In this document: positions 1 through 64,000 of the stretch, one piece after another
Position numbering within the stretch: position 1 is the stretch's first letter
Layout of the letters: each line of letters begins with the position of its first letter
NCBI RefSeq assembly: GCF_015351235.1
Contig: NZ_JADKSJ010000001.1
Location: forward strand, 2,001,668 to 2,065,667
Source: Plantibacter sp. VKM Ac-2880
GTDB taxonomy: Bacteria > Actinomycetota > Actinomycetes > Actinomycetales > Microbacteriaceae
Length of the DNA stretch: 64,000 nt
Reading direction: 5' to 3'
Made by a program: the position numbers and the translations under genes
Notes under the pieces: model-generated
The model's input: the letters and a program-made list of their open reading frames with translations, nothing else
Database searches by the model: none
Told to the model about the DNA's origin: nothing

Positions 1-2
1 CC

Positions 3-152
3 GCCTACGTGGAGCTGCAGGTGAACGATCAGCGACTCTGGGGCGTCGGTATCGACGGGGACATCGCGACCGCGTCGTTGAAGGCCGTCGTGTCGGCGGT
101 CAACCGGGCCGTGCGGTCCGGTGTCGAGGCTCGGGAGCTGGCGGCGATCTGA
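3..152 (+). CDS. leuA: 2-isopropylmalate synthase, C-terminal end (partial)
   Basis: Only the last 49 codons are inside the window; the rest of the gene lies to the left. The visible reading frame carries the typical end of the LeuA regulatory domain, with WGVGIDGDIATASLKAV followed by SAVNRAV, and it stops at TGA 150-152. LeuA condenses acetyl-CoA and 2-oxoisovalerate in the first committed step of leucine synthesis. The C-terminal domain is the leucine-sensing part. The neighbouring recO and uppS fit the usual actinobacterial order around leuA. A strong hairpin follows directly. Confidence 0.8.
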   Translation, partial: AYVELQVNDQRLWGVGIDGDIATASLKAVVSAVNRAVRSGVEARELAAI

Positions 153-160
153 GGTCATCC

Positions 161-198
161 GCAACGCCGGGTCGCCCTTCGGGAAGACCCGGCGTTGC
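161..198 (+). terminator. Hairpin terminator after leuA
   Basis: A perfect 13-base-pair stem (GCAACGCCGGGTC at 161-173 with its complement at 186-198) encloses a 12-base loop, nine bases after the leuA stop. There is no T-tract, which is common for actinobacterial terminators. Confidence 0.75.
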
Positions 199-280
199 GG
201 CGTTCCGGAGACGTACACCCGGAGGATGATCTTGCGCCGCGGGTGCCGCCCCTCCGGTGGGCAGGTCGTACGGTGGGAGG

Positions 281-1465
281 ATGCTCCGCACGCTCCGGCC
301 CGGCCAGTTGGCCGTCGACATCGCACTGCCGTCCGTGCTGTTCATCCTCACGTTCGTGTTGTACGCGACGAGGCCGCAGCAGTACGTGATCGTGCTGCTC
401 GGCATGTGCGCCGCCCTCGCCGTGCGCCGGCTCGCCCCGGGGATCTCGCTCGCCATCGCCTGGGTGACGGCCCTCGTGCAGATGCTGCTCCTCCTCGCGC
501 CGGACCCCGCGAACTTCGCGATCCCCGTCGTGCTGTATGCGGCGGCGACGTACGGCGGCAAGGTGGCGCGATGGATCTCCTTCGCCTCCGCCTTCCTCGG
601 GGCCGCGCTCATCGTGGTCTACGTGATCGTCGTCCCGAGCTGGACGACGGGTGTGAACGCCGAGATCAACTCCTTCGGCCTGGCCACCGACATGACCCCG
701 GTCGCGAAGGTGACGGTCGGGCTCTTCATGTTCCTCGCCTTCGCGGCGTTCTTCGGGCTCGCCTGGACGGCCGGTGTCCTCATGCGGACCTGGCGTCGTG
801 CCAGGGAGAGCCGCCAGGCGCAGTTGCTTGCCGAACGCGACGTCGCCGTCGAGCAGGAGCGCAACCGGATCGCCCGCGACATGCACGACGTCGTCGCGCA
901 CTCGCTCGCAGTCGTGATCGCGCAGGCCGACGGTGCCAGATACGCCCTCGCCGCCGACCCCGATTCGGCGGACCAGGCGCTCCGGACGATCTCGAGCATC
1001 TCCCGGGAGGCCTTGGCCGACGTGCGGGTGCTGCTCGGGCAGTTGCGGTTCCAGCAGAGCGAGGGTCCACAGCCGGTCTTGGCCGACCTCGACCGCCTGT
1101 ACGAGCAGCTGCGCGGGGCGGGCGTCGACGTCGTGGTCGAGAACCACGGAGCGGAGCGCCCGGTGGCGACCGGTTCGCAGCTCGCGGTGTACCGGATCAT
1201 CCAGGAGGCGCTCACGAACGCCCTCCGCCACGGCGACCACCGTGCTCCGATCGACGTCCACCTCGACTGGACCGGCCCGGAGCTGCAGGTGTGGATCGTC
1301 AACCGCGCGAAGTCTGAACCGCCCAAGCCCGGAACCGGTCACGGACTCGCCGGGATGAACGAGCGCGCTACGCTGGCAGGCGGCAGGTTCGGGACGACCC
1401 TGGTGGACGGTCTCTTCACCGTGTACGCGTCGATCCCGTTCACGACGGCAGGAGTGACGAGATGA
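281..1465 (+). CDS. Sensor histidine kinase, NarL/DesK-type (HisKA_3)
   Basis: This membrane sensor kinase autophosphorylates and passes phosphate to the response regulator that follows. The first 170 residues hold several hydrophobic segments. A dimerisation/phosphoacceptor helix follows, with ERNRIARDMHDVVAHS and the histidine at about residue 202. An HATPase_c domain completes the protein, with the N-box asparagine near residue 313 (NALRHG) and a G-box GHGLAGMNERA. I chose the ATG at 281 over an upstream GTG at 257 because a -10-like TACGGT lies at 269-274, exactly six bases before it, which suggests a leaderless message. The stop overlaps the regulator start (ATGA). The signal sensed is unknown. 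Confidence 0.85.
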   Translation: MLRTLRPGQLAVDIALPSVLFILTFVLYATRPQQYVIVLLGMCAALAVRRLAPGISLAIAWVTALVQMLLLLAPDPANFAIPVVLYAAATYGGKVARWISFASAFLGAALIVVYVIVVPSWTTGVNAEINSFGLATDMTPVAKVTVGLFMFLAFAAFFGLAWTAGVLMRTWRRARESRQAQLLAERDVAVEQERNRIARDMHDVVAHSLAVVIAQADGARYALAADPDSADQALRTISSISREALADVRVLLGQLRFQQSEGPQPVLADLDRLYEQLRGAGVDVVVENHGAERPVATGSQLAVYRIIQEALTNALRHGDHRAPIDVHLDWTGPELQVWIVNRAKSEPPKPGTGHGLAGMNERATLAGGRFGTTLVDGLFTVYASIPFTTAGVTR

Positions 1466-2151
1466 CCGATGCACACGGCAGCGCGGCAGCGGAAGCGATC
1501 ACCATCGCCCTGGTGGACGACCAGGCCCTGTTCCGCGGCGGCATCCGCATGCTCATCGGCTCCCAGCCGGACCTGCGGGTCGTCGGCGAAGCGTCCGACG
1601 GACGACAGGCGGTGGAGCTCGCTGCCCGGACCCGCCCGCAGGTCATCCTCATGGACGTCCGGATGCCGGTCATGGACGGCATCGAGGCGACCAAGGCGAT
1701 TCTGTCGGAAGCGGACGCGCGTGGGACGGAACGGCCCCGCATCATCGTGCTGACCACCTTCGACCTCGACGAGGCGGCCGCGACGGCGATCCGAGCCGGC
1801 GCGAGCGGCTTCGTGCTGAAGGACGCCGAGCCGGAGTTCCTCCTCGCAGCGATCCGTACCGTGCACGCGGGGAACGCGGTCATCGCGGCGTCCGCGACGC
1901 GCGAGCTGTTCGAGCACTTCCGGCAGGCGCCCACGCCGCCGGTCGCACCACGGCGCTATGCCGAACTCACCGCTCGGGAGCGGGAGATCTTCCTCCTCGC
2001 GGCGCGAGGGTTGAGCAACTCGGAGATCGCGGCCGCCGAGTTCCTCAGTGAGGCGACGGTGAAGACACATATCAGCAGGATCTTCGGCAAGCTCGAGGTG
2101 CGCGATCGCGTGCAGCTCGTCGTCTTCGCCTTCGAGCACGGGCTGGTCTGA
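1462..2151 (+). CDS. Response regulator, NarL/FixJ family
   Basis: This is the partner of the upstream kinase and shares a 4-base ATGA overlap with it, so the two are translationally coupled. Residues 14-135 form the receiver domain, with DD at 19-20 and the phosphoacceptor Asp65 in VILMDVRMP. Residues from about 165 to the end form a LuxR-type helix-turn-helix (LTAREREI ... SEATVKTHISRIF). The likely target is the ABC transporter gene pair that starts 100 bp downstream; this is inferred from adjacency only. Confidence 0.88.
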   Translation: MTDAHGSAAAEAITIALVDDQALFRGGIRMLIGSQPDLRVVGEASDGRQAVELAARTRPQVILMDVRMPVMDGIEATKAILSEADARGTERPRIIVLTTFDLDEAAATAIRAGASGFVLKDAEPEFLLAAIRTVHAGNAVIAASATRELFEHFRQAPTPPVAPRRYAELTAREREIFLLAARGLSNSEIAAAEFLSEATVKTHISRIFGKLEVRDRVQLVVFAFEHGLV

Positions 2152-2240
2152 CCGGTCTCCATCGCCGGTGGTTCGAGGATCATCCGTCCGATGTAGGGGG
2201 ATCGCTCGGGCGCACGACGCGGACGAGGGGGTGCCCTCCG

Positions 2241-2252
2241 TAGCGTCGAAGC
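2241..2252 (+). promoter_or_regulatory. Putative leaderless promoter of the ABC transporter pair
   Basis: TAGCGT at 2241-2246 sits six bases before the ATG at 2253, and there is no ribosome binding site. The same arrangement, including the CGAAGC spacer, occurs before dnaG (10660-10671). The intergenic region 2152-2252 is the only place where the adjacent response regulator could act locally. Confidence 0.5.
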
Positions 2253-3007
<755 letters not shown>

Positions 3008-3011
<4 letters not shown>

Positions 3012-4420
3012 GCGGCTCGGCGCTCGGCCCGCGGGCGGGTGAACATCGGGCGAGCCTGCTCGTCGCGACCCTGAGCGCCTCGTTCGGCGTCCTCCTGCTG
3101 ATGGTCACCAGCATCCTGTCGACGTTCATCCTCGCGGACGACGTCACGGGGTCCAGCGGGACCGTCGTGATCATGCTCGTCCTGGCCGCAGCCGTCTTCG
3201 TTTCGCTCGCGGTGTACGTGGGGGCGATCGTCACGGCCAACACCTTCGCGACCATCGTCGCAGGCCGGACGAGGACGATCGCGCTCCTCCGGCTCATCGG
3301 ATCGACCGCGAGGTCGCAGCGTCGCGCCGTCGCGCGGGAAGGCGTCGTCGTCGGTCTGCTCGGCGGTGGGGCCGGCCTCGTCGTCGGCCTCCTCGCCGCC
3401 TTCGGGCTCGTCCGCGTCGGCGTGGCCACCGGTGTGTTGCCGGAGCTGCCATACCCGATCGCCGAGCCGGCGGTCCTCCTCCCGGTCGCCGCCGTCGTCC
3501 TGACGACCTGGCTCGCATCGTGGATCGGCGCCCGTCGGGTCCTGTCGGTCACGCCCGTGCAGGCGATCGGGGGATCCCAGGAGCTGAGCCGGGAGGAGAC
3601 CGTCGCACGACCCGCTCGGAACGCGGTCGCGATCGGCCTGTTCGTCGTCGGTGTCCTGCTCCTCCTCGCCGGGGTGGGCGTGGGACTCGTGTCGCCGCTC
3701 GGGGTTCTGATCGGCATCGTCGGCGGGATCGTGTCCTTCTCGGGCCTCATCCTCGGTGCGCACCTCGTGATGCCGCCGGCGCTGCGCCTCGTCGGGCGGC
3801 TGTTCGGCGGATCCGCCACGGCCAGGCTCGCGGCCGAGAACGCCGTCCGCTACCCGGAGCGCAGTTCCCGCACCACGATCGGCCTCGTGATCGGTGTCAC
3901 CCTCGTGACGATGTTCGCCGTCGCGGCGGCGAACTTCCAGGAGTTCGTCATGAACGCGCAGGCGATGCAGCCGGACGTCTACGAGGGGACTCAGGCCGTT
4001 GTCGCGACCACCGTCGCCGTGTTCTCAGCCCTCATCGGGCTGAGTGCGCTCATCGCCGCCGTCGGCATGGTGAACAACCTGTCCCTCAGCGTGCTGCAGC
4101 GCACCCGGGAACTCGGGCTGCTGCGGGCGCTCGGGTTCTCCGCCCGACAGATCCGCCGGATGATCGTGATCGAGTCGGCCCAACTGACGATCGCCGCCGT
4201 GGCTGTCGGACTCGTGCTCGGCACCTTCTACGGCTGGGCGGGGGCCCAGTCGATGTTCGGCGCGATCAACGGTTCGCCGGGACTGATCGTGCCCGTCATC
4301 CCCTGGGGCATCGTGCTCGTGATCGTGGTGCTCGCCGCACTGCAGACCGCGGCGGCGTCGGTGGCTCCCTCACGACGGGCGACCCGCATCGCCCCGGTCG
4401 CCGCGCTCGCGGTCGACTGA
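3008..4420 (+). CDS. ABC transporter permease, FtsX-like
   Basis: This is the membrane partner of the preceding ATPase, of about 470 residues. It starts at the GTG that overlaps the ATPase stop; the open frame extends further upstream, but only as an antisense-like shadow of the ATPase gene. Hydrophobic segments are arranged as two FtsX-type blocks. The first includes TANTFATIVAGRTRTIALLRLIGS, split here only for description of the conserved RTRTIALLRLIG. The second has QRTRELGLLRALGFS near residue 365. Both are the conserved cytoplasmic motifs of MacB/FtsX permeases. No large periplasmic MacB domain is apparent. Confidence 0.85.
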
Positions 4421-4426
4421 TCCCGG

Positions 4427-5095
4427 TCAGCCTCGCGTCGAGCGGCGCCAGATCCGCCATCCGCCGATCTGGCGCTGCTCGGGCAGCGTCCATCCGAAGC
4501 GCACCGCCAGGAGCCGGATCACCGCGGTCGACGAGACGCCGACGATCGCGGCGATCCCGAGCGGAGTGCCGAAGGTGACGGCGAGGACGAGCAGGGCCGT
4601 CCCGACCGCGGCGGCGACGGCGTACAGGGAGCCGACGTGCATGAGCGCGACGGGGACGCCGAGCATGACGTCCCGGAGCACGGATCCGCCGACGGCCGAG
4701 ACGGTGCCGACGAAGATGGCCGGGATGACCGGGAGCCCCGCCGCGAGTGCCTTCGTGGAACCGATCGCCCCGAACATGCCGATCGTCAGGGCGTCGAGAC
4801 CGATGATGACCGGCCCGAGCCGTGTGACGGTCCGGAGGAGGAGCATGCCGAGCAGGGCCGCCCCCGAGGCGACGGGGAGGTACCAGTTGTTCTGCAGCGA
4901 TGCCGGGACCTGTCCGAGCAGGATGTCGCGGATGAGACCGCCGCCGAGCCCGACGACCACCCCGATGATCGCGACGCCGAGCCAGTCGAGCTGACGATCC
5001 TGGAATCTGGCCGCGAACATCGCGCCCTGGACGGCGCCGATCGCGACCGCCGAGAGGTCGACCCAGAGCGGGACGACGAAGAGGACCTCGTTCAC
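4427..5095 (-). CDS. TRIC/UPF0126 family membrane protein
   Basis: This 222-residue protein with about seven membrane spans belongs to the UPF0126 (YadS, TRIC-like) family, whose members are trimeric cation channels or glycine transporters. Two internal repeats each carry the conserved glycine-rich kink followed by Arg-Asp: [16 protein letters not shown] at about 48-63 and [13 protein letters not shown] at about 133-145. It starts at a GTG and converges on the permease gene, with only six bases between the two stops. The transported species cannot be deduced. Confidence 0.85.
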
Positions 5096-5166
5096 GGTTG
5101 CATCTCTCGCGGCGCTCCTTCGATCCCGGACGGCGGTTCCCGGGGCACGATGTCGGTGCGAGGCGG

Positions 5167-5178
5167 GATAATCGATGC
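5167..5178 (+). promoter_or_regulatory. Putative leaderless promoter of recO
   Basis: GATAAT at 5167-5172 is close to the sigma-70 -10 consensus and is followed by six bases and then the GTG at 5179. No Shine-Dalgarno sequence is present, so transcription probably begins at the start codon. Confidence 0.55.
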
Positions 5179-5916
5179 GTGCCGGTATATCGAGACGAAG
5201 TGGTGGTGTTGCGGACCCACAAGCTCGGCGAGGCCGACCGCATCGTCACCATGCTCTCACGCACCAGGGGCAAGATCCGGGCGGTCGCCAAGGGTGTCCG
5301 TCGCACCGGGTCGAAGTTCGGCTCGCGCCTCGAGCCATTCATGGTCGCCGACGTCCAGTTCTACGAGGGCCGCAGCCTCGACACCATCACCCAGGCCGAG
5401 TCGCTCGGCTCCTACGGGGCTGAGATCAGCGCCGACTACGGCAGCTACACCGCCGCGAGCGCGATGGTGGAGGCCGCCGACCGGCTGACGGAGTCGGAGG
5501 GCTCCCTCCAGCAGTACCTGCTCCTCGTCGGCGCGCTGCGCTCGCTCTCGAAGCACGAGCACGGTCCGCGGCTCACCCTCGACTCGTACCTGTTGCGCGC
5601 GTTCTCGCTCGCGGGGTGGGCACCGAGTTTCGGCGCCTGCTCACGTTGCGGCACGGAGGGCGACTACTCGCACGTGGTGGTGCAGCTGGGCGGCGTCGTC
5701 TGCGACGACTGTGCGCCGTCCGGGAGCCCCCGGCTGGACGCCGAGACCCTCTCGCTCCTCGGTGCCCTGCTGTCGGGCGACTGGGAGTACGCGGAGGCGG
5801 CGGCTGAACAGACGGCTTCGCGGGCGAGCGGGTTCACCGCGGCCTACGCGCAATGGCATCTGGAGCGCGGGCTGCGGTCGCTCGCGCACCTCGAACAGGA
5901 TCGGAGCCGCGGGTGA
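5179..5916 (+). CDS. recO: DNA repair protein RecO
   Basis: RecO binds single-stranded DNA and loads RecA through the RecFOR pathway. The protein is 245 residues. Its N-terminal OB fold begins [22 protein letters not shown] zinc-binding motif is formed by CSRC near residues 154-157 and CDDC near 175-178. The GTG at 5179 gives the usual RecO N-terminus; the frame upstream of it is not RecO-like. The stop overlaps the uppS start by four bases (GTGA), so repair and envelope lipid genes are coupled here, as in other actinobacteria. Confidence 0.93.
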
Positions 5917-6734
5917 CCCCGAAGCCCTACACCCACCGCGATGCGATGCCCTTCAAACCGATCGACTGGACGGGGGAGTATCCGCCGGAGTTCAAGCGGG
6001 GCGAGGTGCCGGCGCACGTCGCGATCGTCATGGACGGCAACGGCCGGTGGGCGAATCGACGAGGGCTCACCAGGGTCGAGGGACACAAGGCCGGCGAAGC
6101 CGCGCTCTTGGACGTCGTCGCCGGTGCACTGCAGCTCGGCATCAAGCACCTGTCGGTCTACGCGTTCTCGACCGAGAACTGGAAACGTTCGCCCGACGAG
6201 GTCCGCTTCCTCATGGGGTTCAACCGTGAGGTGCTGCACCGTCGGCGCGACCAGCTCAACGAGTGGGGCGTCCGCGTCCGCTGGTCCGGCCGCCGACCAC
6301 GCCTCTGGGCGTCGGTCGTCAAAGAACTGCAGACGGCTGAGCAACTCACCCGCGACAACGACCGCCTGACCCTCACCATGTGCGTCAACTACGGCGGGCG
6401 CAACGAGATCGTCGACGCGGTGCGCACCATCGCGGACGATGTGGCCGCCGGGCGGCTCAAGCCGTCCGCGGTGTCGGAACGACTCATCCAGAGTCGGCTG
6501 TACCTGCCCGACCTCCCCGACGTCGACCTGTTCGTGCGGAGCTCGGGGGAGCAGCGCACGAGCAATTTCCAGCTGTGGCAATCCGCCTACGCGGAGATGG
6601 TCTTCCTCGACACCCTGTGGCCCGACTTCGGTCGGCGTCAGCTGTGGGACGCCGTGGAGCGGTACGCCGGACGCGATCGACGCTTCGGCGGCGCACAGGA
6701 CGTCCCCGACGCCGCCGAGTCGGCGGGGGAATGA
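5913..6734 (+). CDS. uppS: Isoprenyl diphosphate synthase (cis-prenyltransferase)
   Basis: This soluble enzyme adds isopentenyl diphosphate units in cis to make the polyprenyl carrier of cell-wall precursors. Hallmarks include MDGNGRWA with catalytic Asp41, the [12 protein letters not shown] motif, and the C-terminal [15 protein letters not shown] segment that precedes the conserved E...F..LWPDF. It has 273 residues. The GTG that overlaps the recO stop was chosen as start because the peptide from there matches the family N-terminus. The chain length of the product (C50 or C55) cannot be read from the sequence. Confidence 0.92.
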
Positions 6735-6762
6735 CCGGCGGTCCTCCGTGGTTGGCCCTGAC

Positions 6763-7443
6763 ATGAGCGAACCCATCAAGATCGACATCTGGTCCGACAT
6801 CGCCTGCCCGTGGTGCTACATCGGCAAGCGCAAGTTCGAGCGTGGTTCGGCGGAGTTCGCGCAGCTCGGGGACGGACGCGAGGTCGAGGTCGAGTACCAC
6901 TCCTTCGAGCTCGCACCCGACACCCCGGTCGACTTCGACGGGACGGAGATCGACTTCCTCGTCAAGCACAAAGGCATGCCAGCCGATCAGGTCCAGCAGA
7001 TGCTCGACCGCGTGACGGGCATCGCTGCAGAGACCGGCCTCGCGTACGACTTCGGCATCCTCCAGCACACCAACACGGTGAAGGCACATGAGCTGCTCCA
7101 CTTCGCCAAGGCCGAGGGCAAGCAGCTGGAGATGACCGAGCGTCTCCTCAAGGCCTACTTCACCGAGGGCCGCCACGTCGGACGGGTCGAGGACCTCGCC
7201 GACCTCGCCGCCGAGGTGGGACTCGATCGCGCGGCGGTCGTGTCGGCGCTCGAGTCCGGTCGGTTCACGCAGGCGGTCCGTGAGGACCAGGCGACGGCTC
7301 AGGGCTACGGCATCCAGGGTGTGCCGTTCTTCGTCATCGACGGTGCATACGGTGTCTCCGGTGCACAGGAGCCCGCAGCGTTCGCGCAGGTGCTCGAGCA
7401 GGTCTGGACGGAACGCGCGAGCACCGAGCCGGTGCAAGCATGA
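6763..7443 (+). CDS. DsbA-family oxidoreductase, FrnE-like
   Basis: This is a 226-residue thioredoxin-fold protein of the FrnE/2-hydroxychromene isomerase-like branch of the DsbA family. The redox motif CPWC is at residues 15-18 (SDIACPWCYIGKRKFE), and the cis-proline loop appears as GIQGVPFFVIDG near 182-193. There is no signal peptide, so it is cytoplasmic, as expected for FrnE proteins, which are linked to oxidative and disulfide stress. Its stop overlaps the start of a 49-residue cysteine-containing peptide (ATGA), which implies that the two are made together. Confidence 0.85.
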   Translation: MSEPIKIDIWSDIACPWCYIGKRKFERGSAEFAQLGDGREVEVEYHSFELAPDTPVDFDGTEIDFLVKHKGMPADQVQQMLDRVTGIAAETGLAYDFGILQHTNTVKAHELLHFAKAEGKQLEMTERLLKAYFTEGRHVGRVEDLADLAAEVGLDRAAVVSALESGRFTQAVREDQATAQGYGIQGVPFFVIDGAYGVSGAQEPAAFAQVLEQVWTERASTEPVQA

Positions 7444-7589
7444 CGTCCGAGGCCGCCGCACCCGCCGAGCCGACGGCGAGCACCCAGAGCGCGACGACCA
7501 GACCGCCGCTGCGGCTCCTCGGCGGGGACGCCGTCGTCTGCGAGGGCGACAGCTGTCTCGTCCCGACGGGTGCCGCGGCTCAGGACTGA
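7440..7589 (+). CDS. Small cysteine-pair protein coupled to the DsbA-like gene
   Basis: This 49-residue gene has a start (ATG 7440) that overlaps the stop of the FrnE-like oxidoreductase by four bases, which is the main evidence that it is real. The N-terminal half is Ala/Thr/Pro-rich and probably disordered. The C-terminal half, LRLLGGDAVVCEGDSCLVP, contains two cysteines four residues apart. It has no signal peptide or membrane segment. I do not recognise a named family. A redox or metal role beside the thioredoxin-fold protein is an inference. Its 3' end overlaps the convergent ybaK-like gene by ten bases. Confidence 0.6.
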   Translation: MTSEAAAPAEPTASTQSATTRPPLRLLGGDAVVCEGDSCLVPTGAAAQD

Positions 7590-8098
7590 GGGTCCTCCGG
7601 CTCCGTGAGGTCGGCCGTGACGGCACCGATCGCGGCGAGGTAGGCAGCTGCGTCGACGAACGCGCTCCAGCCGTGCTCGCCGGCACCGATCGAGATGCGT
7701 CCGCCGCGGCGGAGGATCCGTTCGTCGGCGTACACGGGCAGTGCGCTCGTCGCGCCGAGGACGGTGATCGTGCCGCGCTCGTAACCGGTCGCGCGGAACG
7801 CCGTCTCCGCGTCGGGCATCGCGAGCTTGTTGACGCCTAGCAAAGTGCGGAAGGGCGGCCACGAGATCTTGCGGCCTCCGGGGACGAGCGCGAAGAGGTA
7901 GTCGCCGCTGCGACGCTTCACGACGATCGTCTTGACGATCTCGGCCGGGGCGATCCCGAGGAATTCCGCAGCCTCGTGCAGACTGCGCGCGGGCTGGCGC
8001 TGGACGAGCTCGATGTCGAGGCCGAGGGAGGCCGCCGCGGCCGCGACGCGTTCGCGGCCACTCGGTTCAGGAAGGGCTGGCGTGTCGGCGTCTGACAT
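7580..8098 (-). CDS. YbaK/EbsC-family aminoacyl-tRNA deacylase
   Basis: This 172-residue protein of the YbaK/EbsC fold hydrolyses mischarged tRNA, in characterised members Cys-tRNA(Pro). Typical features are the conserved lysine in EIVKTIVVKRRSGDYLFALVPGG, the segment RKISWPPFRTLLGVNKL, and the GxxGS-like region replaced here by GTITVLGATSALPVYAD. The ATG at 8098 is preferred over upstream in-frame starts because the domain begins within 20 residues of it. It faces away from dusB, so the intervening 50 bp must carry both promoters. Confidence 0.82.
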   Translation of the reverse strand: MSDADTPALPEPSGRERVAAAAASLGLDIELVQRQPARSLHEAAEFLGIAPAEIVKTIVVKRRSGDYLFALVPGGRKISWPPFRTLLGVNKLAMPDAETAFRATGYERGTITVLGATSALPVYADERILRRGGRISIGAGEHGWSAFVDAAAYLAAIGAVTADLTEPEDPQS

Positions 8099-8149
8099 GT
8101 GGTCCTCACTGGGCGCCGAAGCGCCGATCATCTGGGAGAATCGAGGGTG

Positions 8150-9310
8150 ATGTCTCTTCCTACCACGCTCCCGCAGCGCCCGAGCCTTGCGATCGGGCCC
8201 ATCGTGCTCGACTCGCCGGTCGTGCTCGCGCCAATGGCCGGGATCACCAACACCGCGTTCCGCCGCCTCTGCCGTGAGTACGGCGCCGGCTTGTACGTGA
8301 GTGAGATGATCACCTCGAGGGCGCTCGTCGAACGCACGCCCGAGACGATGCGGCTCATCCAGCACCACGAGAGCGAGACACTGCGCTCGATCCAGTTGTA
8401 CGGGGTGGACCCGAAGACGGTCGCCGAGGCCGTCACCATGCTCGTCGCCGAGGACCGGGCCGATCACATCGACCTCAACTTCGGCTGCCCGGTCCCGAAG
8501 GTGACCCGCAAGGGCGGTGGCGCGGCGTTGCCCTGGAAGACCGGTCTGTTCCGCGACATCGTCGAGGGCGCCGTGCGCGCCGCCGGGGACGTCCCGCTGA
8601 CGATCAAGATGCGCAAGGGCATCGACTCCGACCACCTCACCTACCTCGAGGCCGGCCGGATCGCCGAGGGCGCCGGTGTCGCCTCGATCGCCCTGCACGC
8701 CAGGACGGCGGCCGAGTTCTACTCGGGGCACGCCGACTGGGCGGCGATCGCCAAGCTCAAGGAGACGGTGACCTCGGTGCCGGTCCTCGGCAACGGCGAC
8801 ATCTGGTCGGGCGAGGACGCCCTCAGGATGGTCGACGAGACCGGCTGCGACGGTGTCGTCGTCGGCCGCGGTTGCCTCGGACGCCCCTGGCTCTTCGGTG
8901 ACCTCAGCTCGGCGTTCGCCGGAGAGGGCGCGAAGGCGGAGCCGACGCTCGGCGAGGTCGCGGCTGCCTTCCGGCGTCACGCCGAACTCCTGGCGGAGTT
9001 CTTCGAGAGCGAGGAGCGCGGGTGCCGCGACATCCGGAAGCACGTCGCGTGGTATTTCAAGGGCTACCCCGTCGGTGGTGACCTCCGGGCCAGCCTCGCC
9101 ACGGTGGAGTCACTCGAGCAGCTCGACGAGCTCCTCGCGACCCTCGACTGGACGGCTCCATACCCGGGTGCCGCCGCCGAAGGACAGCGCGGGCGAGCGG
9201 GCACGCCGAAACGACCGGCGCTACCCTACGGCTGGCTCGACTCGCAGTCGCTCGGTGCCGATGAGCAGACCGAGATCGCGGGCGCGGAACTGGACCACAG
9301 TGGCGGATAG
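8150..9310 (+). CDS. dusB: tRNA-dihydrouridine synthase
   Basis: This FMN enzyme reduces uridine to dihydrouridine in tRNA D-loops. It is 386 residues, a TIM barrel followed by a helical domain. Visible motifs are APMAGITNTAFR at 27-38, the catalytic Cys113 in LNFGCPVPKVTRKGGG, and NGDIWSGEDALRMV with GRGCLGRPWLF near the phosphate-binding end. The start is ATG 8150; GTG 8147 is equally possible. A GAGAAT hexamer at 8136-8141 suggests a leaderless or nearly leaderless message. Its stop overlaps a possible upstream GTG of the dgt frame. Confidence 0.9.
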   Translation: MSLPTTLPQRPSLAIGPIVLDSPVVLAPMAGITNTAFRRLCREYGAGLYVSEMITSRALVERTPETMRLIQHHESETLRSIQLYGVDPKTVAEAVTMLVAEDRADHIDLNFGCPVPKVTRKGGGAALPWKTGLFRDIVEGAVRAAGDVPLTIKMRKGIDSDHLTYLEAGRIAEGAGVASIALHARTAAEFYSGHADWAAIAKLKETVTSVPVLGNGDIWSGEDALRMVDETGCDGVVVGRGCLGRPWLFGDLSSAFAGEGAKAEPTLGEVAAAFRRHAELLAEFFESEERGCRDIRKHVAWYFKGYPVGGDLRASLATVESLEQLDELLATLDWTAPYPGAAAEGQRGRAGTPKRPALPYGWLDSQSLGADEQTEIAGAELDHSGG

Positions 9311-9335
9311 CACCATCGAGCAGGGGAGAACGTCG

Positions 9336-10583
9336 ATGGACCAGGACGGTTACACCCTGCACGACGAAGAGCGCTGGCTCCCCGAGCACCACTCCACCCG
9401 GCGCTCCGACTTCGCCCGCGACCGGGCGCGTCTGCTGCACTCGAGCGCGCTCCGTCGTTTGGCGGCGAAGACCCAGGTCCTCAGCCCGACCAGCGGCGTC
9501 GACTTCGCTCGGAACCGCCTGACGCACTCCCTCGAGGTCGCGCAGGTCGGCCGCGAGCTGGCGGCGAGTCTCGACCTCGCTCCGGACGTCGTCGACACGG
9601 CGTGCCTTGCGCACGACCTCGGCCATCCTCCCTTCGGCCACAACGGCGAGCGGGCGCTCAACGACTGGTCGTCGGGCATCGGCGGTTTCGAGGGCAACGC
9701 GCAGACCCTGCGCATCCTCACCCGCCTCGAGTCCAAGGTCTTCGGGCCGGACGGGGAGCCGTACGGGCTGAACCTCACCCGCGCGAGCCTCGACGCCAGC
9801 TGCAAGTACCCGTGGCCGGCGGCGCAGTCGATCCCGGACCCGGGGGGTCGCGCCAAGTTCGGGTTCTTCGACGAGGACTCGGCGGCCTTCCGCTGGTTGC
9901 GTGCCGGAGCCCCCGAGCGGGTCCGGTGCGTCGAAGCCCAGGTCATGGACCTCGCCGACGACATCGCCTACTCCGTGCACGACTTCGAGGATGCCGTCGT
10001 GGGGGAGTACATCGACCCGGCGTTCCTGAACGCGCGAGCCGGCCACGACGGTCTCATCGCCACCGCGCTCTCGTGGGCGGGAGACGACTTCACCCACGAC
10101 GACCTCGCCGCGGCCTTCGACCGGTTGCAGTCGTCGCACACGTGGATCACGGCGTGGGACGGCTCCAGGCGGGATCTGGGGCGCCTGAAGAACTTCACCA
10201 GCCAGATGATCGGCCGGTTCGCCGGTGCGGCGACGGCGGCGACCCGGGAGGCCTTCCCGCAGGCCAGCCTCGTGCGATTCGGCGCGGACGTGGTGGTGCC
10301 GCACGGCATCCAGGCGGAGATCGCCCTGCTCAAGGGGATCGTCGCGGCGTTCGTGATGTACAGCGACTCGCGTCAACCGCTCTACGTGCGACAGCGGGAG
10401 ATCCTCGTCGAACTCTCCGACGCGGTGTACGCGCTGGGGGAGTCGGCATTGGATGTGGGGTTCGCCGCCGACTGGCGTGCAGCCGGATCGGACGATGAGC
10501 GCCGACGCGTCGTCGTCGACCAGATCGCGAGCCTGACGGACCAGAGCGCGCTCTCCTGGCATGAGCGTCACACCGGCGCCTGA
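9336..10583 (+). CDS. dgt: Deoxyguanosinetriphosphate triphosphohydrolase-like protein
   Basis: This HD-domain dNTP triphosphohydrolase has 415 residues. The metal-binding HD pair lies at residues 93-94 in ACLAHDLGHPPFGHNGE. Upstream is the conserved RRLAAKTQV ... RNRLTHSLEV segment that supplies another metal ligand. The enzyme cleaves dNTPs to nucleosides and triphosphate and affects dNTP pools. The ATG at 9336 has a clear GGGGAGA ribosome binding site at 9323-9329; an in-frame GTG at 9300 overlaps the dusB stop but lacks one. The substrate range cannot be told from the sequence. Confidence 0.88.
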   Translation: MDQDGYTLHDEERWLPEHHSTRRSDFARDRARLLHSSALRRLAAKTQVLSPTSGVDFARNRLTHSLEVAQVGRELAASLDLAPDVVDTACLAHDLGHPPFGHNGERALNDWSSGIGGFEGNAQTLRILTRLESKVFGPDGEPYGLNLTRASLDASCKYPWPAAQSIPDPGGRAKFGFFDEDSAAFRWLRAGAPERVRCVEAQVMDLADDIAYSVHDFEDAVVGEYIDPAFLNARAGHDGLIATALSWAGDDFTHDDLAAAFDRLQSSHTWITAWDGSRRDLGRLKNFTSQMIGRFAGAATAATREAFPQASLVRFGADVVVPHGIQAEIALLKGIVAAFVMYSDSRQPLYVRQREILVELSDAVYALGESALDVGFAADWRAAGSDDERRRVVVDQIASLTDQSALSWHERHTGA

Positions 10584-10659
10584 CCCCGCTCCCCAAGGGG
10601 CCGCGCGACGGCCTCCGTCAGGAGCAGGCCGTCAGGGAGGGACGAGAGACGCACGAGAC

Positions 10660-10671
10660 TAGGATCGAAGC
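10660..10671 (+). promoter_or_regulatory. Putative leaderless promoter of dnaG
   Basis: TAGGAT at 10660-10665 is followed by CGAAGC and then the ATG at 10672. The layout is identical to that before the ABC ATPase at 2253. Confidence 0.5.
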
Positions 10672-12534
10672 ATGGCCGGACGGATTCGACAGAGCGATGT
10701 TGAAGAGGTCAAAGCCCGCACGAACATCGGCGATGTCGTCGGTGACTACGTCTCCCTGAAGTCCGCCGGTGTCGGCTCGCTGAAGGGACTCTGCCCCTTC
10801 CACGACGAGCGCAGCCCGAGCTTCCACGTGCGCCCGACGGTCGGCCTGTACCACTGCTTCGGCTGCGGTGAGAGCGGCGACGTCTACAGCTTCCTGCAGA
10901 AGATGGACCACGTGACGTTCGCCGAGTCGGTGGAGCGGCTCGCGCAACGGATCGGCTACCCACTCAGCTACGAGGAGGGCGGCGGCAAGGTCGACCACGG
11001 CAACCGTGCCAGGCTGTTCGCGGCCAACCAGGCGGCGGCCGAGTTCTTCCAGCAACAGCTCCACGACGGCGACGCGGACCTCGGGCGCCGGTTCCTCGGT
11101 GAACGCGGGTTCGACGCGGCGGCGGCCGACCACTTCGGCATCGGTTTCGCTCCCGCAGGCTGGGACCACTTGATGAAGGCCATGCGTGCGCGCGGGTTCA
11201 CCGACGAGGAGATGCTCGCGGCCGGACTCGTGTCGAGCGGCGACCGGGGCGCGTACGACCGGTTCCGCGGCCGGCTGATCTGGCCTATCCGCGACACGAC
11301 CGGCCAGGTGCTCGGGTTCGGCGCGCGACGCCTCCGCGAGGACGACAAGGGTCCGAAGTACCTGAACACCCCCGAGACCGCGATCTACCACAAGGCCCAG
11401 GTCCTGTACGGACTCGACCTCGCCAAGCGCGACATCTCCCGGGGCAAGCGCGTGGTCGTCGTCGAGGGCTACACCGATGTGATGGCGTGTCACCTGGCCG
11501 GGGAGACGACCGCCGTGGCGACCTGCGGGACCTCGTTCGGCGTCGATCACATCAAGATGATCCGGCGGGTGATGGGGGACGACTCGGCGACCGGCGAGGT
11601 CATCTTCACCTTCGATCCGGACGAGGCGGGCCAGAAGGCGGCCATCCGCGCGTTCGGCGAGGAGAAACGGTTCGCGGCCCAGACGTACGTCGCGGTGTCC
11701 GCGGACGGCCTGGACCCGTGCGACCTCCGGCTCAACCGCGGCGACGGCGCCATCCGGAAGCTCGTCGACGGTCGTGAGCCCATGTTCGAGTTCATCATCC
11801 GGCGGACGTTGGCCGGGTTCGACCTCGAGACGGTCGAAGGTCGCGTCGGTGCCCTCCGTGCGGCCGCACCGGTCGTCGCAGACATCCGCGACCCCTCGCT
11901 CCGGCCCGGGTACACGCGCGTCCTCGCGAAGCAGCTCGGCATGGAGCTCGACGAGGTGGCGCGAGCGGTGCGAGGGGCGGTCGGCAACGCCTCGTCGTCC
12001 TCGCGCGACACCAGGCAGCAGGGTCCGGGCGATCCCGCTGCAGCCCCGCCGCGTGAGCGTCAGGCATCGCTCGCCGATCTCCCGAAGGACCCGTCGACGC
12101 GTCTCGAACAGGACGCGCTCCGCGCCATCCTGCAGCTGCCCCAGCACCTCGAACGGCCCATGCTCGAGCGGGCCATGCAGAGCTCCGTCGCCAACAGTTC
12201 CCTGGTCGTGGTCCGCGATGCGATGAGCGTGAGTCTCGACCAGCTCGGCTCGAACGCGTGGCTCGAGACGGTCATCGCGCAGGTCCCTCCCGGCTTCGAC
12301 GGCTTGGTGCGCGAGCTCGGCGTGTCCCCGCTCCCGGAGACGAACGAGGAGAAACTCCCGAGCTACGTCCGGGACATCGCTCGGGCGCTGATCGACCGTG
12401 ATCTGCTCGGACAGAAGGCCGCGCTGCTCGGTTCTCTCAGACGCACCGACCCGCGCGACGAGGCCCACCGGGAGATCACCCGGCGGCTCGCGGCCGTCGA
12501 GGCGGAGCGTCGGGCGTTGCGCGCCGAAGCCTGA
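10672..12534 (+). CDS. dnaG: DNA primase DnaG
   Basis: This enzyme synthesises RNA primers at the replication fork. The protein is 620 residues. The CHC2 zinc-binding domain has Cys41, His44, Cys62 and Cys65 (CPFHDERSPSF and HCFGCGESGDV). The TOPRIM catalytic core runs from about residue 260 to 345 and includes VVVEGYTDVMA and FDPDEAG. A C-terminal helicase-binding region with low-complexity linkers follows from about residue 430. The start has a leaderless-type promoter and no ribosome binding site. No rpoD or era gene is adjacent in this window. Confidence 0.95.
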   Translation: MAGRIRQSDVEEVKARTNIGDVVGDYVSLKSAGVGSLKGLCPFHDERSPSFHVRPTVGLYHCFGCGESGDVYSFLQKMDHVTFAESVERLAQRIGYPLSYEEGGGKVDHGNRARLFAANQAAAEFFQQQLHDGDADLGRRFLGERGFDAAAADHFGIGFAPAGWDHLMKAMRARGFTDEEMLAAGLVSSGDRGAYDRFRGRLIWPIRDTTGQVLGFGARRLREDDKGPKYLNTPETAIYHKAQVLYGLDLAKRDISRGKRVVVVEGYTDVMACHLAGETTAVATCGTSFGVDHIKMIRRVMGDDSATGEVIFTFDPDEAGQKAAIRAFGEEKRFAAQTYVAVSADGLDPCDLRLNRGDGAIRKLVDGREPMFEFIIRRTLAGFDLETVEGRVGALRAAAPVVADIRDPSLRPGYTRVLAKQLGMELDEVARAVRGAVGNASSSSRDTRQQGPGDPAAAPPRERQASLADLPKDPSTRLEQDALRAILQLPQHLERPMLERAMQSSVANSSLVVVRDAMSVSLDQLGSNAWLETVIAQVPPGFDGLVRELGVSPLPETNEEKLPSYVRDIARALIDRDLLGQKAALLGSLRRTDPRDEAHREITRRLAAVEAERRALRAEA

Positions 12535-12636
12535 CCCGGCGTTCCGCCGTCGAGCGTGGCACGTGGACGCGATGGGATGGCCGGATACACTCGATGGCGA
12601 TCCGGTGGCGCCCCGTGCACCGGTAGGAGAGGTCTC

Positions 12637-13485
12637 ATGAAGCACCCAGAGCAGGACGGACCGGCTGTCCGGACGAGTGATCTGAGCGTCGACTACGCAG
12701 CCCACGGCGTCAGCCCGAGCAATCGGGCACTGGACGGTATCAGCTTCGAACTGCCCGTCGGCGGGTCCCTCGGGGTGATCGGCAGTTCGGGTTCAGGGAA
12801 GAGCACCCTGCTCTGGGTCCTCTCCGGTCGGCACCTCACCGGTGGAGACTCGCGCCCGTTCGTCTCCGGTGGTGATGCGACGACCCTCGGCCGGTCGATG
12901 CGCAAGGTCGGGCGCCGCGAGCTCACGAAGCTCACCTTCGAGGTCTCACTGCTCGAACAGGAGGCGGGCGCGCACCTGAAGCCCGAGCTCACCGTCACGG
13001 AACTCATCTCCGAGCCCGTGCTCGCGCGCGACAAGAAGTTCAGCGAGCAGGCACTCGGGGTCCGGGTGGCGACGCTCCTGGATGCCGTGCAGATGCCGCT
13101 CTCGAGCCTCGACAAGTACCCGTACGAGCTGAGCGGCGGGCAGCGCCAGCGGATCGCGATCGCTCGGGCGCTCGTGCTCGGCCCACGACTCTTCATCGCC
13201 GACGAACCCACCGCCGGCATCGACATCACGGTGCGACACACGGTGACCGAGTTGCTCAACGGCTTCCGGCAGGACGGCGGCACCGTCATCGTCGTGACGC
13301 ACGACCTCGCCATGCTGCGGGAGCTCACGGACGACGTGCTCGCGCTGCACCAGTCGCGGGTCGTGGGCTACGGACCGATCGACGCCTTGCTCGCTGATCC
13401 ACCACACGATTTCCTCGCTGCGCTCGCCCAGTCGGGCGGCACCGAGACCCAGTACGAGACTCCCGAGGCCGTCGGCATCGATTGA
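12637..13485 (+). CDS. Solitary ABC transporter ATP-binding protein, oligopeptide type
   Basis: This 282-residue ATPase resembles the Dpp/Opp ATP-binding subunits. Walker A GSSGSGKST is at 49-57, the signature ELSGGQRQR is near 165-173, and Walker B RLFIADEPTAGID follows, then the switch histidine in VVTHD. A GGAGAGG ribosome binding site precedes ATG 12637. No permease or binding protein lies on either side: dnaG is upstream and tRNA-Asn downstream. Its partners must be elsewhere, or it works without a membrane subunit. The C-terminal oligopeptide-transporter extension is short. Confidence 0.8.
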   Translation: MKHPEQDGPAVRTSDLSVDYAAHGVSPSNRALDGISFELPVGGSLGVIGSSGSGKSTLLWVLSGRHLTGGDSRPFVSGGDATTLGRSMRKVGRRELTKLTFEVSLLEQEAGAHLKPELTVTELISEPVLARDKKFSEQALGVRVATLLDAVQMPLSSLDKYPYELSGGQRQRIAIARALVLGPRLFIADEPTAGIDITVRHTVTELLNGFRQDGGTVIVVTHDLAMLRELTDDVLALHQSRVVGYGPIDALLADPPHDFLAALAQSGGTETQYETPEAVGID

Positions 13486-13497
13486 TCGCGTGTCGAT

Positions 13498-13525
13498 TTG
13501 GAGTCTACGAATCCTTTGCTACAGT
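13498..13525 (+). promoter_or_regulatory. Promoter of tRNA-Asn
   Basis: A -35-like TTGGAG at 13498-13503 and a -10-like TACAGT at 13520-13525 are separated by 16 bases, about 50 bases before the mature tRNA. The region is noticeably AT-richer than its surroundings. Confidence 0.6.
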
Positions 13526-13578
13526 AGATACGCGCTGCAACGCAGAGGCTGGGATTCCCGGCCAGTCGGAGCTCGTAT

Positions 13579-13651
13579 TCCTCGATAGCTCAATTGGCAG
13601 AGCAATCGACTGTTAATCGATAGGTTGTTGGTTCGAGTCCAACTCGAGGAG
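13579..13651 (+). tRNA. tRNA-Asn (anticodon GTT)
   Basis: The sequence folds into a 73-base cloverleaf. Acceptor arms TCCTCGA and TCGAGGA pair perfectly, the anticodon stem ATCGA/TCGAT encloses CTGTTAA with GTT at 13612-13614, and the T-arm loop is TTCGAGT. The 3' CCA is not encoded. A dedicated promoter and terminator flank it. Confidence 0.95.
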
Positions 13652-13658
13652 CTGCACT

Positions 13659-13690
13659 GCATCCCCCGGTCCGTCAGGACCGGGGGATGC
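13659..13690 (+). terminator. Terminator after tRNA-Asn
   Basis: A perfect 14-base-pair stem (GCATCCCCCGGTCC with its complement) closes a GTCA tetraloop, starting eight bases after the tRNA. Confidence 0.85.
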
Positions 13691-13740
13691 GTCGTTGTGG
13701 ACGGTTTCACGAATTCGCTCCGACGCCGTAGACTTGAGCA

Positions 13741-13772
13741 CGAGGCCCGAAGACTCCACTCTTCGGGCCTCG
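13741..13772. terminator. Hairpin between tRNA-Asn and def
   Basis: CGAGGCCCGAAG and its exact complement (12 base pairs) enclose an eight-base loop. It lies between a plus-strand tRNA unit and the minus-strand def gene that converges on it, so it probably terminates def transcription and may act in both directions. Confidence 0.7.
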
Positions 13773-13842
13773 TTGCATGCCCGGGCGGTATCGTCGGAAG
13801 CGCCGGCCCCGGGAAGAGCACGTGCTGCCGACGGAACCCCGC

Positions 13843-14409
13843 TCAGCCCTCGAGGTCGTCGCGTCCCGGGAGCCAGGTGATGCCGGGAACGCCCCAACCG
13901 GACTTCCGGATGGCCTTCGCCGCGCGCCGCGAGTGCGGGAGCTCCAGCCGGTCGACGTAGAGGATCCCGTTGAGGTGATCGAACTCGTGCTGCAGGATGC
14001 GTGCGCGCCAGCCGACGACACGCAACTCGACCGGCTCGCCTTCCAGGTCGGTGCCGATGAGCATCGCCGCCTCCGACCGCCTGAGCGGGTGGCGCTCGCC
14101 CGGAACCGAGAGGCACCCCTCCGATTCCTCCTCCTCGTCGAGGTCACCGATCGGTGGGGGACTGATCCACAGCACCGGGTTGATCGCCACGCCACGCCAG
14201 GGGAGGCCGTCGTCGTCTTCGTAGCTGTAGACGAAGAGCCGCAGTGGTACGCCGACCTGTGGAGCTGCGAGCCCCACCCCGGGTGCCAGATCCATCGTCT
14301 CGTACATGTCGGAGACCAGCTGTCGCAGCTCGTCGTCCACGGCGGCGACCGGCCGGGCGGCGGTGTGGAGAACCGGGTCGCCGGTCACGCAGATCTCGAG
14401 AATTGCCAT
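13843..14409 (-). CDS. def: Peptide deformylase
   Basis: This metalloenzyme removes the formyl group from the initiator methionine of new proteins. All three signature motifs are present in 188 residues: GVGLAAPQ at 44-51, EGCLSVPGER with metal ligand Cys99, and HEFDHLNG with ligands His141 and His145 and catalytic Glu142. AGCCTA at 14416-14421 (TAGGCT on the coding strand) stands six bases before the ATG, so it is another candidate leaderless gene. The C-terminus ends in a short charged tail. Confidence 0.95.
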   Translation of the reverse strand: MAILEICVTGDPVLHTAARPVAAVDDELRQLVSDMYETMDLAPGVGLAAPQVGVPLRLFVYSYEDDDGLPWRGVAINPVLWISPPPIGDLDEEEESEGCLSVPGERHPLRRSEAAMLIGTDLEGEPVELRVVGWRARILQHEFDHLNGILYVDRLELPHSRRAAKAIRKSGWGVPGITWLPGRDDLEG

Positions 14410-14467
14410 TGCTCGAGCCTATCCGCTGGGCTCGGCCTGCCGCGCCGGGATCGGCGGAACGACGGGG

Positions 14468-14479
14468 TAACCTCGACGC
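14468..14479 (+). promoter_or_regulatory. Putative leaderless promoter of the DMT transporter gene
   Basis: TAACCT at 14468-14473 lies six bases before the GTG start at 14480 and no ribosome binding site is present. Confidence 0.45.
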
Positions 14480-15460
14480 GTGTTCCCTTCCGCCATCGAC
14501 ATCGCCGACCTCGCGGACGACTTCACCCGCAACCCCTCCCAGTTGCTCGGCATCCCCTTCGCGCTCCTCGGAGCCGTCTTCCTCTCCCTCGGCGCGCAGC
14601 TCCAGCACCGTGGCGTCGCCAAAGTCGAGTCGTCGAGCGGCACCGACGCCACCTCCGGTCTCAACCTGGCGCAGCTCCTCGCGCTCCTCGGCCGACCCTC
14701 GTGGGTGACCGGAACCGTCATGCTCGGGCTCGCGATCGTGCTGCAGCTCGGGAGCCTGTCGCTCGCACCGATCACCCTCGTCCAACCGCTCGGGGCGGTC
14801 GCCCTCGTGATCACGGCGGTCGTCAACAGCCGCATCAGCGGGGTGCGCTTGAACCGCCGCTCCGTGGTCGCGATCGTCGCCTGCGTCGGCGGTGTCGGAC
14901 TGTTCGTCACCATCGCGGCGATCTTCACGGGCGAGCATCGGATCACGGAGTCCGAACTCATCACGATCCTCGTCATGCTCGGCGTGGTGTTGCTCGCCTT
15001 CGGCCTCGGCTTCGTGCTGTTCCGCGCCCGCTTCACCGCCATTTTCTACATCGTCGGGACCGGCGTGCTCTACGGGTTCGTCGCGACCCTCGCGAAGGTC
15101 ATCATCGGCCGCCTGCAGCAGGGCGAGTTCGACTGGCTCACGGTCCTCTGCGGGCTGGGCCTCGTCGCAGCCAGTGCGCTCGGCGGGTACTTCGTACAGA
15201 CCGCGTACTCCTCGGGTCCGCCCGACCTCGTCATCGCCGGGCTCACCGTGATCGACCCGATGATCGCCGTGGGCATCGGGATCATCGTGTTGGGGGAGGC
15301 GAGCAATGCCCCGTTCTGGGCCGGGTTCGGCTTCGTCGTGGCCGGCGCGATCGCCGTCTGGGGCGTGTTCCAGCTGGCCCGCCACCACCCGCAGGTCAGC
15401 CAGACGCCGGCCGCGGCAGCCGCGGCGAAGGCGCTCGCGACCGGCGACGCGCCAGCCTGA
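14480..15460 (+). CDS. DMT-superfamily transporter
   Basis: This 326-residue integral membrane protein has about nine to ten hydrophobic spans in the arrangement of the drug/metabolite transporter superfamily. It has the EamA/NIPA-like features of a conserved LQHRGVAKVE segment after the first helix and a proline at the centre of ITLVQPLGAVALVITAV. A hydrophilic loop of about 20 residues follows the first helix, and the C-terminus is Ala-rich and cytoplasmic. Substrate is unknown. It starts with GTG under an apparently leaderless promoter and is monocistronic. Confidence 0.75.
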   Translation: MFPSAIDIADLADDFTRNPSQLLGIPFALLGAVFLSLGAQLQHRGVAKVESSSGTDATSGLNLAQLLALLGRPSWVTGTVMLGLAIVLQLGSLSLAPITLVQPLGAVALVITAVVNSRISGVRLNRRSVVAIVACVGGVGLFVTIAAIFTGEHRITESELITILVMLGVVLLAFGLGFVLFRARFTAIFYIVGTGVLYGFVATLAKVIIGRLQQGEFDWLTVLCGLGLVAASALGGYFVQTAYSSGPPDLVIAGLTVIDPMIAVGIGIIVLGEASNAPFWAGFGFVVAGAIAVWGVFQLARHHPQVSQTPAAAAAAKALATGDAPA

Positions 15461-15582
15461 GCCCTGGAGGCGGAACAGGCTGCAGGTATGCTGGGCCATG
15501 GCGTTCCGCGCCGCAACCGGGTCGTGAGCACCGCCCGCGCCCCCGCACACCACTGGCCAAGCACAGAGGAATCACCGACACC

Positions 15583-16863
15583 TTGACTTCTCCAGACGAC
15601 CAGCACCTCGTGACGCCGTCCGACGCGACGACGCCCTCCGACACCCGGCGGCCGTTGAAGGTCGTCATCGGAGCCGACACCTTCTCGCCCGACGTCAACG
15701 GCGCGGCACGCTTCGCCGAGCGGCTCGCCGCCGGCCTCGTCCGTCGTGGGCACGACGTCCATATCGTCGCCCCCGCCGGGTCGCGCCGGTTCGGCACGTG
15801 GAAGGAGACCCACGAGGGTCAGACGATGACCGCGCACCGGCTCTTCAGCCTCCGCTGGTACCCGCACGACTGGCTGCGCTTCGCGATGCCGTGGACCTCG
15901 CGACGGAACGCCAGGAAGATCCTTGACCGGGTGAAGCCGGACGTGGTGCACCTGCAGTCGCATGTCGTCGTGGGTCGCGGCCTGTCGATCGAGGCGGAAC
16001 AGCGCGGGATCCGCATGGTGGCGACGAACCACATCATGCCCGACAACATCCTCGATTTCACCCTCATCCCCGAGCGCACCCAGGAGTGGCTCATCCGCAC
16101 ACAGTGGGCTGCGGCTCGTCGCGTGTTCGACCGGGCCTTCGCGGTGACGACGCCGACCCGCAAGGCGGCCGACTTCCTCGAACAGTTCAGCGGGCTCACC
16201 GGGGTGCACGCGATCTCCTGCGGCATCGAGGCTGGCCAGTACACGCCGTCGTTCGAACCGCGGAAGCGCAACACCATCCTGTTCGTCGGCCGCATCACGA
16301 GCGAGAAGCAGATCGACGTGCTCCTCCGCGCGCTCACGAAGATCCCGAAGGAACTCGACGCCTTCGTCGACGTCATCGGCGGCGGCGACCAGGCGAAGAA
16401 CCTCGAGCAGCTGACGCAGCAGCTCGGCCTCGGCGATCGCGTCCGCTTCCTCGGCAAGGTGTCCGACGACGACGTCAAGCGCGCCTACACCAACGCGACG
16501 GTCTTCGCGATGCCGTCCATCGCGGAGCTGCAGAGCATCGCGACGATGGAGGCCATGGCTTCGGGCCTGCCCGTCGTCGCCGCAGACGCGATGGCGCTGC
16601 CGCACCTCGTGCACGACCAGGTCAACGGTTACCTGTTCGAGCCCGGCAACGTCGACCAGCTCGCGGAGCGACTGACGACGGTGCTCCGCGCATCGAACGA
16701 GGAGTACCGCCGGATGCAGGACGCCTCGCTCGAGCTCGTCTCCGCACACGACATCGAGCGCACCCTCGACACCTTCGAGGCCCTGTACCGAGGCGAGCAG
16801 ATCGTCGATCCCACGACCGAGCGTCACACGGCCGGCGCCGAGCGTGAAGACTCGCAGGACTGA
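15583..16863 (+). CDS. Glycosyltransferase family 4, mannosyltransferase-like
   Basis: This 426-residue GT-B enzyme probably transfers a sugar to a membrane lipid or cell-wall glycan. The N-terminal Rossmann part begins VVIGADTFSPDVNGAARFAERLA. The C-terminal donor-binding part carries FVGRITSEKQIDVLLRAL and the EX7E motif region EAMASGLPVVAADAMALPHLV. The TTG at 15583 is the best start: AGAGGA lies 12 bases upstream and the domain begins within 25 residues. A GTG at 15610 is an alternative. It resembles actinobacterial phosphatidylinositol or diacylglycerol mannosyltransferases, but the acceptor is not certain. Confidence 0.8.
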   Translation: MTSPDDQHLVTPSDATTPSDTRRPLKVVIGADTFSPDVNGAARFAERLAAGLVRRGHDVHIVAPAGSRRFGTWKETHEGQTMTAHRLFSLRWYPHDWLRFAMPWTSRRNARKILDRVKPDVVHLQSHVVVGRGLSIEAEQRGIRMVATNHIMPDNILDFTLIPERTQEWLIRTQWAAARRVFDRAFAVTTPTRKAADFLEQFSGLTGVHAISCGIEAGQYTPSFEPRKRNTILFVGRITSEKQIDVLLRALTKIPKELDAFVDVIGGGDQAKNLEQLTQQLGLGDRVRFLGKVSDDDVKRAYTNATVFAMPSIAELQSIATMEAMASGLPVVAADAMALPHLVHDQVNGYLFEPGNVDQLAERLTTVLRASNEEYRRMQDASLELVSAHDIERTLDTFEALYRGEQIVDPTTERHTAGAEREDSQD

Positions 16864-16903
16864 AGCCCGTCGCCCCGGTCTCTCGGTACACTGGGTTCCG
16901 CAC

Positions 16904-16978
16904 GGGGCGGTAGCCAAGCTGGTGAAGGCATTCGGCTCATAACCGAACGATGCGTGGGTTCAAGTCCCACCCGCCCTA
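16904..16978 (+). tRNA. tRNA with CAT anticodon (Met type)
   Basis: The acceptor stem GGGGCGG pairs with CCGCCCT, the anticodon stem TTCGG/CCGAA encloses CTCATAA with CAT at 16938-16940, and the T-arm is GTGGG-TTCAAGT-CCCAC. A -10-like TACACT at 16887-16892 precedes it. The anticodon stem lacks the three G-C pairs of an initiator, so it is elongator Met, or possibly Ile2 if the C is modified to lysidine. CCA is not encoded. Confidence 0.85.
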
Positions 16979-16986
16979 CCGTGAAT

Positions 16987-17052
16987 CGGCCCCTGAGCCC
17001 TCCTCGGTGTCACGGCTTGTCGCTGGATGCCCTTCGAGAGGCTCAGGGGCCG
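16987..17052. repeat. Long inverted repeat, REP-like, between tRNA-Met and the ROK gene
   Basis: The 13-base arms CGGCCCCTGAGCC (16987-16999) and GGCTCAGGGGCCG (17040-17052) are exact complements 40 bases apart. The right part, CCCTTCGAGAGGCTCAGGGG, resembles a dispersed intergenic palindrome seen in many high-GC actinobacteria. It may also terminate transcription from both convergent sides. Confidence 0.6.
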
Positions 17053-17086
17053 GGCTGCGCAAGATCGCGCATCAGGTCCGTGCGAG

Positions 17087-17989
17087 TCAGGGCCTGAGGA
17101 CGAGGGCGGCGGCACCGATCAGCGGGCCGTCGGCGTCGAGCCCGGACCGGACGACGCGCAGCTTCCGGGCATAGTCGTGCAGCGCCGACGCGGTCGCCGA
17201 TGCCTGGACGAGGTCGAGGTAGTCGGGGGAGACGCGGGAGAACCCGCCGCCGACGGCGACGCGTTCCAGATCGAGCAGCGTCGTGATGCTGCAAAGCGCT
17301 TCGCCCACCGCCTCGGCCGAGCGGTGGATCGCCCGGACCGCGACGTCCGTTCCCGCTGCAGCGTCGGCGCCGAGCTGCTCGCCGGTCGATCCGGTCCACC
17401 CTTGGGCGCGCGCCCAAGCGACCGTCGCCGTGCCGGACGCGATGCCTTCGAGTGTCCACGGTGCGCCCGTCGCATCCGGCTCCCGCCGACGGAGCTGCAT
17501 CTGGCCGAGGTGCCCAGCGTTGCCGGAGGCACCGGCGATGAGCCGCGATCCGAGGATGATCCCACCTCCGATGCCGGTCGAGACCACGATGCCCATGCCG
17601 TTCTCGGTGCCGCGGAGGGCACCCTGCCAGTGCTCGGCCAGGGCGATGCAGGTGCCGTCGAGGCGGAGTTCCACCGCGCCGGTCGTGAATCGGCGAACGG
17701 CCTCGACCACCCGGAAGGCCGCCAGCCGCGGCAGGTTGATCGGCGAGATGGAGCCGTCGGTCGTGCCGATCGGCCCCGCGGAACCGATGCCGATCCCCGA
17801 CACGGATCCTCCGTTCGCGGCCACGCTCTGCGCTGCGGTCGCGATGATCGTCGCCTCGAGGTCCTCACGGGTGGCGAGGGGGCCCGTCGACCCACGGAAC
17901 CGGGTGCCAGGCACGATCCGTCCGTCGGTGTCGACGACCGCCGCTTCGACCTTCGTCCCGCCGATGTCGATCGCGAGGGCCTCGTGCAT
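17087..17989 (-). CDS. ROK-family sugar kinase-like protein
   Basis: This 300-residue actin-like ATPase fold protein of the ROK family usually phosphorylates glucose or related sugars. The phosphate-1 loop is AIDIGGTKVEAAVVD at the N-terminus, and the adenosine region includes VAVGGGFSRV. The family zinc site CxCGxxGCxE is missing: after GHLGQMQL the sequence reads RRREPDATGAPWTLEGIASG, with no cysteine. No DNA-binding domain is fused. ATG 17989 has a short GGAG upstream. Sugar-kinase activity is plausible, but the substrate is unknown. Confidence 0.78.
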   Translation of the reverse strand: MHEALAIDIGGTKVEAAVVDTDGRIVPGTRFRGSTGPLATREDLEATIIATAAQSVAANGGSVSGIGIGSAGPIGTTDGSISPINLPRLAAFRVVEAVRRFTTGAVELRLDGTCIALAEHWQGALRGTENGMGIVVSTGIGGGIILGSRLIAGASGNAGHLGQMQLRRREPDATGAPWTLEGIASGTATVAWARAQGWTGSTGEQLGADAAAGTDVAVRAIHRSAEAVGEALCSITTLLDLERVAVGGGFSRVSPDYLDLVQASATASALHDYARKLRVVRSGLDADGPLIGAAALVLRP

Positions 17990-18056
17990 CACCGCTCCAT
18001 CCTGGACCGGCGCGCGCCGACTCCGCTCCGGAACCAGCGTACTGGGAACGACACGC

Positions 18057-18086
18057 TTGTCATTTCTCCAGGTCTTGGGGCATAAT
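18057..18086 (+). promoter_or_regulatory. Promoter of the DUF3145 gene
   Basis: TTGTCA at 18057-18062 and CATAAT at 18081-18086 are 18 bases apart. If used, they leave a 5' untranslated region of about 110 bases before ATG 18205, unlike most genes here. Confidence 0.5.
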
Positions 18087-18204
18087 GCTCGTATCGGCGA
18101 GAGCCGAACAACTGCATACACGGAGGTCCGGTCCGCCGGACACCGACACGGATCACACTGCATGGGTCGTTGGGGAAGACGCACCCGGACGCAGTGGAGG
18201 AACC

Positions 18205-18708
18205 ATGTCGACACCGATGACGAAGGGTGTGCTGTTCGTACACTCCTCGCCTCGCGCGCTCTGCCCGCACCTCGAATGGGCGGCAGGTCGCGCTCTTGGT
18301 CGTGCCATCAGCTTCGACTGGGAAGATCAGCCGATCCTCCGTGGAGCCCAGCGCGCCGAGGTCTTCTGGGAGGGCCCGCACGGAACCGGTGCCGCTCTCG
18401 CTTCCGCGCTGCGCGGATGGGAGCACCTCCGCTACGAGGTGAGTGAAGATCCCGCCCAAGGCTTCGACGGCGCGCGCTGGATGCACACTCCCGATCTCGG
18501 CATCTTCTACGCGCAGACCGACAGCATCGGCAACGTCGTCGTGCCGGAGGACCGCATCCGCTACGCGATGGAGGTCGCGTCGGGGAACGCCTCGGAATTG
18601 CAGCGGGAGCTCCGCGTCGCCCTCGGCCAGCCGTGGGACGACGAACTCGAGCCCTTCCGCCACGCCGGCGACGGATCCTCCGTCATCTGGCTGCACAACG
18701 TGGGCTGA
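18205..18708 (+). CDS. DUF3145 domain protein
   Basis: This 167-residue cytoplasmic protein matches the actinobacterial family DUF3145, which has no assigned function. Recognisable parts are KGVLFVHSSPRALCPHLEWA at the start, an acidic/aromatic middle (DWEDQPILRGAQRAEVFW) and the ending DGSSVIWLHNVG. The ATG at 18205 has a GTGGAGGAA ribosome binding site. It is monocistronic, with hairpins on its 3' side and an unusually long leader. Confidence 0.82.
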   Translation: MSTPMTKGVLFVHSSPRALCPHLEWAAGRALGRAISFDWEDQPILRGAQRAEVFWEGPHGTGAALASALRGWEHLRYEVSEDPAQGFDGARWMHTPDLGIFYAQTDSIGNVVVPEDRIRYAMEVASGNASELQRELRVALGQPWDDELEPFRHAGDGSSVIWLHNVG

Positions 18709-18718
18709 ACCGGCCCAC

Positions 18719-18739
18719 CTGCGCGGCGACGTCGCGCAG
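18719..18739 (+). terminator. Hairpin after the DUF3145 gene
   Basis: CTGCGCG and CGCGCAG form a seven-base-pair stem with a seven-base loop, ten bases after the stop codon, followed by ACAATTC. Confidence 0.5.
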
Positions 18740-18845
18740 ACAATTCAACACTGACGACAGGGTGTCCACGTGGCGTGGACCGTGCGAGGTCGGTGATCCG
18801 TCCCGGCAGACACGAGGTGACGAAACGAGGCGCCCTGCTCACGGA

Positions 18846-18888
18846 ACGACGGAGGGCCGTGGTGCACTGCACCACGGCCCTCCGTCGT
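18846..18888. terminator. Bidirectional terminator between DUF3145 and fabF
   Basis: A perfect 21-base inverted repeat with a single central base (18867) lies seven bases past the fabF stop on the minus strand. Both flanking genes run toward it, so it can stop transcription from either side. Confidence 0.85.
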
Positions 18889-18894
18889 CGTCGG

Positions 18895-20133
18895 CTAGTA
18901 GCTCCGGAAGGCGACGACGGCGTTGTGCCCGCCGAAGCCGAAGGAGTTGCTGATCGCCAGGAGGTCACCCGAGCCGAGTTCGCGTGGTGACGTCACGACG
19001 TCGAGCGGGATCTCCGGGTCCTGGTTGTCGAGGTTGATGGTCGGCGGGATGACCCGGTGGTGCAGGGCCAGGGCGGTGTACGCCGCCTCGATCGCGCCGG
19101 CGCCGCCGAGCAGGTGGCCGGTGGAGGCCTTGGTGGCGGTCACAGCGATCTGGTCGAGCTGAGCGCCGAAGACGCGACGCAGCGCGTTGTACTCGGCGAT
19201 GTCGCCGACCGGCGTGCTCGTGGCGTGCGCGTTGACGTGCACCACCTCGTCGAGCGATGCCCCGCCGTTCTCCACGGCGGCGCGCATCGCGCGGGCAGCA
19301 GCGGAACCCTCGGGGTCGGGAGCGGTGATGTGGTACGCGTCGCTCGTGACCGCCCCGCCGAGGAGCTCGGCGTAGATGCGGGCTCCGCGGGCCTTGGCGT
19401 GCTCCTCGGTCTCGACGATGAGGGCGGCAGCCCCTTCGCCGAGGACGAAACCGTCGCGGTCGACGTCATAGGGACGCGAGGCGATGGCGGGGTCGTCGTT
19501 CCGCTTCGACAACGCCTGCATGGCGGCGAAGGAGGCGAGGGGGAGCGGGTGGATCGCGGCCTCGGACCCACCCGCGACGACGATGTCAGCCAGGCCGGCC
19601 TGGAGGTGGTCGTAGGCGTTGGCGAGGGACTCGGTGCTGGAGGCGCAGGCCGAGACGACGGTGCGCTCTCCTCCGCGGGCGCCGAGGTCCATGCCGATCG
19701 CCGCAGCAGGGCCGTTCGGCATGAGCATCGGGACCGTCATCGGGAGGACACGACGCGGGCCCTTCTCGCGCAGGGTGTCCCAGGCGTCGAGGAGCGTCCA
19801 GACGCCACCGATGCCGGTGGCCCAGTCGACGAGGAGTCGTTCGGGGTCGACCTCGGGAGCTCCGGCGTCCTGCCAGGCCTCGCGAGCGGCGATGAGCGCG
19901 AACTGGCTGGACGGGTCGAGTCGCTTGACCTCGCGGCGGTCGAGGACGTCCGCGCTCGGGACGGCGGCCTGCGCGGCGAAGCGCACCGGCAGTTCGAGCT
20001 CCTCGGCCCACGGCTGCTCGAGACGGCTCGCGCCGCTCTTGCCTGCGAGGAGGTTGTCCCAGGAGTCGGTGGCGTTGCCACCGAGCGGGGTGGTGGCACC
20101 GATACCGGTGATGACGATGCGTTTGGTGGTCAT
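18895..20133 (-). CDS. fabF: Beta-ketoacyl-ACP synthase II
   Basis: This condensing enzyme elongates acyl-ACP with malonyl-ACP in type II fatty acid synthesis. The protein is 412 residues. The thiolase-fold active site is complete: Cys163 in VVSACASSTESL, His303 in NAHATSTPVGD, Lys335 and His340 in KASTGHLLGGAGAIE. It is the last gene of the fabD-fabH-acpP-fabF unit. A 140-base gap with a hairpin separates it from acpP, which may lower its expression relative to ACP. Confidence 0.94.
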   Translation of the reverse strand: MTTKRIVITGIGATTPLGGNATDSWDNLLAGKSGASRLEQPWAEELELPVRFAAQAAVPSADVLDRREVKRLDPSSQFALIAAREAWQDAGAPEVDPERLLVDWATGIGGVWTLLDAWDTLREKGPRRVLPMTVPMLMPNGPAAAIGMDLGARGGERTVVSACASSTESLANAYDHLQAGLADIVVAGGSEAAIHPLPLASFAAMQALSKRNDDPAIASRPYDVDRDGFVLGEGAAALIVETEEHAKARGARIYAELLGGAVTSDAYHITAPDPEGSAAARAMRAAVENGGASLDEVVHVNAHATSTPVGDIAEYNALRRVFGAQLDQIAVTATKASTGHLLGGAGAIEAAYTALALHHRVIPPTINLDNQDPEIPLDVVTSPRELGSGDLLAISNSFGFGGHNAVVAFRSY

Positions 20134-20220
20134 TGAGTCAAACCTTCTGTGGAGATGACGAGGGGATCCCGAACCCTGCGGCGGTCGAGTCCGTGTTCGG
20201 ACGGTGCAGCCGTCTCGAAC

Positions 20221-20261
20221 GCTGAAGGGCCGGACGGCCAGATGCCGGCCGACCCTTCAGC
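20221..20261 (-). terminator. Intercistronic hairpin between acpP and fabF
   Basis: Arms at 20221-20238 and 20244-20261 pair over 18 positions with two mismatches around a five-base loop. It lies 12 bases after the acpP stop and 88 bases before fabF. It may be a partial terminator or a stabiliser of acpP mRNA. Confidence 0.65.
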
Positions 20262-20273
20262 ACTGCGCTGGGA

Positions 20274-20522
20274 CTAGCCCTGAGCCTTGACGATGAAGTC
20301 GACGGCGTCGCCGACGGTCTTCAGGTTCTTGACTTCTTCGTCCGGGATCTTCACGTCGAACTTCTCCTCCGCGTTGACGACGATGGTCATCATGGAGATC
20401 GAGTCGATGTCGAGGTCGTCGGTGAAGGACTTGTCCAGCTCGACGGTGTCGGTCGCGATGCCGGTCTCGTCGTTGATGAGCTCGGCCAGGCCGGCGAGGA
20501 CTTCTTCGGTGGACAATGCCAT
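20274..20522 (-). CDS. acpP: Acyl carrier protein
   Basis: This 82-residue acidic four-helix protein carries growing acyl chains on 4'-phosphopantetheine. The attachment serine is Ser41 in DLDIDSISMMTIVV, a slight variant of the usual DSLS motif. It lies 59 bases after fabH and before the hairpin that precedes fabF, the conserved position in actinobacterial fab operons. Confidence 0.94.
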   Translation of the reverse strand: MALSTEEVLAGLAELINDETGIATDTVELDKSFTDDLDIDSISMMTIVVNAEEKFDVKIPDEEVKNLKTVGDAVDFIVKAQG

Positions 20523-20581
20523 TGTTCTACTCCTTGGGTGAGGTTTGACCGTAGTCGAGTGTAGTCGCGTCGGGCGTCCTG

Positions 20582-21586
20582 CTACGGCAGGACGACGACC
20601 TGGGCGCCGAAGACGAGTCCGGCTCCGAACCCGATCTGCAGGGCGAGGCCGCCGCTGAGCTCGGGGTGGCCCTGGAGGAGCCGGTGGGTGGCGAGGGGGA
20701 TGGACGCCGCCGAGGTGTTGCCGGTGGTCTCGATGTCGCGGGCGATGACGACGCTCTCCGGCAGCTTCAGCTGCTTGGCGAACTCGTCGACGATGCGCAT
20801 GTTGGCCTGGTGGGGGATGAACGCCGACAGGTCGGACGCCTCGACACCGGCGACCTCGAGCGCCTGCTTGGCGACCTTGGCCATCTCCCAGACGGCCCAG
20901 CGGAAGACCGTCTGGCCCTCCTGACGCAGCGTCGGCCAGGCGGCGGTGCCGTCGCGGAACTCGGTGAGCGTGCCGCTCATGCCGACCGCATCGGCCTTCG
21001 AACCGTCGGAACCCCAGACCGTGGGGGAGATGCCGGGGAAGTCGCTCGGGCCGACGACCGCGGCACCTGCGCCGTCACCGAGGAGGAACGAGATGGAGCG
21101 GTCGGTCGGGTCGACGATGTCGGAGAGCTTCTCTGCGCCGATGACGAGCGCGTAGTGCGCCGCCCCCGAGCGGATGAGGGCGTCGGCCTGGGCGATCGCG
21201 TAGGCGTAGCCGGCGCAGGCGGCGTTGAGGTCGTAGGCCGCGGCGGGGTTCGCACCGACCCGGTCGGCGACGACCGCGGCCATCGACGGGGACTGCTGCA
21301 CGTTGCTGATCGTCGCGATGAGGACGAGGTCGACCTGCTCGGGGGCGATGCCCGCCGCCTGGATGGCTTCGGCGCCGGCTTCGGCGGCGAGGTCCACCGC
21401 GCTGACATCGGCCGACGCCCGGGTGCGGGTGACGATGCCGGTGCGCTGCTGGATCCACTCGTCGGACGAGTTGATCGGACCGACGAGGTCGTCGTTCGGG
21501 ACGCTGAGGTCGCCGCGGGCGGCGCCGAGACCGAGGATCCGGGTGAACTCGGGACCGCGCGACTGCTTGAGGGTGGGGGTGGTCAT
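20582..21586 (-). CDS. fabH: Beta-ketoacyl-ACP synthase III
   Basis: This enzyme starts fatty acid synthesis by condensing an acyl-CoA primer with malonyl-ACP; in this lineage branched primers are usual. The protein is 334 residues with catalytic Cys124 in DLNAACAGYAYA, His259 in FIPHQANMRI and Asn290 in TTGNTSAAS. ATG 21586 was chosen for the GGAGAACC ribosome binding site upstream and the fit of the N-terminus; the longer open frame upstream is a shadow of fabD. The fabD stop is 19 bases away. Confidence 0.94.
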   Translation of the reverse strand: MTTPTLKQSRGPEFTRILGLGAARGDLSVPNDDLVGPINSSDEWIQQRTGIVTRTRASADVSAVDLAAEAGAEAIQAAGIAPEQVDLVLIATISNVQQSPSMAAVVADRVGANPAAAYDLNAACAGYAYAIAQADALIRSGAAHYALVIGAEKLSDIVDPTDRSISFLLGDGAGAAVVGPSDFPGISPTVWGSDGSKADAVGMSGTLTEFRDGTAAWPTLRQEGQTVFRWAVWEMAKVAKQALEVAGVEASDLSAFIPHQANMRIVDEFAKQLKLPESVVIARDIETTGNTSAASIPLATHRLLQGHPELSGGLALQIGFGAGLVFGAQVVVLP

Positions 21587-21605
21587 TGCTGGTTCTCCGT
21601 CTGCA

Positions 21606-22529
21606 CTACTGCTGGGCGATGAGGTCGAGGGCTGCCGGCAGGTCGTCGGGAGTCTTGATGGCGACGGTCGGCACGCCCTTGAGGCCACGACGCGCGAGTC
21701 CGGTGAGCGCCCCGGCGGGGGCGAGCTCGACGAGTCCGGTGATCCCTGCGGCGCTGAACGCGTCCATGCACAGGTCCCAGCGTACCGGGGAGGCGACCTG
21801 ACCGATGAGGAGGTCGAAGAACGTGGCACCCGAGGTGACTTCGGAACCGTCGTGGTTCGTCCAGATCCGCAACGACGGGTCCTGCGGTTCGACCGTGCGG
21901 CTCGCGCCGGCCAGCCAGTCGCGGGCCGACTGCATGTAGCTCGTGTGGAACGCGCCGGCGACCTGCAGCGGGATCACGCGGGTGCCCTTCAACGGTTCGT
22001 CGGCGAGGCGGGCCAGTGCGTCATGGGCACCGGCCACGACGATCTGGCCACCACCGTTGTAGTTGGCCGGCTCGAGGCCGAAGGATCGGACGTGCTCGAC
22101 GACGGCGTCCTGGTCGCCACCCAGCACCGCGCTCATGCCGGTCGGGGTGGTCGCGGCGGCTTCGGCCATGGCGACGGCGCGCTCGCTCACGAAGCTCATG
22201 GCGTCGCTGTCGGACAGGATGCCAGCGCCGTAGGCCGCGGTGATCTCGCCGACGGAGTGACCGGCGATGCCGCCGAACGGAGCCGCGTCGGCGGGGAGCG
22301 CCTTGCGGAGTGCGTCGAGCGCGACGATACCGGCGGCGACGATGAGCGGCTGCGCGACGGCGGTGTCACGGATGGTGTCGGCGTCGGAGACGGTGCCGTG
22401 CTTGACGAGGTCGAGTCCGGCTTCGTCGGAGAAGCGGCCGAGCGCTTCCCTCGCGGAGGCGTCCTGCAACCAGGGGTTGAGGAAGCCGGGGGTCTGGGAG
22501 CCCTGTCCAGGGCAGGCGATGACGATCAC
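21606..22529 (-). CDS. fabD: Malonyl-CoA:ACP transacylase
   Basis: This enzyme loads malonate from malonyl-CoA onto ACP. The 307-residue protein has the N-terminal CPGQGSQ motif and the nucleophile elbow GHSVGE with Ser92. The start is GTG 22529. A CAGACT hexamer (AGTCTG at 22536-22541 on the plus strand) lies six bases upstream, consistent with a leaderless start for the fab transcript. A 21-base palindrome at 22594-22614 is a likely regulatory site. Confidence 0.93.
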   Translation of the reverse strand: MIVIACPGQGSQTPGFLNPWLQDASAREALGRFSDEAGLDLVKHGTVSDADTIRDTAVAQPLIVAAGIVALDALRKALPADAAPFGGIAGHSVGEITAAYGAGILSDSDAMSFVSERAVAMAEAAATTPTGMSAVLGGDQDAVVEHVRSFGLEPANYNGGGQIVVAGAHDALARLADEPLKGTRVIPLQVAGAFHTSYMQSARDWLAGASRTVEPQDPSLRIWTNHDGSEVTSGATFFDLLIGQVASPVRWDLCMDAFSAAGITGLVELAPAGALTGLARRGLKGVPTVAIKTPDDLPAALDLIAQQ

Positions 22530-22593
22530 CGGTCCAGTCTGCCAATGGAAGGAGCCTCAGCAGTGGAGCAACGCCACGAACCTTTCGGGAAAG

Positions 22594-22614
22594 TGTTGTG
22601 ATTGTTCCACAACA
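22594..22614. promoter_or_regulatory. Palindromic operator candidate upstream of fabD
   Basis: TGTTGTG at 22594-22600 and CACAACA at 22608-22614 are exact inverted repeats separated by seven bases, in the 109-base gap between the PucR-type regulator and fabD. It is AT-rich against a GC-rich background and about 65-85 bases before the fabD start codon. The neighbouring regulator is the obvious candidate to bind it; this is an inference. Confidence 0.6.
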
Positions 22615-22638
22615 GGCCCGCTGTCGATGTCCGCCGGA

Positions 22639-23913
22639 TCAGGAGGACAGGCGGCGGCGGGACGGTTCCGGCTCAGCGATGGCACCGAGGATGAGCGCCG
22701 CTTGGAGGATCAGCGACTCGCGCGCACCGGTGGCGTCCCAGCCGATGACCTCGGACACGCGCTTGAGTCGATACCGGACGGTGTTCGGGTGGACGAACAG
22801 CTCCCGCGCGGTGGCCTCGAGCGAGCGACCGTTGTCGAGGTAGCACCAGAGCGTCGTCACCAGCTCGCCCGAGTAGTCCTTGAGCGGACGGTAGACCCGT
22901 TCGATGAGCGTGGTCTTCGCGAGGTTGTCACCTGCCAGCGCCCGTTCCGGCAGGAGGTCGTCGGCCGAGACCGGGCGTGGTGCGTGACGCCAGGACTTCG
23001 CGACGGCGAACCCGGCGAGGGCGGCCTTCGCACTGCGCGACGCTTCGATGAGCGACGGCACGGCGTGTCCGAGGACGAGGTGACCCGGTCCGAACCCGTG
23101 CTCGAGTCTGGCGGCGATGTCGAGGAAGCTGAGCTGGGCGCTCGCGCGTGCGTCGGCCGCGGCCTGTTCCGCTTCGTCGATCGGCTCGGCGTCACCGGCG
23201 TCGGTGCTCGGGAGCTCGGCCCGTCCGAGGACGAGGACGAGGCGATTGCCCTGCACGCCGATGAGGACGTCCGCGTCGAGATGGCGGGCGGTGCGTCGGA
23301 GCATGTCGACGTCGAGGACCCTCGGTGTGGTCCCGACGAGGACACAGGCCTCGCCATGGCCGTGCCAGCCCAGGGCGGCGATCCGACTCGGAAGTTCGTC
23401 GTCGGCTTCGCCACTCAGGATGGAGTCGACCACGAGAGCCTCCAGGCGCGCGTCCCAGAGTCCGCGGGCCTCGGCCGCGCGGGCGTAGACGTCGGCCGAC
23501 GCGAACGCGATGTCGCGGGAGTAGAGGAGGATCGCCTCACGGAGGTCGACGCTGCCGGAGGCGACGCGCTCCTCGACGACCTCGACGGTGACCTTGATGA
23601 GCTGCAGCGTCTGCTGCAGGCTGACGGATCGGAGCAGCTCGCGAGGAGCTGCTCCGAACACGTCGGCGGCGATCCACGGGGTCGACCGTGGATCGTCGAA
23701 CCACGAGATGAACGAACTGATGCCCGCCTGAGCCACCAGGCCGACCGCAGAGCGGCGGCCCGGTGGCATCTCGGCGTACCAGGGAAGGGTGTCCTCGAGG
23801 CGTTTCAGCGTCGCGGTCGCGAGCTCACCCGAGATCCGGCGGAGCCAGTCGAGTGTCTCGGCCTTCGTCTTCGTCTTCGTCACCGTGGTAGGGATGGAAT
23901 CAGCTCTCGCCAC
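22639..23913 (-). CDS. PucR/CdaR-family regulator, FasR-like activator of fatty acid synthesis
   Basis: This 424-residue regulator has a central CdaR GGDEF-like region and a C-terminal PucR helix-turn-helix ([22 protein letters not shown] at about 380-401, described here by its key residues HPNTVRYRL). It lies immediately before fabD-fabH-acpP-fabF, the same position as FasR, the fatty-acid-synthesis activator of Streptomyces coelicolor. That synteny is the basis for the call. It starts at GTG 23913, inside the 3' end of aceE (14-base overlap), so it is probably co-transcribed with aceE as well. Confidence 0.82.
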
Positions 23914-26626
23914 CCGCGTTGCCGGTGTTGCCGGCGTTCACGTCGTGGAGGCGGTAGCGGTCGATCGCCTGCTGCGGGAGGCTCGCATCGACCTCGCCCC
24001 GAGCAGCGAGCTGCTGGAGGGTCCGGACGACGAGCGACGGGCCGTCGATCTTGAAGTATCGACGGGCAGCTGCGCGCGTGTCGGAGAAGCCGAAGTCGTC
24101 GGCACCGAGCGTCGCGAAGTCGCCCGGGACGAACTGACGGATCTGGTCCGGCACGGCGTGCATGTGGTCGGTCACGGCTACGAACGGACCGGACGCGCCC
24201 TCGAGCTTGCTCGTGACGTAGGGCACGCGACGCTCCTCCTGCGGGTGCAGGAAGTTGTGCTGATCGGCCGCGAGCCCGTCGCGACGGAGCTCGGTCCAGC
24301 TCGTGACGCTCCAGACATCGGCGGAGACGCCCCAGTCGTCGGCGAGCAGCTGCTGCGCCTCGATCGCCCACGGCACCGCGACACCGGACGCCATGAGCTG
24401 AGCCTTGGGGCCCTGCTTGTCGCTGGTGCTGATGCGGTGGATGCCGCGCACGATGCCGTCGACGTCCACACCCTCGGGCTCGACGGGCATGACCATCGGC
24501 TCGTTGTAGACGGTCAGGTAGTACATGACGTTCGGGTCCTGGTGCTCGCCGCCGTACATGCGCTCGAGACCACTGCGCACGATGTGCGCGATCTCGTAGC
24601 CGTAGGCCGGGTCGTAGCTGACGACCGCGGGGTTCGACGACGACAGCAGCAGCGAGTGGCCGTCGGCGTGCTGCAGGCCTTCACCGGTCAGGGTGGTGCG
24701 GCCGGCGGTCGCGCCGATCATGAACCCACGGGTCATCTGGTCGCCGGCCGCCCAGATGGCGTCGGCGGTGCGCTGGAACCCGAACATCGAGTAGAAGACG
24801 TAGACCGGGATGAGCGGCTCGCCCTGCACCGAGTACGAGGTGCCGATCGCGGAGAAGGCCGCGACCGCGCCCGCCTCGTTGATACCGACGTGGACGATCT
24901 GGCCCTGCGGGCTCTCCTTGTAAGCGAGCAGCAGTTCGCGGTCCACCGAGGTGTAGTGCTGACCGTTCGGGTTGTAGATCTTCGCGCTCGGGAAGAACGC
25001 GTCCATGCCGAAGGTGCGGGCCTCGTCGGGGATGATCGGAACGATGCGGTTGCCGAAGTCCTTCGCGCGGAGCAAGTCCTTCAGCAGTCGGACGAACGCC
25101 ATGGTGGTGGCGATCTCCTGCGTACCGGAACCCTTCTTCGCCGCCTTGTAGGCGGAGTCGTCGGGCAGGTTCAACTGCGTGTACTTGCTGCGACGCTCCG
25201 GCACGTAGCCGCCGAGTGCGCGACGACGCTCGTGCAGGTACTGGATCGCCTCGTCGTCCTCGCCCGGGTGGTAGTACGGCGGGAGGTAGGGGTTCTCCTC
25301 GAGCTGCGAGTCCGTGATCGGGATGCGCATCGTGTCCCTGAAGGTCTTCAGGTTGTCGAGCGTCATCTTCTTCATCTGGTGGGTCGCGTTGCGGCCCTCA
25401 AAGCTCGGGCCGAGGCCGTAGCCCTTGATCGTGTGCGCGAGGATGACCGTCGGCTGGCCCTTGTGCTCGCTGGCCGCCTTGAACGCCGCGTAGACCTTGC
25501 GGTAGTCGTGGCCGCCGCGCTTGAGGTTCCAGACCTCGTCGTCGCTGTAGCCCTCGACGAGCTTCAGGGCGCGCTCGTCGCGGCCGAAGAAGTTCTCGCG
25601 GACGTAGGCGCCGTCTTCCGTCTTGTACGTCTGGAAGTCGCCGTCGGGCGTGACGTTCATGAGGTTGAGGAGTGCGCCGTCGGTGTCGCGGTTGAGGAGG
25701 TCGTCCCACTCGCGGCCCCAGATGACCTTGATGACGTTCCAGCCGGCACCGCGGAAGAAGCTCTCGAGCTCCTGGATGATCTTGCCGTTACCGCGGACCG
25801 GGCCGTCGAGGCGCTGCAGGTTGCAGTTGATCACGAAGTTGAGGTTGTCGAGGCCCTCGTTCGCGGCGACCTGGAGCTGACCGCGGCTCTCGACCTCGTC
25901 CATCTCGCCGTCGCCGAGGAACGCCCAGACCTGCTGATCGCTCGCGTCCTTGATGCCACGGTTCGTGACGTACTTGGCGAGGTGCGCCTGGTAGATCGCG
26001 TTGATCGGGCCGAGGCCCATCGACACCGTCGGGAACTGCCAGAAGTCCGGCATGAGCCGCGGGTGCGGGTACGAGGACAGGCCATGCGGTGCGTGCGACT
26101 TCTCCTGGCGGAAGCCGTCGAGCTGGTCGGTGCTGAGGCGTCCTTCGAGGAAGGCGCGGGCGTAGGTGCCGGGGGAGGCGTGGCCCTGGATGTAGATCTG
26201 GTCGCCACCACCCGGGGCGTCCTGGCCGCGGAAGAAGTGGTTGAAGCCGACCTCGTACAGCGCCGCGGAGGACGCGTACGTGGAGATGTGTCCGCCGACA
26301 CCGATGCCGGGGCGCTGCGCGCGGTGCACGGTCATGGCCGCGTTCCAGCGGATCCAGGCGCGGTAGCGGCGTTCGATGTCCTCGTCGCCCGGGAAGTCGG
26401 GCTCGTTCTCCGAGGCGATGGTGTTGATGTAGTCGGTGGTCGGCACCATCGGCACACCGAGGTGCAGCTCCTTCGAGCGCTTGAGGAGGCTCAGCATGAT
26501 GTCGCGGCCGCGACCGCGGCCACGTTCGTCGACGAGGGCGTCGAGGGACTCATTCCACTCGGACGTCTCCTCAGGATCGGCGTCTACGTGGTTGGACGAG
26601 TATGGATCCTGGTCGTGAACAGTCAC
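23900..26626 (-). CDS. aceE: Pyruvate dehydrogenase E1 component, homodimeric
   Basis: This thiamine diphosphate enzyme decarboxylates pyruvate and transfers acetyl groups to E2, supplying acetyl-CoA. The protein is 908 residues, the usual length for AceE. The thiamine-binding motif GDGEMDE ... [15 protein letters not shown] lies at about 245-280. The start is GTG 26626, chosen because AGAAAGG lies six to seven bases upstream; an ATG 54 bases earlier lacks a site. Its position ahead of the regulator and the fab genes links acetyl-CoA supply with lipid synthesis. Confidence 0.95.
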
Positions 26627-26769
26627 CGTCGACCTTTCTCTCGTGGCAGATCGTGCCTGGGTTGTGATGGTGAACTCCATGCGTCCTGATGGGTATGGAC
26701 GCGGGCGCCACCTTTCACCCTATCCGGTCACCCCAGGGAACGGTGACCGAGCGGAGCAGGGCTCCGGGT

Positions 26770-26797
26770 TTGCCCAGCTGCGGTGCGGGGCTAGGAT
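26770..26797 (+). promoter_or_regulatory. Promoter of the peroxiredoxin gene
   Basis: TTGCCC at 26770-26775 and TAGGAT at 26792-26797 are separated by 16 bases. They lead to a short untranslated leader with a GAAAGGACC ribosome binding site before ATG 26868. Confidence 0.5.
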
Positions 26798-26867
26798 GTG
26801 TGACCGGATCGGACCCGTCCACCGCTCGGGCGATCCGGAGCAGGCGCACCCGCCTGAAAGGACCCTC

Positions 26868-27338
26868 ATGGCACTCGAGAACGACACCCTGGCACCCGAC
26901 TTCGAACTGGCGAACCAGTTCGGTGAGCTCGTCAGGTTGAGTCAGTTCCGGGGCCGATCGGCCGTCGCACTCGTCTTCTTCCCGCTGGCGTTCTCCGGGA
27001 CGTGCACGGGTGAGTTGTGCGAACTGCGCGACAACCTGAGCCTGTTCACCGACGACCAGGTGACGCTCGTCGGCATCTCCGTCGACTCGAAGCACACCCT
27101 GCGGGCCTGGGCCGAGCAGGAGCAGTACGGCTTCCAGCTGCTGGCCGATTTCTGGCCGCATGGACAGGTCGCCAAGGAGTACGGCGTCTTCCTGCAGGAG
27201 AAGGGCTTCGCGAACCGGGCGACGTTCCTCATCGACCAGCAGGGCATCATCCGCGAGAGCTTCATCACCGCTCCTGGCGAGGCCCGTTCGCTCGCCGCCT
27301 ACCGAGCCGCGCTCGAAGAGCTGCGTCAGCCGGCCTGA
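26868..27338 (+). CDS. Peroxiredoxin, AhpE-like
   Basis: This 156-residue thiol peroxidase of the AhpC/TSA superfamily is closest in layout to mycobacterial AhpE. The peroxidatic Cys46 lies in FFPLAFSGTCTGELC, with a second cysteine at 51 that 1-Cys AhpE proteins may lack. It has no signal peptide, so it is cytoplasmic. It reduces peroxides, with mycothiol or mycoredoxin the likely reductant in this group. It is divergent from aceE. Confidence 0.88.
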   Translation: MALENDTLAPDFELANQFGELVRLSQFRGRSAVALVFFPLAFSGTCTGELCELRDNLSLFTDDQVTLVGISVDSKHTLRAWAEQEQYGFQLLADFWPHGQVAKEYGVFLQEKGFANRATFLIDQQGIIRESFITAPGEARSLAAYRAALEELRQPA

Positions 27339-27377
27339 GCGGCGGCCCGCTGAGGTCGATCCGGTTCGCCGGACGTG

Positions 27378-27902
27378 TCAGCCGGTGATGGTGATCTCGG
27401 GTGCGCGCTCGTAGCGGATGAACCGATACGGGACGCCTGTTCGTGATTCCGACCAGCCGTGCGCCGGATCGATCGTGACAGGCACCCATTCCTCGCCGAT
27501 GATCGGCGCGAAGGTGTCGCCGGCGACGTCGAGGTCGAGTTCGGTGACCTCCAGGCGGTCGGCGAGGGGGAGCGCCTCGGCGAAGAGACCCGCGCCGCCG
27601 GTGACCCAGGCCTGGCCGTTGCCGGCGAGCTGTGCCGCTTCGAACGCGTCCTCGAGCGAGTGGGCGACGATCGCGCCGTCGGCGGACCACTCGTGGTCAC
27701 GGGTGACGACGATGTTCGGACGGCCGGGAAGCGGGCGGAACCGTGGGGGGAGTGAGTCCCAGGTGCGGCGTCCCATGATCACGGCGTCGGCGCCGGTGAG
27801 CTCTTTGAAGTGCGCGAGGTCTTCGGGGACGTGCCAGGGCATGTCGCCGTCCGCGCCGATGACGCCGTCGTGCGCCTGGGCCCAGATGAGCGCGAGGCTC
27901 AT
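27378..27902 (-). CDS. folA: Dihydrofolate reductase
   Basis: This 174-residue enzyme reduces dihydrofolate to tetrahydrofolate with NADPH. The N-terminal motif [28 protein letters not shown] is shown by its core [11 protein letters not shown], with the catalytic acid in that segment, followed by [12 protein letters not shown] and VTGGAGLF. The ATG overlaps the thyA stop by four bases. The pairing is functional: thymidylate synthase oxidises the folate that this enzyme regenerates. Confidence 0.94.
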
Positions 27903-28708
27903 ACGGCGACGGCGGCGCGGATGGCCGGGTGGTGCTGGTAGTCGACGATCTCGAGGTCGTCGTACTCGACGTCGAAGATGCTCTCGCGCTTGTTCTTGAT
28001 GTGCAGCTGCGGGGAGGGGAACGGTGCGCGCGTGAGCTGCTCCGTCACCTGCTCGATGTGGTTGTCGTAGATGTGGCAGTCGCCACCCGTCCACACGAAG
28101 TCGCCGACCTCGAGGCCGACCTGCTCCGCGACGAGGTGGGTCAGGAGGGCGTAGCTGGCGATGTTGAAGGGGACGCCGAGGAAGAGGTCGGCGCTGCGCT
28201 GGTAGAGCTGGCAGGAGAGTTTGCCGTCGGCCACGTAGAACTGGAAGAACGCGTGGCACGGCGCGAGCGCCATGTTGGGGATGTCGGCGACGTTCCAGGC
28301 GGAGACGATGATGCGGCGCGAGTTCGGGTCGGTGCGCAGTTGCTCGATGACCTGCGAGATCTGGTCGATGTGCGACCCGTCGGGCGTCGGCCAGGAGCGC
28401 CACTGGACCCCGTAGACGGGACCGAGCTCGCCGTCGGCGTCTGCCCATTCGTCCCAGATGGACACCCCGTGCTCCTGCAGCCACCGGACGTTGCCGTCGC
28501 CACGGAGGAACCAGAGGAGTTCGTAGGCGATGGACTTCCAGTGGACCCGCTTGGTGGTGATGAGTGGAAAGCCCTCGGAGAGGTCGAACCGGAGCTGGCG
28601 GCCGAAGACGCTGCGGGTTCCGGTTCCGGTGCGGTCGCCTTTGACGGCGCCGTGCTCGAGCGTGTCGCGCAGGAGGTCTTCGTATGGGGTGGGGATCGTC
28701 GTGTCCAT
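27899..28708 (-). CDS. thyA: Thymidylate synthase
   Basis: This enzyme makes dTMP from dUMP using methylenetetrahydrofolate. The 269-residue protein has the nucleophile Cys151 in [12 protein letters not shown], the phosphate-binding arginine region [10 protein letters not shown], and the conserved [18 protein letters not shown] 28708 gives the E. coli-like N-terminus; the open frame continues upstream without similarity. ATCGTA at 28716-28721 (TACGAT on the coding strand) is seven bases before the start, another leaderless candidate. Confidence 0.95.
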
Positions 28709-28820
28709 CCCCTCGATCGTACGGCCAGCCGCCGTCACCGCGCTCGACTCTTCGTCCAGTGTCGGGGGACGTTTGACCAGGCGCCCGGCGATCGGCCTGA
28801 TCCCGGCGTTATCCATGTGG

Positions 28821-28893
28821 TGGGCCCTGCCGGGATCGAACCGACGACATCCACGGTGTAAACGTGGCGCTCTACCAGCTGAGCTAAAGGCCC
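28821..28893 (-). tRNA. tRNA-Val (anticodon TAC)
   Basis: Read on the minus strand, acceptor arms GGGCCTT and AGGGCCC pair (one G-T), the anticodon stem CCACG/CGTGG encloses TTTACAC with TAC, and the T-loop is TTCGATC. The 73-base cloverleaf is complete without an encoded CCA. Confidence 0.95.
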
Positions 28894-29235
28894 GCGTTCG
28901 GATGGGAATACCCGAAGCGACGCATTGAGTCTACCCGGAGTCGCCGTCGGGATCAGAACGCTCGTCAACCCCTCCAGGACGCGCGACTTGAGTTCGCTCG
29001 CACAGTACATGGGGCACGATTCGGAGCGCTCACAGCTCACACGGAGGTCGGCCCGCGCATCGACACGCAACCACTCCAGGCACTCGACCAAACCTCGGTG
29101 TGCGGACTCCGGCTCATTGGGGAGTCGACACGGTCACTCGGCACACCTCGTCGAGCGCACCGAAGTGATCGCCTTCTGCATCCGCGTCATGGCGTGGGAG
29201 CGACGGGTAGGCTCGAGGAGCGAGAGGAGCCAGCC
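28894..29235. other. Gene-free stretch upstream of the hypothetical gene at 29236
   Basis: I see no convincing gene here: open frames on both strands lack recognisable domains and proper starts. A -10-like TAGGCT near 29210 could serve the downstream gene. The stretch lies between the tRNA-Val gene and the first accessory gene and may mark the border of the conserved core. Confidence 0.4.
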
Positions 29236-30030
29236 GTGACGATCTCCATCGAGATGCAACGCAATAAATGGTTCGGCCCAGTGTCGAGCGCGACGGCTGC
29301 GGATCGCGCAGCAGCACTGCGTGCCGCGCGGACGCCGGACGAGTATCTTCTCGCAGCGCTCGACTCCTTCAGGGTCGGTGATCTCGATCCGAAGAGCATC
29401 CTCATCGATCTCCTCAATACGGTGCGCCACCAGCCATTCACGGACTTCGCTGTCCGAGTGTTCGCGTCGGTTGCGACACACGACGACCTGGCCGACCTCG
29501 AGACGATGGCATTCCTGACGAAGGCCGCTCCGTCCACGGTCGTCACCTTCGCGCACAGCACCACGTCGATGATGTCCATCGAGGCTGTGGCTCCGATGCT
29601 CGCTCTGCTCGAGGACTGGAACGAAGACCCGGAGATCTCCGAGGCGCTGCTCCAAGCCATCGCCAGTCTGGTGCCCTTCCAGGCGGAACTCGGCGATTCT
29701 CCGTCCCCCGACGAACTCGCCAAGCACGTCGGCCGCGCCATCCAATCGACTGATCGGAGTGCATATGTCCTCTACGGTCAGCCCGCTCACCCCGCGCTGT
29801 TGGCACTGAGACTCGTCGAACACGCCTCGATCACTGCGGCTTCCGGGGAACAGCTAGGGATCATCGTTCCGGGGAGCCTTCTGTCGATCTGGTCCGGTGT
29901 CGACTGTCCCGTCGACTACGACACGCAGATGAACGGCGACCGGCTCGACGCTGTGCACGCTTACGTCGACGCACTCAGTTGCCAGGACTGGGTCCGCGGG
30001 GCGAAGTATTTCTACGGCCACCGACTCTGA
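29236..30030 (+). CDS. Hypothetical alpha-helical protein, possibly Imm47-like immunity protein
   Basis: This 264-residue protein has no signal peptide or membrane segment and appears mainly alpha-helical. It starts RNKWFGPVSSATAADRAAALR and ends SCQDWVRGAKYFYGHRL. The pattern of a WFG motif near the start and a closing GAKYFYG is reminiscent of the Imm47 family of polymorphic-toxin immunity proteins, but I hold this weakly. GTG 29236 has GAGGAG upstream. No toxin gene is adjacent. It borders the conserved block and the accessory methionine operon. Confidence 0.5.
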   Translation: MTISIEMQRNKWFGPVSSATAADRAAALRAARTPDEYLLAALDSFRVGDLDPKSILIDLLNTVRHQPFTDFAVRVFASVATHDDLADLETMAFLTKAAPSTVVTFAHSTTSMMSIEAVAPMLALLEDWNEDPEISEALLQAIASLVPFQAELGDSPSPDELAKHVGRAIQSTDRSAYVLYGQPAHPALLALRLVEHASITAASGEQLGIIVPGSLLSIWSGVDCPVDYDTQMNGDRLDAVHAYVDALSCQDWVRGAKYFYGHRL

Positions 30031-30141
30031 GTCGGAGCGACCGCGCAGTGTTCCGGTGGTTCGTGCTGGTGACGCGATGGAGCCGCTGCGCCGAGCAGAT
30101 GGTCGATGCGACCGTCGGCCGCCAGGTGGACTGCCGCATGG

Positions 30142-31203
30142 TCAGGGCGTCGAGACGGCGAGCTCCTCGCGGACGATGGATGTCCCCGCACTCAGTGCAC
30201 TCAGCTTCTTCCAGGCGAGGTCTCGGGGCAGTGGCGCCATGCCGCAGTTCGTGCTCGGGAGGAGCAGGTCCGCGTCGACGAACCGGAGGGCGCGTCGCAG
30301 GGTGTCGGCGACCTCCTCGGGCGTCTCGACCGTCTCGCTCGCCACGTCGATGGCTCCGAGCATGACCTTCTTCCCGCGGACGAGCTCGATGAGTTCCATC
30401 GGGACGCGGGAGTGGTGGCATTCCAGCGAGACGATGTCGAGCGAGGACCGCTGGAGGAGCGGGAACGACTTCTCGTACTGCCGCCACTCCGACCCGAGGG
30501 TCGCCTTCCAGTCAGTGTTCGCCTGGATGCCGTAGCCGTAGCAGATGTGCACGGCGGTCTCCACTCGGAGTCCTTCCGCCGCCCGCTCCAGAGCGGCCAC
30601 TCCCCAGTCCTGCACCTCGTCGAAGAAGACGGTGAAGGCGGGCTCGTCGAACTGGATGATGTCGACTCCCGCAGCCTGAAGAGCTCTCGCCTCCTCGTTG
30701 AGGATCGTCGCGAACTCCCAGGCCAGCTGCTCCCGGCTCCCGTAGTGATGGTCGGAGAGGGTGTCGATCATCGTCATCGGGCCGGGCAACGCCCACTTGA
30801 TCGGCTGATCGGTCTGCTCACGCAGGAACCGGGCGTCGTCTGCGAACACCGGCTTCTCGAGGCCCACGGCACCGACGACGGTCGGCACGCTCGCGTCGTA
30901 CCTGTCGCGGATGCGCACGGTCTCGCGCCGCTCGAAGTCGACGCCCGTGAGGTGCTCGATGAACGTCGTGACGAAGTGCTGGCGGGTCTGCTCCCCGTCG
31001 CTGACGATGTCCATGCCTCGGTGGAGCTGCTCGTGGACAGCAGCGCGGAGGGCGTCCTGCTTCCCCTCGACCAGGGCGTCGCCGGTCAGCCTCCACGGCG
31101 ACCACAGGGTCTCGGGCTGTGCAAGCCAGGACGGCTTCGGCAGGCTGCCGACGATCGAGGTGGGCAGGAGCGGGAGGGCCGTCGAGGATCCGCGGGCGGT
31201 CAT
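30142..31203 (-). CDS. mesD: Core methionine synthase, MesD-type (folate-independent)
   Basis: This 353-residue protein corresponds only to the catalytic barrel of cobalamin-independent methionine synthase and lacks the N-terminal folate-binding half of MetE. Zinc ligands are visible as His219 and Cys221 in VHICYGYG and Cys320 in PSTNCGMAPL. The homocysteine-binding DEPAF lies at 186-190. Its gene overlaps a DUF1852 gene by four bases. That pairing defines the MesD/MesX class of folate-independent methionine synthases, which in characterised bacteria needs oxygen and an unidentified methyl donor. It is the last gene of a metY-headed operon. Confidence 0.82.
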   Translation of the reverse strand: MTARGSSTALPLLPTSIVGSLPKPSWLAQPETLWSPWRLTGDALVEGKQDALRAAVHEQLHRGMDIVSDGEQTRQHFVTTFIEHLTGVDFERRETVRIRDRYDASVPTVVGAVGLEKPVFADDARFLREQTDQPIKWALPGPMTMIDTLSDHHYGSREQLAWEFATILNEEARALQAAGVDIIQFDEPAFTVFFDEVQDWGVAALERAAEGLRVETAVHICYGYGIQANTDWKATLGSEWRQYEKSFPLLQRSSLDIVSLECHHSRVPMELIELVRGKKVMLGAIDVASETVETPEEVADTLRRALRFVDADLLLPSTNCGMAPLPRDLAWKKLSALSAGTSIVREELAVSTP

Positions 31204-32192
31204 CGGACCGCCTCCGTGTGCCCGGCGGCCCACTGCCGCAGCCGTTCCCCGTGAGGCTTCATCAGGTACTCGTCCGCGAACTTCCCCTGCTCGACCGCGA
31301 GCCGGCCTCGCTCCTCTCGGTCGTAGGCCACCGCTGGCCGCGCGTAGTCCTGCTCCTCCAGGTTCGGCCGGTAGACGTCGGCGGCGGCCGAGCGCGCACC
31401 GTAGATCTCGGGCCGGTAGATCTTCTGGAACGTCTCCATGGTGCTGATGGTGGCGATGAGCTGGAGGTCCGAGTAGTCCTCGAGCAGGTCGCCGCCCGAG
31501 TAGAACGCGAGCGGCGCCGCGCTGCCGGGCGGCATGCAGAAACGGGCCCGCAGGCCCATCTGCGCGAAGTACCGGTCGGTCAGCGAGAGCTCGTCCTGTC
31601 GGTACTCGACGCCGAGGATCGGATGGCGGCTCCCGGTGCGCCGGTACGTCCTGCTCGTCGAGACGCTGATGCAGATGACGGGCGGCGTCGGTGCGAGCTC
31701 CGCGTACTGCGCGGAGGCGAGGAAGTGCTTGAAGAGCGCGCCGTGCAGGACGCCGAAGTCGTCAGGGACGGTGAATTCCGTCTGCGAGGCGTTGACCGCC
31801 GGCAGCCGCACGCTGAAGTCGTGGTCGCGGAGGTAGGACGAGAAGTTGTTCCCCAGGGTTCCGGGCTGACATCGACCGGTGCGGCCGTCGACGATCCTCG
31901 TGCGCAGGATCTCGAGGAGCGGGAACTCTTGGTCCCTGTCGTCCGCGGTGAGGTGCAGGCCCACGGAGACGATGTCGAGTCCGACGGAGTAGCGGCCCCG
32001 GCTCGGATCGTCGCCGGGCACGAGGTCGTTGAACCGGTCGTCGATCATCGCCAGCGCCGTGCGAAGGTTCTCCTTGCGGCGCTCACCCCGGGCCAGATTG
32101 GCGAAGTTGGTGGTGATCCGGGAGCTTTCCGCCGGCGAGTAGTCCTCGTCGAAGGACGTGATGGTCGTACTGAAGGTGAACTCGTTCGTCAT
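31200..32192 (-). CDS. mesX: DUF1852 protein, MesX partner of MesD
   Basis: This 330-residue protein matches DUF1852, the family named MesX because it is required with MesD for methionine synthesis. Markers are FTFSTTITSFDEDYSPAESSR, its core DEDYSPAESSRITTNFANLA, and GALFKHFLASAQYAELAPTPPVICISVSTS near the middle (core LASAQYAELAPTPP). ATG 32192 begins the conserved region. The ATG of mesD overlaps its stop, while a 60-base gap separates it from the flavin monooxygenase gene upstream. A role in supplying or activating the methyl group is likely, but the chemistry is not established. Confidence 0.82.
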   Translation of the reverse strand: MTNEFTFSTTITSFDEDYSPAESSRITTNFANLARGERRKENLRTALAMIDDRFNDLVPGDDPSRGRYSVGLDIVSVGLHLTADDRDQEFPLLEILRTRIVDGRTGRCQPGTLGNNFSSYLRDHDFSVRLPAVNASQTEFTVPDDFGVLHGALFKHFLASAQYAELAPTPPVICISVSTSRTYRRTGSRHPILGVEYRQDELSLTDRYFAQMGLRARFCMPPGSAAPLAFYSGGDLLEDYSDLQLIATISTMETFQKIYRPEIYGARSAAADVYRPNLEEQDYARPAVAYDREERGRLAVEQGKFADEYLMKPHGERLRQWAAGHTEAVR

Positions 32193-32252
32193 GATCGGCC
32201 GTTCGATAGGAGAGACAGAGCGGGGTTCGACTGGCTGGATGTGCGGGTGCAC

Positions 32253-33563
32253 CTACGTTCCGAACAAGTTCGCGCGCGTCCCGCCGGACGCAAGCTCGTC
32301 GCGGAGCACCCCGCGCCGCCTCAGGACGGGGACGAGGTCGTCGAGCATCCGATGCAGGGTGACCGGGTGCAGGTCCCCTGAGAAGAGGAGGCCGTCGTTG
32401 CCGCCGTCGTCGCCGAGCTCCTCGACGAAGTCGGCGAACTGCTCCGCGGTGCCCACGAAGCCGGCGCGGTCGGCGACAAGGCCTTTGCGCGCCTTCCGGG
32501 TGAGCAGCTCACGCAGCGGTGCGTCCGCGGTGTCGCCGTACAGGCCAGCGATCGTGCCGTGCGAGACATGCTCGCCGAAGACCGACCGCTCGACAGGGCG
32601 ATCCAGATCCAGGCCCGTCAGATCGGTCTCCAGGTCGCTGGACCAGCCGAGCGCGATCTGCCGCAGTGTGCTCTCCTCGGGGTGCCGCGACGCCTCGACG
32701 ACGCGCACCGCTTCCTCGGGGCTCGCGACGATCTCGGGCTTCAGGACGAAGAGGATCCGCAGGTCGTCGGCGGTCCTGCCCTGCAGCTGGGCCGCGGCGA
32801 GGACTCTCGCCCGATAGGCGCGGACCGCCTGCGCCTCCAGCGGGGCGAGCGCGAGCTGCACGTCCGATTGCGTGCCGGCGAAGGCCAGACCTCGGGGGGA
32901 ACCGCCGGGTGAGACGACGATCGGGTCGCCGTTCGCGAACGGGGCGGCGTTCAGCGGGCCGTCCACGCGGAAATGCTCACCGCGATGCTGGAACGCGTCG
33001 ATGCGCGCCCCGTCGGCGTATCGACCCGATCCGGTGTCGGCGACCAATGCACCCTCGCCCCAGCTGTGCCAGAGCTTGCGGACGATCGCCATCCACTCGT
33101 CGGCCCGGTCGTAGGCCGCGTCGTGCGACAGCGGTTCCAATCCGACATGGCGGGCGCTGCCCACGTCGGTGACGAGGTTGATCCCGAAACGGTCTGAGCT
33201 GAGGTGCTGCAGCGTCGCGGCCTGCCGCGCGGCTAGGTACGGCGGCGTGATCCCGGCGTTGATCGTCGGCGCCAACCCGATCCGAGTGGTCGCGGCGAAC
33301 AAGTAGGGCGCCAGGAGGAGCGGGTCGTGTTTGGGTCCGCCGTACGCTCCCCGCACCCGCAGGTCGAGCGTGTCCGGGGAGCCGAGCGAGACGGCGTCCT
33401 CCATCACGATCAGCTCGAAGCCGGCCTGCTCCAACTCGCGGGCCGACTGCTGGTAGAGCTCCGGCTTGGTCCAGTCGTGGTTCCACTCCTGGTACGGATG
33501 CCCCCAGCCCTGCGGCCCGAATCCGCGGGAGAAGAACCAGCCGAAGTGCTGACGACGCGTCAC
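32253..33563 (-). CDS. Flavin-dependent monooxygenase, NtaA/SnaA/DszA (LLM) family
   Basis: This 436-residue luciferase-like barrel protein uses reduced FMN and oxygen. It starts HFGWFFSRGFGPQGWGHPYQ and carries family motifs such as GINLVTDVGSARHVGL near 130 and VVSPGGSPRGLAFAGTQSD near 220. Relatives split C-N or C-S bonds, for example nitrilotriacetate, dibenzothiophene sulfone and dimethyl sulfide monooxygenases. Its GTG overlaps the metY stop by four bases. No flavin reductase gene is adjacent, so reduced FMN must come from elsewhere. An organosulfur substrate is inferred from the operon. Confidence 0.82.
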   Translation of the reverse strand: MTRRQHFGWFFSRGFGPQGWGHPYQEWNHDWTKPELYQQSARELEQAGFELIVMEDAVSLGSPDTLDLRVRGAYGGPKHDPLLLAPYLFAATTRIGLAPTINAGITPPYLAARQAATLQHLSSDRFGINLVTDVGSARHVGLEPLSHDAAYDRADEWMAIVRKLWHSWGEGALVADTGSGRYADGARIDAFQHRGEHFRVDGPLNAAPFANGDPIVVSPGGSPRGLAFAGTQSDVQLALAPLEAQAVRAYRARVLAAAQLQGRTADDLRILFVLKPEIVASPEEAVRVVEASRHPEESTLRQIALGWSSDLETDLTGLDLDRPVERSVFGEHVSHGTIAGLYGDTADAPLRELLTRKARKGLVADRAGFVGTAEQFADFVEELGDDGGNDGLLFSGDLHPVTLHRMLDDLVPVLRRRGVLRDELASGGTRANLFGT

Positions 33564-34930
33564 GCTCGCGCCTTTTCGGTCAGGGCGCGCACGGCAGCCA
33601 GCCCGCGGTCCAGATCCCGAAGGAGGTCGTCGACGTCCTCGATGCCGATCGACAGCCGGAGAAGACCCGGATGGATGCCGGCGGCGGCCCGTTCGGCCGG
33701 AGTGCGCCCGGCGTGCGTGGTCGACGCCGGGTGCAGCACCAGGGAGCGCACGTCGCCGAGGTGGGTCATGTGGCTGAAGAGCTCGACGGCGTCGGTGAAG
33801 GCGGCCGCGCCTGCTTCGCCTCCGGCCACGGTGAACGAGAAGACCGAGCCCTGACCGCGGGGGAGCAGCCGCTGCGCGAGCGCGAACGACGGGCTCGACT
33901 CCAGACCGGAGTAGTCCACCGAGACGACCTCGGACTGTCGTTCGAGGAAGCGGGCGACGGCGAGGGCGTTGCTCGAGTGCCGCTCCACCCGAAGCGACAG
34001 CGTCTCGATGCCCTGCCGAAGGAGGAACGAGTTCAGCGGCGACGGCGTCGGGCCCAGGCGCGACACCACGATGTCGCGGGTGTAGGAGACGAACGCGCTC
34101 CTGCCCCGCTGCTCGGCCCAGCTGTGCCCGTCGAACGCGCGCTCCGCCTGGTTCAGGTGCGGGAAGAGCGCGGGTCGCGCGCCCCAGTCGAAGGTGCCGG
34201 CATCGACGATCACGCCGCCGAGGGCGGCACCGTGCCCGGCCAGGAACTTGCTGGTCGAGTGGACGACCACGTCGGCCCCGTGCTCGATCGGCCGCAGGAG
34301 GTACGGGGTGGCGAGCGTGTTGTCGACGACGAACGGGAGCCCGTGCCGGTGGGCGATCGCCGCCAGCGCAGGCACATCGAGCAGGTCGTTCTTGGGATTC
34401 GGGATGGGCTCACCGAAGAGCACGCGGGTGTCGGGTCCGATCCGGCGCTCCCACTCCTCGAGATCGCCGGCGTCGTCGACGAAGTCCACACCGATCCCGA
34501 GCCGTCCGAAGTTCTGTACCAGCAGCCCGCGATTGCCCTCGTACAGCCGACGCGACGAGAGCACCCGGTCGCCGGCCTGCACGATCCCCAAGAGCGCGGA
34601 GGCGGTAGCTGCCTGCCCACTCGCCACCAGGATCGCCTCAGCCCCGCCCTCGAGGTCGGCGATCCGCCGCTCGACCTCCTCGGTGGTCGGGTTGCCGTTG
34701 CGGGTGTACACGTACCCCTCGTCCTCGCCGGCGAACCGCTCCCGTGCATGCTCGAAACTGTCGAACACGAAGCCGGCGCTGAGGTGGACAGGAGTGACCC
34801 GCGCCCCGTGCGCACCGTCGGGCACGGCACCCGCGTGCACCTGACGGGTCGTGAAGCCAGCAGCCGCGGAGGACTGCAGTGCGGGCGCCGATCGCGAGAT
34901 CGTGGCGGCTGCCGGGGCGGTGATGGTCAC
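33560..34930 (-). CDS. metY: O-acetylhomoserine sulfhydrylase
   Basis: This PLP enzyme makes homocysteine from O-acetylhomoserine and sulfide, and can make methionine from methanethiol. The 456-residue protein has the cofactor lysine Lys228 in VVVHSTSKFLAGHG, the YTRNGNPTTEEVERR motif, and VVDNTLATPYLLRPIEHGAD. GTG 34930 is chosen because AGGAGC lies seven bases upstream; an ATG 75 bases further up is less likely. It is the first gene of the operon with the monooxygenase, mesX and mesD, giving both halves of methionine formation. Confidence 0.88.
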   Translation of the reverse strand: MTITAPAAATISRSAPALQSSAAAGFTTRQVHAGAVPDGAHGARVTPVHLSAGFVFDSFEHARERFAGEDEGYVYTRNGNPTTEEVERRIADLEGGAEAILVASGQAATASALLGIVQAGDRVLSSRRLYEGNRGLLVQNFGRLGIGVDFVDDAGDLEEWERRIGPDTRVLFGEPIPNPKNDLLDVPALAAIAHRHGLPFVVDNTLATPYLLRPIEHGADVVVHSTSKFLAGHGAALGGVIVDAGTFDWGARPALFPHLNQAERAFDGHSWAEQRGRSAFVSYTRDIVVSRLGPTPSPLNSFLLRQGIETLSLRVERHSSNALAVARFLERQSEVVSVDYSGLESSPSFALAQRLLPRGQGSVFSFTVAGGEAGAAAFTDAVELFSHMTHLGDVRSLVLHPASTTHAGRTPAERAAAGIHPGLLRLSIGIEDVDDLLRDLDRGLAAVRALTEKARA

Positions 34931-35110
34931 GGGATGCTCCTGTCCGGGCGCCTGGGAGGCTGATTCCGTGAGCCTGGCAGGTTGCGGAGGGTACGCGCCA
35001 GACATGACGGACTATGACCGCGGGCGTGTGCGGTGCATGCGTGCCCACTGGTCCACGGTGTTGCCGTGAGCCTGGTGGGGTAGGTCATCCCTCGACACCT
35101 GTTAGCGTCT
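34931..35110 (-). promoter_or_regulatory. Leader region of the metY operon
   Basis: The region holds two copies of CCGTGAGCCTGG (34966-34977 and 35064-35075 on the plus strand), a small hairpin CACGG-TGTTG-CCGTG near 35056-35069, and a possible 14-codon minus-strand peptide at 35012-35056. No known SAM riboswitch pattern could be fitted. Control by methionine or sulfur state is likely, but unproven. Confidence 0.35.
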
Positions 35111-35128
35111 GGGTGTGGTGGGGGCCCG

Positions 35129-35752
35129 ATGAAACGAAGACGACTTGGCGTGGTGTTGAGCGCCGCAACGTTGCTCCTCGCGGGGTGCGCGCACGCTCCG
35201 GATCCCGACCCGGGGTGGCGCGCGCAGGCAGACGCAGCCCGAGACGCTGCGCTGGGCGCGTTGTCTGACTACGAGCTCACCGGAGACACCGGCTACGAGG
35301 TCATGGGCGACCGACTGCTGGACCGATGCGGAACCCTGACCTCAGATCAAGGAGGATTCCGAGACCGTCACGTGGAAGGGCACGCCTGCACGGCTGTGCG
35401 CACGGTTGTCCTCACGGTGCCGAAGCGCGCCGACGAGGATGACACGGCCGAGCACCTGCTTCAGATGCTCGATGCGGCAGGGCTGCATGACGATGTCGAC
35501 GATGCTGATCGACCTGGCACATACATCGAGCACTATTTCTACGCGGGCCACGGGCATCAGGTCCACGTTCGGGGAATCGTCGAGACGGACGCTGAGGAAC
35601 AGCGCATCGACCTGTTCGACGACGAATACCCCTGGCTGTATCGCCCCGTCGTCATCAGCGAAACCGGCGGCTGGCTCGACGGTTCACCGGTGCGCGGGAC
35701 CGCGATCATCATCGCGATCAGCATCACCTACTTCGACAACGTCGGCGTCTGA
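35129..35752 (+). CDS. Putative lipoprotein of unknown function
   Basis: This 207-residue protein has a clear lipoprotein signal: positively charged MKRRR, a hydrophobic stretch and the lipobox LLLAGC with Cys18 as the lipidated residue. The mature part is acidic and begins AHAPDPDPGWRAQADAARDA, a helical segment. I do not recognise a family; the ending VRGTAIIIAISITYFD suggests a beta sheet. It is expected on the outer face of the membrane. It is divergent from the metY operon and monocistronic. Confidence 0.7.
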   Translation: MKRRRLGVVLSAATLLLAGCAHAPDPDPGWRAQADAARDAALGALSDYELTGDTGYEVMGDRLLDRCGTLTSDQGGFRDRHVEGHACTAVRTVVLTVPKRADEDDTAEHLLQMLDAAGLHDDVDDADRPGTYIEHYFYAGHGHQVHVRGIVETDAEEQRIDLFDDEYPWLYRPVVISETGGWLDGSPVRGTAIIIAISITYFDNVGV

Positions 35753-36177
35753 GCGAAAGGACCCGACGATCGAGCCCATGGCAGTGGTACCGCCCGCTTC
35801 GCCTCGAGAGCCTGCGACGCCAGGCCCAGGCGGAGCCGCCGCGTTGTCCACCGTCGTCATCGCCGGCCCTTGGTTCCCGCTCGTGGGCTCCGTTCTCCGC
35901 TGGCTCAACTGTCGCGTCCTGCAATGAGATGCCGAGCGGCTGCACGCTCTCGTGCTGGCTTCCCTGTCACGGTATGCGTCACGTCGTGTCGTGGCAGTGG
36001 CGTGTCATGTCGCAGGACATCGGTGGCGAATCTGCATCAGGACATCGGTGACAGCCAGGGTCATTCTGGTGGTGACACTCCGGTTGGGTAGGAGGCGCTG
36101 CGTGCGGTTTTGTCGCGGCGGCTGGCTTCGGCGCAGATTTCGTGGCGAGCGCGTGCTGCAGCACGCCGTCCCGCTCA
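35753..36177. other. Gene-free stretch with repeats, left border of the copper cassette
   Basis: No gene with a plausible start and domain is visible on either strand. The stretch contains an exact 13-base direct repeat (36013-36025 and 36038-36050) next to an ATGTC-GCAG-GACAT inverted repeat. The pattern resembles ends of IS481-type insertion sequences. It may be a decayed insertion site bordering the copper genes. Confidence 0.4.
36013..36050. repeat. Direct repeat CAGGACATCGGTG, two copies
   Basis: The 13-mer occurs at 36013-36025 and 36038-36050, with a 25-base period. The first copy overlaps a small inverted repeat. It may be a remnant of an insertion sequence end; no transposase gene is near. 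Confidence 0.55.
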
Positions 36178-36205
36178 TTGACGGAATACCGGCGGGGGGT
36201 ATGAT
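36178..36205 (+). promoter_or_regulatory. Promoter of the copper operon
   Basis: A near-consensus TTGACG at 36178-36183 and TATGAT at 36200-36205 are separated by 16 bases. The spacer and -10 overlap an ATACC-N7-GGTAT inverted repeat (36186-36202), so a repressor bound there would block RNA polymerase. Confidence 0.75.
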
Positions 36206-36218
36206 GTTCCCCTGAGAG

Positions 36219-36233
36219 TACCCCTATGGGGTA
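36219..36233. promoter_or_regulatory. CsoR-type operator
   Basis: TACCCC-TAT-GGGGTA is a perfect inverted repeat just downstream of the copper promoter -10. It matches the G/C-tract palindromes bounded by TA that CsoR tetramers recognise. The csoR gene at the end of the same cassette is the likely source of the repressor, with Cu(I) as inducer. Confidence 0.75.
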
Positions 36234-36259
36234 TCTGGATTGAGTGAAGGAGAACAGTT

Positions 36260-36469
36260 ATGAGCACCACTGAGTACGCGGTGACCGGGATGACCTGCAG
36301 CCACTGTGAGCGGTCCGTCACCGAAGAGGTTTCGCAGATCCCCGGCGTCAGCGCCGTTGATGTCTCTGCTGCTTCCGGCCGTCTGGTGATCACGAGCGAG
36401 GCCCCAGTGGAGGATGCTGCGGTGCTGGCTGCGGTCGATGAGGCCGGCTACGCCGCGACTCGCGCCTAG
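36260..36469 (+). CDS. copZ: Copper chaperone CopZ
   Basis: This 69-residue ferredoxin-fold heavy-metal-associated domain has the Cu(I) site GMTCSHC (Cys13 and Cys16). It shuttles copper in the cytoplasm to the CopA pump. A GAAGGAGAA ribosome binding site precedes ATG 36260. It is the first gene after the CsoR-type operator and copA follows 32 bases later. Confidence 0.92.
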
Positions 36470-36501
36470 CCACCCGCACTTCCCTGACGTTTGGAGATCT
36501 G

Positions 36502-38805
36502 ATGCCTCACCCTGATGCGACCGCTGACCATGGCGTGGAACTCGAAATCGGCGGCATGACGTGCGCGTCGTGCGCTATGCGAATCGAGAAGAAGCTGAAC
36601 CGGCTCGATGGGGTGACAGCGACGGTGAACTACGCGACGGAGAAAGCACGCCTAACCGTCCTGGCCGGGTACGACGAGCAACTACTCATCAGCGAGATCG
36701 AGAAGACCGGGTACACCGCAGCCCGGCCGTCAGCGCCGGCCGAGCCGGCCGGCGCTGACGCGCCTGATGCGGAACTGACGAGCCTGCGGAACCGCCTGAT
36801 CGGTAGCGTGATCCTTACGGTGCCGGTGATCGTGCTCGCGATGATCCCGGTGCTGCAGTTCACGTATTGGCAGTGGCTCTCGTTGACGCTCGCGGCTCCG
36901 GTGATCGTGTGGGCGGGCTGGCCTTTCCACAAGGCCGCGTTCACGAACCTGCGTCATGGTGCTGCGACGATGGACACGCTGGTGTCGGTCGGAACGTTGG
37001 CGGCGTTCGCATGGTCGCTGTACGCACTGTTCTTCGGCATGGCAGGCATGCCCGGCATGACGCACGGATTCGAGTTCACCGCTGACCCGCTGGGCGGATC
37101 GAGCAACATCTACCTTGAGGTCGCCGCCGGGGTGACCATGTTCGTGCTCGCCGGGCGCTACTTCGAGAAGCGTTCCAAACGACAAGCCGGTGCTGCATTG
37201 CGTGCGCTGCTGCAGCTCGGCGCGAAAGAGGTCGCCGTCCTCCGCCAGGGGCGTGAGCTGCTGATCCCGATCGAAGAGTTGTCGGTCGGTGATGAGTTCG
37301 TGGTGCGGCCGGGTGAGAAAATCGCGACCGACGGCGTCGTGGTCGACGGTCGCAGTGCCGTGGACGCGTCGATGTTGACGGGCGAGTCGGTGCCGGTCGA
37401 GGTCTCCGAAGGGGACGTGGTTGCTGGAGCGACGGTTAACGCCGGGGGCAGGCTGGTTGTGCGTGCAACGAAGGTCGGCGCGCACACCCAGTTGGCGCGG
37501 ATGGCGCAGCTGGTCGAGGACGCCCAATCGGGCAAGGCTGACGTGCAGCGGCTCGCCGACCGCCTGTCAGGAATATTCGTCCCGATCGTGTTCGCGTTGG
37601 CGGTCATCACCTTCGCCGGCTGGCTGCTCGCCGGGTGGCCGATCGAGGCGGCCTTCACCTCGGCGGTCGCGGTGTTGATCATCGCCTGCCCGTGCGCTCT
37701 CGGACTCGCGACACCGACGGCGCTGCTGGTCGGCACCGGCCGTGGAGCTCAGCTCGGCATCCTCATCAAGGGTCCTGAAGTACTCGAGTCCACTCGCCGT
37801 ATCGACACCATCGTGCTGGACAAGACTGGAACGGTCACCACTGGGCGGATGAGTGTTCGCCAGGTGCTCCCGGCTGCCGGCACGCCGACCGAGGAGCTGC
37901 TGCGGATCGCGGGCGCTGTGGAGCACGCTTCCGAGCACCCCATCGCTCGTGCCATCGCCACTGCGGCCGCCACTCATGGCCAACTCCCACCGGTTGAGTC
38001 CTTCCAGAACCGGGAAGGACTGGGCGTCGAGGCGATCGTCGAGCGGCACTCGGTGATCGTCGGACGCGAAAGCCTGCTGGCCGATTGGTCACTGGAGCTG
38101 CCCGCGGAGCTCGCCGCGCAGAAGGCAGCTGCCGAAGCCGACGGGGCGACCGCCGTGGCCGTCGCCTGGGACGGTCTGGTGCGTGGCATCATCACCGTCG
38201 CGGACGCGGTCAAGCCCAGCAGCGCCGAAGCCATCGCCGAACTGCGCCGGCTCGGTCTCGATCCGATCCTGCTCACCGGCGACAACCGGTCCGTCGCGGA
38301 CCGGATTGCCAGTGAGGTCGGCATCAGCACGGTCATCGCGGAGGTCCTACCCGAGGGAAAGGTTGACGTGATCCGTCGCCTGCAGGCAGAGGGTCGAAGC
38401 GTGGCGATGGTCGGCGACGGCGTGAACGATGCCGCAGCCCTTGCCGCCGCTGACCTGGGGTTGGCGATGGGCACGGGAACGGACGCTGCTATCGAAGCAG
38501 CCGATCTGACCCTCGTGCGCGGAGATCTGCGCGTCGCGGGTGACGCTATCCGTCTGGCCAGGCGTACCCTCGGCACCATCAAAGGCAACCTGTTTTGGGC
38601 GTTCGCGTACAACGTTGCAGCGATCCCCCTGGCAGCGTTCGGTCTGCTGAACCCGATGATCGCCGGCGCGGCGATGGCCTTCTCCAGCGTCTTCGTCGTC
38701 GGCAACAGCCTCCGACTGCGCAGCTTCTCCAGCCGCATCACAACCTCACCGTCACCGACGGCACTCCGAGACACCGCGTCCGCAACCGAAAGGATCGCCG
38801 CATGA
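36502..38805 (+). CDS. copA: Cu(I)-exporting P1B-type ATPase
   Basis: This 767-residue pump exports cuprous ions. It has one N-terminal metal-binding domain (GMTCASC, Cys21 and Cys24), a membrane CPC motif at about 396-398 ([15 protein letters not shown]), the phosphorylated Asp near 440 in DKTGT, the SEHPIARA nucleotide-binding motif, and the hinge [12 protein letters not shown]. The start ATG 36502 lies 32 bases after copZ. Its stop overlaps the YHS-domain gene by four bases. Confidence 0.95.
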
Positions 38806-39053
38806 GCGACAACTGCTGCACACCAACCCACCAGCACACTGCCGCATCCGCCCCAGCAGGCCGTGATCTGCTCGCCGGAACCCCCACCGCGGACGTCGCG
38901 GACTGTCCTGTGATGAAGGGCCGCACGGTGGTGAAAGCCACCGCCGAAGCGGCTGGCCTCGTCCGCGACTACGACGGCAACCGGTACTGGCTGTGCTGCG
39001 CCGGCTGCGGGCCGGCGTTCGACGCCGACCCAGCCCGCTACGCCACGGCCTAA
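38802..39053 (+). CDS. YHS-domain metal-binding protein
   Basis: This 83-residue, cysteine-rich protein is translated from an ATG that overlaps the copA stop. An N-terminal CCTPTHQH segment can bind metal. It is followed by a YHS-like domain with [10 protein letters not shown] and [19 protein letters not shown]. Such small proteins recur in actinobacterial copper cassettes and are presumed copper chaperones or sinks. No signal peptide is present, so it is probably cytoplasmic. Confidence 0.78.
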
Positions 39054-39125
39054 CCAAGCCAGCCTCACCCACTGACGCACCCCCACGGAGCACGTCCCCG
39101 AACATCCACCGGCAGAGGAACCACC

Positions 39126-41294
39126 ATGACTGACCACACCGGGCACCACACCCCGACACCCCCGCAGGTGCCCACCGAGCACGCACCAGCACCGCACTGG
39201 GAGCACAGGGGACACGCCGGCCACGGCGAGCACCCCGACAAGGCTCACGCCGGGCACGGTGGGCATGCCGGTCACGGGGACCACGTCGGTCAATTCCGAC
39301 GCCTGTTCTGGATCATGCTCGTGCTCGCGGTCCCAGTCGTGGGGTTCTCGCCGATGTTCGCGATGATCCTCGGCTATCCGCTGCCCGACGCGGCATGGGT
39401 GGCGTGGATCTCGCCGGTGCTGGGCACTGTCATGTATGTGTGGGGAGGGCGACCATTCCTCACCGGGGCTGTCGGCGAACTGCGCACCCTGAAGCCGGGG
39501 ATGATGCTGCTGATCGCGTTGGCGATCACGGTCGCGTTCCTCGCCTCCTGGGGCGCATCGCTAGGGCTGCTGGACCATGAACTCGACTTCTGGTGGGAAC
39601 TCGCCCTGCTGATCGTGATTATGCTGCTCGGACACTGGATCGAGATGCGCTCCCTCGCGCAGACAAGCTCAGCGCTCGACTCTCTGGCGGCACTGCTGCC
39701 GGATGAGGCGGAGCGGGTCGATGGTGACACCACGGTGAGCGTCGCGCCCGCTGATCTGCGCCTTGATGATGTGGTCGTCGTGCGGCCGGGTGGGCGTGTG
39801 CCGTCGGATGGGCAGATCGTGTCCGGCTCGGCGAGCATGGACGAGTCGATGATCACCGGCGAGTCCAAGACCGTGCGTCGCGGCGAGGGCGACCACGTCG
39901 TCGCTGGCACCGTGGCCACCGACTCCGGCCTGCGGGTGCGAATCACCGCAGTCGGTGAGGACACAACCCTGGCTGGCATCCAGCGCCTCGTCACCGAAGC
40001 GCAGAACTCCACCTCCCGGGCGCAGCGCATCGCCGATGTCGCGGCACGATGGCTGTTCTGGTTCGCGCTAGGCGCCGGCATCATCACGATGATCGTCTGG
40101 AACCTGATCGGGTTGCCCGACGAAGCCGTCGTGCGCACGATCACCGTCCTCGTGATCGCGTGCCCGCATGCACTCGGACTGGCCATTCCGCTGGTTGTCT
40201 CGATCGCCACCGAGCGGGCAGCACGCGGCGGTGTCCTGATCAAGGACCGGCTGGCGTTGGAGAGCATGCGCACCGTCGACACGGTGCTGTTCGACAAGAC
40301 CGGCACAGTCACCAAGGGCGAACCCACCGTCACCGCGATCGAACCAGTCGGAGACCTGACGGCAGACAACGTCCTCGCCCTGGCTGCCGCAGCTGAGACG
40401 GACTCGGAGCACCCGTTGGCGCGCGCCGTCCTGACCGCAGCAACCCACCGAAGTCTGACAGTGCCTCGAGCCACCGACTTCTCCTCCTCGCCAGCGGTCG
40501 GCGTCTCCGCGACCGTCGACCGAGCTCGCGTGCAGGTGGGCGGGCCGAACCTGCTCGAACAAGCGCACCGAGCCGAGCTGCAGGTCGCCGACGAGTGGAG
40601 GCAGGACGGCGCGATCATCCTGCACGTGCTCCGCGATGGTGAGGTCGTCGGTGCGCTGAAACTCGCCGATGAGATCCGCGAGGAGTCCCGGCAGGCCGTC
40701 GACGCACTCCACGCCAGCAACGTGCAGGTCGTGATGATCACGGGCGACGCGGAAGCCGTCGCGAGGTCCGTCGCCTCCGAACTCGGCATCGACCGCTACT
40801 TCGCGGGGGTCCGGCCCGAGGACAAGGCCGACAAGGTGAAGGAGCTGCAGAGCGAGCACCGCCGGGTGGCGATGGTCGGCGACGGCGTCAACGACGCTCC
40901 GGCTCTCGCACAAGCCGATGTCGGCATCGCGATCGGTGCCGGCACCGACGTCGCGATCGCATCCGCAGGCGTCATCCTTGCTTCATCCGACCCGCGTTCC
41001 GTGTTGAGTGTCATCGAACTCTCCCGGGCAAGCTACCGGAAGATGCGGCAGAACCTGTGGTGGGCCGCAGGCTACAACCTCATCTCCGTGCCGCTCGCCG
41101 CTGGCGTGCTGGCCCCGATCGGGTTCGTGCTCCCCATGTCTGTCGGTGCGGTCCTGATGTCACTGTCTACGATTGTCGTAGCGTTGAACGCACAACTGCT
41201 GCGTCGCCTGCAGCTCGACCCCGAGACGAGCGCCCGCACAGCTCTGGCCCAGAGCACCCACGACGCCCGAACACCCGCCACTGCCACCAGGTGA
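39126..41294 (+). CDS. copB: P1B-type copper-transporting ATPase with CPH motif (CopB-like)
   Basis: This second copper pump has 722 residues. It lacks the CxxC domain and has instead a histidine-rich N-terminal tail (GHAGHGEHPDKAHAGHGGH, residues about 37-56). The membrane metal site is CPH at about 346-348 (IACPHALGLAIPL), which is typical of CopB-type Cu(II)/Ag pumps. The DKTGT phosphorylation site and [12 protein letters not shown] hinge are intact. It complements the CPC-type CopA encoded just upstream. Confidence 0.9.
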   Translation: MTDHTGHHTPTPPQVPTEHAPAPHWEHRGHAGHGEHPDKAHAGHGGHAGHGDHVGQFRRLFWIMLVLAVPVVGFSPMFAMILGYPLPDAAWVAWISPVLGTVMYVWGGRPFLTGAVGELRTLKPGMMLLIALAITVAFLASWGASLGLLDHELDFWWELALLIVIMLLGHWIEMRSLAQTSSALDSLAALLPDEAERVDGDTTVSVAPADLRLDDVVVVRPGGRVPSDGQIVSGSASMDESMITGESKTVRRGEGDHVVAGTVATDSGLRVRITAVGEDTTLAGIQRLVTEAQNSTSRAQRIADVAARWLFWFALGAGIITMIVWNLIGLPDEAVVRTITVLVIACPHALGLAIPLVVSIATERAARGGVLIKDRLALESMRTVDTVLFDKTGTVTKGEPTVTAIEPVGDLTADNVLALAAAAETDSEHPLARAVLTAATHRSLTVPRATDFSSSPAVGVSATVDRARVQVGGPNLLEQAHRAELQVADEWRQDGAIILHVLRDGEVVGALKLADEIREESRQAVDALHASNVQVVMITGDAEAVARSVASELGIDRYFAGVRPEDKADKVKELQSEHRRVAMVGDGVNDAPALAQADVGIAIGAGTDVAIASAGVILASSDPRSVLSVIELSRASYRKMRQNLWWAAGYNLISVPLAAGVLAPIGFVLPMSVGAVLMSLSTIVVALNAQLLRRLQLDPETSARTALAQSTHDARTPATATR

Positions 41295-41310
41295 TCGAAG
41301 GAAAACTGAC

Positions 41311-41655
41311 ATGACCGACACCGCCCCAGTCCAGGACGCTGCACCCGCTGCGGATGCTTCGTCCGAGAAGCCGCATCACGGGTACATCACTGACAAGGAC
41401 CGCTACCTCGCCCGGTTGAAGCGCATCGAGGGGCAGGCGCGTGGCATCTACAGGATGGTCGATCAGGAGCAGTACTGCATCGACATTCTCACCCAGGTCT
41501 CCGCGCTCACGTCCGCGTTGGAGAGCGTCGCACTCGGGCTGCTGGACGACCACCTCAAGCACTGTGTCGTGGACGCCGTCAAGCTTGGCGGTGACGAGGG
41601 CGAAGCGAAGATCAAGGAAGCCTCGGATGCCATCGCCCGCCTGGTCCGCGCCTGA
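41311..41655 (+). CDS. csoR: Copper-sensing repressor CsoR
   Basis: This 114-residue all-helical repressor has the Cu(I) ligands Cys56, His81 and Cys85. Their spacing (25 and 4) matches characterised CsoR. The motif RLKRIEGQARGIYRMV is the conserved DNA/tetramer helix. It lies 16 bases after the copB-like gene. It probably represses the operon through the palindromes at 36186-36233, forming a closed autoregulatory loop. Confidence 0.93.
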   Translation: MTDTAPVQDAAPAADASSEKPHHGYITDKDRYLARLKRIEGQARGIYRMVDQEQYCIDILTQVSALTSALESVALGLLDDHLKHCVVDAVKLGGDEGEAKIKEASDAIARLVRA

Positions 41656-41666
41656 TCGGGTTGGCT

Positions 41667-41698
41667 GGGCGTGTGCTCACCGGCATGATCGCACGCCC
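41667..41698 (+). terminator. Weak hairpin after csoR
   Basis: GGGCGTG and CACGCCC can pair across an 18-base loop shortly after the csoR stop, followed by short tandem CACACCG units. Terminator activity is uncertain. Confidence 0.3.
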
Positions 41699-41760
41699 AC
41701 ACCGCACACCGCACACCGCCCATGAGCGAGCCGACCTGAGTGGTGCAAGCGGTTGTGTCC

Positions 41761-42485
41761 TCAGATGGGGAGTACGAACCCTCCGATGAGGGCTTGCAGG
41801 GAGTAGATCCACGCCGTCCACAGGCCGGAGATCATCAGCACGCCGATCACGATCAGCATCACCCCGCCGGTGATGTTGATGGCTCGGATGTGGCGCCGGA
41901 GAAACGCCACGGCAGCGGTCATCCAGTTCAACCCTAGCGCGATGAGGAGGAACGGGATGCCCAGCCCGGCGCAGTAGATCAGTCCCAAGAGCGCGCCGCG
42001 CACAATCGAGCCGCTGTTCAGGCTGAGGAGCGAGATCGCTGTGAGGGTCGGGCCGAGGCAGGGTGTCCAGCCCAGCCCGAAGACGATACCAAGTAGCGGT
42101 GCTCAGCCAGACCGACGGTTGGACCGGTGGGGAGTTTGAGGGTGCGCTGTAGGAAGGGGACCCCTCAGATGAACACGAGACCCATCAGCACGACGAGGAC
42201 GCCAAGCAGGCGGGTGACCAGCTCCTGCCACCGGATCAGTCAGGAACCAGCGGCCCCGAACAGTGCACCGTAGGTGACGAAGATGATGGCGAACCCGAGG
42301 ATGAACAGTCCCACGCCGAGTAGCAACCGAGTCCGGGGTCTGGCACTGTTCTGGCGAGTCATGCCGCCGATGTAGCCGAGATATCCGGGGACCAACGGCA
42401 GCACGCACGGGGATGCGAACGAAACGATACCGGCCGCGAGAGCGATCGGGGCGGCGAGGAGGAGAGTGACGTACACTCGCTTCAT
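41761..42485 (-). pseudogene. ccdA: Broken ccdA (DsbD-like thiol-disulfide transporter) gene
   Basis: The parts match a CcdA/DsbD membrane protein. The N-terminal piece begins at ATG 42485 and contains GIVSFASPCVLPLVPGYLGYIGGM with the first conserved cysteine. The C-terminal piece includes [11 protein letters not shown] with the second and ends GGFVLPI at 41761. They are in different frames. In-frame TGA codons occur at 42240-42242 and 42165-42167, where tryptophan is plausible, and a one-base deletion near 42103 shifts the frame. The intact protein would carry electrons across the membrane for cytochrome c or periplasmic thiols. It is the decayed tail of the copper cassette. Confidence 0.82.
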
Positions 42486-42500
42486 CGAACATGTGTTCGA
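42485..42500. promoter_or_regulatory. LexA (SOS) box
   Basis: TCGAACATGTGTTCGA is a perfect 16-base palindrome that matches the actinobacterial SOS box TCGAAC-N4-GTTCGA. It follows a -10-like TACACT (42472-42477) and lies 16 bases before the start of the gene leading to dnaE2, so LexA would block this transcript until DNA damage. Confidence 0.88.
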
Positions 42501-42516
42501 ATCTGGAGGGTGTGAC

Positions 42517-42789
42517 ATGGCGACGATCGTTGACGAGGCAGTGGATGTCGATCTGGCGGCGGATGGGGATCCGACGGCGTTCGTCTGGAAGCGGTTCGAG
42601 CACCGTGTCGTGGGTCAGCCTCAGGCGTTGTTCTCTCGCCAGCCGTGGTGGCGGGGTGACGCGTCGCCTGCACGTATCGACATCGAGACGTGGCGGGTCG
42701 ACGCGGCTCGCGGCGATGAGGAGCCCACGCGCTACGACCTCCGCCGCGACACGACCGGCAGATGGACGCTCGCGGTCGCCTGGACGTGA
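42517..42789 (+). CDS. DUF6504 protein associated with the DnaE2 mutasome
   Basis: This 90-residue soluble protein is directly downstream of the LexA box and overlaps dnaE2 by four bases (GTGA). Its sequence, including FEHRVVGQPQALFSRQPWW near the middle and RYDLRRDTTGRWTLAVAWT at the end, matches the DUF6504 family found beside imuB/dnaE2 in actinobacteria. The ATG at 42517 has GGAGGG upstream. Its function is unknown; genomic context implies a role in translesion synthesis. Confidence 0.72.
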   Translation: MATIVDEAVDVDLAADGDPTAFVWKRFEHRVVGQPQALFSRQPWWRGDASPARIDIETWRVDAARGDEEPTRYDLRRDTTGRWTLAVAWT

Positions 42790-45700
42790 GCTTCCCGCAC
42801 CTCCACGTCGCGTCGCACCTCTCTGCGCACTACGGCGTCACCTCGAGTGCGGCCCTCGCCGGTCTCGCCGCTGAGGATGGTGCGTCGTTCCTTGCGCTGA
42901 CGGATCGCGACGGTCTCTATGGCGGCCCGAAGCACGTCGGTGCCTGCCTTGCTGCGGGTATCGCGCCGGGGCTCGGGGTGGATCTCGCTGCACTGGATGA
43001 ACAGCTGGAGTCGATCGGCCGTGTGGTCGTCCTCGCCCACGGTCAGAACCAGGGAGCCGGATTCGCCCAACTCTGTCGTGTGGTGAGCGCTGCGCACGGG
43101 CGCCGTGATGGGCCTGCGATCCTCCGGGAGGAGCTCGCGGCGGCGCTGGAGGATGAGCCGGCGCTGACGGTGATGCTCGGGCCGGCGTCCGACGTCGGGC
43201 AGGCGATCGAGCGTCGCGATCATGCCGCAGCGCGGGTCGCCCTGGACCGGTGGCTCGAGTGGATCCCGGCTGGGCATCTGGTGATCGAGGTGGTCTGTCA
43301 TCTCACCGACCAGGGCGTGCGCGGGAATGTCGCGGCGGCGACACGTCTGCTGAGCCTCGCGGAGTCGGCTGGAGTCCCTGCCGTGCTGACCAACGCGGTT
43401 CGCTACGGGCTCCCGGACGAGGCAGCGACAGCCGACCTCGCTGATGCGGCCCGTTTCCTTCGCCCGCTGGCGGAGCTGGACGATCAGAACGAGTTGCAGG
43501 TGAATGGGCAGGCGTGGTTGAAGCCGGCGAAGCAGATGCGACAGATCGCGCGGATGATCGTCGGCGCCGGCACCCACGACGACGGCGCCGTGCAGCGGCT
43601 GCTGGGGGAGACCGAGCGCCTCGCGGAACGATGCTCCCTGGATCCGGTGTCCGACGTCGGTTGGAAGCAACCTCGCATGCCGGAGGCCTCGGTGATCGGC
43701 ATCAGCGGAGACCCCCACCAGGCGCTCTGGCAGCGAGCCCGAGCCGGTGTGGACGAGCGGTACGCACGGCCCGGGATGCCGTCGCTGGAGGACGCGCACC
43801 GTGCGCTCGAGCACGAGATGCGCATTGTGGAGCAGCTCGGGATGCCGTCGTACTTCCTCACGGTCGCGAAGGTCGCCGACATCATCCGCGAGATGGGGAT
43901 CCGCATCCAGGCGCGCGGGTCAGGTGTCGGGTCCGTCCTCAACTACGCGCTGCACACCTCTTCGGTCGAGCCGATCAGCAACGGACTCATCTTCGAACGG
44001 TTCCTCTCGCCCGAGCGCACCAACCTCCCGGACATCGACCTCGACGTCGAATCCGCGCGCCGCCACGACGTCTACCGGGAGATCTTCGCCCGCTTCGGGT
44101 CCGACCGCGTCACGCTGATGTCGATGACCAACGCCTACCGGTCACGCGGAGCAGTCCGCGACGCCGGCCTCGCCCTCGGCATGGACGAGTCGATGATCGA
44201 CATGATCGCCAAGCAGATGTGGCGGTTCAACGCGCGCGAGTTCCGCGACGCACTCCGGGACAAGCCGGAGCTCGCCGACCTGGCCGAAGCGGTCCGCGAA
44301 TCCCGGGAACTCGACCTGCTCGTCGACGTCACGGAACGCCTCGACCGGCTCCCGCGCCACATCAGCGTCCACCCCTGCGGCGTCATCCTCTCCGACACCT
44401 CGCTCCTGCACCGCACACCGACCCAGCTGTCGGGTATGGGTCTGCCGATGTCGCAGTATGACAAACACGACATGGACAACATGGGCCTCATCAAGCTCGA
44501 CATCCTCGGCGTGCGCATGCAATCCGCGATGGCGCACGCCGTCAGCGAGCACGAACGACTGACCGGCGAGACCATCGAACTCGACGCCCTGCCGCTCGAC
44601 GACGAGCCCACCTACGAACTCCTCCGCTCCACACGCACCCTCGGGGTCTTCCAGCTCGAGTCTCCGGGGCAGATGGAACTCGTCGGCAAGCTGCAACCGG
44701 AGGTGTTCAACGACCTCACCGTCGAGATCTCGCTCTTCCGCCCCGGGCCGATGCAGAACAACATGCCGCTGCAGTACCTCCAGGCGCGACACGGCGAGAC
44801 CATGCCCGACTACATCGACCCGCGGCTCCGCCCGATCCTGCGCGAGACACGCGGCGTGGTCGTGTTCCACGAGCAGGTCATGCGGATCATCGACGAACTC
44901 ACCGGCTGCGGTCTCGGGCCCGCCGACGTCATCCGCCGACAGCTCGCCGACCGCGGGCGTCTCGCCGGAATCGAGGCGTTCGTGCGCGACCGTGCCACGG
45001 CGCGCGGGTTCCGGCCCGCCGTGATCGACAAAGCTTGGACGATCCTCGCCGGCTTCGGGTCCTTCGGCTTCGCCAAGGCCCACGGGGCAGCCTTCGCGCT
45101 GCCCACGTTCCAGTCGGCCTGGCTGAAGCGCCATCACCCGGCCGAGTTCATGGCAGGCCTGCTCACCCACGACCCGGGCATGTGGCCCAAGGACCTCATC
45201 CTCGCGGAAGCCCGCCACCTCGACGTGCCAGTGCTCCCGATCGACGTGCAGCGCTCGGGGTTGGAGTACGTCGTCGAGATCGCACCCGACGGGCGGCTCG
45301 GTGTGCGCATGTCGTTGGTCGAGATGCAGGGAAGCACCGAGAAGGAACGGGCCCGCATTGCCAGGCACCAACCGTTCTCTTCCCTCCAGGACTTCAGAGA
45401 CCGAGTCCGGCCGCGACGCCGCACCTTCGAGGCGCTGGCCCGCGTCGGGGCGCTCGACGCGTTCATCGACTACATCCCAAGACGTCGCCACGAACTCCTC
45501 GCCCACCTTGCCGGTGTCACCACCAGTGCCCAGCTCATCGCCGACGAGCAACTCGCCTTCGAACTCGACCTCCCCGTGCCCGAGCGCAGCACGGTCACCT
45601 CGCTCGAGCTCCGAGGCCGGACCCAGACGGACCTCGAACTCCAAGAGATGCGCCTGGCCGTGAACCGCCACCAGATGGAACGGTTCTACCCACTGTTCCA

Positions 45701-46073
45701 AGAACTCGGCGTCACGCCGGCACGCGACCTCATGGACCTCCCCGGCGGAACCGAGGTCCTCATCGCAGGCGTCCGCCGAGCGACCAACACGCCGCCGATG
45801 CGCGGCGGCAAGCGCGTCGTCTTCGTCTCACTCGACGACGGCACCGGCCCGGTCTCCAATGTCGTCTTCTTCCACGACGTCCAGGAACAGATCGGCTCGG
45901 GCGTCTTTCAGACCCACTACCTGCTCGTGCGCGGTACGACGAGGCGCTCAGGTGCGCGAGGCGTCTCGGTCACCGGAACGGCGGCCTGGGACCTCTTCAC
46001 CGCGCAGCAAGATTGGCTGGCGAGTGGGGCCGATCTTGTGGACATCACACCGTTGCGACGGAATGCCGTGTGA
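42786..46073 (+). CDS. dnaE2: Error-prone DNA polymerase DnaE2
   Basis: This 1095-residue C-family polymerase copies damaged DNA during SOS mutagenesis. The N-terminal PHP domain keeps FPHLHVASH with His5 and His7. The palm contains LPDIDLDVESARR, with the catalytic aspartates, and FGFAKAHGAAFAL. An OB domain near the C-terminus includes FVSLDDGTGPVSNVVFF. It starts with a GTG that overlaps the DUF6504 stop. The usual partners ImuA and ImuB are not encoded next to it, so the mutasome must be completed from elsewhere or is partial. Confidence 0.93.
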   Translation: MSFPHLHVASHLSAHYGVTSSAALAGLAAEDGASFLALTDRDGLYGGPKHVGACLAAGIAPGLGVDLAALDEQLESIGRVVVLAHGQNQGAGFAQLCRVVSAAHGRRDGPAILREELAAALEDEPALTVMLGPASDVGQAIERRDHAAARVALDRWLEWIPAGHLVIEVVCHLTDQGVRGNVAAATRLLSLAESAGVPAVLTNAVRYGLPDEAATADLADAARFLRPLAELDDQNELQVNGQAWLKPAKQMRQIARMIVGAGTHDDGAVQRLLGETERLAERCSLDPVSDVGWKQPRMPEASVIGISGDPHQALWQRARAGVDERYARPGMPSLEDAHRALEHEMRIVEQLGMPSYFLTVAKVADIIREMGIRIQARGSGVGSVLNYALHTSSVEPISNGLIFERFLSPERTNLPDIDLDVESARRHDVYREIFARFGSDRVTLMSMTNAYRSRGAVRDAGLALGMDESMIDMIAKQMWRFNAREFRDALRDKPELADLAEAVRESRELDLLVDVTERLDRLPRHISVHPCGVILSDTSLLHRTPTQLSGMGLPMSQYDKHDMDNMGLIKLDILGVRMQSAMAHAVSEHERLTGETIELDALPLDDEPTYELLRSTRTLGVFQLESPGQMELVGKLQPEVFNDLTVEISLFRPGPMQNNMPLQYLQARHGETMPDYIDPRLRPILRETRGVVVFHEQVMRIIDELTGCGLGPADVIRRQLADRGRLAGIEAFVRDRATARGFRPAVIDKAWTILAGFGSFGFAKAHGAAFALPTFQSAWLKRHHPAEFMAGLLTHDPGMWPKDLILAEARHLDVPVLPIDVQRSGLEYVVEIAPDGRLGVRMSLVEMQGSTEKERARIARHQPFSSLQDFRDRVRPRRRTFEALARVGALDAFIDYIPRRRHELLAHLAGVTTSAQLIADEQLAFELDLPVPERSTVTSLELRGRTQTDLELQEMRLAVNRHQMERFYPLFQELGVTPARDLMDLPGGTEVLIAGVRRATNTPPMRGGKRVVFVSLDDGTGPVSNVVFFHDVQEQIGSGVFQTHYLLVRGTTRRSGARGVSVTGTAAWDLFTAQQDWLASGADLVDITPLRRNAV

Positions 46074-46149
46074 AACCGTGCATGCGAGAACCAACGTCCG
46101 AGCGGCAATGACCAGGGAGCGCCGTTGGCACAGACCGGGCCCGCCCCGA

Positions 46150-47889
46150 TCAGAGCACGCTGATGAAGATCGGATTCGTGTACAGCCAGGTGTCGGCCCA
46201 GGGGTCGGCTGGGGAGATCGGGTACGGCTGAGGCGCCCGCGGGTCGACCTCGGCGCCCAGCGGACCGACCCCGTGCACCTGACCATCGCTGCCACGAAGG
46301 CGCACATAGCCGTCCTCAGTGGCCGGCTCGAGCGGCAGCACGACACGGAACGGGGAGTCGCTGCGATCCGTGACGTCGAGCATCTCGACGACCCGGGTGC
46401 CGGGTGCGCGCTGCTCGTCACGGTCGGCTGCTGGCCCGGTGACGCGCCCGCGGATCAGGTCGAGGTGCGCCAGTCTCGGCATCGTGCCTCGCGAGGTGGG
46501 CGTCGTCGTAGGTGTGACGTCGACCACGAGCTCGAGGGCGGTGCCGCGTTCGACGGCGAGAGTTCCGCCCAAGGTGGCGACGGTTTCCGGCTGGTCGGTA
46601 GCGCGGAGCACGACGGAGAGTCCGGCGACGAGGTGCCCGTGGTCGACCCAGAGCCGGCCAGCGCGGATCGCCTCGAGCAGGGAGGCGGACGACCGGTCGA
46701 CGGCCCCGACATGCGTTCGGCTGAACTCGCCCGGCCAGAAGTCGGCGCCGTTCTGGGGCGTGTCCGTGGCGATCGGGTCGGGTCGACGGCCGGCGCGGTT
46801 GAAATTCGCGAGCGTCGCCCCCGCCTCCCAGCCCGGCCCGGTCGGGAAGTCGCCGACGCGCGTCGCGTCGGACTCCTTCAGGTGCAGGTCACTGTTCGTG
46901 GTGATCCACCAGCGCCGTCCCTCGCTCAGCAGCGAGTCCCACATGCCGCCGACGACGGCCGTCGTCCAGTCGAAGCCGCCGTGCGTCAGGTACGCCTCCG
47001 CGGGGTAGCCGGCGAACGAGAACTCGCTGGGAGCGTTCTCGTACTCGCCGCGCCGTGAGCGGTCGGTCGCGTTCGCGGCGATCGCTCCGGCCTGGGCGCC
47101 AGGAGCGCCCTCCATGCCGACGAACACCTCGGGGTCGGCGTCCTGCCAGGCACGGAGCTCTCCGGGCGAGTCGATGCCGAGGCGGCTCGGATGGTTCGCC
47201 AGGACGATCACGTCGTCGATGACGCCCGCACGCTTCTGGGCGCCGAGCCAGGCGATCCCGTCGGTCGCGTGCACGAGCCACGCGGCGGCGTCTTCAGTAC
47301 CAGGGCGCGGTTTCTCCCAGCCGTTGAGCTTGCCGTCGTGATCGAGCTCGAAGCGGCGCAACACGAGGGTCGTGCGGGGCCCCGGCGCGATCAGGACGGT
47401 CGCGTGCTCGGCTCCCGGGATGTACCACTCGAGGCCCTGGAGCACGAGCATGTCCGGACGCGCCGCCCGCGCGGTGTCGATCTCGCGTGCCGCGTTGAAC
47501 ACCCCGCCGACGTTGGCATGGCCCGTGTTGCTGTGCTCGGTGAAGGCGATCGCATCGACCGCGAAGCGCTGCGCCTGATCGAGGATCGTCGTCATCGGGT
47601 ACTTGGCGTCGTGCGAGTAGACCGAGTGCACGTGGTGGTCGAACACCAGCCAGGAGAGCGCGTCCGGGTCGACGGCCGCCGACGCTGATGGCAGCGGCGC
47701 GGCGTGGGCGGAGGCCGCACTTCCGAGCCCGTGGGCGGTCGTTCCCACGGCGACCGTTGCGGCAACGGAGGCACCCAGGAAGGACCGGCGGGAGAGGCCG
47801 GACCGGCCCGATGCGCCCCGGTCCGCCTCGGGCGCGGAGGATGCGCCACCGGTCGGCGCGGGCTGCTCAGGGCGGGGATCGAAGGGCAT
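46150..47889 (-). CDS. CehA/McbA-family PHP metallohydrolase, Tat-exported
   Basis: This 579-residue protein has a twin-arginine signal LSRRSFLGASVAATVAVG at about 32-49 ending near AHAAPLP, so it is exported folded. The catalytic PHP domain starts FDHHVHSVYSHDAKYPM (metal ligands His and Asp) and continues with AFTEHSNTGHA and LEWYIPG. Relatives include the CehA and McbA carbaryl hydrolases, but natural substrates of most members are unknown. The C-terminal 150 residues look like a beta-rich accessory domain. It stands alone on the minus strand. Confidence 0.8.
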   Translation of the reverse strand: MPFDPRPEQPAPTGGASSAPEADRGASGRSGLSRRSFLGASVAATVAVGTTAHGLGSAASAHAAPLPSASAAVDPDALSWLVFDHHVHSVYSHDAKYPMTTILDQAQRFAVDAIAFTEHSNTGHANVGGVFNAAREIDTARAARPDMLVLQGLEWYIPGAEHATVLIAPGPRTTLVLRRFELDHDGKLNGWEKPRPGTEDAAAWLVHATDGIAWLGAQKRAGVIDDVIVLANHPSRLGIDSPGELRAWQDADPEVFVGMEGAPGAQAGAIAANATDRSRRGEYENAPSEFSFAGYPAEAYLTHGGFDWTTAVVGGMWDSLLSEGRRWWITTNSDLHLKESDATRVGDFPTGPGWEAGATLANFNRAGRRPDPIATDTPQNGADFWPGEFSRTHVGAVDRSSASLLEAIRAGRLWVDHGHLVAGLSVVLRATDQPETVATLGGTLAVERGTALELVVDVTPTTTPTSRGTMPRLAHLDLIRGRVTGPAADRDEQRAPGTRVVEMLDVTDRSDSPFRVVLPLEPATEDGYVRLRGSDGQVHGVGPLGAEVDPRAPQPYPISPADPWADTWLYTNPIFISVL

Positions 47890-48067
47890 GGCATCACTTT
47901 CATCGGACGGACGGCCCGATCGTAGGCAGCGGAGGTGAACCTCGGCCCAACGGCCGGTGCCTCGGGTGATGCCAGGCGTTCACGACCCATTCACCTGCGT
48001 AGGCCAGAGTCCTGGCGTCGCCGGGTATCGCCGTCTCGGCGGCCCACCGCACCCACCAAAGGTCCCG

Positions 48068-48808
48068 ATGTCTTCCACTGTCCCCGTCATCCACCGTTCT
48101 CCGTTCCGTGCCGCAGGGCGCGCCCTGCTCGTCACGGCAGCTCTCAGCGCCAGCGCGGTCCTCTGCCTCGCCGGCGCCGGTGCTGCCGTCGCCGCCTCGG
48201 CGCCAGCCGAACCGGCACCGCTCACGCTGCACGACACCGCCGGCGCCGCAGTCACATCAGGTGACGCACGCGCCGTCCCGTCGTTCGGCTCCGCGGTGCT
48301 CGCCGCAGGCTGCCCCGCTGACGCGGACGACGGCGCCCGACTCTCCGTGACGGCGGGAGGGGTCGCCGTCGTCACGTCTCCGACCGTCGCGGTGACCGCC
48401 GGGCAGCCGATCGAGGTGCCGATGGCCATCTCGTTCCAGGAGGTCGTGGACGGCGGTGTCGAACAGGGCGACGCGACCCTCGCGCTCGAGTGCCTGGTCC
48501 TCGAGTCAGGCATTCCGTCGTCGGTGGTAACGGCGGCGACCCTGCCGGTGGCGTTCGCCGCAGGTGTCTGGTCGGTTCCCGGCGCTCAGGTCGAGCCGGT
48601 CCCCCCGACGGTCACGCCGACCGCTGCCCCACCCGCGGAAGGCCCTGGAGCGGGGGCAATCACGACACCGCGACCCTCGGCCACAGCACGACCCTCCGCT
48701 GACGGAGACCTGGCGCTGACAGGCTGGCAGCTCGGCGGAGCCGTCGTCGTCGCCGCAGGCCTGCTCGCGGGTGGCGCCGCCCTGATGCTGCGCAGGCGGG
48801 TGCGTTAG
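48068..48808 (+). CDS. Cell-wall anchored surface protein with LAxTG sorting signal
   Basis: This 246-residue secreted protein has an N-terminal signal peptide (charged RSPFRAAGR, then ALLVTAALSASAVLCLAGAG, cleaved near AVAAS). A beta-rich, Ala/Val-rich domain and a Pro/Thr-rich linker at about 180-215 follow. The end is a sorting signal: LALTG, a hydrophobic helix, and the tail RRRVR. LAxTG is the motif preferred by class E sortases of high-GC Gram-positives. No sortase gene lies in the window. Its function is unknown. Confidence 0.78.
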   Translation: MSSTVPVIHRSPFRAAGRALLVTAALSASAVLCLAGAGAAVAASAPAEPAPLTLHDTAGAAVTSGDARAVPSFGSAVLAAGCPADADDGARLSVTAGGVAVVTSPTVAVTAGQPIEVPMAISFQEVVDGGVEQGDATLALECLVLESGIPSSVVTAATLPVAFAAGVWSVPGAQVEPVPPTVTPTAAPPAEGPGAGAITTPRPSATARPSADGDLALTGWQLGGAVVVAAGLLAGGAALMLRRRVR

Positions 48809-48917
48809 GCGTTCACCATACGGGCTCTGACAGGGCGACCACCGCTCGAAGGACTGCTTGGCGGTGCTGTCCCGCTGGGCCGGGAGGCTGTCGCCGGCAG
48901 TGCCCTTGTCCCTGCCG

Positions 48918-49184
48918 TCAGCGTTCGGCGCGCAAGGCGGTCCACATCACGACGAACGCGGCAGCGATGCCGAGCACGCTACCCGCGAGCCCGACGACCA
49001 TAGCGGGGTGGCCGGTGTCGGCGAGGCCGATCGAACAGGCGACCACACCGACACCGGACGCCATCAGGCCGACGAAGCTGAACGCCGCGAGGACGAAGCG
49101 CTTGGCGGTGCGGGTGGGATCGGGAGCGGGGAGGGAGCGACATCGTGTCTCGTTTCCGCCGTCGCGTCGGCAGCGTCGGCTCAT
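48918..49184 (-). CDS. Small two-span membrane protein
   Basis: This 88-residue protein has a basic N-terminal segment of about 28 residues followed by two hydrophobic helices (RFVLAAFSFVGLMASGVGVV and PAMVVGLAGSVLGIAAAFVV). It has no recognised family. ATG 49184 is chosen because TACCCT on the coding strand (AGGGTA at 49192-49197) stands seven bases upstream, the leaderless pattern seen elsewhere. An ATG six bases further up is possible. Confidence 0.6.
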   Translation of the reverse strand: MSRRCRRDGGNETRCRSLPAPDPTRTAKRFVLAAFSFVGLMASGVGVVACSIGLADTGHPAMVVGLAGSVLGIAAAFVVMWTALRAER

Positions 49185-49404
49185 CGGCATCAGGGTAGAG
49201 GGCGTCCGGTCGATGCGGCGAGGGGGTTTCCCCGGGGCCGTGCGGGAGGGACTGGGGGACCTCGGAGCGGGCCAGATATGGCGGACGCGCGCGGCCAGTG
49301 CTGAGGGAGGCTCGAAGCACGACTCGGCGACGTCGAGCGCCGCAGGCGTTGGCGTCCCCAGGGTGACGCGTGCCAACCTGGCATGAGCGGGGGAGGACGG
49401 ACGA

Positions 49405-49435
49405 CATGTCGAAGCGATCTGGAGAAGTACGGTGA
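49405..49435 (+). promoter_or_regulatory. Nine-codon upstream peptide coupled to the GNAT gene
   Basis: A strong GGGGGAGG ribosome binding site (49389-49396) precedes ATG 49405, which encodes MSKRSGEVR and stops at TGA 49433-49435. That stop overlaps the GTG start of the acetyltransferase. The short frame may help to start translation of the next gene. Confidence 0.4.
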
Positions 49436-50046
49436 CGGGTGAGTTGGAGCGCGGTGAGGGCGGCGAGCTGGAGCCTGCGTCGATCGTCGGCGACCTCGTG
49501 CAGGTGAGATTTCGTCGGGCCGTGCCGGCGGACGCTGCTGCAGTGCTGGCGCTTTTCGATGAAGCGATCGCCTGGTTCGTCCGGATCGGCAACACCCGGC
49601 AATGGGGTACCGAGCCGGCATCCGGGCAGGAGCGCTGGATCACTCGTGTCGAGCAGTGGTGTGCCTCATCCGACACCTGGGTCGCTGAGCATCCCGGGGT
49701 CGGCGTCAGCGGAGCACTCGTGCTGGGCGAGGCGCTCGAGTATGTGCCGGCCGCCACCGAACCGGAGGTGTACGTCCGCGTGTTGATCGGCTCGCGCGAC
49801 CCGCGGGTGAAGGGCACGGGTCGCCGCTTGCTGGCTCTCGCCGAGGAGCGCGCGCAGGCCGCCGGGGTCGGTCGACTGCGGGTCGACTGCTACGCCGGAG
49901 GATCGGGGGATCTCGTCCGATTCTACGAGGCCGCAGGCTTCGAGCGTGACGTGACGTTCAGGGTCGGAGACGGTATCGGCGCGTGGCCGGGCCAGGTGTT
50001 GACGCGCCGAGTCGACCAAGCTGGTCGTGCCCATCTCATCTCATGA
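49432..50046 (+). CDS. GNAT-family N-acetyltransferase
   Basis: This 204-residue protein has the GNAT fold. The N-terminal VRFRRAVPADAAAVLALFDEAI begins the domain at about residue 25. The acetyl-CoA loop is DPRVKGTGRRLLALAEERA at about 122-140 (an RxxGxGR-like motif), and the terminal strand region is LVRFYEAAGFERD. The substrate is unknown; small-molecule or protein amines are typical. It starts at a GTG coupled to a nine-codon leader. Confidence 0.78.
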   Translation: MTGELERGEGGELEPASIVGDLVQVRFRRAVPADAAAVLALFDEAIAWFVRIGNTRQWGTEPASGQERWITRVEQWCASSDTWVAEHPGVGVSGALVLGEALEYVPAATEPEVYVRVLIGSRDPRVKGTGRRLLALAEERAQAAGVGRLRVDCYAGGSGDLVRFYEAAGFERDVTFRVGDGIGAWPGQVLTRRVDQAGRAHLIS

Positions 50047-50088
50047 GTGTCTCCGGGGCTGCCGCAGCGCAACAGGCGACAATGGGGG

Positions 50089-50601
50089 ATGCAGAGCGAC
50101 GAAGCACCTCCCGTACGCCGGCGGACGATCGAATGGCAGGACCCGATGATCGGCGCCGCGCGGCTCGCGGAGATGACCGGGATCGACTACCTCCAAGCCA
50201 TGATCGACGGGGTCCTGCCGCCGCCGCCGATCGTCTCGCTCATGGACATGACCTTGAGCTCGGTCTCGTACGGCAGTGCCACGTTCCTCTGCGAGCCGAA
50301 CGAGTCGCACTACAACCCGATCGGCGCCGTGCACGGCGGGTTCGTCTGCACCGTGCTCGATTCGGCTGCGGGCTGTGCGGTCCAGACCACGCTGCCCGCC
50401 GGCGTCGGGTACACCTCGCTGGAGATCAAGGTGAACTACTTGCGGGCCGTGAGTGCCACATCGGGGCAGCTGACCGCCGTGGGGACCGTCACCAAACCGG
50501 GATCACGGGTCGCGTTCGCCGAGGCCGTGATCACCGACGCGGAAGGCCGGGTGGTGGCCACAGCGTCCAGCACGCTGCTCGTCTTTCCCATCCCGGCGTG
50601 A
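50089..50601 (+). CDS. PaaI-family acyl-CoA thioesterase
   Basis: This 170-residue hotdog-fold protein has the family core YNPIGAVHGGFVCTVLDSAAG, key residues NPIGAVHGG and the D of LDSAAG, followed by TSLEIKVNYLRAV. Such enzymes hydrolyse aryl- or acyl-CoA thioesters. GACAAT at 50078-50083 lies five bases before ATG 50089 and no ribosome binding site is present, so the upstream GTG at 50047 was not chosen. Substrate unknown. Confidence 0.82.
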   Translation: MQSDEAPPVRRRTIEWQDPMIGAARLAEMTGIDYLQAMIDGVLPPPPIVSLMDMTLSSVSYGSATFLCEPNESHYNPIGAVHGGFVCTVLDSAAGCAVQTTLPAGVGYTSLEIKVNYLRAVSATSGQLTAVGTVTKPGSRVAFAEAVITDAEGRVVATASSTLLVFPIPA

Positions 50602-50636
50602 ACCGACCTGTTCGGTCCTGCGCTCCCGGGCGCTTG

Positions 50637-50648
50637 TAACATCACCGG
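50637..50648 (+). promoter_or_regulatory. Putative leaderless promoter
   Basis: TAACAT at 50637-50642 is followed by six bases and the ATG at 50649. Confidence 0.45.
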
Positions 50649-51125
50649 ATGACCACACTTGCCAAAGTCACAGACGTGCAGCTCGATGCCGTCTGCGAAG
50701 CCTTCGCCTCTGTGTCATGGCCGCTCGGCCGCGACGACTTCGCGACACTCGCGTGGCGCCTCGGGTGGCAGCCCAAGGCGCAGACGTCGAGCGGCGTCCA
50801 GCACCGTTCCGGATACCCCGTGAACCTGCCGACCATTCGTTCGCTCATCGCAGACCAAGCGATATCCCAGGTCACGATCGCGGTCTCCGATAAAAGCGAC
50901 GACACGACGGGGCTGCGGAGCGCCGCCCTCGAGGTGCAGTCGGCGCTGAGCCGGCGCCTCGGTCAGCCCTCCGGCGCCCATGCCGGAGACCACTTCTGGG
51001 AACTGGACAACGGCGGCAGGATCTGGCTCAAGACGGTACCGAAGAAGGTGCTGCTCGTCATCGAGGAGCGGCGTTTCGCCGATGTCGAACGGCGCGAGGA
51101 GCGTCCGGATCTCGGCTCCGATTGA
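50649..51125 (+). CDS. Hypothetical protein, possibly DUF6301
   Basis: This 158-residue soluble protein has no signal peptide. Visible parts are SWPLGRDDFATLAWRLGWQ near 23-41, a long amphipathic middle, and DHFWELDNGGRIWLKTVPKK near 113-132. The last pattern, WELxNGGRIxL, recalls the actinobacterial DUF6301 family, but I am not certain. Its function is unknown. It has its own leaderless-type promoter. Confidence 0.6.
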   Translation: MTTLAKVTDVQLDAVCEAFASVSWPLGRDDFATLAWRLGWQPKAQTSSGVQHRSGYPVNLPTIRSLIADQAISQVTIAVSDKSDDTTGLRSAALEVQSALSRRLGQPSGAHAGDHFWELDNGGRIWLKTVPKKVLLVIEERRFADVERREERPDLGSD

Positions 51126-51177
51126 ACGTCGACGATCGCGCATTGCGGTTGAGCGGCTCCTGCTGCACGCTGGTGGC

Positions 51178-51387
51178 GTGGCGGAGTTGTCGAGGAGCCG
51201 GGGCGAGGTCGTCGGCGCGCTACTCGTGGTCGCGGCCTCGGTCGCACTCATCGTCGCCGCCTTCGCCTTCCGCGCGGGAGACGATCTCGCGTTCTTCGTC
51301 CTGATCGCCGCGTTCGCTGCGGGTACGACGGGCTTCGGTCTGCACATCGCGAGCCGCGAGGCCCGCTTCCGACGCGAGAAGCGCTGA
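51178..51387 (+). CDS. Small two-span membrane protein
   Basis: This 69-residue frame starts at GTG 51178. It encodes a short basic start, two hydrophobic helices (VVGALLVVAASVALIVAAFA and LAFFVLIAAFAAGTTGFGL) and a highly charged tail REARFRREKR. No ribosome binding site is obvious and no family is recognised, so the start is uncertain. Confidence 0.5.
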   Translation: MAELSRSRGEVVGALLVVAASVALIVAAFAFRAGDDLAFFVLIAAFAAGTTGFGLHIASREARFRREKR

Positions 51388-51445
51388 CCTGCGGGACTCG
51401 AGCGGCGACGCAGCGAGCTCGAGCGGAAGCTCGCCCGACCGAGGT

Positions 51446-51586
51446 TCAGCTCGAGCGGGCGAGCAGGTCGGTGACTCCCTGGCCTGTCAGCTCGGCGCAG
51501 GACGCGGCGCGACCCGCCATCGCGATGACGAGCGCCAGAGAGCACGGGACTGCCCCGTCGTTGATCTTGTTCTTGTTCTCGTTCAT
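51446..51586 (-). CDS. 46-residue peptide coupled to the alpha/beta hydrolase
   Basis: The ATG overlaps the stop of the hydrolase gene by four bases (ATGA), which supports real translation. The peptide starts MNENKNKINDGAVPCSLALV, with a polar, AT-rich first dozen codons unlike the rest of the region. It then has a short hydrophobic stretch and two cysteines (positions 15 and 30). It resembles a small precursor peptide or stability partner. No family is recognised. Confidence 0.45.
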   Translation of the reverse strand: MNENKNKINDGAVPCSLALVIAMAGRAASCAELTGQGVTDLLARSS

Positions 51587-52389
51587 CGATCCTCGTCCAG
51601 TGCGTCCAGGAACCGCAGGATCGCTGTCGTGACGGCCTCGGGAGCATCTTGCGACGGCACGTGCCCAGCGTCAGGGATCACCACCTCGCCGTTCTCCTCG
51701 TGCTCAGCCCAAGCGGGCATCGCCTTCGCGATGTTGCCTGTTCGATCTTGCGCGCCTCGGATGAGGCACAAGGGGATCGGTGTGCGATAGAGAGGTGCGG
51801 GTCGGACGAATGAGACGGTCGCTTGCCAGATCGCGAGGAAGTCTCGCTTCGGCACCCGTGAGAAGGCCCGCATCAAGTCCTGCTGTGCCGTGTCCGTGAC
51901 GGCCGAGGCCCGGGCCATGAGGCCTGGAAGTGTGCGCGCGGGGATGAGGCTGAGCGCGGGAGCTGCCAGGTGAAGCAGTCGCCGCTCCATCCACCCCAGT
52001 GGCCCGGAGTTCCAGGTTGCGTTGATGACGACGAGACCCGAGTATGCCTCCGGTTCCCGTCTGACCATCTCCTGGGCGATGTTCCCGCCGAGGGAGTGAC
52101 CGACCAACACGGGATGGTCCAGGCCGAGCTCGGATATGAGTGCTTCTGCATCTGTGACGAACCGGTCTGCCGTGATTCGCGAGCTGTTGGGCCTCGACAG
52201 CCCGTGCCCCCTCATGTCCCAGACGACTGCGCGGCGACCCGAGTTCACCACGGCGCTGGCTTGCTCCTCGAAGGACACATGGTCTGCTCCAGCGCCATGC
52301 AGAAACAGAACCGCCTGCCTGGCGGGCCCTGAGTCCCGGAAGGCCACCGAACATCCCTTCAACGGCAGCACCGCATTCAGATTGACCAT
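51583..52389 (-). CDS. Alpha/beta hydrolase
   Basis: This 268-residue alpha/beta-hydrolase fold protein has the oxyanion motif LFLHGAGADH at 28-37, nucleophile Ser99 in LVGHSLGGN, and a C-terminal catalytic His in IPDAGHVPSQ. A cap region lies between about 130 and 210. It has no signal peptide. AATCTA at 52396-52401 (TAGATT on the coding strand) stands six bases before the ATG, suggesting a leaderless start. Substrate is unknown. It is followed by a coupled 46-residue peptide gene. Confidence 0.82.
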   Translation of the reverse strand: MVNLNAVLPLKGCSVAFRDSGPARQAVLFLHGAGADHVSFEEQASAVVNSGRRAVVWDMRGHGLSRPNSSRITADRFVTDAEALISELGLDHPVLVGHSLGGNIAQEMVRREPEAYSGLVVINATWNSGPLGWMERRLLHLAAPALSLIPARTLPGLMARASAVTDTAQQDLMRAFSRVPKRDFLAIWQATVSFVRPAPLYRTPIPLCLIRGAQDRTGNIAKAMPAWAEHEENGEVVIPDAGHVPSQDAPEAVTTAILRFLDALDEDR

Positions 52390-52656
52390 GTCCTGAATCT
52401 AACGACTCCCGCCGATGCGCCGGTCGAACCGTGCTCGTGGCCGCAGCGCACCAGACGGTCGCAACCCGAGTGTTCACCTCGCCCGTCACGCTCCTCTGCT
52501 AGCGTCGTCCGCGATAGCGCCTAGGGTTCCGGAGCAGCAGTGCTCGGCTGGTCCGAGCGGCGCCACGGTCGAAGCCCATGCGACGGCCGTCATCTGACAG
52601 GACAAAAGCCCGGAGGACCCTCCTTCGTCGCGCCCGCGACCAGGAGAAGGGTCGTC

Positions 52657-53562
52657 GTGTCCTCGCTCGCTGTCCTCATCGTCCTCTCCGCCGCCGTTGC
52701 CCACGCGGCCTGGAACGTCCTCGCCCACGGGGTGAGTCGCATCGGGCTGCCGTTCCTCTGGTGGGGCGCCGTGATCAGCACCGTGCTGTGGGCCGGCGTC
52801 ATTCCGTTCACCGGGGGAATCGGATCCGGCGGGCCGGACGGCTCGGGTGATCTCGCCGGCTTCCTCCTCGGCGCAGGCGTGTCCGGGGTCATCCACGTGG
52901 GCTACATGCTCGTGCTCCAGAAGGGCTACGCGACCGGCCGTCTTTCGACCGTGTATACGACCGCCCGGGGGACCGGGCCGACGATCAGCGTGGTGGTCGC
53001 CGTGCTCCTGCTCGGCGAACGACCGTCGGGTATCGCGTTGATCGGCGTGGTGGCGATCCTCGCGGGCGTCGTCGCCGTCGGACTCGCCGACCGGGGGACA
53101 CCCGGAGGGCCCGATGTCCGGATGGCTGGACATCGGCGGCGCGTCGACCCGGGCGTCCTGTGGGGTCTCCTCACTGGCGTCGCCATCGCCACCTACACGA
53201 TCTGGGACGCCCACGCCGTGCGCACCTGGGAGCTCTCGCCGGTCGCGTTCATGGTCGGCTGCACGCTCATCGAGATCCCGATCTACTCGATCTCGCTCGG
53301 CCGCCGCCGCCGAGAACTGGCCGGCGTGCTGCGACGGCACTGGCCCCGACTCCTCGCCTTCGGCGTGCTCTCGCCGCTGTCCTACATCCTCGTGCTGATC
53401 GCCATCACGATGGCGCCGGTGGCGCTCGTCGCGCCCATGCGGGAGATCAGCGTGGTGCTCGTGGCCCTGTTCGGCGTCGTCGTCCTGCGCGAGGGGAGAC
53501 CTGGGTGGCGGATCGCCGCCTCGCTGATCGTGGTCGTGGGCGTGTTGCTGCTCGCCGGATAA
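52657..53562 (+). CDS. EamA/DMT-family transporter
   Basis: This 301-residue membrane protein has ten predicted helices in two EamA repeats. Each repeat ends with a conserved region, for example STVYTTARGTGPTISVVVAV in the first and MAPVALVAPMREISVVLVAL in the second. The GTG start at 52657 has AGGAGAAGGG close upstream; the open frame extends further without similarity. It lies next to the phosphonate locus but is separated by a 110-base promoter region. Substrate unknown. Confidence 0.75.
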   Translation: MSSLAVLIVLSAAVAHAAWNVLAHGVSRIGLPFLWWGAVISTVLWAGVIPFTGGIGSGGPDGSGDLAGFLLGAGVSGVIHVGYMLVLQKGYATGRLSTVYTTARGTGPTISVVVAVLLLGERPSGIALIGVVAILAGVVAVGLADRGTPGGPDVRMAGHRRRVDPGVLWGLLTGVAIATYTIWDAHAVRTWELSPVAFMVGCTLIEIPIYSISLGRRRRELAGVLRRHWPRLLAFGVLSPLSYILVLIAITMAPVALVAPMREISVVLVALFGVVVLREGRPGWRIAASLIVVVGVLLLAG

Positions 53563-53609
53563 GTGTCGAGATAGGCACACAAGAGATGAACTTCGCCTGA
53601 ACTGAAGCA

Positions 53610-53620
53610 ACATAGGTATA
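53610..53620 (+). promoter_or_regulatory. Candidate GntR operator at the phosphonate operon promoter
   Basis: ACATAGGTATA at 53610-53620, within an AT-rich patch before phnD, shares ACATAGGnATA with the site at 61111-61121 that covers the promoter of the GntR-type regulator at the other end of the locus. Shared presence only at these two promoters suggests a common operator. Confidence 0.55.
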
Positions 53621-53676
53621 TTTGTTCGCGGCTGCGTGTCACGATGCTGACGTCCCCTTCACACCGAAAGGCCGTC

Positions 53677-54615
53677 ATGACCCTCCGCCGTTCGCAGCTC
53701 GCCACCGCACTCGCAGGTGCAGCGCTGCTCACCACCGTCCTCGCCGGATGCTCCGCCTCCGCAGCCTCCACCTCCACGGGCTCAGCCTCCGCAGGCTCGG
53801 GTGCCGGGACCTTCGCCGTCGACGAGAACACGCTCGTGTTCGGTGTCGTGCCGGACTCGGTCGAGACCGAGACCAATTACCAGCCGCTCATGGACTACAT
53901 CGCCAAGGAGACCGGCAAGAAGGTCGAGTACCACGAGTCCACCGACTACGCGGCCCTCATCGAGGCCTCGATCGCGGGCCAGATCGACGTCGCCTCCTTC
54001 TCGGGCTTCACCTACGTCACCGCCTCGAACAACGGAGCCAAGCTCACCCCGATCTCCTCGATCGTCACCAAGGAGGGCCAGGAGCCCGGCTACTACTCCC
54101 AGGCCATCGTCCCGAAGGGGAGCGACATCACCGATCTCGCCGGCTTCACGGGCAAGAAGGTCTGCTTCGTCGATCCGTCCTCGACCTCGGGTTATCTCTT
54201 CCCCAGCTACAACCTCCTCGAGGCCGGTGTCGACCCCGAGAAGGACATCACCCCGGTCTTCGCCGGCAAGCACGACGTGAGCGTCACCAAGGTCGGCGAG
54301 GGCGTGGAGTGCGAGGCGGGCTTCGCCGAGGACAGCGAGGTCGCCAAGTCCGACAAGGTCACGGTCATCGCCGAGACCATGGTCCCCGGCGCGCCCATCG
54401 TGATGTCGAGCACCCTGCCCACCGAGGTGCAGTCGAAGCTGACCGACGTGCTGTCCGACGTCACCATCGACCAGATCATCAAGGCCGGGGTCACGTCGGC
54501 CGACTCCGACGGCTTCCGCAGTGTCTTCTACGAGACCAAGCCGGTCGACGACAAGTACTACGACACGATCCGCGACATCTGCAAGAAGACGAACGCCACC
54601 CAGTGCAAGAGCTGA
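53677..54615 (+). CDS. phnD: Phosphonate ABC transporter substrate-binding lipoprotein
   Basis: This 312-residue periplasmic-type binding protein is exported as a lipoprotein (lipobox TVLAGC, Cys at about 25), followed by a Ser/Ala/Gly-rich tether. The mature domain carries PhnD signatures: VFGVVPDSVETETNYQPLMDY and the phosphate-binding region FVDPSSTSGYLFPSYNLLEA. It captures a phosphonate or related compound and delivers it to the PhnE permease. ATG 53677 has a GAAAGG site. It is the first gene of an operon that reaches the zinc dehydrogenase. Confidence 0.9.
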   Translation: MTLRRSQLATALAGAALLTTVLAGCSASAASTSTGSASAGSGAGTFAVDENTLVFGVVPDSVETETNYQPLMDYIAKETGKKVEYHESTDYAALIEASIAGQIDVASFSGFTYVTASNNGAKLTPISSIVTKEGQEPGYYSQAIVPKGSDITDLAGFTGKKVCFVDPSSTSGYLFPSYNLLEAGVDPEKDITPVFAGKHDVSVTKVGEGVECEAGFAEDSEVAKSDKVTVIAETMVPGAPIVMSSTLPTEVQSKLTDVLSDVTIDQIIKAGVTSADSDGFRSVFYETKPVDDKYYDTIRDICKKTNATQCKS

Positions 54616-54670
54616 CCCGGCCCGGCTACTGAGCCCTCCACCCACTGACGAACCCGACCCGGAGACTCCC

Positions 54671-55507
54671 ATGACGAATCCCGCCACACCGACCGAGACC
54701 GTGGTGCGACTGTCCGACGTGACGAAGCGTTTCGGCGCGACCCTCGCACTCGACGGCGCATCGCTCGAGGTGCAACGAGGCGAGATCGTCGTCCTCCTGG
54801 GACTCTCCGGGTCGGGCAAGTCGACCCTGCTCCGCCACCTCGACGGGCTCGAGCAGCCGAGTGACGGCACCGTCGAGGTGCTCGGCCAGCTGGTGCCCGA
54901 CCTCACCGGCCGACGACTCCGCACCCTGCGCAGCAGAGTCGGCTTCATCTTCCAGCAGTTCGAGCTCGTCCCTTCGCTCACCGTGCTCGAGAACGTGCTC
55001 ACCGGGTCGCTCGCCACCGTCCGCGGCCCGCGCCTCGGCCTCTGGTCGTACGGCCGAGCCGGCAAGCTCGCCGCGCTCGGGCACCTCGATCGCGTGGGAC
55101 TGCTCGACCGCGCCTACCAGCGGGCTGACACCCTCTCCGGCGGCCAGCAGCAACGTGTCGCCATTGCGCGCGCCCTCATGCAGGACCCGGAGATCCTCCT
55201 CGCCGACGAACCGGTCGCCTCACTCGACCCCGAGTCGAGTGACCAGGTGATGGCGCTCATCCGCGAGATCGCCGTCGACCGCGGCCTGACCGTGGTGTGC
55301 AGCCTCCATCAGGTCGATCTGGCGCTCAGCTGGGCCGATCGCATCGTCGGTCTCCGTCATGGGCGGGTCGTGCTCGACACGCCGACCGAGGGACTCAGTA
55401 AGCCACAGGTGATGGAGATCTACGGCCGCGTCGCCACCACCACCAGCGAACTCCACGCCATCGAGACCGAACTCCTCGTCGACGCCGTGAGCGAGACCCC
55501 GCGATGA
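54671..55507 (+). CDS. phnC: Phosphonate ABC transporter ATP-binding protein
   Basis: This 278-residue ATPase energises phosphonate uptake. Walker A is [14 protein letters not shown] at about 41-54, the signature is LSGGQQQR at about 157-164, and Walker B is [13 protein letters not shown] at about 176-188. The sequence [17 protein letters not shown] between them is typical of PhnC. Its stop overlaps the phnE start by four bases. Confidence 0.9.
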
Positions 55508-57261
55508 GCGCTGACACGCGCACTCGCCCCGGACCCCGGACGGGCCTCCGGATCACGGAGGGTCCGGGGGATCTTGCCGGGCGCGCCCCACGCCGCTCCG
55601 TGTCACCTGAGCGCGTCGCCGCCGTCCTGACCCTGCTCGCTCTGCTGGCAGCGTCGGTCGTTGCGCTGAACAGCATCGGGATCGATCCGGCACGGATGGC
55701 CCAGAGCTGGTCGAACGCCGAACGGTTCTTCGGCCGCGTGGGCGCCATCTCCTTCCCCGACCCCGGCGAGTTGCTGTACCTCACCGGCTTGACGCTCGGG
55801 CTCGTGGTCTGCGGCACCCTCCTCGCCGCGGTCATCTCGGTGCCGATCGCGTACCTGGCCGCGTCCAACACCACGCCCGGCACCGGGTGGCGTGCGTTCG
55901 CCCGCTTCTTCGGCGTGCTCGCCCGCGCGATCCCGGATGTCGTGTTCGCCATGGTCTTCGTCCTGGTCTTCTCGCTCGGGACGCTCCCCGGGATCCTGGC
56001 GATCGGTATCCACTCCATCGGCATGATCTCGAAGATGTTCGCCGATGCGATCGAGCAGGTCGACGAGGGCCCCCGCCTCGCCATCCGGGCCGCCGGAGGC
56101 AGCCGGATGCAGGAGTTCACCGCCGGCGTGCTCCCGCAGGTCATGCCCTCGTGGGTGGCGACCGTGCTCCACCGCAACGACATCAACCTGCGCGGCTCGG
56201 TGATCCTCGGCTACGTCGGCGTCGTCGGCCTCGGCATGCAGATGTCGTTCGCCTTCAAGTCCCTCGACTACGGCCTGGGCCTCGGATACGCCGTCGTCAT
56301 CTTCGTGCTCTGCGTCGTGATGGAGATCGTCTCGAGCGCGGTGCGCGCCGCCATGCTCGGCATCGCACCCACCGGCCGTGGGGTGGGCGACCGGGTGCTG
56401 CGCGGCATCCGCCGTGGCCGCAACGCATCGCGGCAGGGCACCTCGGACGGTCAGGCCCCCGTCGCGACGGCCGCGGACGCACTTCGGCGTCCGTGGACGG
56501 CGACCCGCGTGCGGAACGCCACCTGGGGCTGGCTCGCCGTCGCCGTGGTGGTCGGCAGTGTCCTGATCTGCGACATCCAGTGGCGCGACCTCCTCACCGT
56601 GTGGGCGAAGATCCCGGCCGTCGCGGTGCAGTTCTGGCCGCCGTCGTTCGGCAGTTACGAGCTGTCGACCATGACCGACGCGATGGTCGAGACGATCGCG
56701 ATCGCCCTCGCCGCCACCCTCCTGACGCTCGTGGTCTCGATCGTGGTCGGGTCGCTCGCGGCACGGAACGTCGCACCGAGCCGGGGCGTGCGCGGCGGGA
56801 TGCGGTTCCTGCTCGTCGCCGTGCGCGGCATCCCCGAGATCATCCTCGCCATCGTGCTCATCGTCATCTCCGGGCTCGGCACCCAGGCCGGAACCATCGC
56901 CCTGGCGATCGGCGGCGTGGGACTGCTCGGCAAGCTCATCGCCGACTCCTTCGAGGAGGTCAAGGCCGGCCCCGAGCGCGCGCTCACCGCCGCCGGTGCC
57001 TCCCGGCTCCAGGTCTACGCCGGCGCGACCGTCCCACAGGGTGTCCGCGCGCTGATCGGTCACACCTTCTACATGCTCGACACCAACATCCGCGCGGCGA
57101 CCCTGTTGGGCATCGTCGGCGCCGGGGGAGTCGGCTACTACCTCCTCAACGCCAGCCAGGGTTCGAACTACGGCATCGTGACCGCGATCGTGCTGATGAT
57201 CCTCGTCACGGTGCTCGTCGTCGAGGGGATCGCCATCTGGATGCGGCGGGTTTTCCGATGA
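55504..57261 (+). CDS. phnE: Fused double phosphonate ABC permease
   Basis: This 585-residue protein contains two complete PhnE-type permease domains in one chain, at about residues 35-285 and 335-585. Each has the EAA-like loop and the closing motif: LRGSVILGYVGVVGLGMQMS in the first and RAATLLGIVGAGGVGYYLL in the second. Other bacteria encode two separate PhnE proteins or a homodimer. The basic linker RGIRRGRNASRQG near 300 separates the halves. The ATG overlaps phnC and the stop overlaps the FAD enzyme gene. Confidence 0.88.
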   Translation: MSADTRTRPGPRTGLRITEGPGDLAGRAPRRSVSPERVAAVLTLLALLAASVVALNSIGIDPARMAQSWSNAERFFGRVGAISFPDPGELLYLTGLTLGLVVCGTLLAAVISVPIAYLAASNTTPGTGWRAFARFFGVLARAIPDVVFAMVFVLVFSLGTLPGILAIGIHSIGMISKMFADAIEQVDEGPRLAIRAAGGSRMQEFTAGVLPQVMPSWVATVLHRNDINLRGSVILGYVGVVGLGMQMSFAFKSLDYGLGLGYAVVIFVLCVVMEIVSSAVRAAMLGIAPTGRGVGDRVLRGIRRGRNASRQGTSDGQAPVATAADALRRPWTATRVRNATWGWLAVAVVVGSVLICDIQWRDLLTVWAKIPAVAVQFWPPSFGSYELSTMTDAMVETIAIALAATLLTLVVSIVVGSLAARNVAPSRGVRGGMRFLLVAVRGIPEIILAIVLIVISGLGTQAGTIALAIGGVGLLGKLIADSFEEVKAGPERALTAAGASRLQVYAGATVPQGVRALIGHTFYMLDTNIRAATLLGIVGAGGVGYYLLNASQGSNYGIVTAIVLMILVTVLVVEGIAIWMRRVFR

Positions 57262-58451
57262 GCGGCGCCGCAGGGGGAGTCTCCGCAGCTCCGGAACGCT
57301 TCGACGTCGTTGTGGTGGGCGCGGGCATCGTGGGGCTGGGCGCGGCCCTCGCCGCCGTCGACCGCGGCCGCTCCGTGCTGGTGGTCGACCGCGCGTCCGA
57401 GATCGCGGGGGCGAGCATCCGGAACTTCGGTCACCTCTGCTTCACCCCGCAGTCGGGCGTCGCCCGGGACTACGCCGCGACGTCGCGGAAGCTCTGGCTG
57501 CGGCTGGCCCGCGACGCCGGCTTCTGGATCGACCAGGCCGGCACCCTCGTTCTCGCCCGCCACGAGGACGAGCTCGCGCTGCTCCGTGAACTGGCCGAAC
57601 GACGACGCGCCCAGGACGAAGGCGAGGCGCCCGAGGTCGAGCTGCTCACCGCGTCCGACGTCGAGGAACTGGCCGCGTTGCCTGCCGGCACTGCGGTCGG
57701 TGGCGCCAGACTGCCCCGCGACCTGCAGGTCGACCCCCGGTTCGCCGCCGACGCCATCCGCGACCATCTGGCCGCGCGCGGGGTCGTCTTCCGGATGCGC
57801 ACCGCAGCCGGGCGGATCGTCGGCGGTCGCGTCGAGACCAGCCGCGGCCCGGTCGACGCCGGTCTCGTGGTCGTCGCCGTCAACCACGACATCGACCAGC
57901 TCTATCCCGAGCTCGCCGAACGCCGCGGCGTCATCCGGTGCGGCTTGGACATGCTGCGGGTGACCGCCGACCTCCCGCGTCCGCTGGGTGGCCCCCTGCT
58001 GACCGGTTGGTCACTCATCCGGTACAGCGCGTTCGCCGGGCTCCCGGGCTCCGCCGCTGTGCGCGAGCGCCTCGGGCGGGAGCGGCCCGAGCTGGCCGCC
58101 CTCGACCTGAACCAGATGTACACGCAACGGCCCGACGGGTCGCTCATCGTCGGCGACAGCCACTGGAAGGGGGAGACCGTCCCACCGTTCCAGCCGGAGG
58201 CCGCCCCGGAGGCGTTCCTCGCGGAGTTCCGGACGCTCTTCGACCGTGACCCGGCCGTGGTCGAACGGTGGCAGGGCGTCTACGCCACGGGGCCCGAGGA
58301 GTTCCTCATCGAGGAGGTCGAGCCGGGCGTGCTGGTCACCGTCGTGACGACCGGCATCGGCATGACCACCGGCCTCGGGCTCGCCGAACACGTCGTCGGC
58401 GGCCATCTCGACACCCACTCCCGTCCGCTGACAGAAAGCACGAGACCATGA
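57258..58451 (+). CDS. FAD-dependent oxidoreductase of the phosphonate-associated TIGR03364 type
   Basis: This 397-residue DAO-type flavoprotein has the dinucleotide-binding motif VVVVGAGIVGLGAALAAVDRG at about 16-36 (core GAGIVGLG) and GASIRNFGHLCFTPQSG, a marker of the TIGR03364 subfamily that clusters with phosphonate genes. Related enzymes oxidise 2-aminoethylphosphonate or its N-methyl derivative. Here it would turn the imported aminophosphonate into phosphonoacetaldehyde for the next enzyme. The ATG overlaps phnE and the stop overlaps the HAD hydrolase gene, so the whole chain is translationally coupled. Confidence 0.82.
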   Translation: MSGAAGGVSAAPERFDVVVVGAGIVGLGAALAAVDRGRSVLVVDRASEIAGASIRNFGHLCFTPQSGVARDYAATSRKLWLRLARDAGFWIDQAGTLVLARHEDELALLRELAERRRAQDEGEAPEVELLTASDVEELAALPAGTAVGGARLPRDLQVDPRFAADAIRDHLAARGVVFRMRTAAGRIVGGRVETSRGPVDAGLVVVAVNHDIDQLYPELAERRGVIRCGLDMLRVTADLPRPLGGPLLTGWSLIRYSAFAGLPGSAAVRERLGRERPELAALDLNQMYTQRPDGSLIVGDSHWKGETVPPFQPEAAPEAFLAEFRTLFDRDPAVVERWQGVYATGPEEFLIEEVEPGVLVTVVTTGIGMTTGLGLAEHVVGGHLDTHSRPLTESTRP

Positions 58452-59170
58452 CCATCACGACCACGACCGCCACGATCCCCGACAGCCCTGCGGGGGTCCC
58501 CGTCGAACTCGTCGTGCTCGACATGGCCGGCACCACCGTCGTCGACGACGGCATCGTCGAGCGCGCCTTCGAGCGTGCCGCGCGCCGCACCGACCTCGAC
58601 ACGCGACGCCCGCTCGAGGAGTCGCTCCAGTACGTCCGCGACACGATGGGGCAGTCGAAGATCGAGGTCTTCCGCCACCTCACCGGCGGGGACGAGGACG
58701 CTGCTCAGGCCGGCAACGAGGCCTTCGAAGCCGCCTACGCCGAACTCATCGACGAAGTCGGCGTCGACCCGATCCCCGGGGCGTCCGACGTGATCGCCGG
58801 ACTCCGCGCGTCGGGGCTCAAGGTCGCACTGACGACCGGGTTCTCGCCCGCCACCCGCGACGCCGTGCTCGCGCGCCTGGGCTGGGAGGTCGACGTCGCC
58901 CTCTCGCCCGCCGATGCCGGCCGAGGCCGCCCGGCGCCCGACCTCGTGCTCGCCGCACTCATCGCCACCGGAGCGACCTCGGTGGGCTCCGTGATCGTCG
59001 TCGGTGACACCACCAGCGACATGCGTTCCGGGCGGAACGCGGGTGCAGGGCTCGTCGTGGGTGTGACCACCGGTGCGCACACCAGGGACCAGCTGACCGA
59101 GGCCGGGGCCGACGTGGTGCTGGACAGCGTCCGGCAGCTGACCGCCCTTCCGCACCTGGCCGCGCGGTGA
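58448..59170 (+). CDS. PhnX-like HAD hydrolase (phosphonatase type)
   Basis: This 240-residue HAD hydrolase is related to phosphonoacetaldehyde hydrolase. The nucleophile Asp25 lies in VVLDMAGTTVVDDG, matching the DMAGT signature of phosphonatases. A lysine in RDTMGQSKIEVFRHL (Lys71) aligns by eye with the Schiff-base lysine of PhnX. The later motif is VVGDTTSDM. The expected reaction releases phosphate from phosphonoacetaldehyde. It overlaps both neighbours by four bases. Confidence 0.82.
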   Translation: MTITTTTATIPDSPAGVPVELVVLDMAGTTVVDDGIVERAFERAARRTDLDTRRPLEESLQYVRDTMGQSKIEVFRHLTGGDEDAAQAGNEAFEAAYAELIDEVGVDPIPGASDVIAGLRASGLKVALTTGFSPATRDAVLARLGWEVDVALSPADAGRGRPAPDLVLAALIATGATSVGSVIVVGDTTSDMRSGRNAGAGLVVGVTTGAHTRDQLTEAGADVVLDSVRQLTALPHLAAR

Positions 59171-60348
59171 CGCTCACCCACGAGGCATCGACGATGCGGA
59201 TCGAGCTCGACCCGGCGCCGACGGCGATGGTGTGGGTGCAACCGGGGCGTCGTCACGAGCGCATCGCGGTGCCGTCGGTCTCGCTGGCACCCGGTGAAGC
59301 CCTCGTCGCGATCGAGCTGGCGACCATCTGCGGCTCCGACGTGCACACCGTGCTGGGGCACCGCGAGGCTCCCACGCCGCTGGTGCTCGGCCATGAGCAG
59401 GTCGGCCACGTCCAGGCCGTCGGCGACGGTGCCGTCACCTCCTCCGGAGAACTGCTGCGGGTGGGGCAGCGCGTGGTGTGGGCGCTCACCGTCGGATGCG
59501 GCGACTGTTCCACCTGCGTTCGCGGGCTCCCGCAGAAGTGCCAGACCGTGCGCAAATACGGCCACGAGCGGCTCGAGACCGGTTGGGAGCTCAGCGGGGG
59601 ATTCGCGTCGCATGTGCACCTGAAACGCGGCACCGCGATCGTGCCGGTTCTGGGCGACGATCTCCCCGCCGAGGTGCTCGCACCCGTCTCGTGCGGCACC
59701 GCCACGGCGGTCGCCGCCCTCGACGCCGCCTCGGCCATCGTCCCGCTGGACGGTGAGGTCGTGATCGTACACGGCGCCGGGCTGATCGGTCTCACCGCCT
59801 GCGCGATGGCGAGCGACGCGGGCGCGAGGGTCATCGTGGTGGACCCCGCCAAGCGGCGTCGTAAGCTGGCGACCCGGTTCGGGGCCGTCGCCACCGTCGA
59901 CCCGACGGAACCGGGATCACTCCAGGCCTCGCTCGACCTCGTCGGAACTCGGCCGCTGGTGGCGATCGAGGCGTCTGGATCCCCGCTCGGCGTCTCCGCG
60001 TCGATCGACGTGCTGGGTGTCGGCGGCGTCGCCGTGCTCGTCGGCAGCGTGTCGCCTAGCGACCCCGTCGCCCTCGACCCGGAGAGCGTGGTGCGGAGAC
60101 TCGTCACCATCCGCGGCGTGCACAACTACGCACCGGCCCACCTGGAGCTGGCCGTCCGCTATCTCGCCGAACGCCACGATGCCCATCCGTTCGCGGAACT
60201 GGTCGGGGCGACGGTGGCGCTCGGCGATCTCGACGACGGTCTCGAGGCCGCCATGGGTGGACGTGCCGTGCGTATCGGCGTGGCCCCTGGCCTTGCCCCG
60301 CTCGCGCCCTGCCATGCGACCCGCGAGGTCGCGGCGCCCCAGCGCTAG
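59167..60348 (+). CDS. Zinc-dependent alcohol dehydrogenase, phosphonate-associated
   Basis: This 393-residue medium-chain dehydrogenase has the catalytic zinc ligand Cys55 in ATICGSDVHT and GHE at about 76-78. The structural zinc cysteines are 111, 114, 117 and 125 (CGDCSTC and QKC). The NAD-binding site is VIVHGAGLIGLTACAMA. It resembles the TIGR03366 family, which is found with phosphonate uptake genes. It may process the aldehyde product or a hydroxyphosphonate substrate. GTG 59167 overlaps the HAD stop. It converges on the regulator gene with overlapping ends (60345-60348). Confidence 0.82.
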   Translation: MTLTHEASTMRIELDPAPTAMVWVQPGRRHERIAVPSVSLAPGEALVAIELATICGSDVHTVLGHREAPTPLVLGHEQVGHVQAVGDGAVTSSGELLRVGQRVVWALTVGCGDCSTCVRGLPQKCQTVRKYGHERLETGWELSGGFASHVHLKRGTAIVPVLGDDLPAEVLAPVSCGTATAVAALDAASAIVPLDGEVVIVHGAGLIGLTACAMASDAGARVIVVDPAKRRRKLATRFGAVATVDPTEPGSLQASLDLVGTRPLVAIEASGSPLGVSASIDVLGVGGVAVLVGSVSPSDPVALDPESVVRRLVTIRGVHNYAPAHLELAVRYLAERHDAHPFAELVGATVALGDLDDGLEAAMGGRAVRIGVAPGLAPLAPCHATREVAAPQR

Positions 60349-61112
60349 GCGGGTTCGGCGCCGATCGCGCCGATCGCGCGGATGAAGTGTCCGCCCTCGC
60401 GAGCGCGCCCCGAGGCGGAGACGGTGAACCGGATGATGTCACTGCGGTACCGGTCGTCGGAGGCCTCGAAGATACGGCCGTCCGGGCCCCTCGTGACCCG
60501 GTGGAGGCGGAGGATCGGGGTGCCCGGCTCGACGTCGAGCAGCCGGCTGTCGAGCTCGTCGGCCGCGACGGCGTCGATCTCGTGATCGACGTCCTGGTAG
60601 CCGTAGCCCCGCCCGTTCAGGTACTCGGTGATCGAGATGGTGTCGAGGTCGACGTCGAACAGCGCTCGGCCGACCTCCTCGATGAAGGTGAGCCGTTCGA
60701 GCATCGTGGGACGCCCGTCGAGCAGACGCAGCCGGACGACCTCCACGATCGGGTCACCGACCGCGATACCGAGCGCAGCGGCCTTCTCCTCGTCGGCGCG
60801 GCGCAACGAGACCTCCTGAGTGAGCGCGCCCGGTGTCGTGCCCATCGATTCCGCCCAGCGCGTGAACGGGATGGACACGTCGGCGGCCTGCTGCGCTTTC
60901 CGCTCGGCGACCCGCGCGGGCCTGCCCCGCCGGGTCTCGATGAGGCCCTCGTTCCGCAGCGCCGCCAGGGCGTTCCGGATCGGCCCGCGCGAACTCCGCC
61001 ACAGCTCGGCCAGCTCGCCCTCGCTCGGCACGTCGTCGCCCGGCGACAGCTCGCCGCTCACGATCTTGCGGCGGAGGTCATCGGCTATCTGGACGTACAG
61101 CATGGCGGACAC
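60345..61112 (-). CDS. GntR-family regulator with UTRA domain
   Basis: This 255-residue transcription factor has an N-terminal winged helix (LSPGDDVPSEGELAELWRSS and GPIRNALAALRNEGLIETRRG, residues about 22-65) and a C-terminal UTRA ligand domain ending GHFIRAI. It likely controls the phosphonate operon that runs toward it. GTG 61112 is preferred because TAGTAT on the coding strand (61119-61124) lies six bases upstream; ATG 61103 is the alternative. Its promoter is covered by ACATAGGCATA (61111-61121), which is shared with the phnD promoter, so it probably autoregulates. Confidence 0.82.
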   Translation of the reverse strand: MSAMLYVQIADDLRRKIVSGELSPGDDVPSEGELAELWRSSRGPIRNALAALRNEGLIETRRGRPARVAERKAQQAADVSIPFTRWAESMGTTPGALTQEVSLRRADEEKAAALGIAVGDPIVEVVRLRLLDGRPTMLERLTFIEEVGRALFDVDLDTISITEYLNGRGYGYQDVDHEIDAVAADELDSRLLDVEPGTPILRLHRVTRGPDGRIFEASDDRYRSDIIRFTVSASGRAREGGHFIRAIGAIGAEPA

Positions 61113-61121
61113 ATAGGCATA
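61111..61121 (+). promoter_or_regulatory. Candidate GntR operator at its own promoter
   Basis: ACATAGGCATA overlaps the presumed -10 and start codon of the regulator gene on the minus strand and matches the phnD-upstream site at 53610-53620 in ten of eleven positions. Confidence 0.5.
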
Positions 61122-61151
61122 CTAGTTGCCGCCTTCGACGTGCAGGGGTGG

Positions 61152-61571
61152 TCAGGCCGTGCCGTCCACGTTCGGGCGTACTCGTGTGGATGATCGCCCG
61201 AACCAGTTCCAGAGCGGACGAGCCGTGACGGCGATGAGCACCGCGAAGAGGCTCTGGTTGACGACCCCGAAGACCGAGAGCCCGCCGAGCGTCGCGAAGA
61301 CGGTCCAGTTGACCGCGATGTCGGCGATGATCACGGCGCTGCCGAGCACGATGCCGGAGCGCCGGCGCAGGATGATCAGCACCGCAGTCGCCGGATCGAG
61401 GATCGTGAGTGACACCCAGAACAGCCGCACACCGGGAGGGAAGCCCCCGTAGACGTCCAGTCCGCCAAAGATCAGATCCGCCGTGTGCGTGGTCGTCCCG
61501 ATGAGGAAGCCGATCACCCACAGGATCTGGAACACCCTGAGCGCTCGTGCTGGTGCGGGGAGAGCGGGCAT
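61152..61571 (-). CDS. Membrane protein of unknown function
   Basis: This 139-residue protein has four hydrophobic helices, including LRVFQILWVIGFLIGTTTHT (short form) near the start and VGVVNQSLFAVLIAV-like segments near the end, with a C-terminal soluble tail. I recognise no family. ATG 61571 is preceded by TACGAT on the coding strand (ATCGTA at 61578-61583), six bases away, which argues against the upstream start at 61616. Confidence 0.65.
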   Translation of the reverse strand: MPALPAPARALRVFQILWVIGFLIGTTTHTADLIFGGLDVYGGFPPGVRLFWVSLTILDPATAVLIILRRRSGIVLGSAVIIADIAVNWTVFATLGGLSVFGVVNQSLFAVLIAVTARPLWNWFGRSSTRVRPNVDGTA

Positions 61572-61631
61572 GCGCTCATCGTACTGAGTCGGCGGTGGCG
61601 GCACCTCGCTCGCCATCCGTCGCGGCGGAGG

Positions 61632-62006
61632 CTACGAAGCGGATTCCTCCTCCAGCGGCGGTTCCCAACGGCGCGCGTACCGCGCCATCGGCTGCAACGA
61701 CCGGATGAGCTCCGTGCCGCGTTCGGAGAGCCGATAGCGGATGCTCACCGGCGTCGTCGGCTCGACGAGTCGTTCGAGGAGACCGGCCGATTCGAGATCA
61801 CGGAGCCTGACGCTGAGCATGCGTCCGGAGAGCCCATCGACGCGGCGTTCGATCTCGGTGAATCGTTCAGCACCCATGCCCAAGGCGAGGAGGATTCCAC
61901 TCGACCAGCGCTTGCCGACGATCTCCATGACACCGGCGAGACGACGGCATTCCTCGTCGTCGATGCGCAGCGGGCGTCGCGATGGGACGGTCTTGTCTGG
62001 AGTCAC
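61632..62006 (-). CDS. HxlR-family helix-turn-helix regulator
   Basis: This 124-residue winged-helix protein has the family pattern VMEIVGKRWSSGILLALGMG at about 26-45, then LSGRMLSVRLRDLESAGLLERL and YRLSERGTELI. The conserved cysteine of redox-sensing HxlR members may be Cys20 (EECRRLAG). It is divergent from an FMN azoreductase gene, and a perfect palindrome lies between them, so it most likely represses that gene in response to quinones, electrophiles or aldehydes. GTG start 62006. Confidence 0.85.
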   Translation of the reverse strand: MTPDKTVPSRRPLRIDDEECRRLAGVMEIVGKRWSSGILLALGMGAERFTEIERRVDGLSGRMLSVRLRDLESAGLLERLVEPTTPVSIRYRLSERGTELIRSLQPMARYARRWEPPLEEESAS

Positions 62007-62014
62007 GTACCTAA

Positions 62015-62029
62015 CGTAAGCCGCTTACG
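62015..62029. promoter_or_regulatory. Palindromic operator between HxlR regulator and azoreductase
   Basis: CGTAAG-CCG-CTTACG is a perfect 15-base palindrome located nine bases before the regulator GTG and 122 bases before the azoreductase ATG. Its position fits autoregulation and control of the divergent gene. Confidence 0.7.
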
Positions 62030-62151
62030 CGTCGTTTGTCGAGGACGTCGCGTACCTCGATGCTGGATGCATGCCCGGTCGGCGTACCGCGACTCGCCTG
62101 ACCGGACGCTCAGTCCTTGCACACACCACCAACACCAGGAGTTGACCCCCT

Positions 62152-62814
62152 ATGTCCCTGCTTCGCATCGACGCATCCATCCGCCTCGACGGCTCCACCA
62201 GCCGCGCCCTCGCGAACATCGCCGAAGCCCAATGGCTCGACACGACGAGCGACGCCCGGGTGGTTCGCCGTGACATCGGCACCACCCCACTGCCCAGCGA
62301 CGCCTGGGCACACGCCCTGGCGGCGGGCGCGACCCCGGAAGACGATCGCACGCCCGAACAGCGAAGCGCCCACGGCCTCGTCACCACCCTGGTGGACGAG
62401 CTCGCCGAGGCCGACGCGTACCTGTTCGCCGTGCCGCTCTACAACTTCGGGGCTTCGCAGCACTTCAAGATCTACGCCGACCTCGTCATCGCAGATCCGC
62501 GCATGTCGCCCGGACTCACCCCAGTGACCGCAGGCAAGCCCGGCGTGCTGGTGACCGTGCAGGGCGGGAACTACTCGCCGGGTACGCCGAAGGAAGGCTG
62601 GGACCACGCGACCGGCTGGATGCGCCGCATCCTCCAAGACGTGTGGCAGATCGACCTGGAGATCGTGACCCGAGAATTCACCCTCGTCGGCGTCAACCCA
62701 GCCCTGGACGCCTTCACCGACCTGGCCGCGGACCTCAAGGCCAACGCAGAACAGCGTGCCCATCACGTCGGCCGCGAACTCGTCCAGCGCCAGCTCGAGG
62801 CCGCGACCCGCTGA
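62152..62814 (+). CDS. azoR: FMN-dependent NADH-azoreductase
   Basis: This 220-residue flavodoxin-fold NAD(P)H:quinone reductase is of the AzoR/AcpD type. It begins SLLRIDASIRLDGSTSRALAN, with the flavin phosphate loop around the SxxxxxS segment. It contains FAVPLYNFGASQHFKIYADL, typical of the flavin ring contact, and VTVQGGNYSPG. Such enzymes reduce quinones and azo compounds by two electrons and protect against thiol stress. The ATG at 62152 lies behind a CCAGGAG site. The divergent HxlR regulator is its probable controller. Confidence 0.85.
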   Translation: MSLLRIDASIRLDGSTSRALANIAEAQWLDTTSDARVVRRDIGTTPLPSDAWAHALAAGATPEDDRTPEQRSAHGLVTTLVDELAEADAYLFAVPLYNFGASQHFKIYADLVIADPRMSPGLTPVTAGKPGVLVTVQGGNYSPGTPKEGWDHATGWMRRILQDVWQIDLEIVTREFTLVGVNPALDAFTDLAADLKANAEQRAHHVGRELVQRQLEAATR

Positions 62815-62829
62815 CCTGCGACATCCTGC

Positions 62830-62853
62830 TCCCAGTCCCAGTCCCAGTCCCAG
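62830..62853. repeat. Hexamer tandem repeat TCCCAG x4
   Basis: Four contiguous copies of TCCCAG lie between the azoreductase stop and its terminator. Such short units can vary in copy number. Confidence 0.7.
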
Positions 62854-62874
62854 CCCCGGATCTGGCCGGGGCTG
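62851..62874 (+). terminator. Terminator after azoR
   Basis: CAGCCCCGG and CCGGGGCTG form a perfect nine-base-pair stem with a six-base loop, followed by TGTCGTC. It lies 37 bases past the stop. Confidence 0.75.
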
Positions 62875-62982
62875 TGTCGTCGCCGTCGCCCATGTCTGCA
62901 ATGACCTCGGCACGCCACGATCCGCACAGCGAGACCTCTCCGACGCCCCGGTAGACGAACTCCGGGTAGGACGCAGTGGTGC

Positions 62983-64000
62983 CTACCGCGTCAGTGCCTC
63001 ACGGCTCCATGCCTGTGTCGCCACCTGCACGGCGTCCCACGGGGAACCGAGCGGTGGCGTGTAGGAGAGGTCGAGGTCGCTCATCGCGTCGACCGTCATG
63101 CCGTGGTGCAGGGCCGTCGCATAGGTGTCGACGCGTTTCGCGATTTCGGCCCCGCGGGTGCCGACGAGCTGCGCACCGAGCAGCAGACCGCTGTCGGTTG
63201 CTCCGGTGATCCGGATGTTGATCGGTGTTGCGCCCGGGTAGTAGGCCTTGTGGTCGTCCGCGACCGCCGTCGAGCTGTACGGCGTGAACCCTGCCGAGAC
63301 GGCTTCGTGGTCACGGAGCCCGGTGCGGGCGGCAATCAGGTCGAAGACCTTCACCACCTGGGTGCCGAGGCTTCCGGCGAAGCGAGCGTTGCCGCCGGTC
63401 GCGTTCTCGCCCGCGACGCGGCCCTGCTTGTGCGCTGTCGTGCCGAGCGGCAGATACGTGACGCCCAGGAGGCGGTGGTGGGTGACGATGCCGTCGCCTG
63501 CCGCCCAGACATGCGGCAGGCCGGTGCGCATCTGCTCGTCGACCACCACCGCACCACCAGGCCCAGTCGCAGCGCCGGCCTCCGTGAGCAGGCTTGTGTT
63601 CGGCCGGACGCCGACGACGACGAGCACGAGCTCGGCGCTGCGCTTGAACGGCCGGCCGTCCTGCAGGCCGGTCACGGTGAGACCACTGTTCGTCTTGCTG
63701 AGGTGCTCCACTCGGGTGTCGGTGATGACGTCGACGCCGTGGCGGGTGAGTTCGTCGTGGACGAGGGAGCCGAGTTCCGGGTCGAGGGTGGAGAGCACTT
63801 CGAGGCCGCGCTGTAGCTGGGTGACCCGCAGGCCGCGGATGGTGAGGGCCTCTGCCATCTCCAGGCCCACGTAGCCGGCGCCGACGATGATCGCGGTCTC
63901 CGGTCGGTGGGTGTCGAGGTACGCCTCGAGGGCGAAAGTGTCGCCCATCGAATGCAGCAGGTGCACCCCGTCGTCGGGGCCGAGCTGGTCGAGGCCCGAG
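62983..64000 (-). CDS. FAD/NAD(P)-dependent disulfide oxidoreductase (partial)
   Basis: The gene runs off the right edge, so the N-terminal FAD-binding part and any active-site cysteine are outside the window. The visible C-terminal 338 residues include the NAD(P)-binding motif AIIVGAGYVGLEMAEAL, the second FAD motif VWAAGDGIVTHHRLLG, and a dimerisation domain. The arrangement matches CoA-disulfide reductase/NADH oxidase-like proteins. Its true start cannot be given. An in-frame GTG at 63966 is internal, because homology-like sequence continues upstream (LDQLGPDDG). Confidence 0.8.
   Translation of the reverse strand, partial: SGLDQLGPDDGVHLLHSMGDTFALEAYLDTHRPETAIIVGAGYVGLEMAEALTIRGLRVTQLQRGLEVLSTLDPELGSLVHDELTRHGVDVITDTRVEHLSKTNSGLTVTGLQDGRPFKRSAELVLVVVGVRPNTSLLTEAGAATGPGGAVVVDEQMRTGLPHVWAAGDGIVTHHRLLGVTYLPLGTTAHKQGRVAGENATGGNARFAGSLGTQVVKVFDLIAARTGLRDHEAVSAGFTPYSSTAVADDHKAYYPGATPINIRITGATDSGLLLGAQLVGTRGAEIAKRVDTYATALHHGMTVDAMSDLDLSYTPPLGSPWDAVQVATQAWSREALTR

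Follow-up and report, generated by a model that had tools for sequence, protein, structure and literature searches.

The four genes at the centre of the window (the whole 64,000-nucleotide stretch of Plantibacter sp. VKM Ac-2880 DNA that was analysed) are best explained, with a probability of about 0.65, as two separately evolving modules that have been joined, one in which a luciferase-like (LLM) flavin monooxygenase serves sulfur supply beside a MetY-like enzyme, and another, mesXD, that makes methionine. Since mesXD replaces the usual folate-based enzymes and follows a sulfur-scavenging gene pair that is conserved in its own right, the monooxygenase probably supplies sulfur rather than methyl groups, and is probably not part of the methyl-donor chemistry of MesD.

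The four genes and their products

All four genes lie on the minus strand: the metY-like gene, a divergent paralogue in the O-acetylhomoserine sulfhydrylase family (33560–34930, with an alternative longer reading from an ATG start that extends to 35005), the LLM gene with a GTG start (32253–33563), mesX, encoding a DUF1852 protein and putative oxygenase (31200–32192), and mesD, encoding a core methionine synthase with the catalytic domain only (30142–31203). The layout described in an earlier sequence-only reading was confirmed, with four-base overlaps between the metY-like gene and LLM (33560–33563) and between the adjoining mesX and mesD (31200–31203), and a 60-base gap (32193–32252) separating LLM from mesX. 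Open reading frames were taken from a crude caller of our own, and the adjacency counts given below were based on tblastn. The order is no assembly accident, because the identical four genes recur in the identical order in another species of this genus (G005, locus L163). What that reading called an operon is better described, from the neighbourhood counts, as two modules brought together.

Searches for control elements were negative. Rfam at the gathering threshold returned only three tRNAs in the window and no riboswitch, and at E values up to 1 nothing was found in 34700–35700; similarly, 20 relatives with stretches reaching just a little way upstream of metY gave no match, and 15 with longer stretches gave tRNAs and tmRNAs only. 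Riboswitch control of the locus was rejected on these results. A conserved operator upstream of metY was rejected as well, the words enriched among 70 upstream stretches lying inside a divergent LLM gene in 11 of the 12 hits read.

The MetY-like enzyme resembles O-acetylhomoserine sulfhydrylase in matching PF01053 (392.7 bits, Pfam) and, barely, TIGR01326 (495.8 against a cut-off of 495.1), but it stays under the NF005872 equivalog cut-off (538.8 against 703) and reaches no equivalog cut-off among the best 25 of 45 families listed. A typical MetY adjoins metX on another contig of the same genome (NF005872, 809.8 bits, cut-off 703), and the two proteins are 47% identical. The earlier label MetY is thus retained for the family and not for the equivalog.

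The monooxygenase matched PF00296 (104.6 bits, cut-off 27.9, Pfam), and its AlphaFold2 model (pLDDT 91.3) matched solved folds along the full length (VIA Z up to 39.0, rmsd 3.1 over 399). Its best solved relatives include the C-S cleaving enzymes BdsA/DszA, CmoJ/YtnJ and DmoA (VIA Z 36.8–39.0; Foldseek E 1e-25 to 1e-31), in line with the group to which it had been assigned, and FMN reductases next to some of its relatives add to the likeness. LadA, HcbA1 and RcaE were equally close, so that enzymes without C-S cleaving activity are among the closest solved relatives, and an assignment of the substrate from structure was rejected on account of this tie. The enzyme differs from the C-S cleavers in sharing only about 25–32% identity with them and in forming its own clade tied to metY. 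An NtaA-type label fits in PF00296 membership and fold, but the score for TIGR03860 (NtaA/DmoA) falls short of the cut-off (254.4 against 279.7).

MesX matched PF08908 over its entire length (485.6 bits, cut-off 25, positions 1–323 of 323, Pfam). Its AlphaFold2 model (pLDDT 89.9) had no solved-structure match at Foldseek E < 0.001 (best 0.32) and reached at best a Z of 3.7 in the VIA comparison (rmsd 4.8 over 112), a result from which no cofactor can be read and which does not demonstrate a new fold. MesD (353 aa) has PF01717 as its sole Pfam match (116.3 bits), that is, no folate-binding N-terminal domain, and scored 640.8 against NF006589 (cut-off 392). In an alignment with the MetE of a genus mate, the zinc ligands H, C, E and C were kept, and the S, E and D homocysteine positions were aligned as well, with residues as named in PMC7857596.

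The metY-LLM pair across the family

The metY-like gene and LLM form a conserved pair. Of the 398 family genomes, 98 carry LLM orthologues with at least 60% identity, a line chosen after gaps were seen in the score list; adjacency was determined in 95 of these (96 places), leaving out G159, G348 and G321 (LLM in two pieces). The link between LLM and MetY drawn in the sequence-only reading proved strongly conserved, with metY next to LLM at 88 of the 96 places (75 in tandem and 13 divergent); the other eight, seven of them in a single genus (g5), had no metY within 1 kb. Among 396 phylum genomes, matches to the clade at E up to 1e-60 numbered three besides the own genome, one of which, outside the family, was 45% identical and had no metY within 1.5 kb. 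A metF gene replacing MesX beside the pair was considered and rejected, as metF occurred in one of 78 stretches (G250, L189).

Mechanistically, LLM would draw on O2 and on reduced FMN, the latter from a reductase whose gene lies elsewhere, to break a C-S bond in an organosulfur compound; its MetY-like partner would then transfer the sulfide or thiol so released to O-acetylhomoserine. Judged from the enzyme families, C-S cleavage on behalf of this observed partner is the probable role of LLM. No flavin reductase was detected in the window with the reductase queries used, and an MsuE-type FMN reductase adjoins metY-LLM in five loci. Operons for C-S cleavage under sulfur starvation pair with MsuE/SsuE reductases. 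The five loci resemble these operons in combining LLM with an FMN reductase, but the constant partner here is the MetY-like enzyme, and no sulfonate transporter was seen among the annotated genes. No publication on the metY-LLM module or on metY-LLM-mesXD was found in the open-licence PMC literature, preprints being outside the scope of the search.

mesXD in place of the folate-based enzymes

Both metE and metF were present in all five genus genomes lacking mesXD and absent from the two cassette genomes, that of the window and G005, where MetF (PF02219) was not found. The MetH activation domain (PF02965), by which alone MetH was sought, so that a split MetH lacking this domain would escape, was found in none of the seven. 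With metE, metF and typical metH absent, no methionine synthase other than mesXD was detected in this genome, metH being judged by the activation domain. The same near mutual exclusion was observed in the family, full-length-scoring MetF (E 1e-25, a line chosen after gaps were seen in the score list) occurring in 4 of 74 genomes with MesX versus 174 of 324 others, a raw count that leaves out the MetF-positive genome G392. Stratification by genus, which includes G392 and, like the other stratified test below, covers listed genomes in genera with more than one listed genome, gave an odds ratio of 0.016 (p 1.6e-10; 18 genera, 138 genomes).

These results agree with the MesD/MesX synthase as characterised by Price, Deutschbauer and Arkin (2021, PMC7857596), where MesX and oxygen were required for activity in relatives, independence from MetF was shown in other bacteria, the methyl source was given as unknown, and mesD plus mesX of Sphingomonas, with no further gene, rescued E. 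coli metE and metF mutants. The likeness to the system as described there extends to the same two families in adjacent genes, the missing folate domain, a genome without MetF and the flavin reductases near many relatives; the mesXD of the window differs in lacking LysR and reductase neighbours, in being placed behind metY-LLM and in a swap with metE-metF that is visible within one genus. MesX, probably an oxygenase dependent on reduced flavin and O2, would make the methyl group that MesD would transfer to homocysteine.

The native metY-LLM of the genus was absent between conserved flanks in both cassette genomes, and in the LLM tree the window and G005 grouped with genus g35 (SH-aLRT 99) and away from the other members of their own genus. 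A cassette with both modules was probably gained, and the native metY-LLM and metE-metF lost, in the lineage of the window species and G005.

Union of the two modules

The neighbourhood of mesX was evaluated in the best 80 of 544 loci of other genomes, a set therefore dominated by near relatives, 71 of which had at least 4 kb on both sides. A LysR gene was found within 4 kb in 68 of the 80 loci and a flavin or FMN reductase nearby in 38, whereas an LLM relative, looked for at the suggestion of the sequence-only reading, was found in none of the stretches covered, and LLM as a conserved MesX partner was rejected. Direct contact between the modules was seen in three of the 398 family genomes (the window's own, G005 and G372), and in three more (G324, G394 and G114) they lay within 13 kb of each other. 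Of the 44 genomes with both genes, six thus have mesX and LLM within 13 kb, versus about 0.3 expected for uniform placement in 3.8 Mb genomes, which makes a looser pathway link between the two likely. Collapsing the two genus mates left five close cases versus about 0.3 (P ~2e-5, simple uniform model), although independent events may be fewer, since at this locus G114 is a near relative of the window, and G372 belongs to the same genus as G394. Closeness of the modules exceeds chance, yet is far from obligatory. The union would probably reflect common service to methionine supply and perhaps a common need for reduced flavin.

A chance insertion of mesXD after a metY-LLM pair that is already expressed, giving a union without functional meaning, would suit the rarity of direct contact and the co-occurrence of LLM and MesX, which is strong in raw form (odds ratio 7.3) but not significant within genera (p 0.16; 18 genera, 132 genomes) and was rejected as evidence. 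The recurrence of closeness in several arrangements, even allowing for fewer independent events, makes this explanation unlikely. Alternatively, LLM and the MetY-like enzyme would salvage S-alkyl amino acids instead of handling inorganic sulfur that has been freed, with LLM, like CmoJ, dealkylating an S-alkyl derivative of homocysteine or cysteine and so providing homocysteine for any methionine synthase. This would be consistent with CmoJ/YtnJ among the nearest solved relatives, with a cystine-like ABC transporter adjoining metY-LLM in L170 (as annotated; all below equivalog cut-offs; same clusters in L171) and with a PatB-like C-S lyase in a five-locus cluster. It is improbable, however, given that relatives of different chemistry score equally and such neighbours are few.

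In genera g35 and g36, metY-LLM is immediately preceded by a different PF01717-type gene (cMS), which is carried by four (G115, G221, G261 and G298) of the eight LLM-positive genomes that lack both full MetF and MesX. Metabolically, metY-LLM and a folate-free core methyltransferase, MesXD or cMS, might form one aerobic route from organosulfur compounds to methionine, LLM giving sulfur and an extra methyl or one-carbon source; this is very improbable, and if true, cMS-metY-LLM would be a further folate-free methionine route. The least probable proposal, that of the sequence-only reading, has LLM free methanethiol, sulfide or a methyl carrier, the remaining one-carbon unit serving as the methyl donor of MesD/X. 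The physical union and closeness, the cMS gene beside metY-LLM and the 42 of 74 MesX genomes with this LLM and without full MetF would fit it, but it found no support in the mesX loci elsewhere, in the 30 of 74 MesX-positive genomes without LLM and 54 of 98 LLM-positive genomes without MesX, or in the E. coli complementation described above. The counts go most of the way to the refutation that the reading itself had named, an LLM not conserved next to mesX. A small loophole in the complementation is that SsuD and RutA, two further LLM enzymes, are present in E. coli.

With the joining of two separate modules as the preferred explanation, the search for the MesD/X methyl source is steered away from the monooxygenase, an attractive neighbour that belongs to a separate conserved metY-LLM module. 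The substitution of mesXD and metF for each other, seen within a single genus and repeatedly across its family, is a natural experiment, and it lends genome evidence to a methyl group that bypasses MetF. Genus mates with and without mesXD provide matched strains for labelling work.

Cassette genes and flanks

Reading of the window confirmed what the sequence-only reading had described for the cassette (30142-34930, minus strand), namely four minus-strand genes with two 4-base overlaps and a 60-base gap, and a Pfam search assigned them to families PF01053, PF00296, PF08908 and PF01717. The labels of two products need softening, since the luciferase-like flavin monooxygenase (LLM) scored under the TIGR03860 cut-off and the cassette MetY was found by profile search to be a divergent paralogue; a typical MetY adjoins MetX elsewhere in the genome. 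The AlphaFold2 model of MesX (31200-32192; pLDDT 89.9) gave no solved-structure match (Foldseek best E 0.32; VIA-align best Z 3.7). The same cassette was found in G005, a second species of the genus, with proteins 94-99% identical to those of the window; there, a 1103-aa gene and its 131-aa neighbour directly adjoin metY. In the window, two large ORFs (36502-38805 and 39126-41294), which by motif we take to resemble copper-type P-type ATPases, separate the cassette from the 1103-aa gene at 42762, and a minus-strand tRNA gene (28821-28893) lies about 1.2 kb past the mesD end.

Exchange of the folate route for mesXD

In five genomes of the genus (G001-G004 and G006), metE and metF stand side by side, and the one MetE checked was full length; genome searches found neither gene in the window's own genome or G005, and the MetH activation domain in 0/7 genus genomes. 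Control searches for these methionine families matched 10/14, 7/14 and 11/14 genomes, so the families are detectable. MesX was present in 74 of the 398 family genomes (0/14 controls by the same search), and full MetF (E up to 1e-25) in 4/74 MesX-positive versus 174/324 MesX-negative genomes. Stratified over 18 genera (138 genomes), the odds ratio was 0.016 (p 1.6e-10), and the exchange was perfect in genera g1, g5, g8, g21 and g46; because genomes share ancestry within genera, the exchange events are fewer than the genomes. In the available text of Price and colleagues (PMC7857596), MesD was apparently the sole synthase in 85 proteomes, 69% of which lacked MetF; the exchange of MesXD for the folate route inside genera adds to that survey. 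Additionally, in a quick LLM tree (38 rows), the window and G005 clustered with genus g35 and away from two genus mates; in both cassette genomes, the metY-LLM pair native to the genus had no match between the conserved flanks.

Two units that seldom meet

The LLM clade (at least 60% identity) was present in 98/398 family genomes, and metY adjoined LLM at 88 of 96 places (75 tandem, 13 divergent), with genus g5 accounting for seven of the eight exceptions. Below the clade lies a group at about 40-45% identity, with no metY beside LLM in the three members read. At loci L191 and L195 (genomes G013 and G157), two metY-like genes occur near LLM, with 58% and 52% identity to the metY-like gene of the window. 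No description of the conserved pair was found in the papers searched. The proposed survey of mesX neighbourhoods returned, within the flanking DNA covered, an LLM relative at 0/80 loci from other genomes (the best 80 of 544) and metY at one (L080), with LysR within 4 kb at 68/80 and a flavin or FMN reductase at 38/80 (25 PF01613-type, 13 FMN_red-type). By these adjacency and neighbourhood counts, metY-LLM and mesXD are two distinct units.

Among the 44 family genomes with both genes, mesX directly adjoins LLM in three (G000, which is the window's own genome, G005 and G372); the two are no more than 3 kb apart in G324 and G394 and roughly 12.4 kb apart in G114, with about 0.3 close cases expected under uniform placement. 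Raw co-occurrence was strong in the family and not significant within genera. We read this closeness as a loose pathway link among methionine-supply genes.

LLM as the methyl source for MesD/X, as the sequence-only reading had suggested, is unlikely, given the distribution of LLM and mesX and the complementation of E. coli by mesD and mesX alone, reported in the available part of PMC7857596. The accessible portions of five further papers name no MesD methyl donor: PMC12892962, where vitamin B12 strongly represses the DUF1852 gene in Acinetobacter baumannii and also represses a flavin reductase gene; PMC13059711, where two strains appear to escape nitrous oxide via MesD homologues; PMC12366255 and PMC12478193, on other methionine synthases; and PMC11003636, which merely cites the MesD paper.

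Role of the metY-LLM pair

The LLM grouped with BdsA/DszA, CmoJ/YtnJ and DmoA by profile and fold comparison, and was equally near LadA, HcbA1, RcaE and NTA monooxygenase. The available text of PMC10863075 has CmoJ converting N-acetyl S-alkyl cysteine sulfoxides to aldehyde and sulfenic acid. A putative role in sulfur metabolism is suggested by what adjoins the pair in a few relatives: 5/78 clustered metY-LLM loci include an MsuE-type FMN reductase (178.9 for the one scored; cut-off 212.5) and 5/78 a PatB-like C-S lyase (266.9 for the one scored; cut-off 340), while in L170 the pair has a cystine-like ABC transporter, under equivalog cut-offs, beside it, with the same clusters in L171. C-S cleavage feeding the MetY-like enzyme is the likely role; C-S chemistry is not shared by all of the nearest relatives.

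A single aerobic route from organosulfur to methionine, joining metY-LLM to a folate-free core methyltransferase, with LLM also giving an extra methyl or one-carbon source, is very improbable. Besides MesXD, its partner would be a PF01717-type methyltransferase distinct from MesD (cMS), found directly upstream of metY-LLM in g35 and g36 and present in 4/8 LLM-positive genomes that lack both full MetF and MesX. Such PF01717-type genes precede metY-LLM at L167:470-1657, L168:6732-7919, L170:12277-13551 and L200:314-1525, the last about 1.1 kb from metY. In the alignment, all four zinc ligands are conserved in the g36 type, whereas the zinc-binding glutamate is missing from the g35 type and from the L167 type. 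Genus members that have MetE also show weak PF01717 matches of comparable length; cMS is therefore not necessarily a methionine synthase.

The locus is genuine and informative, for the most part a novel combination of parts already known, and its value is the exchange of metE-metF for mesXD together with the conserved metY-LLM pair.
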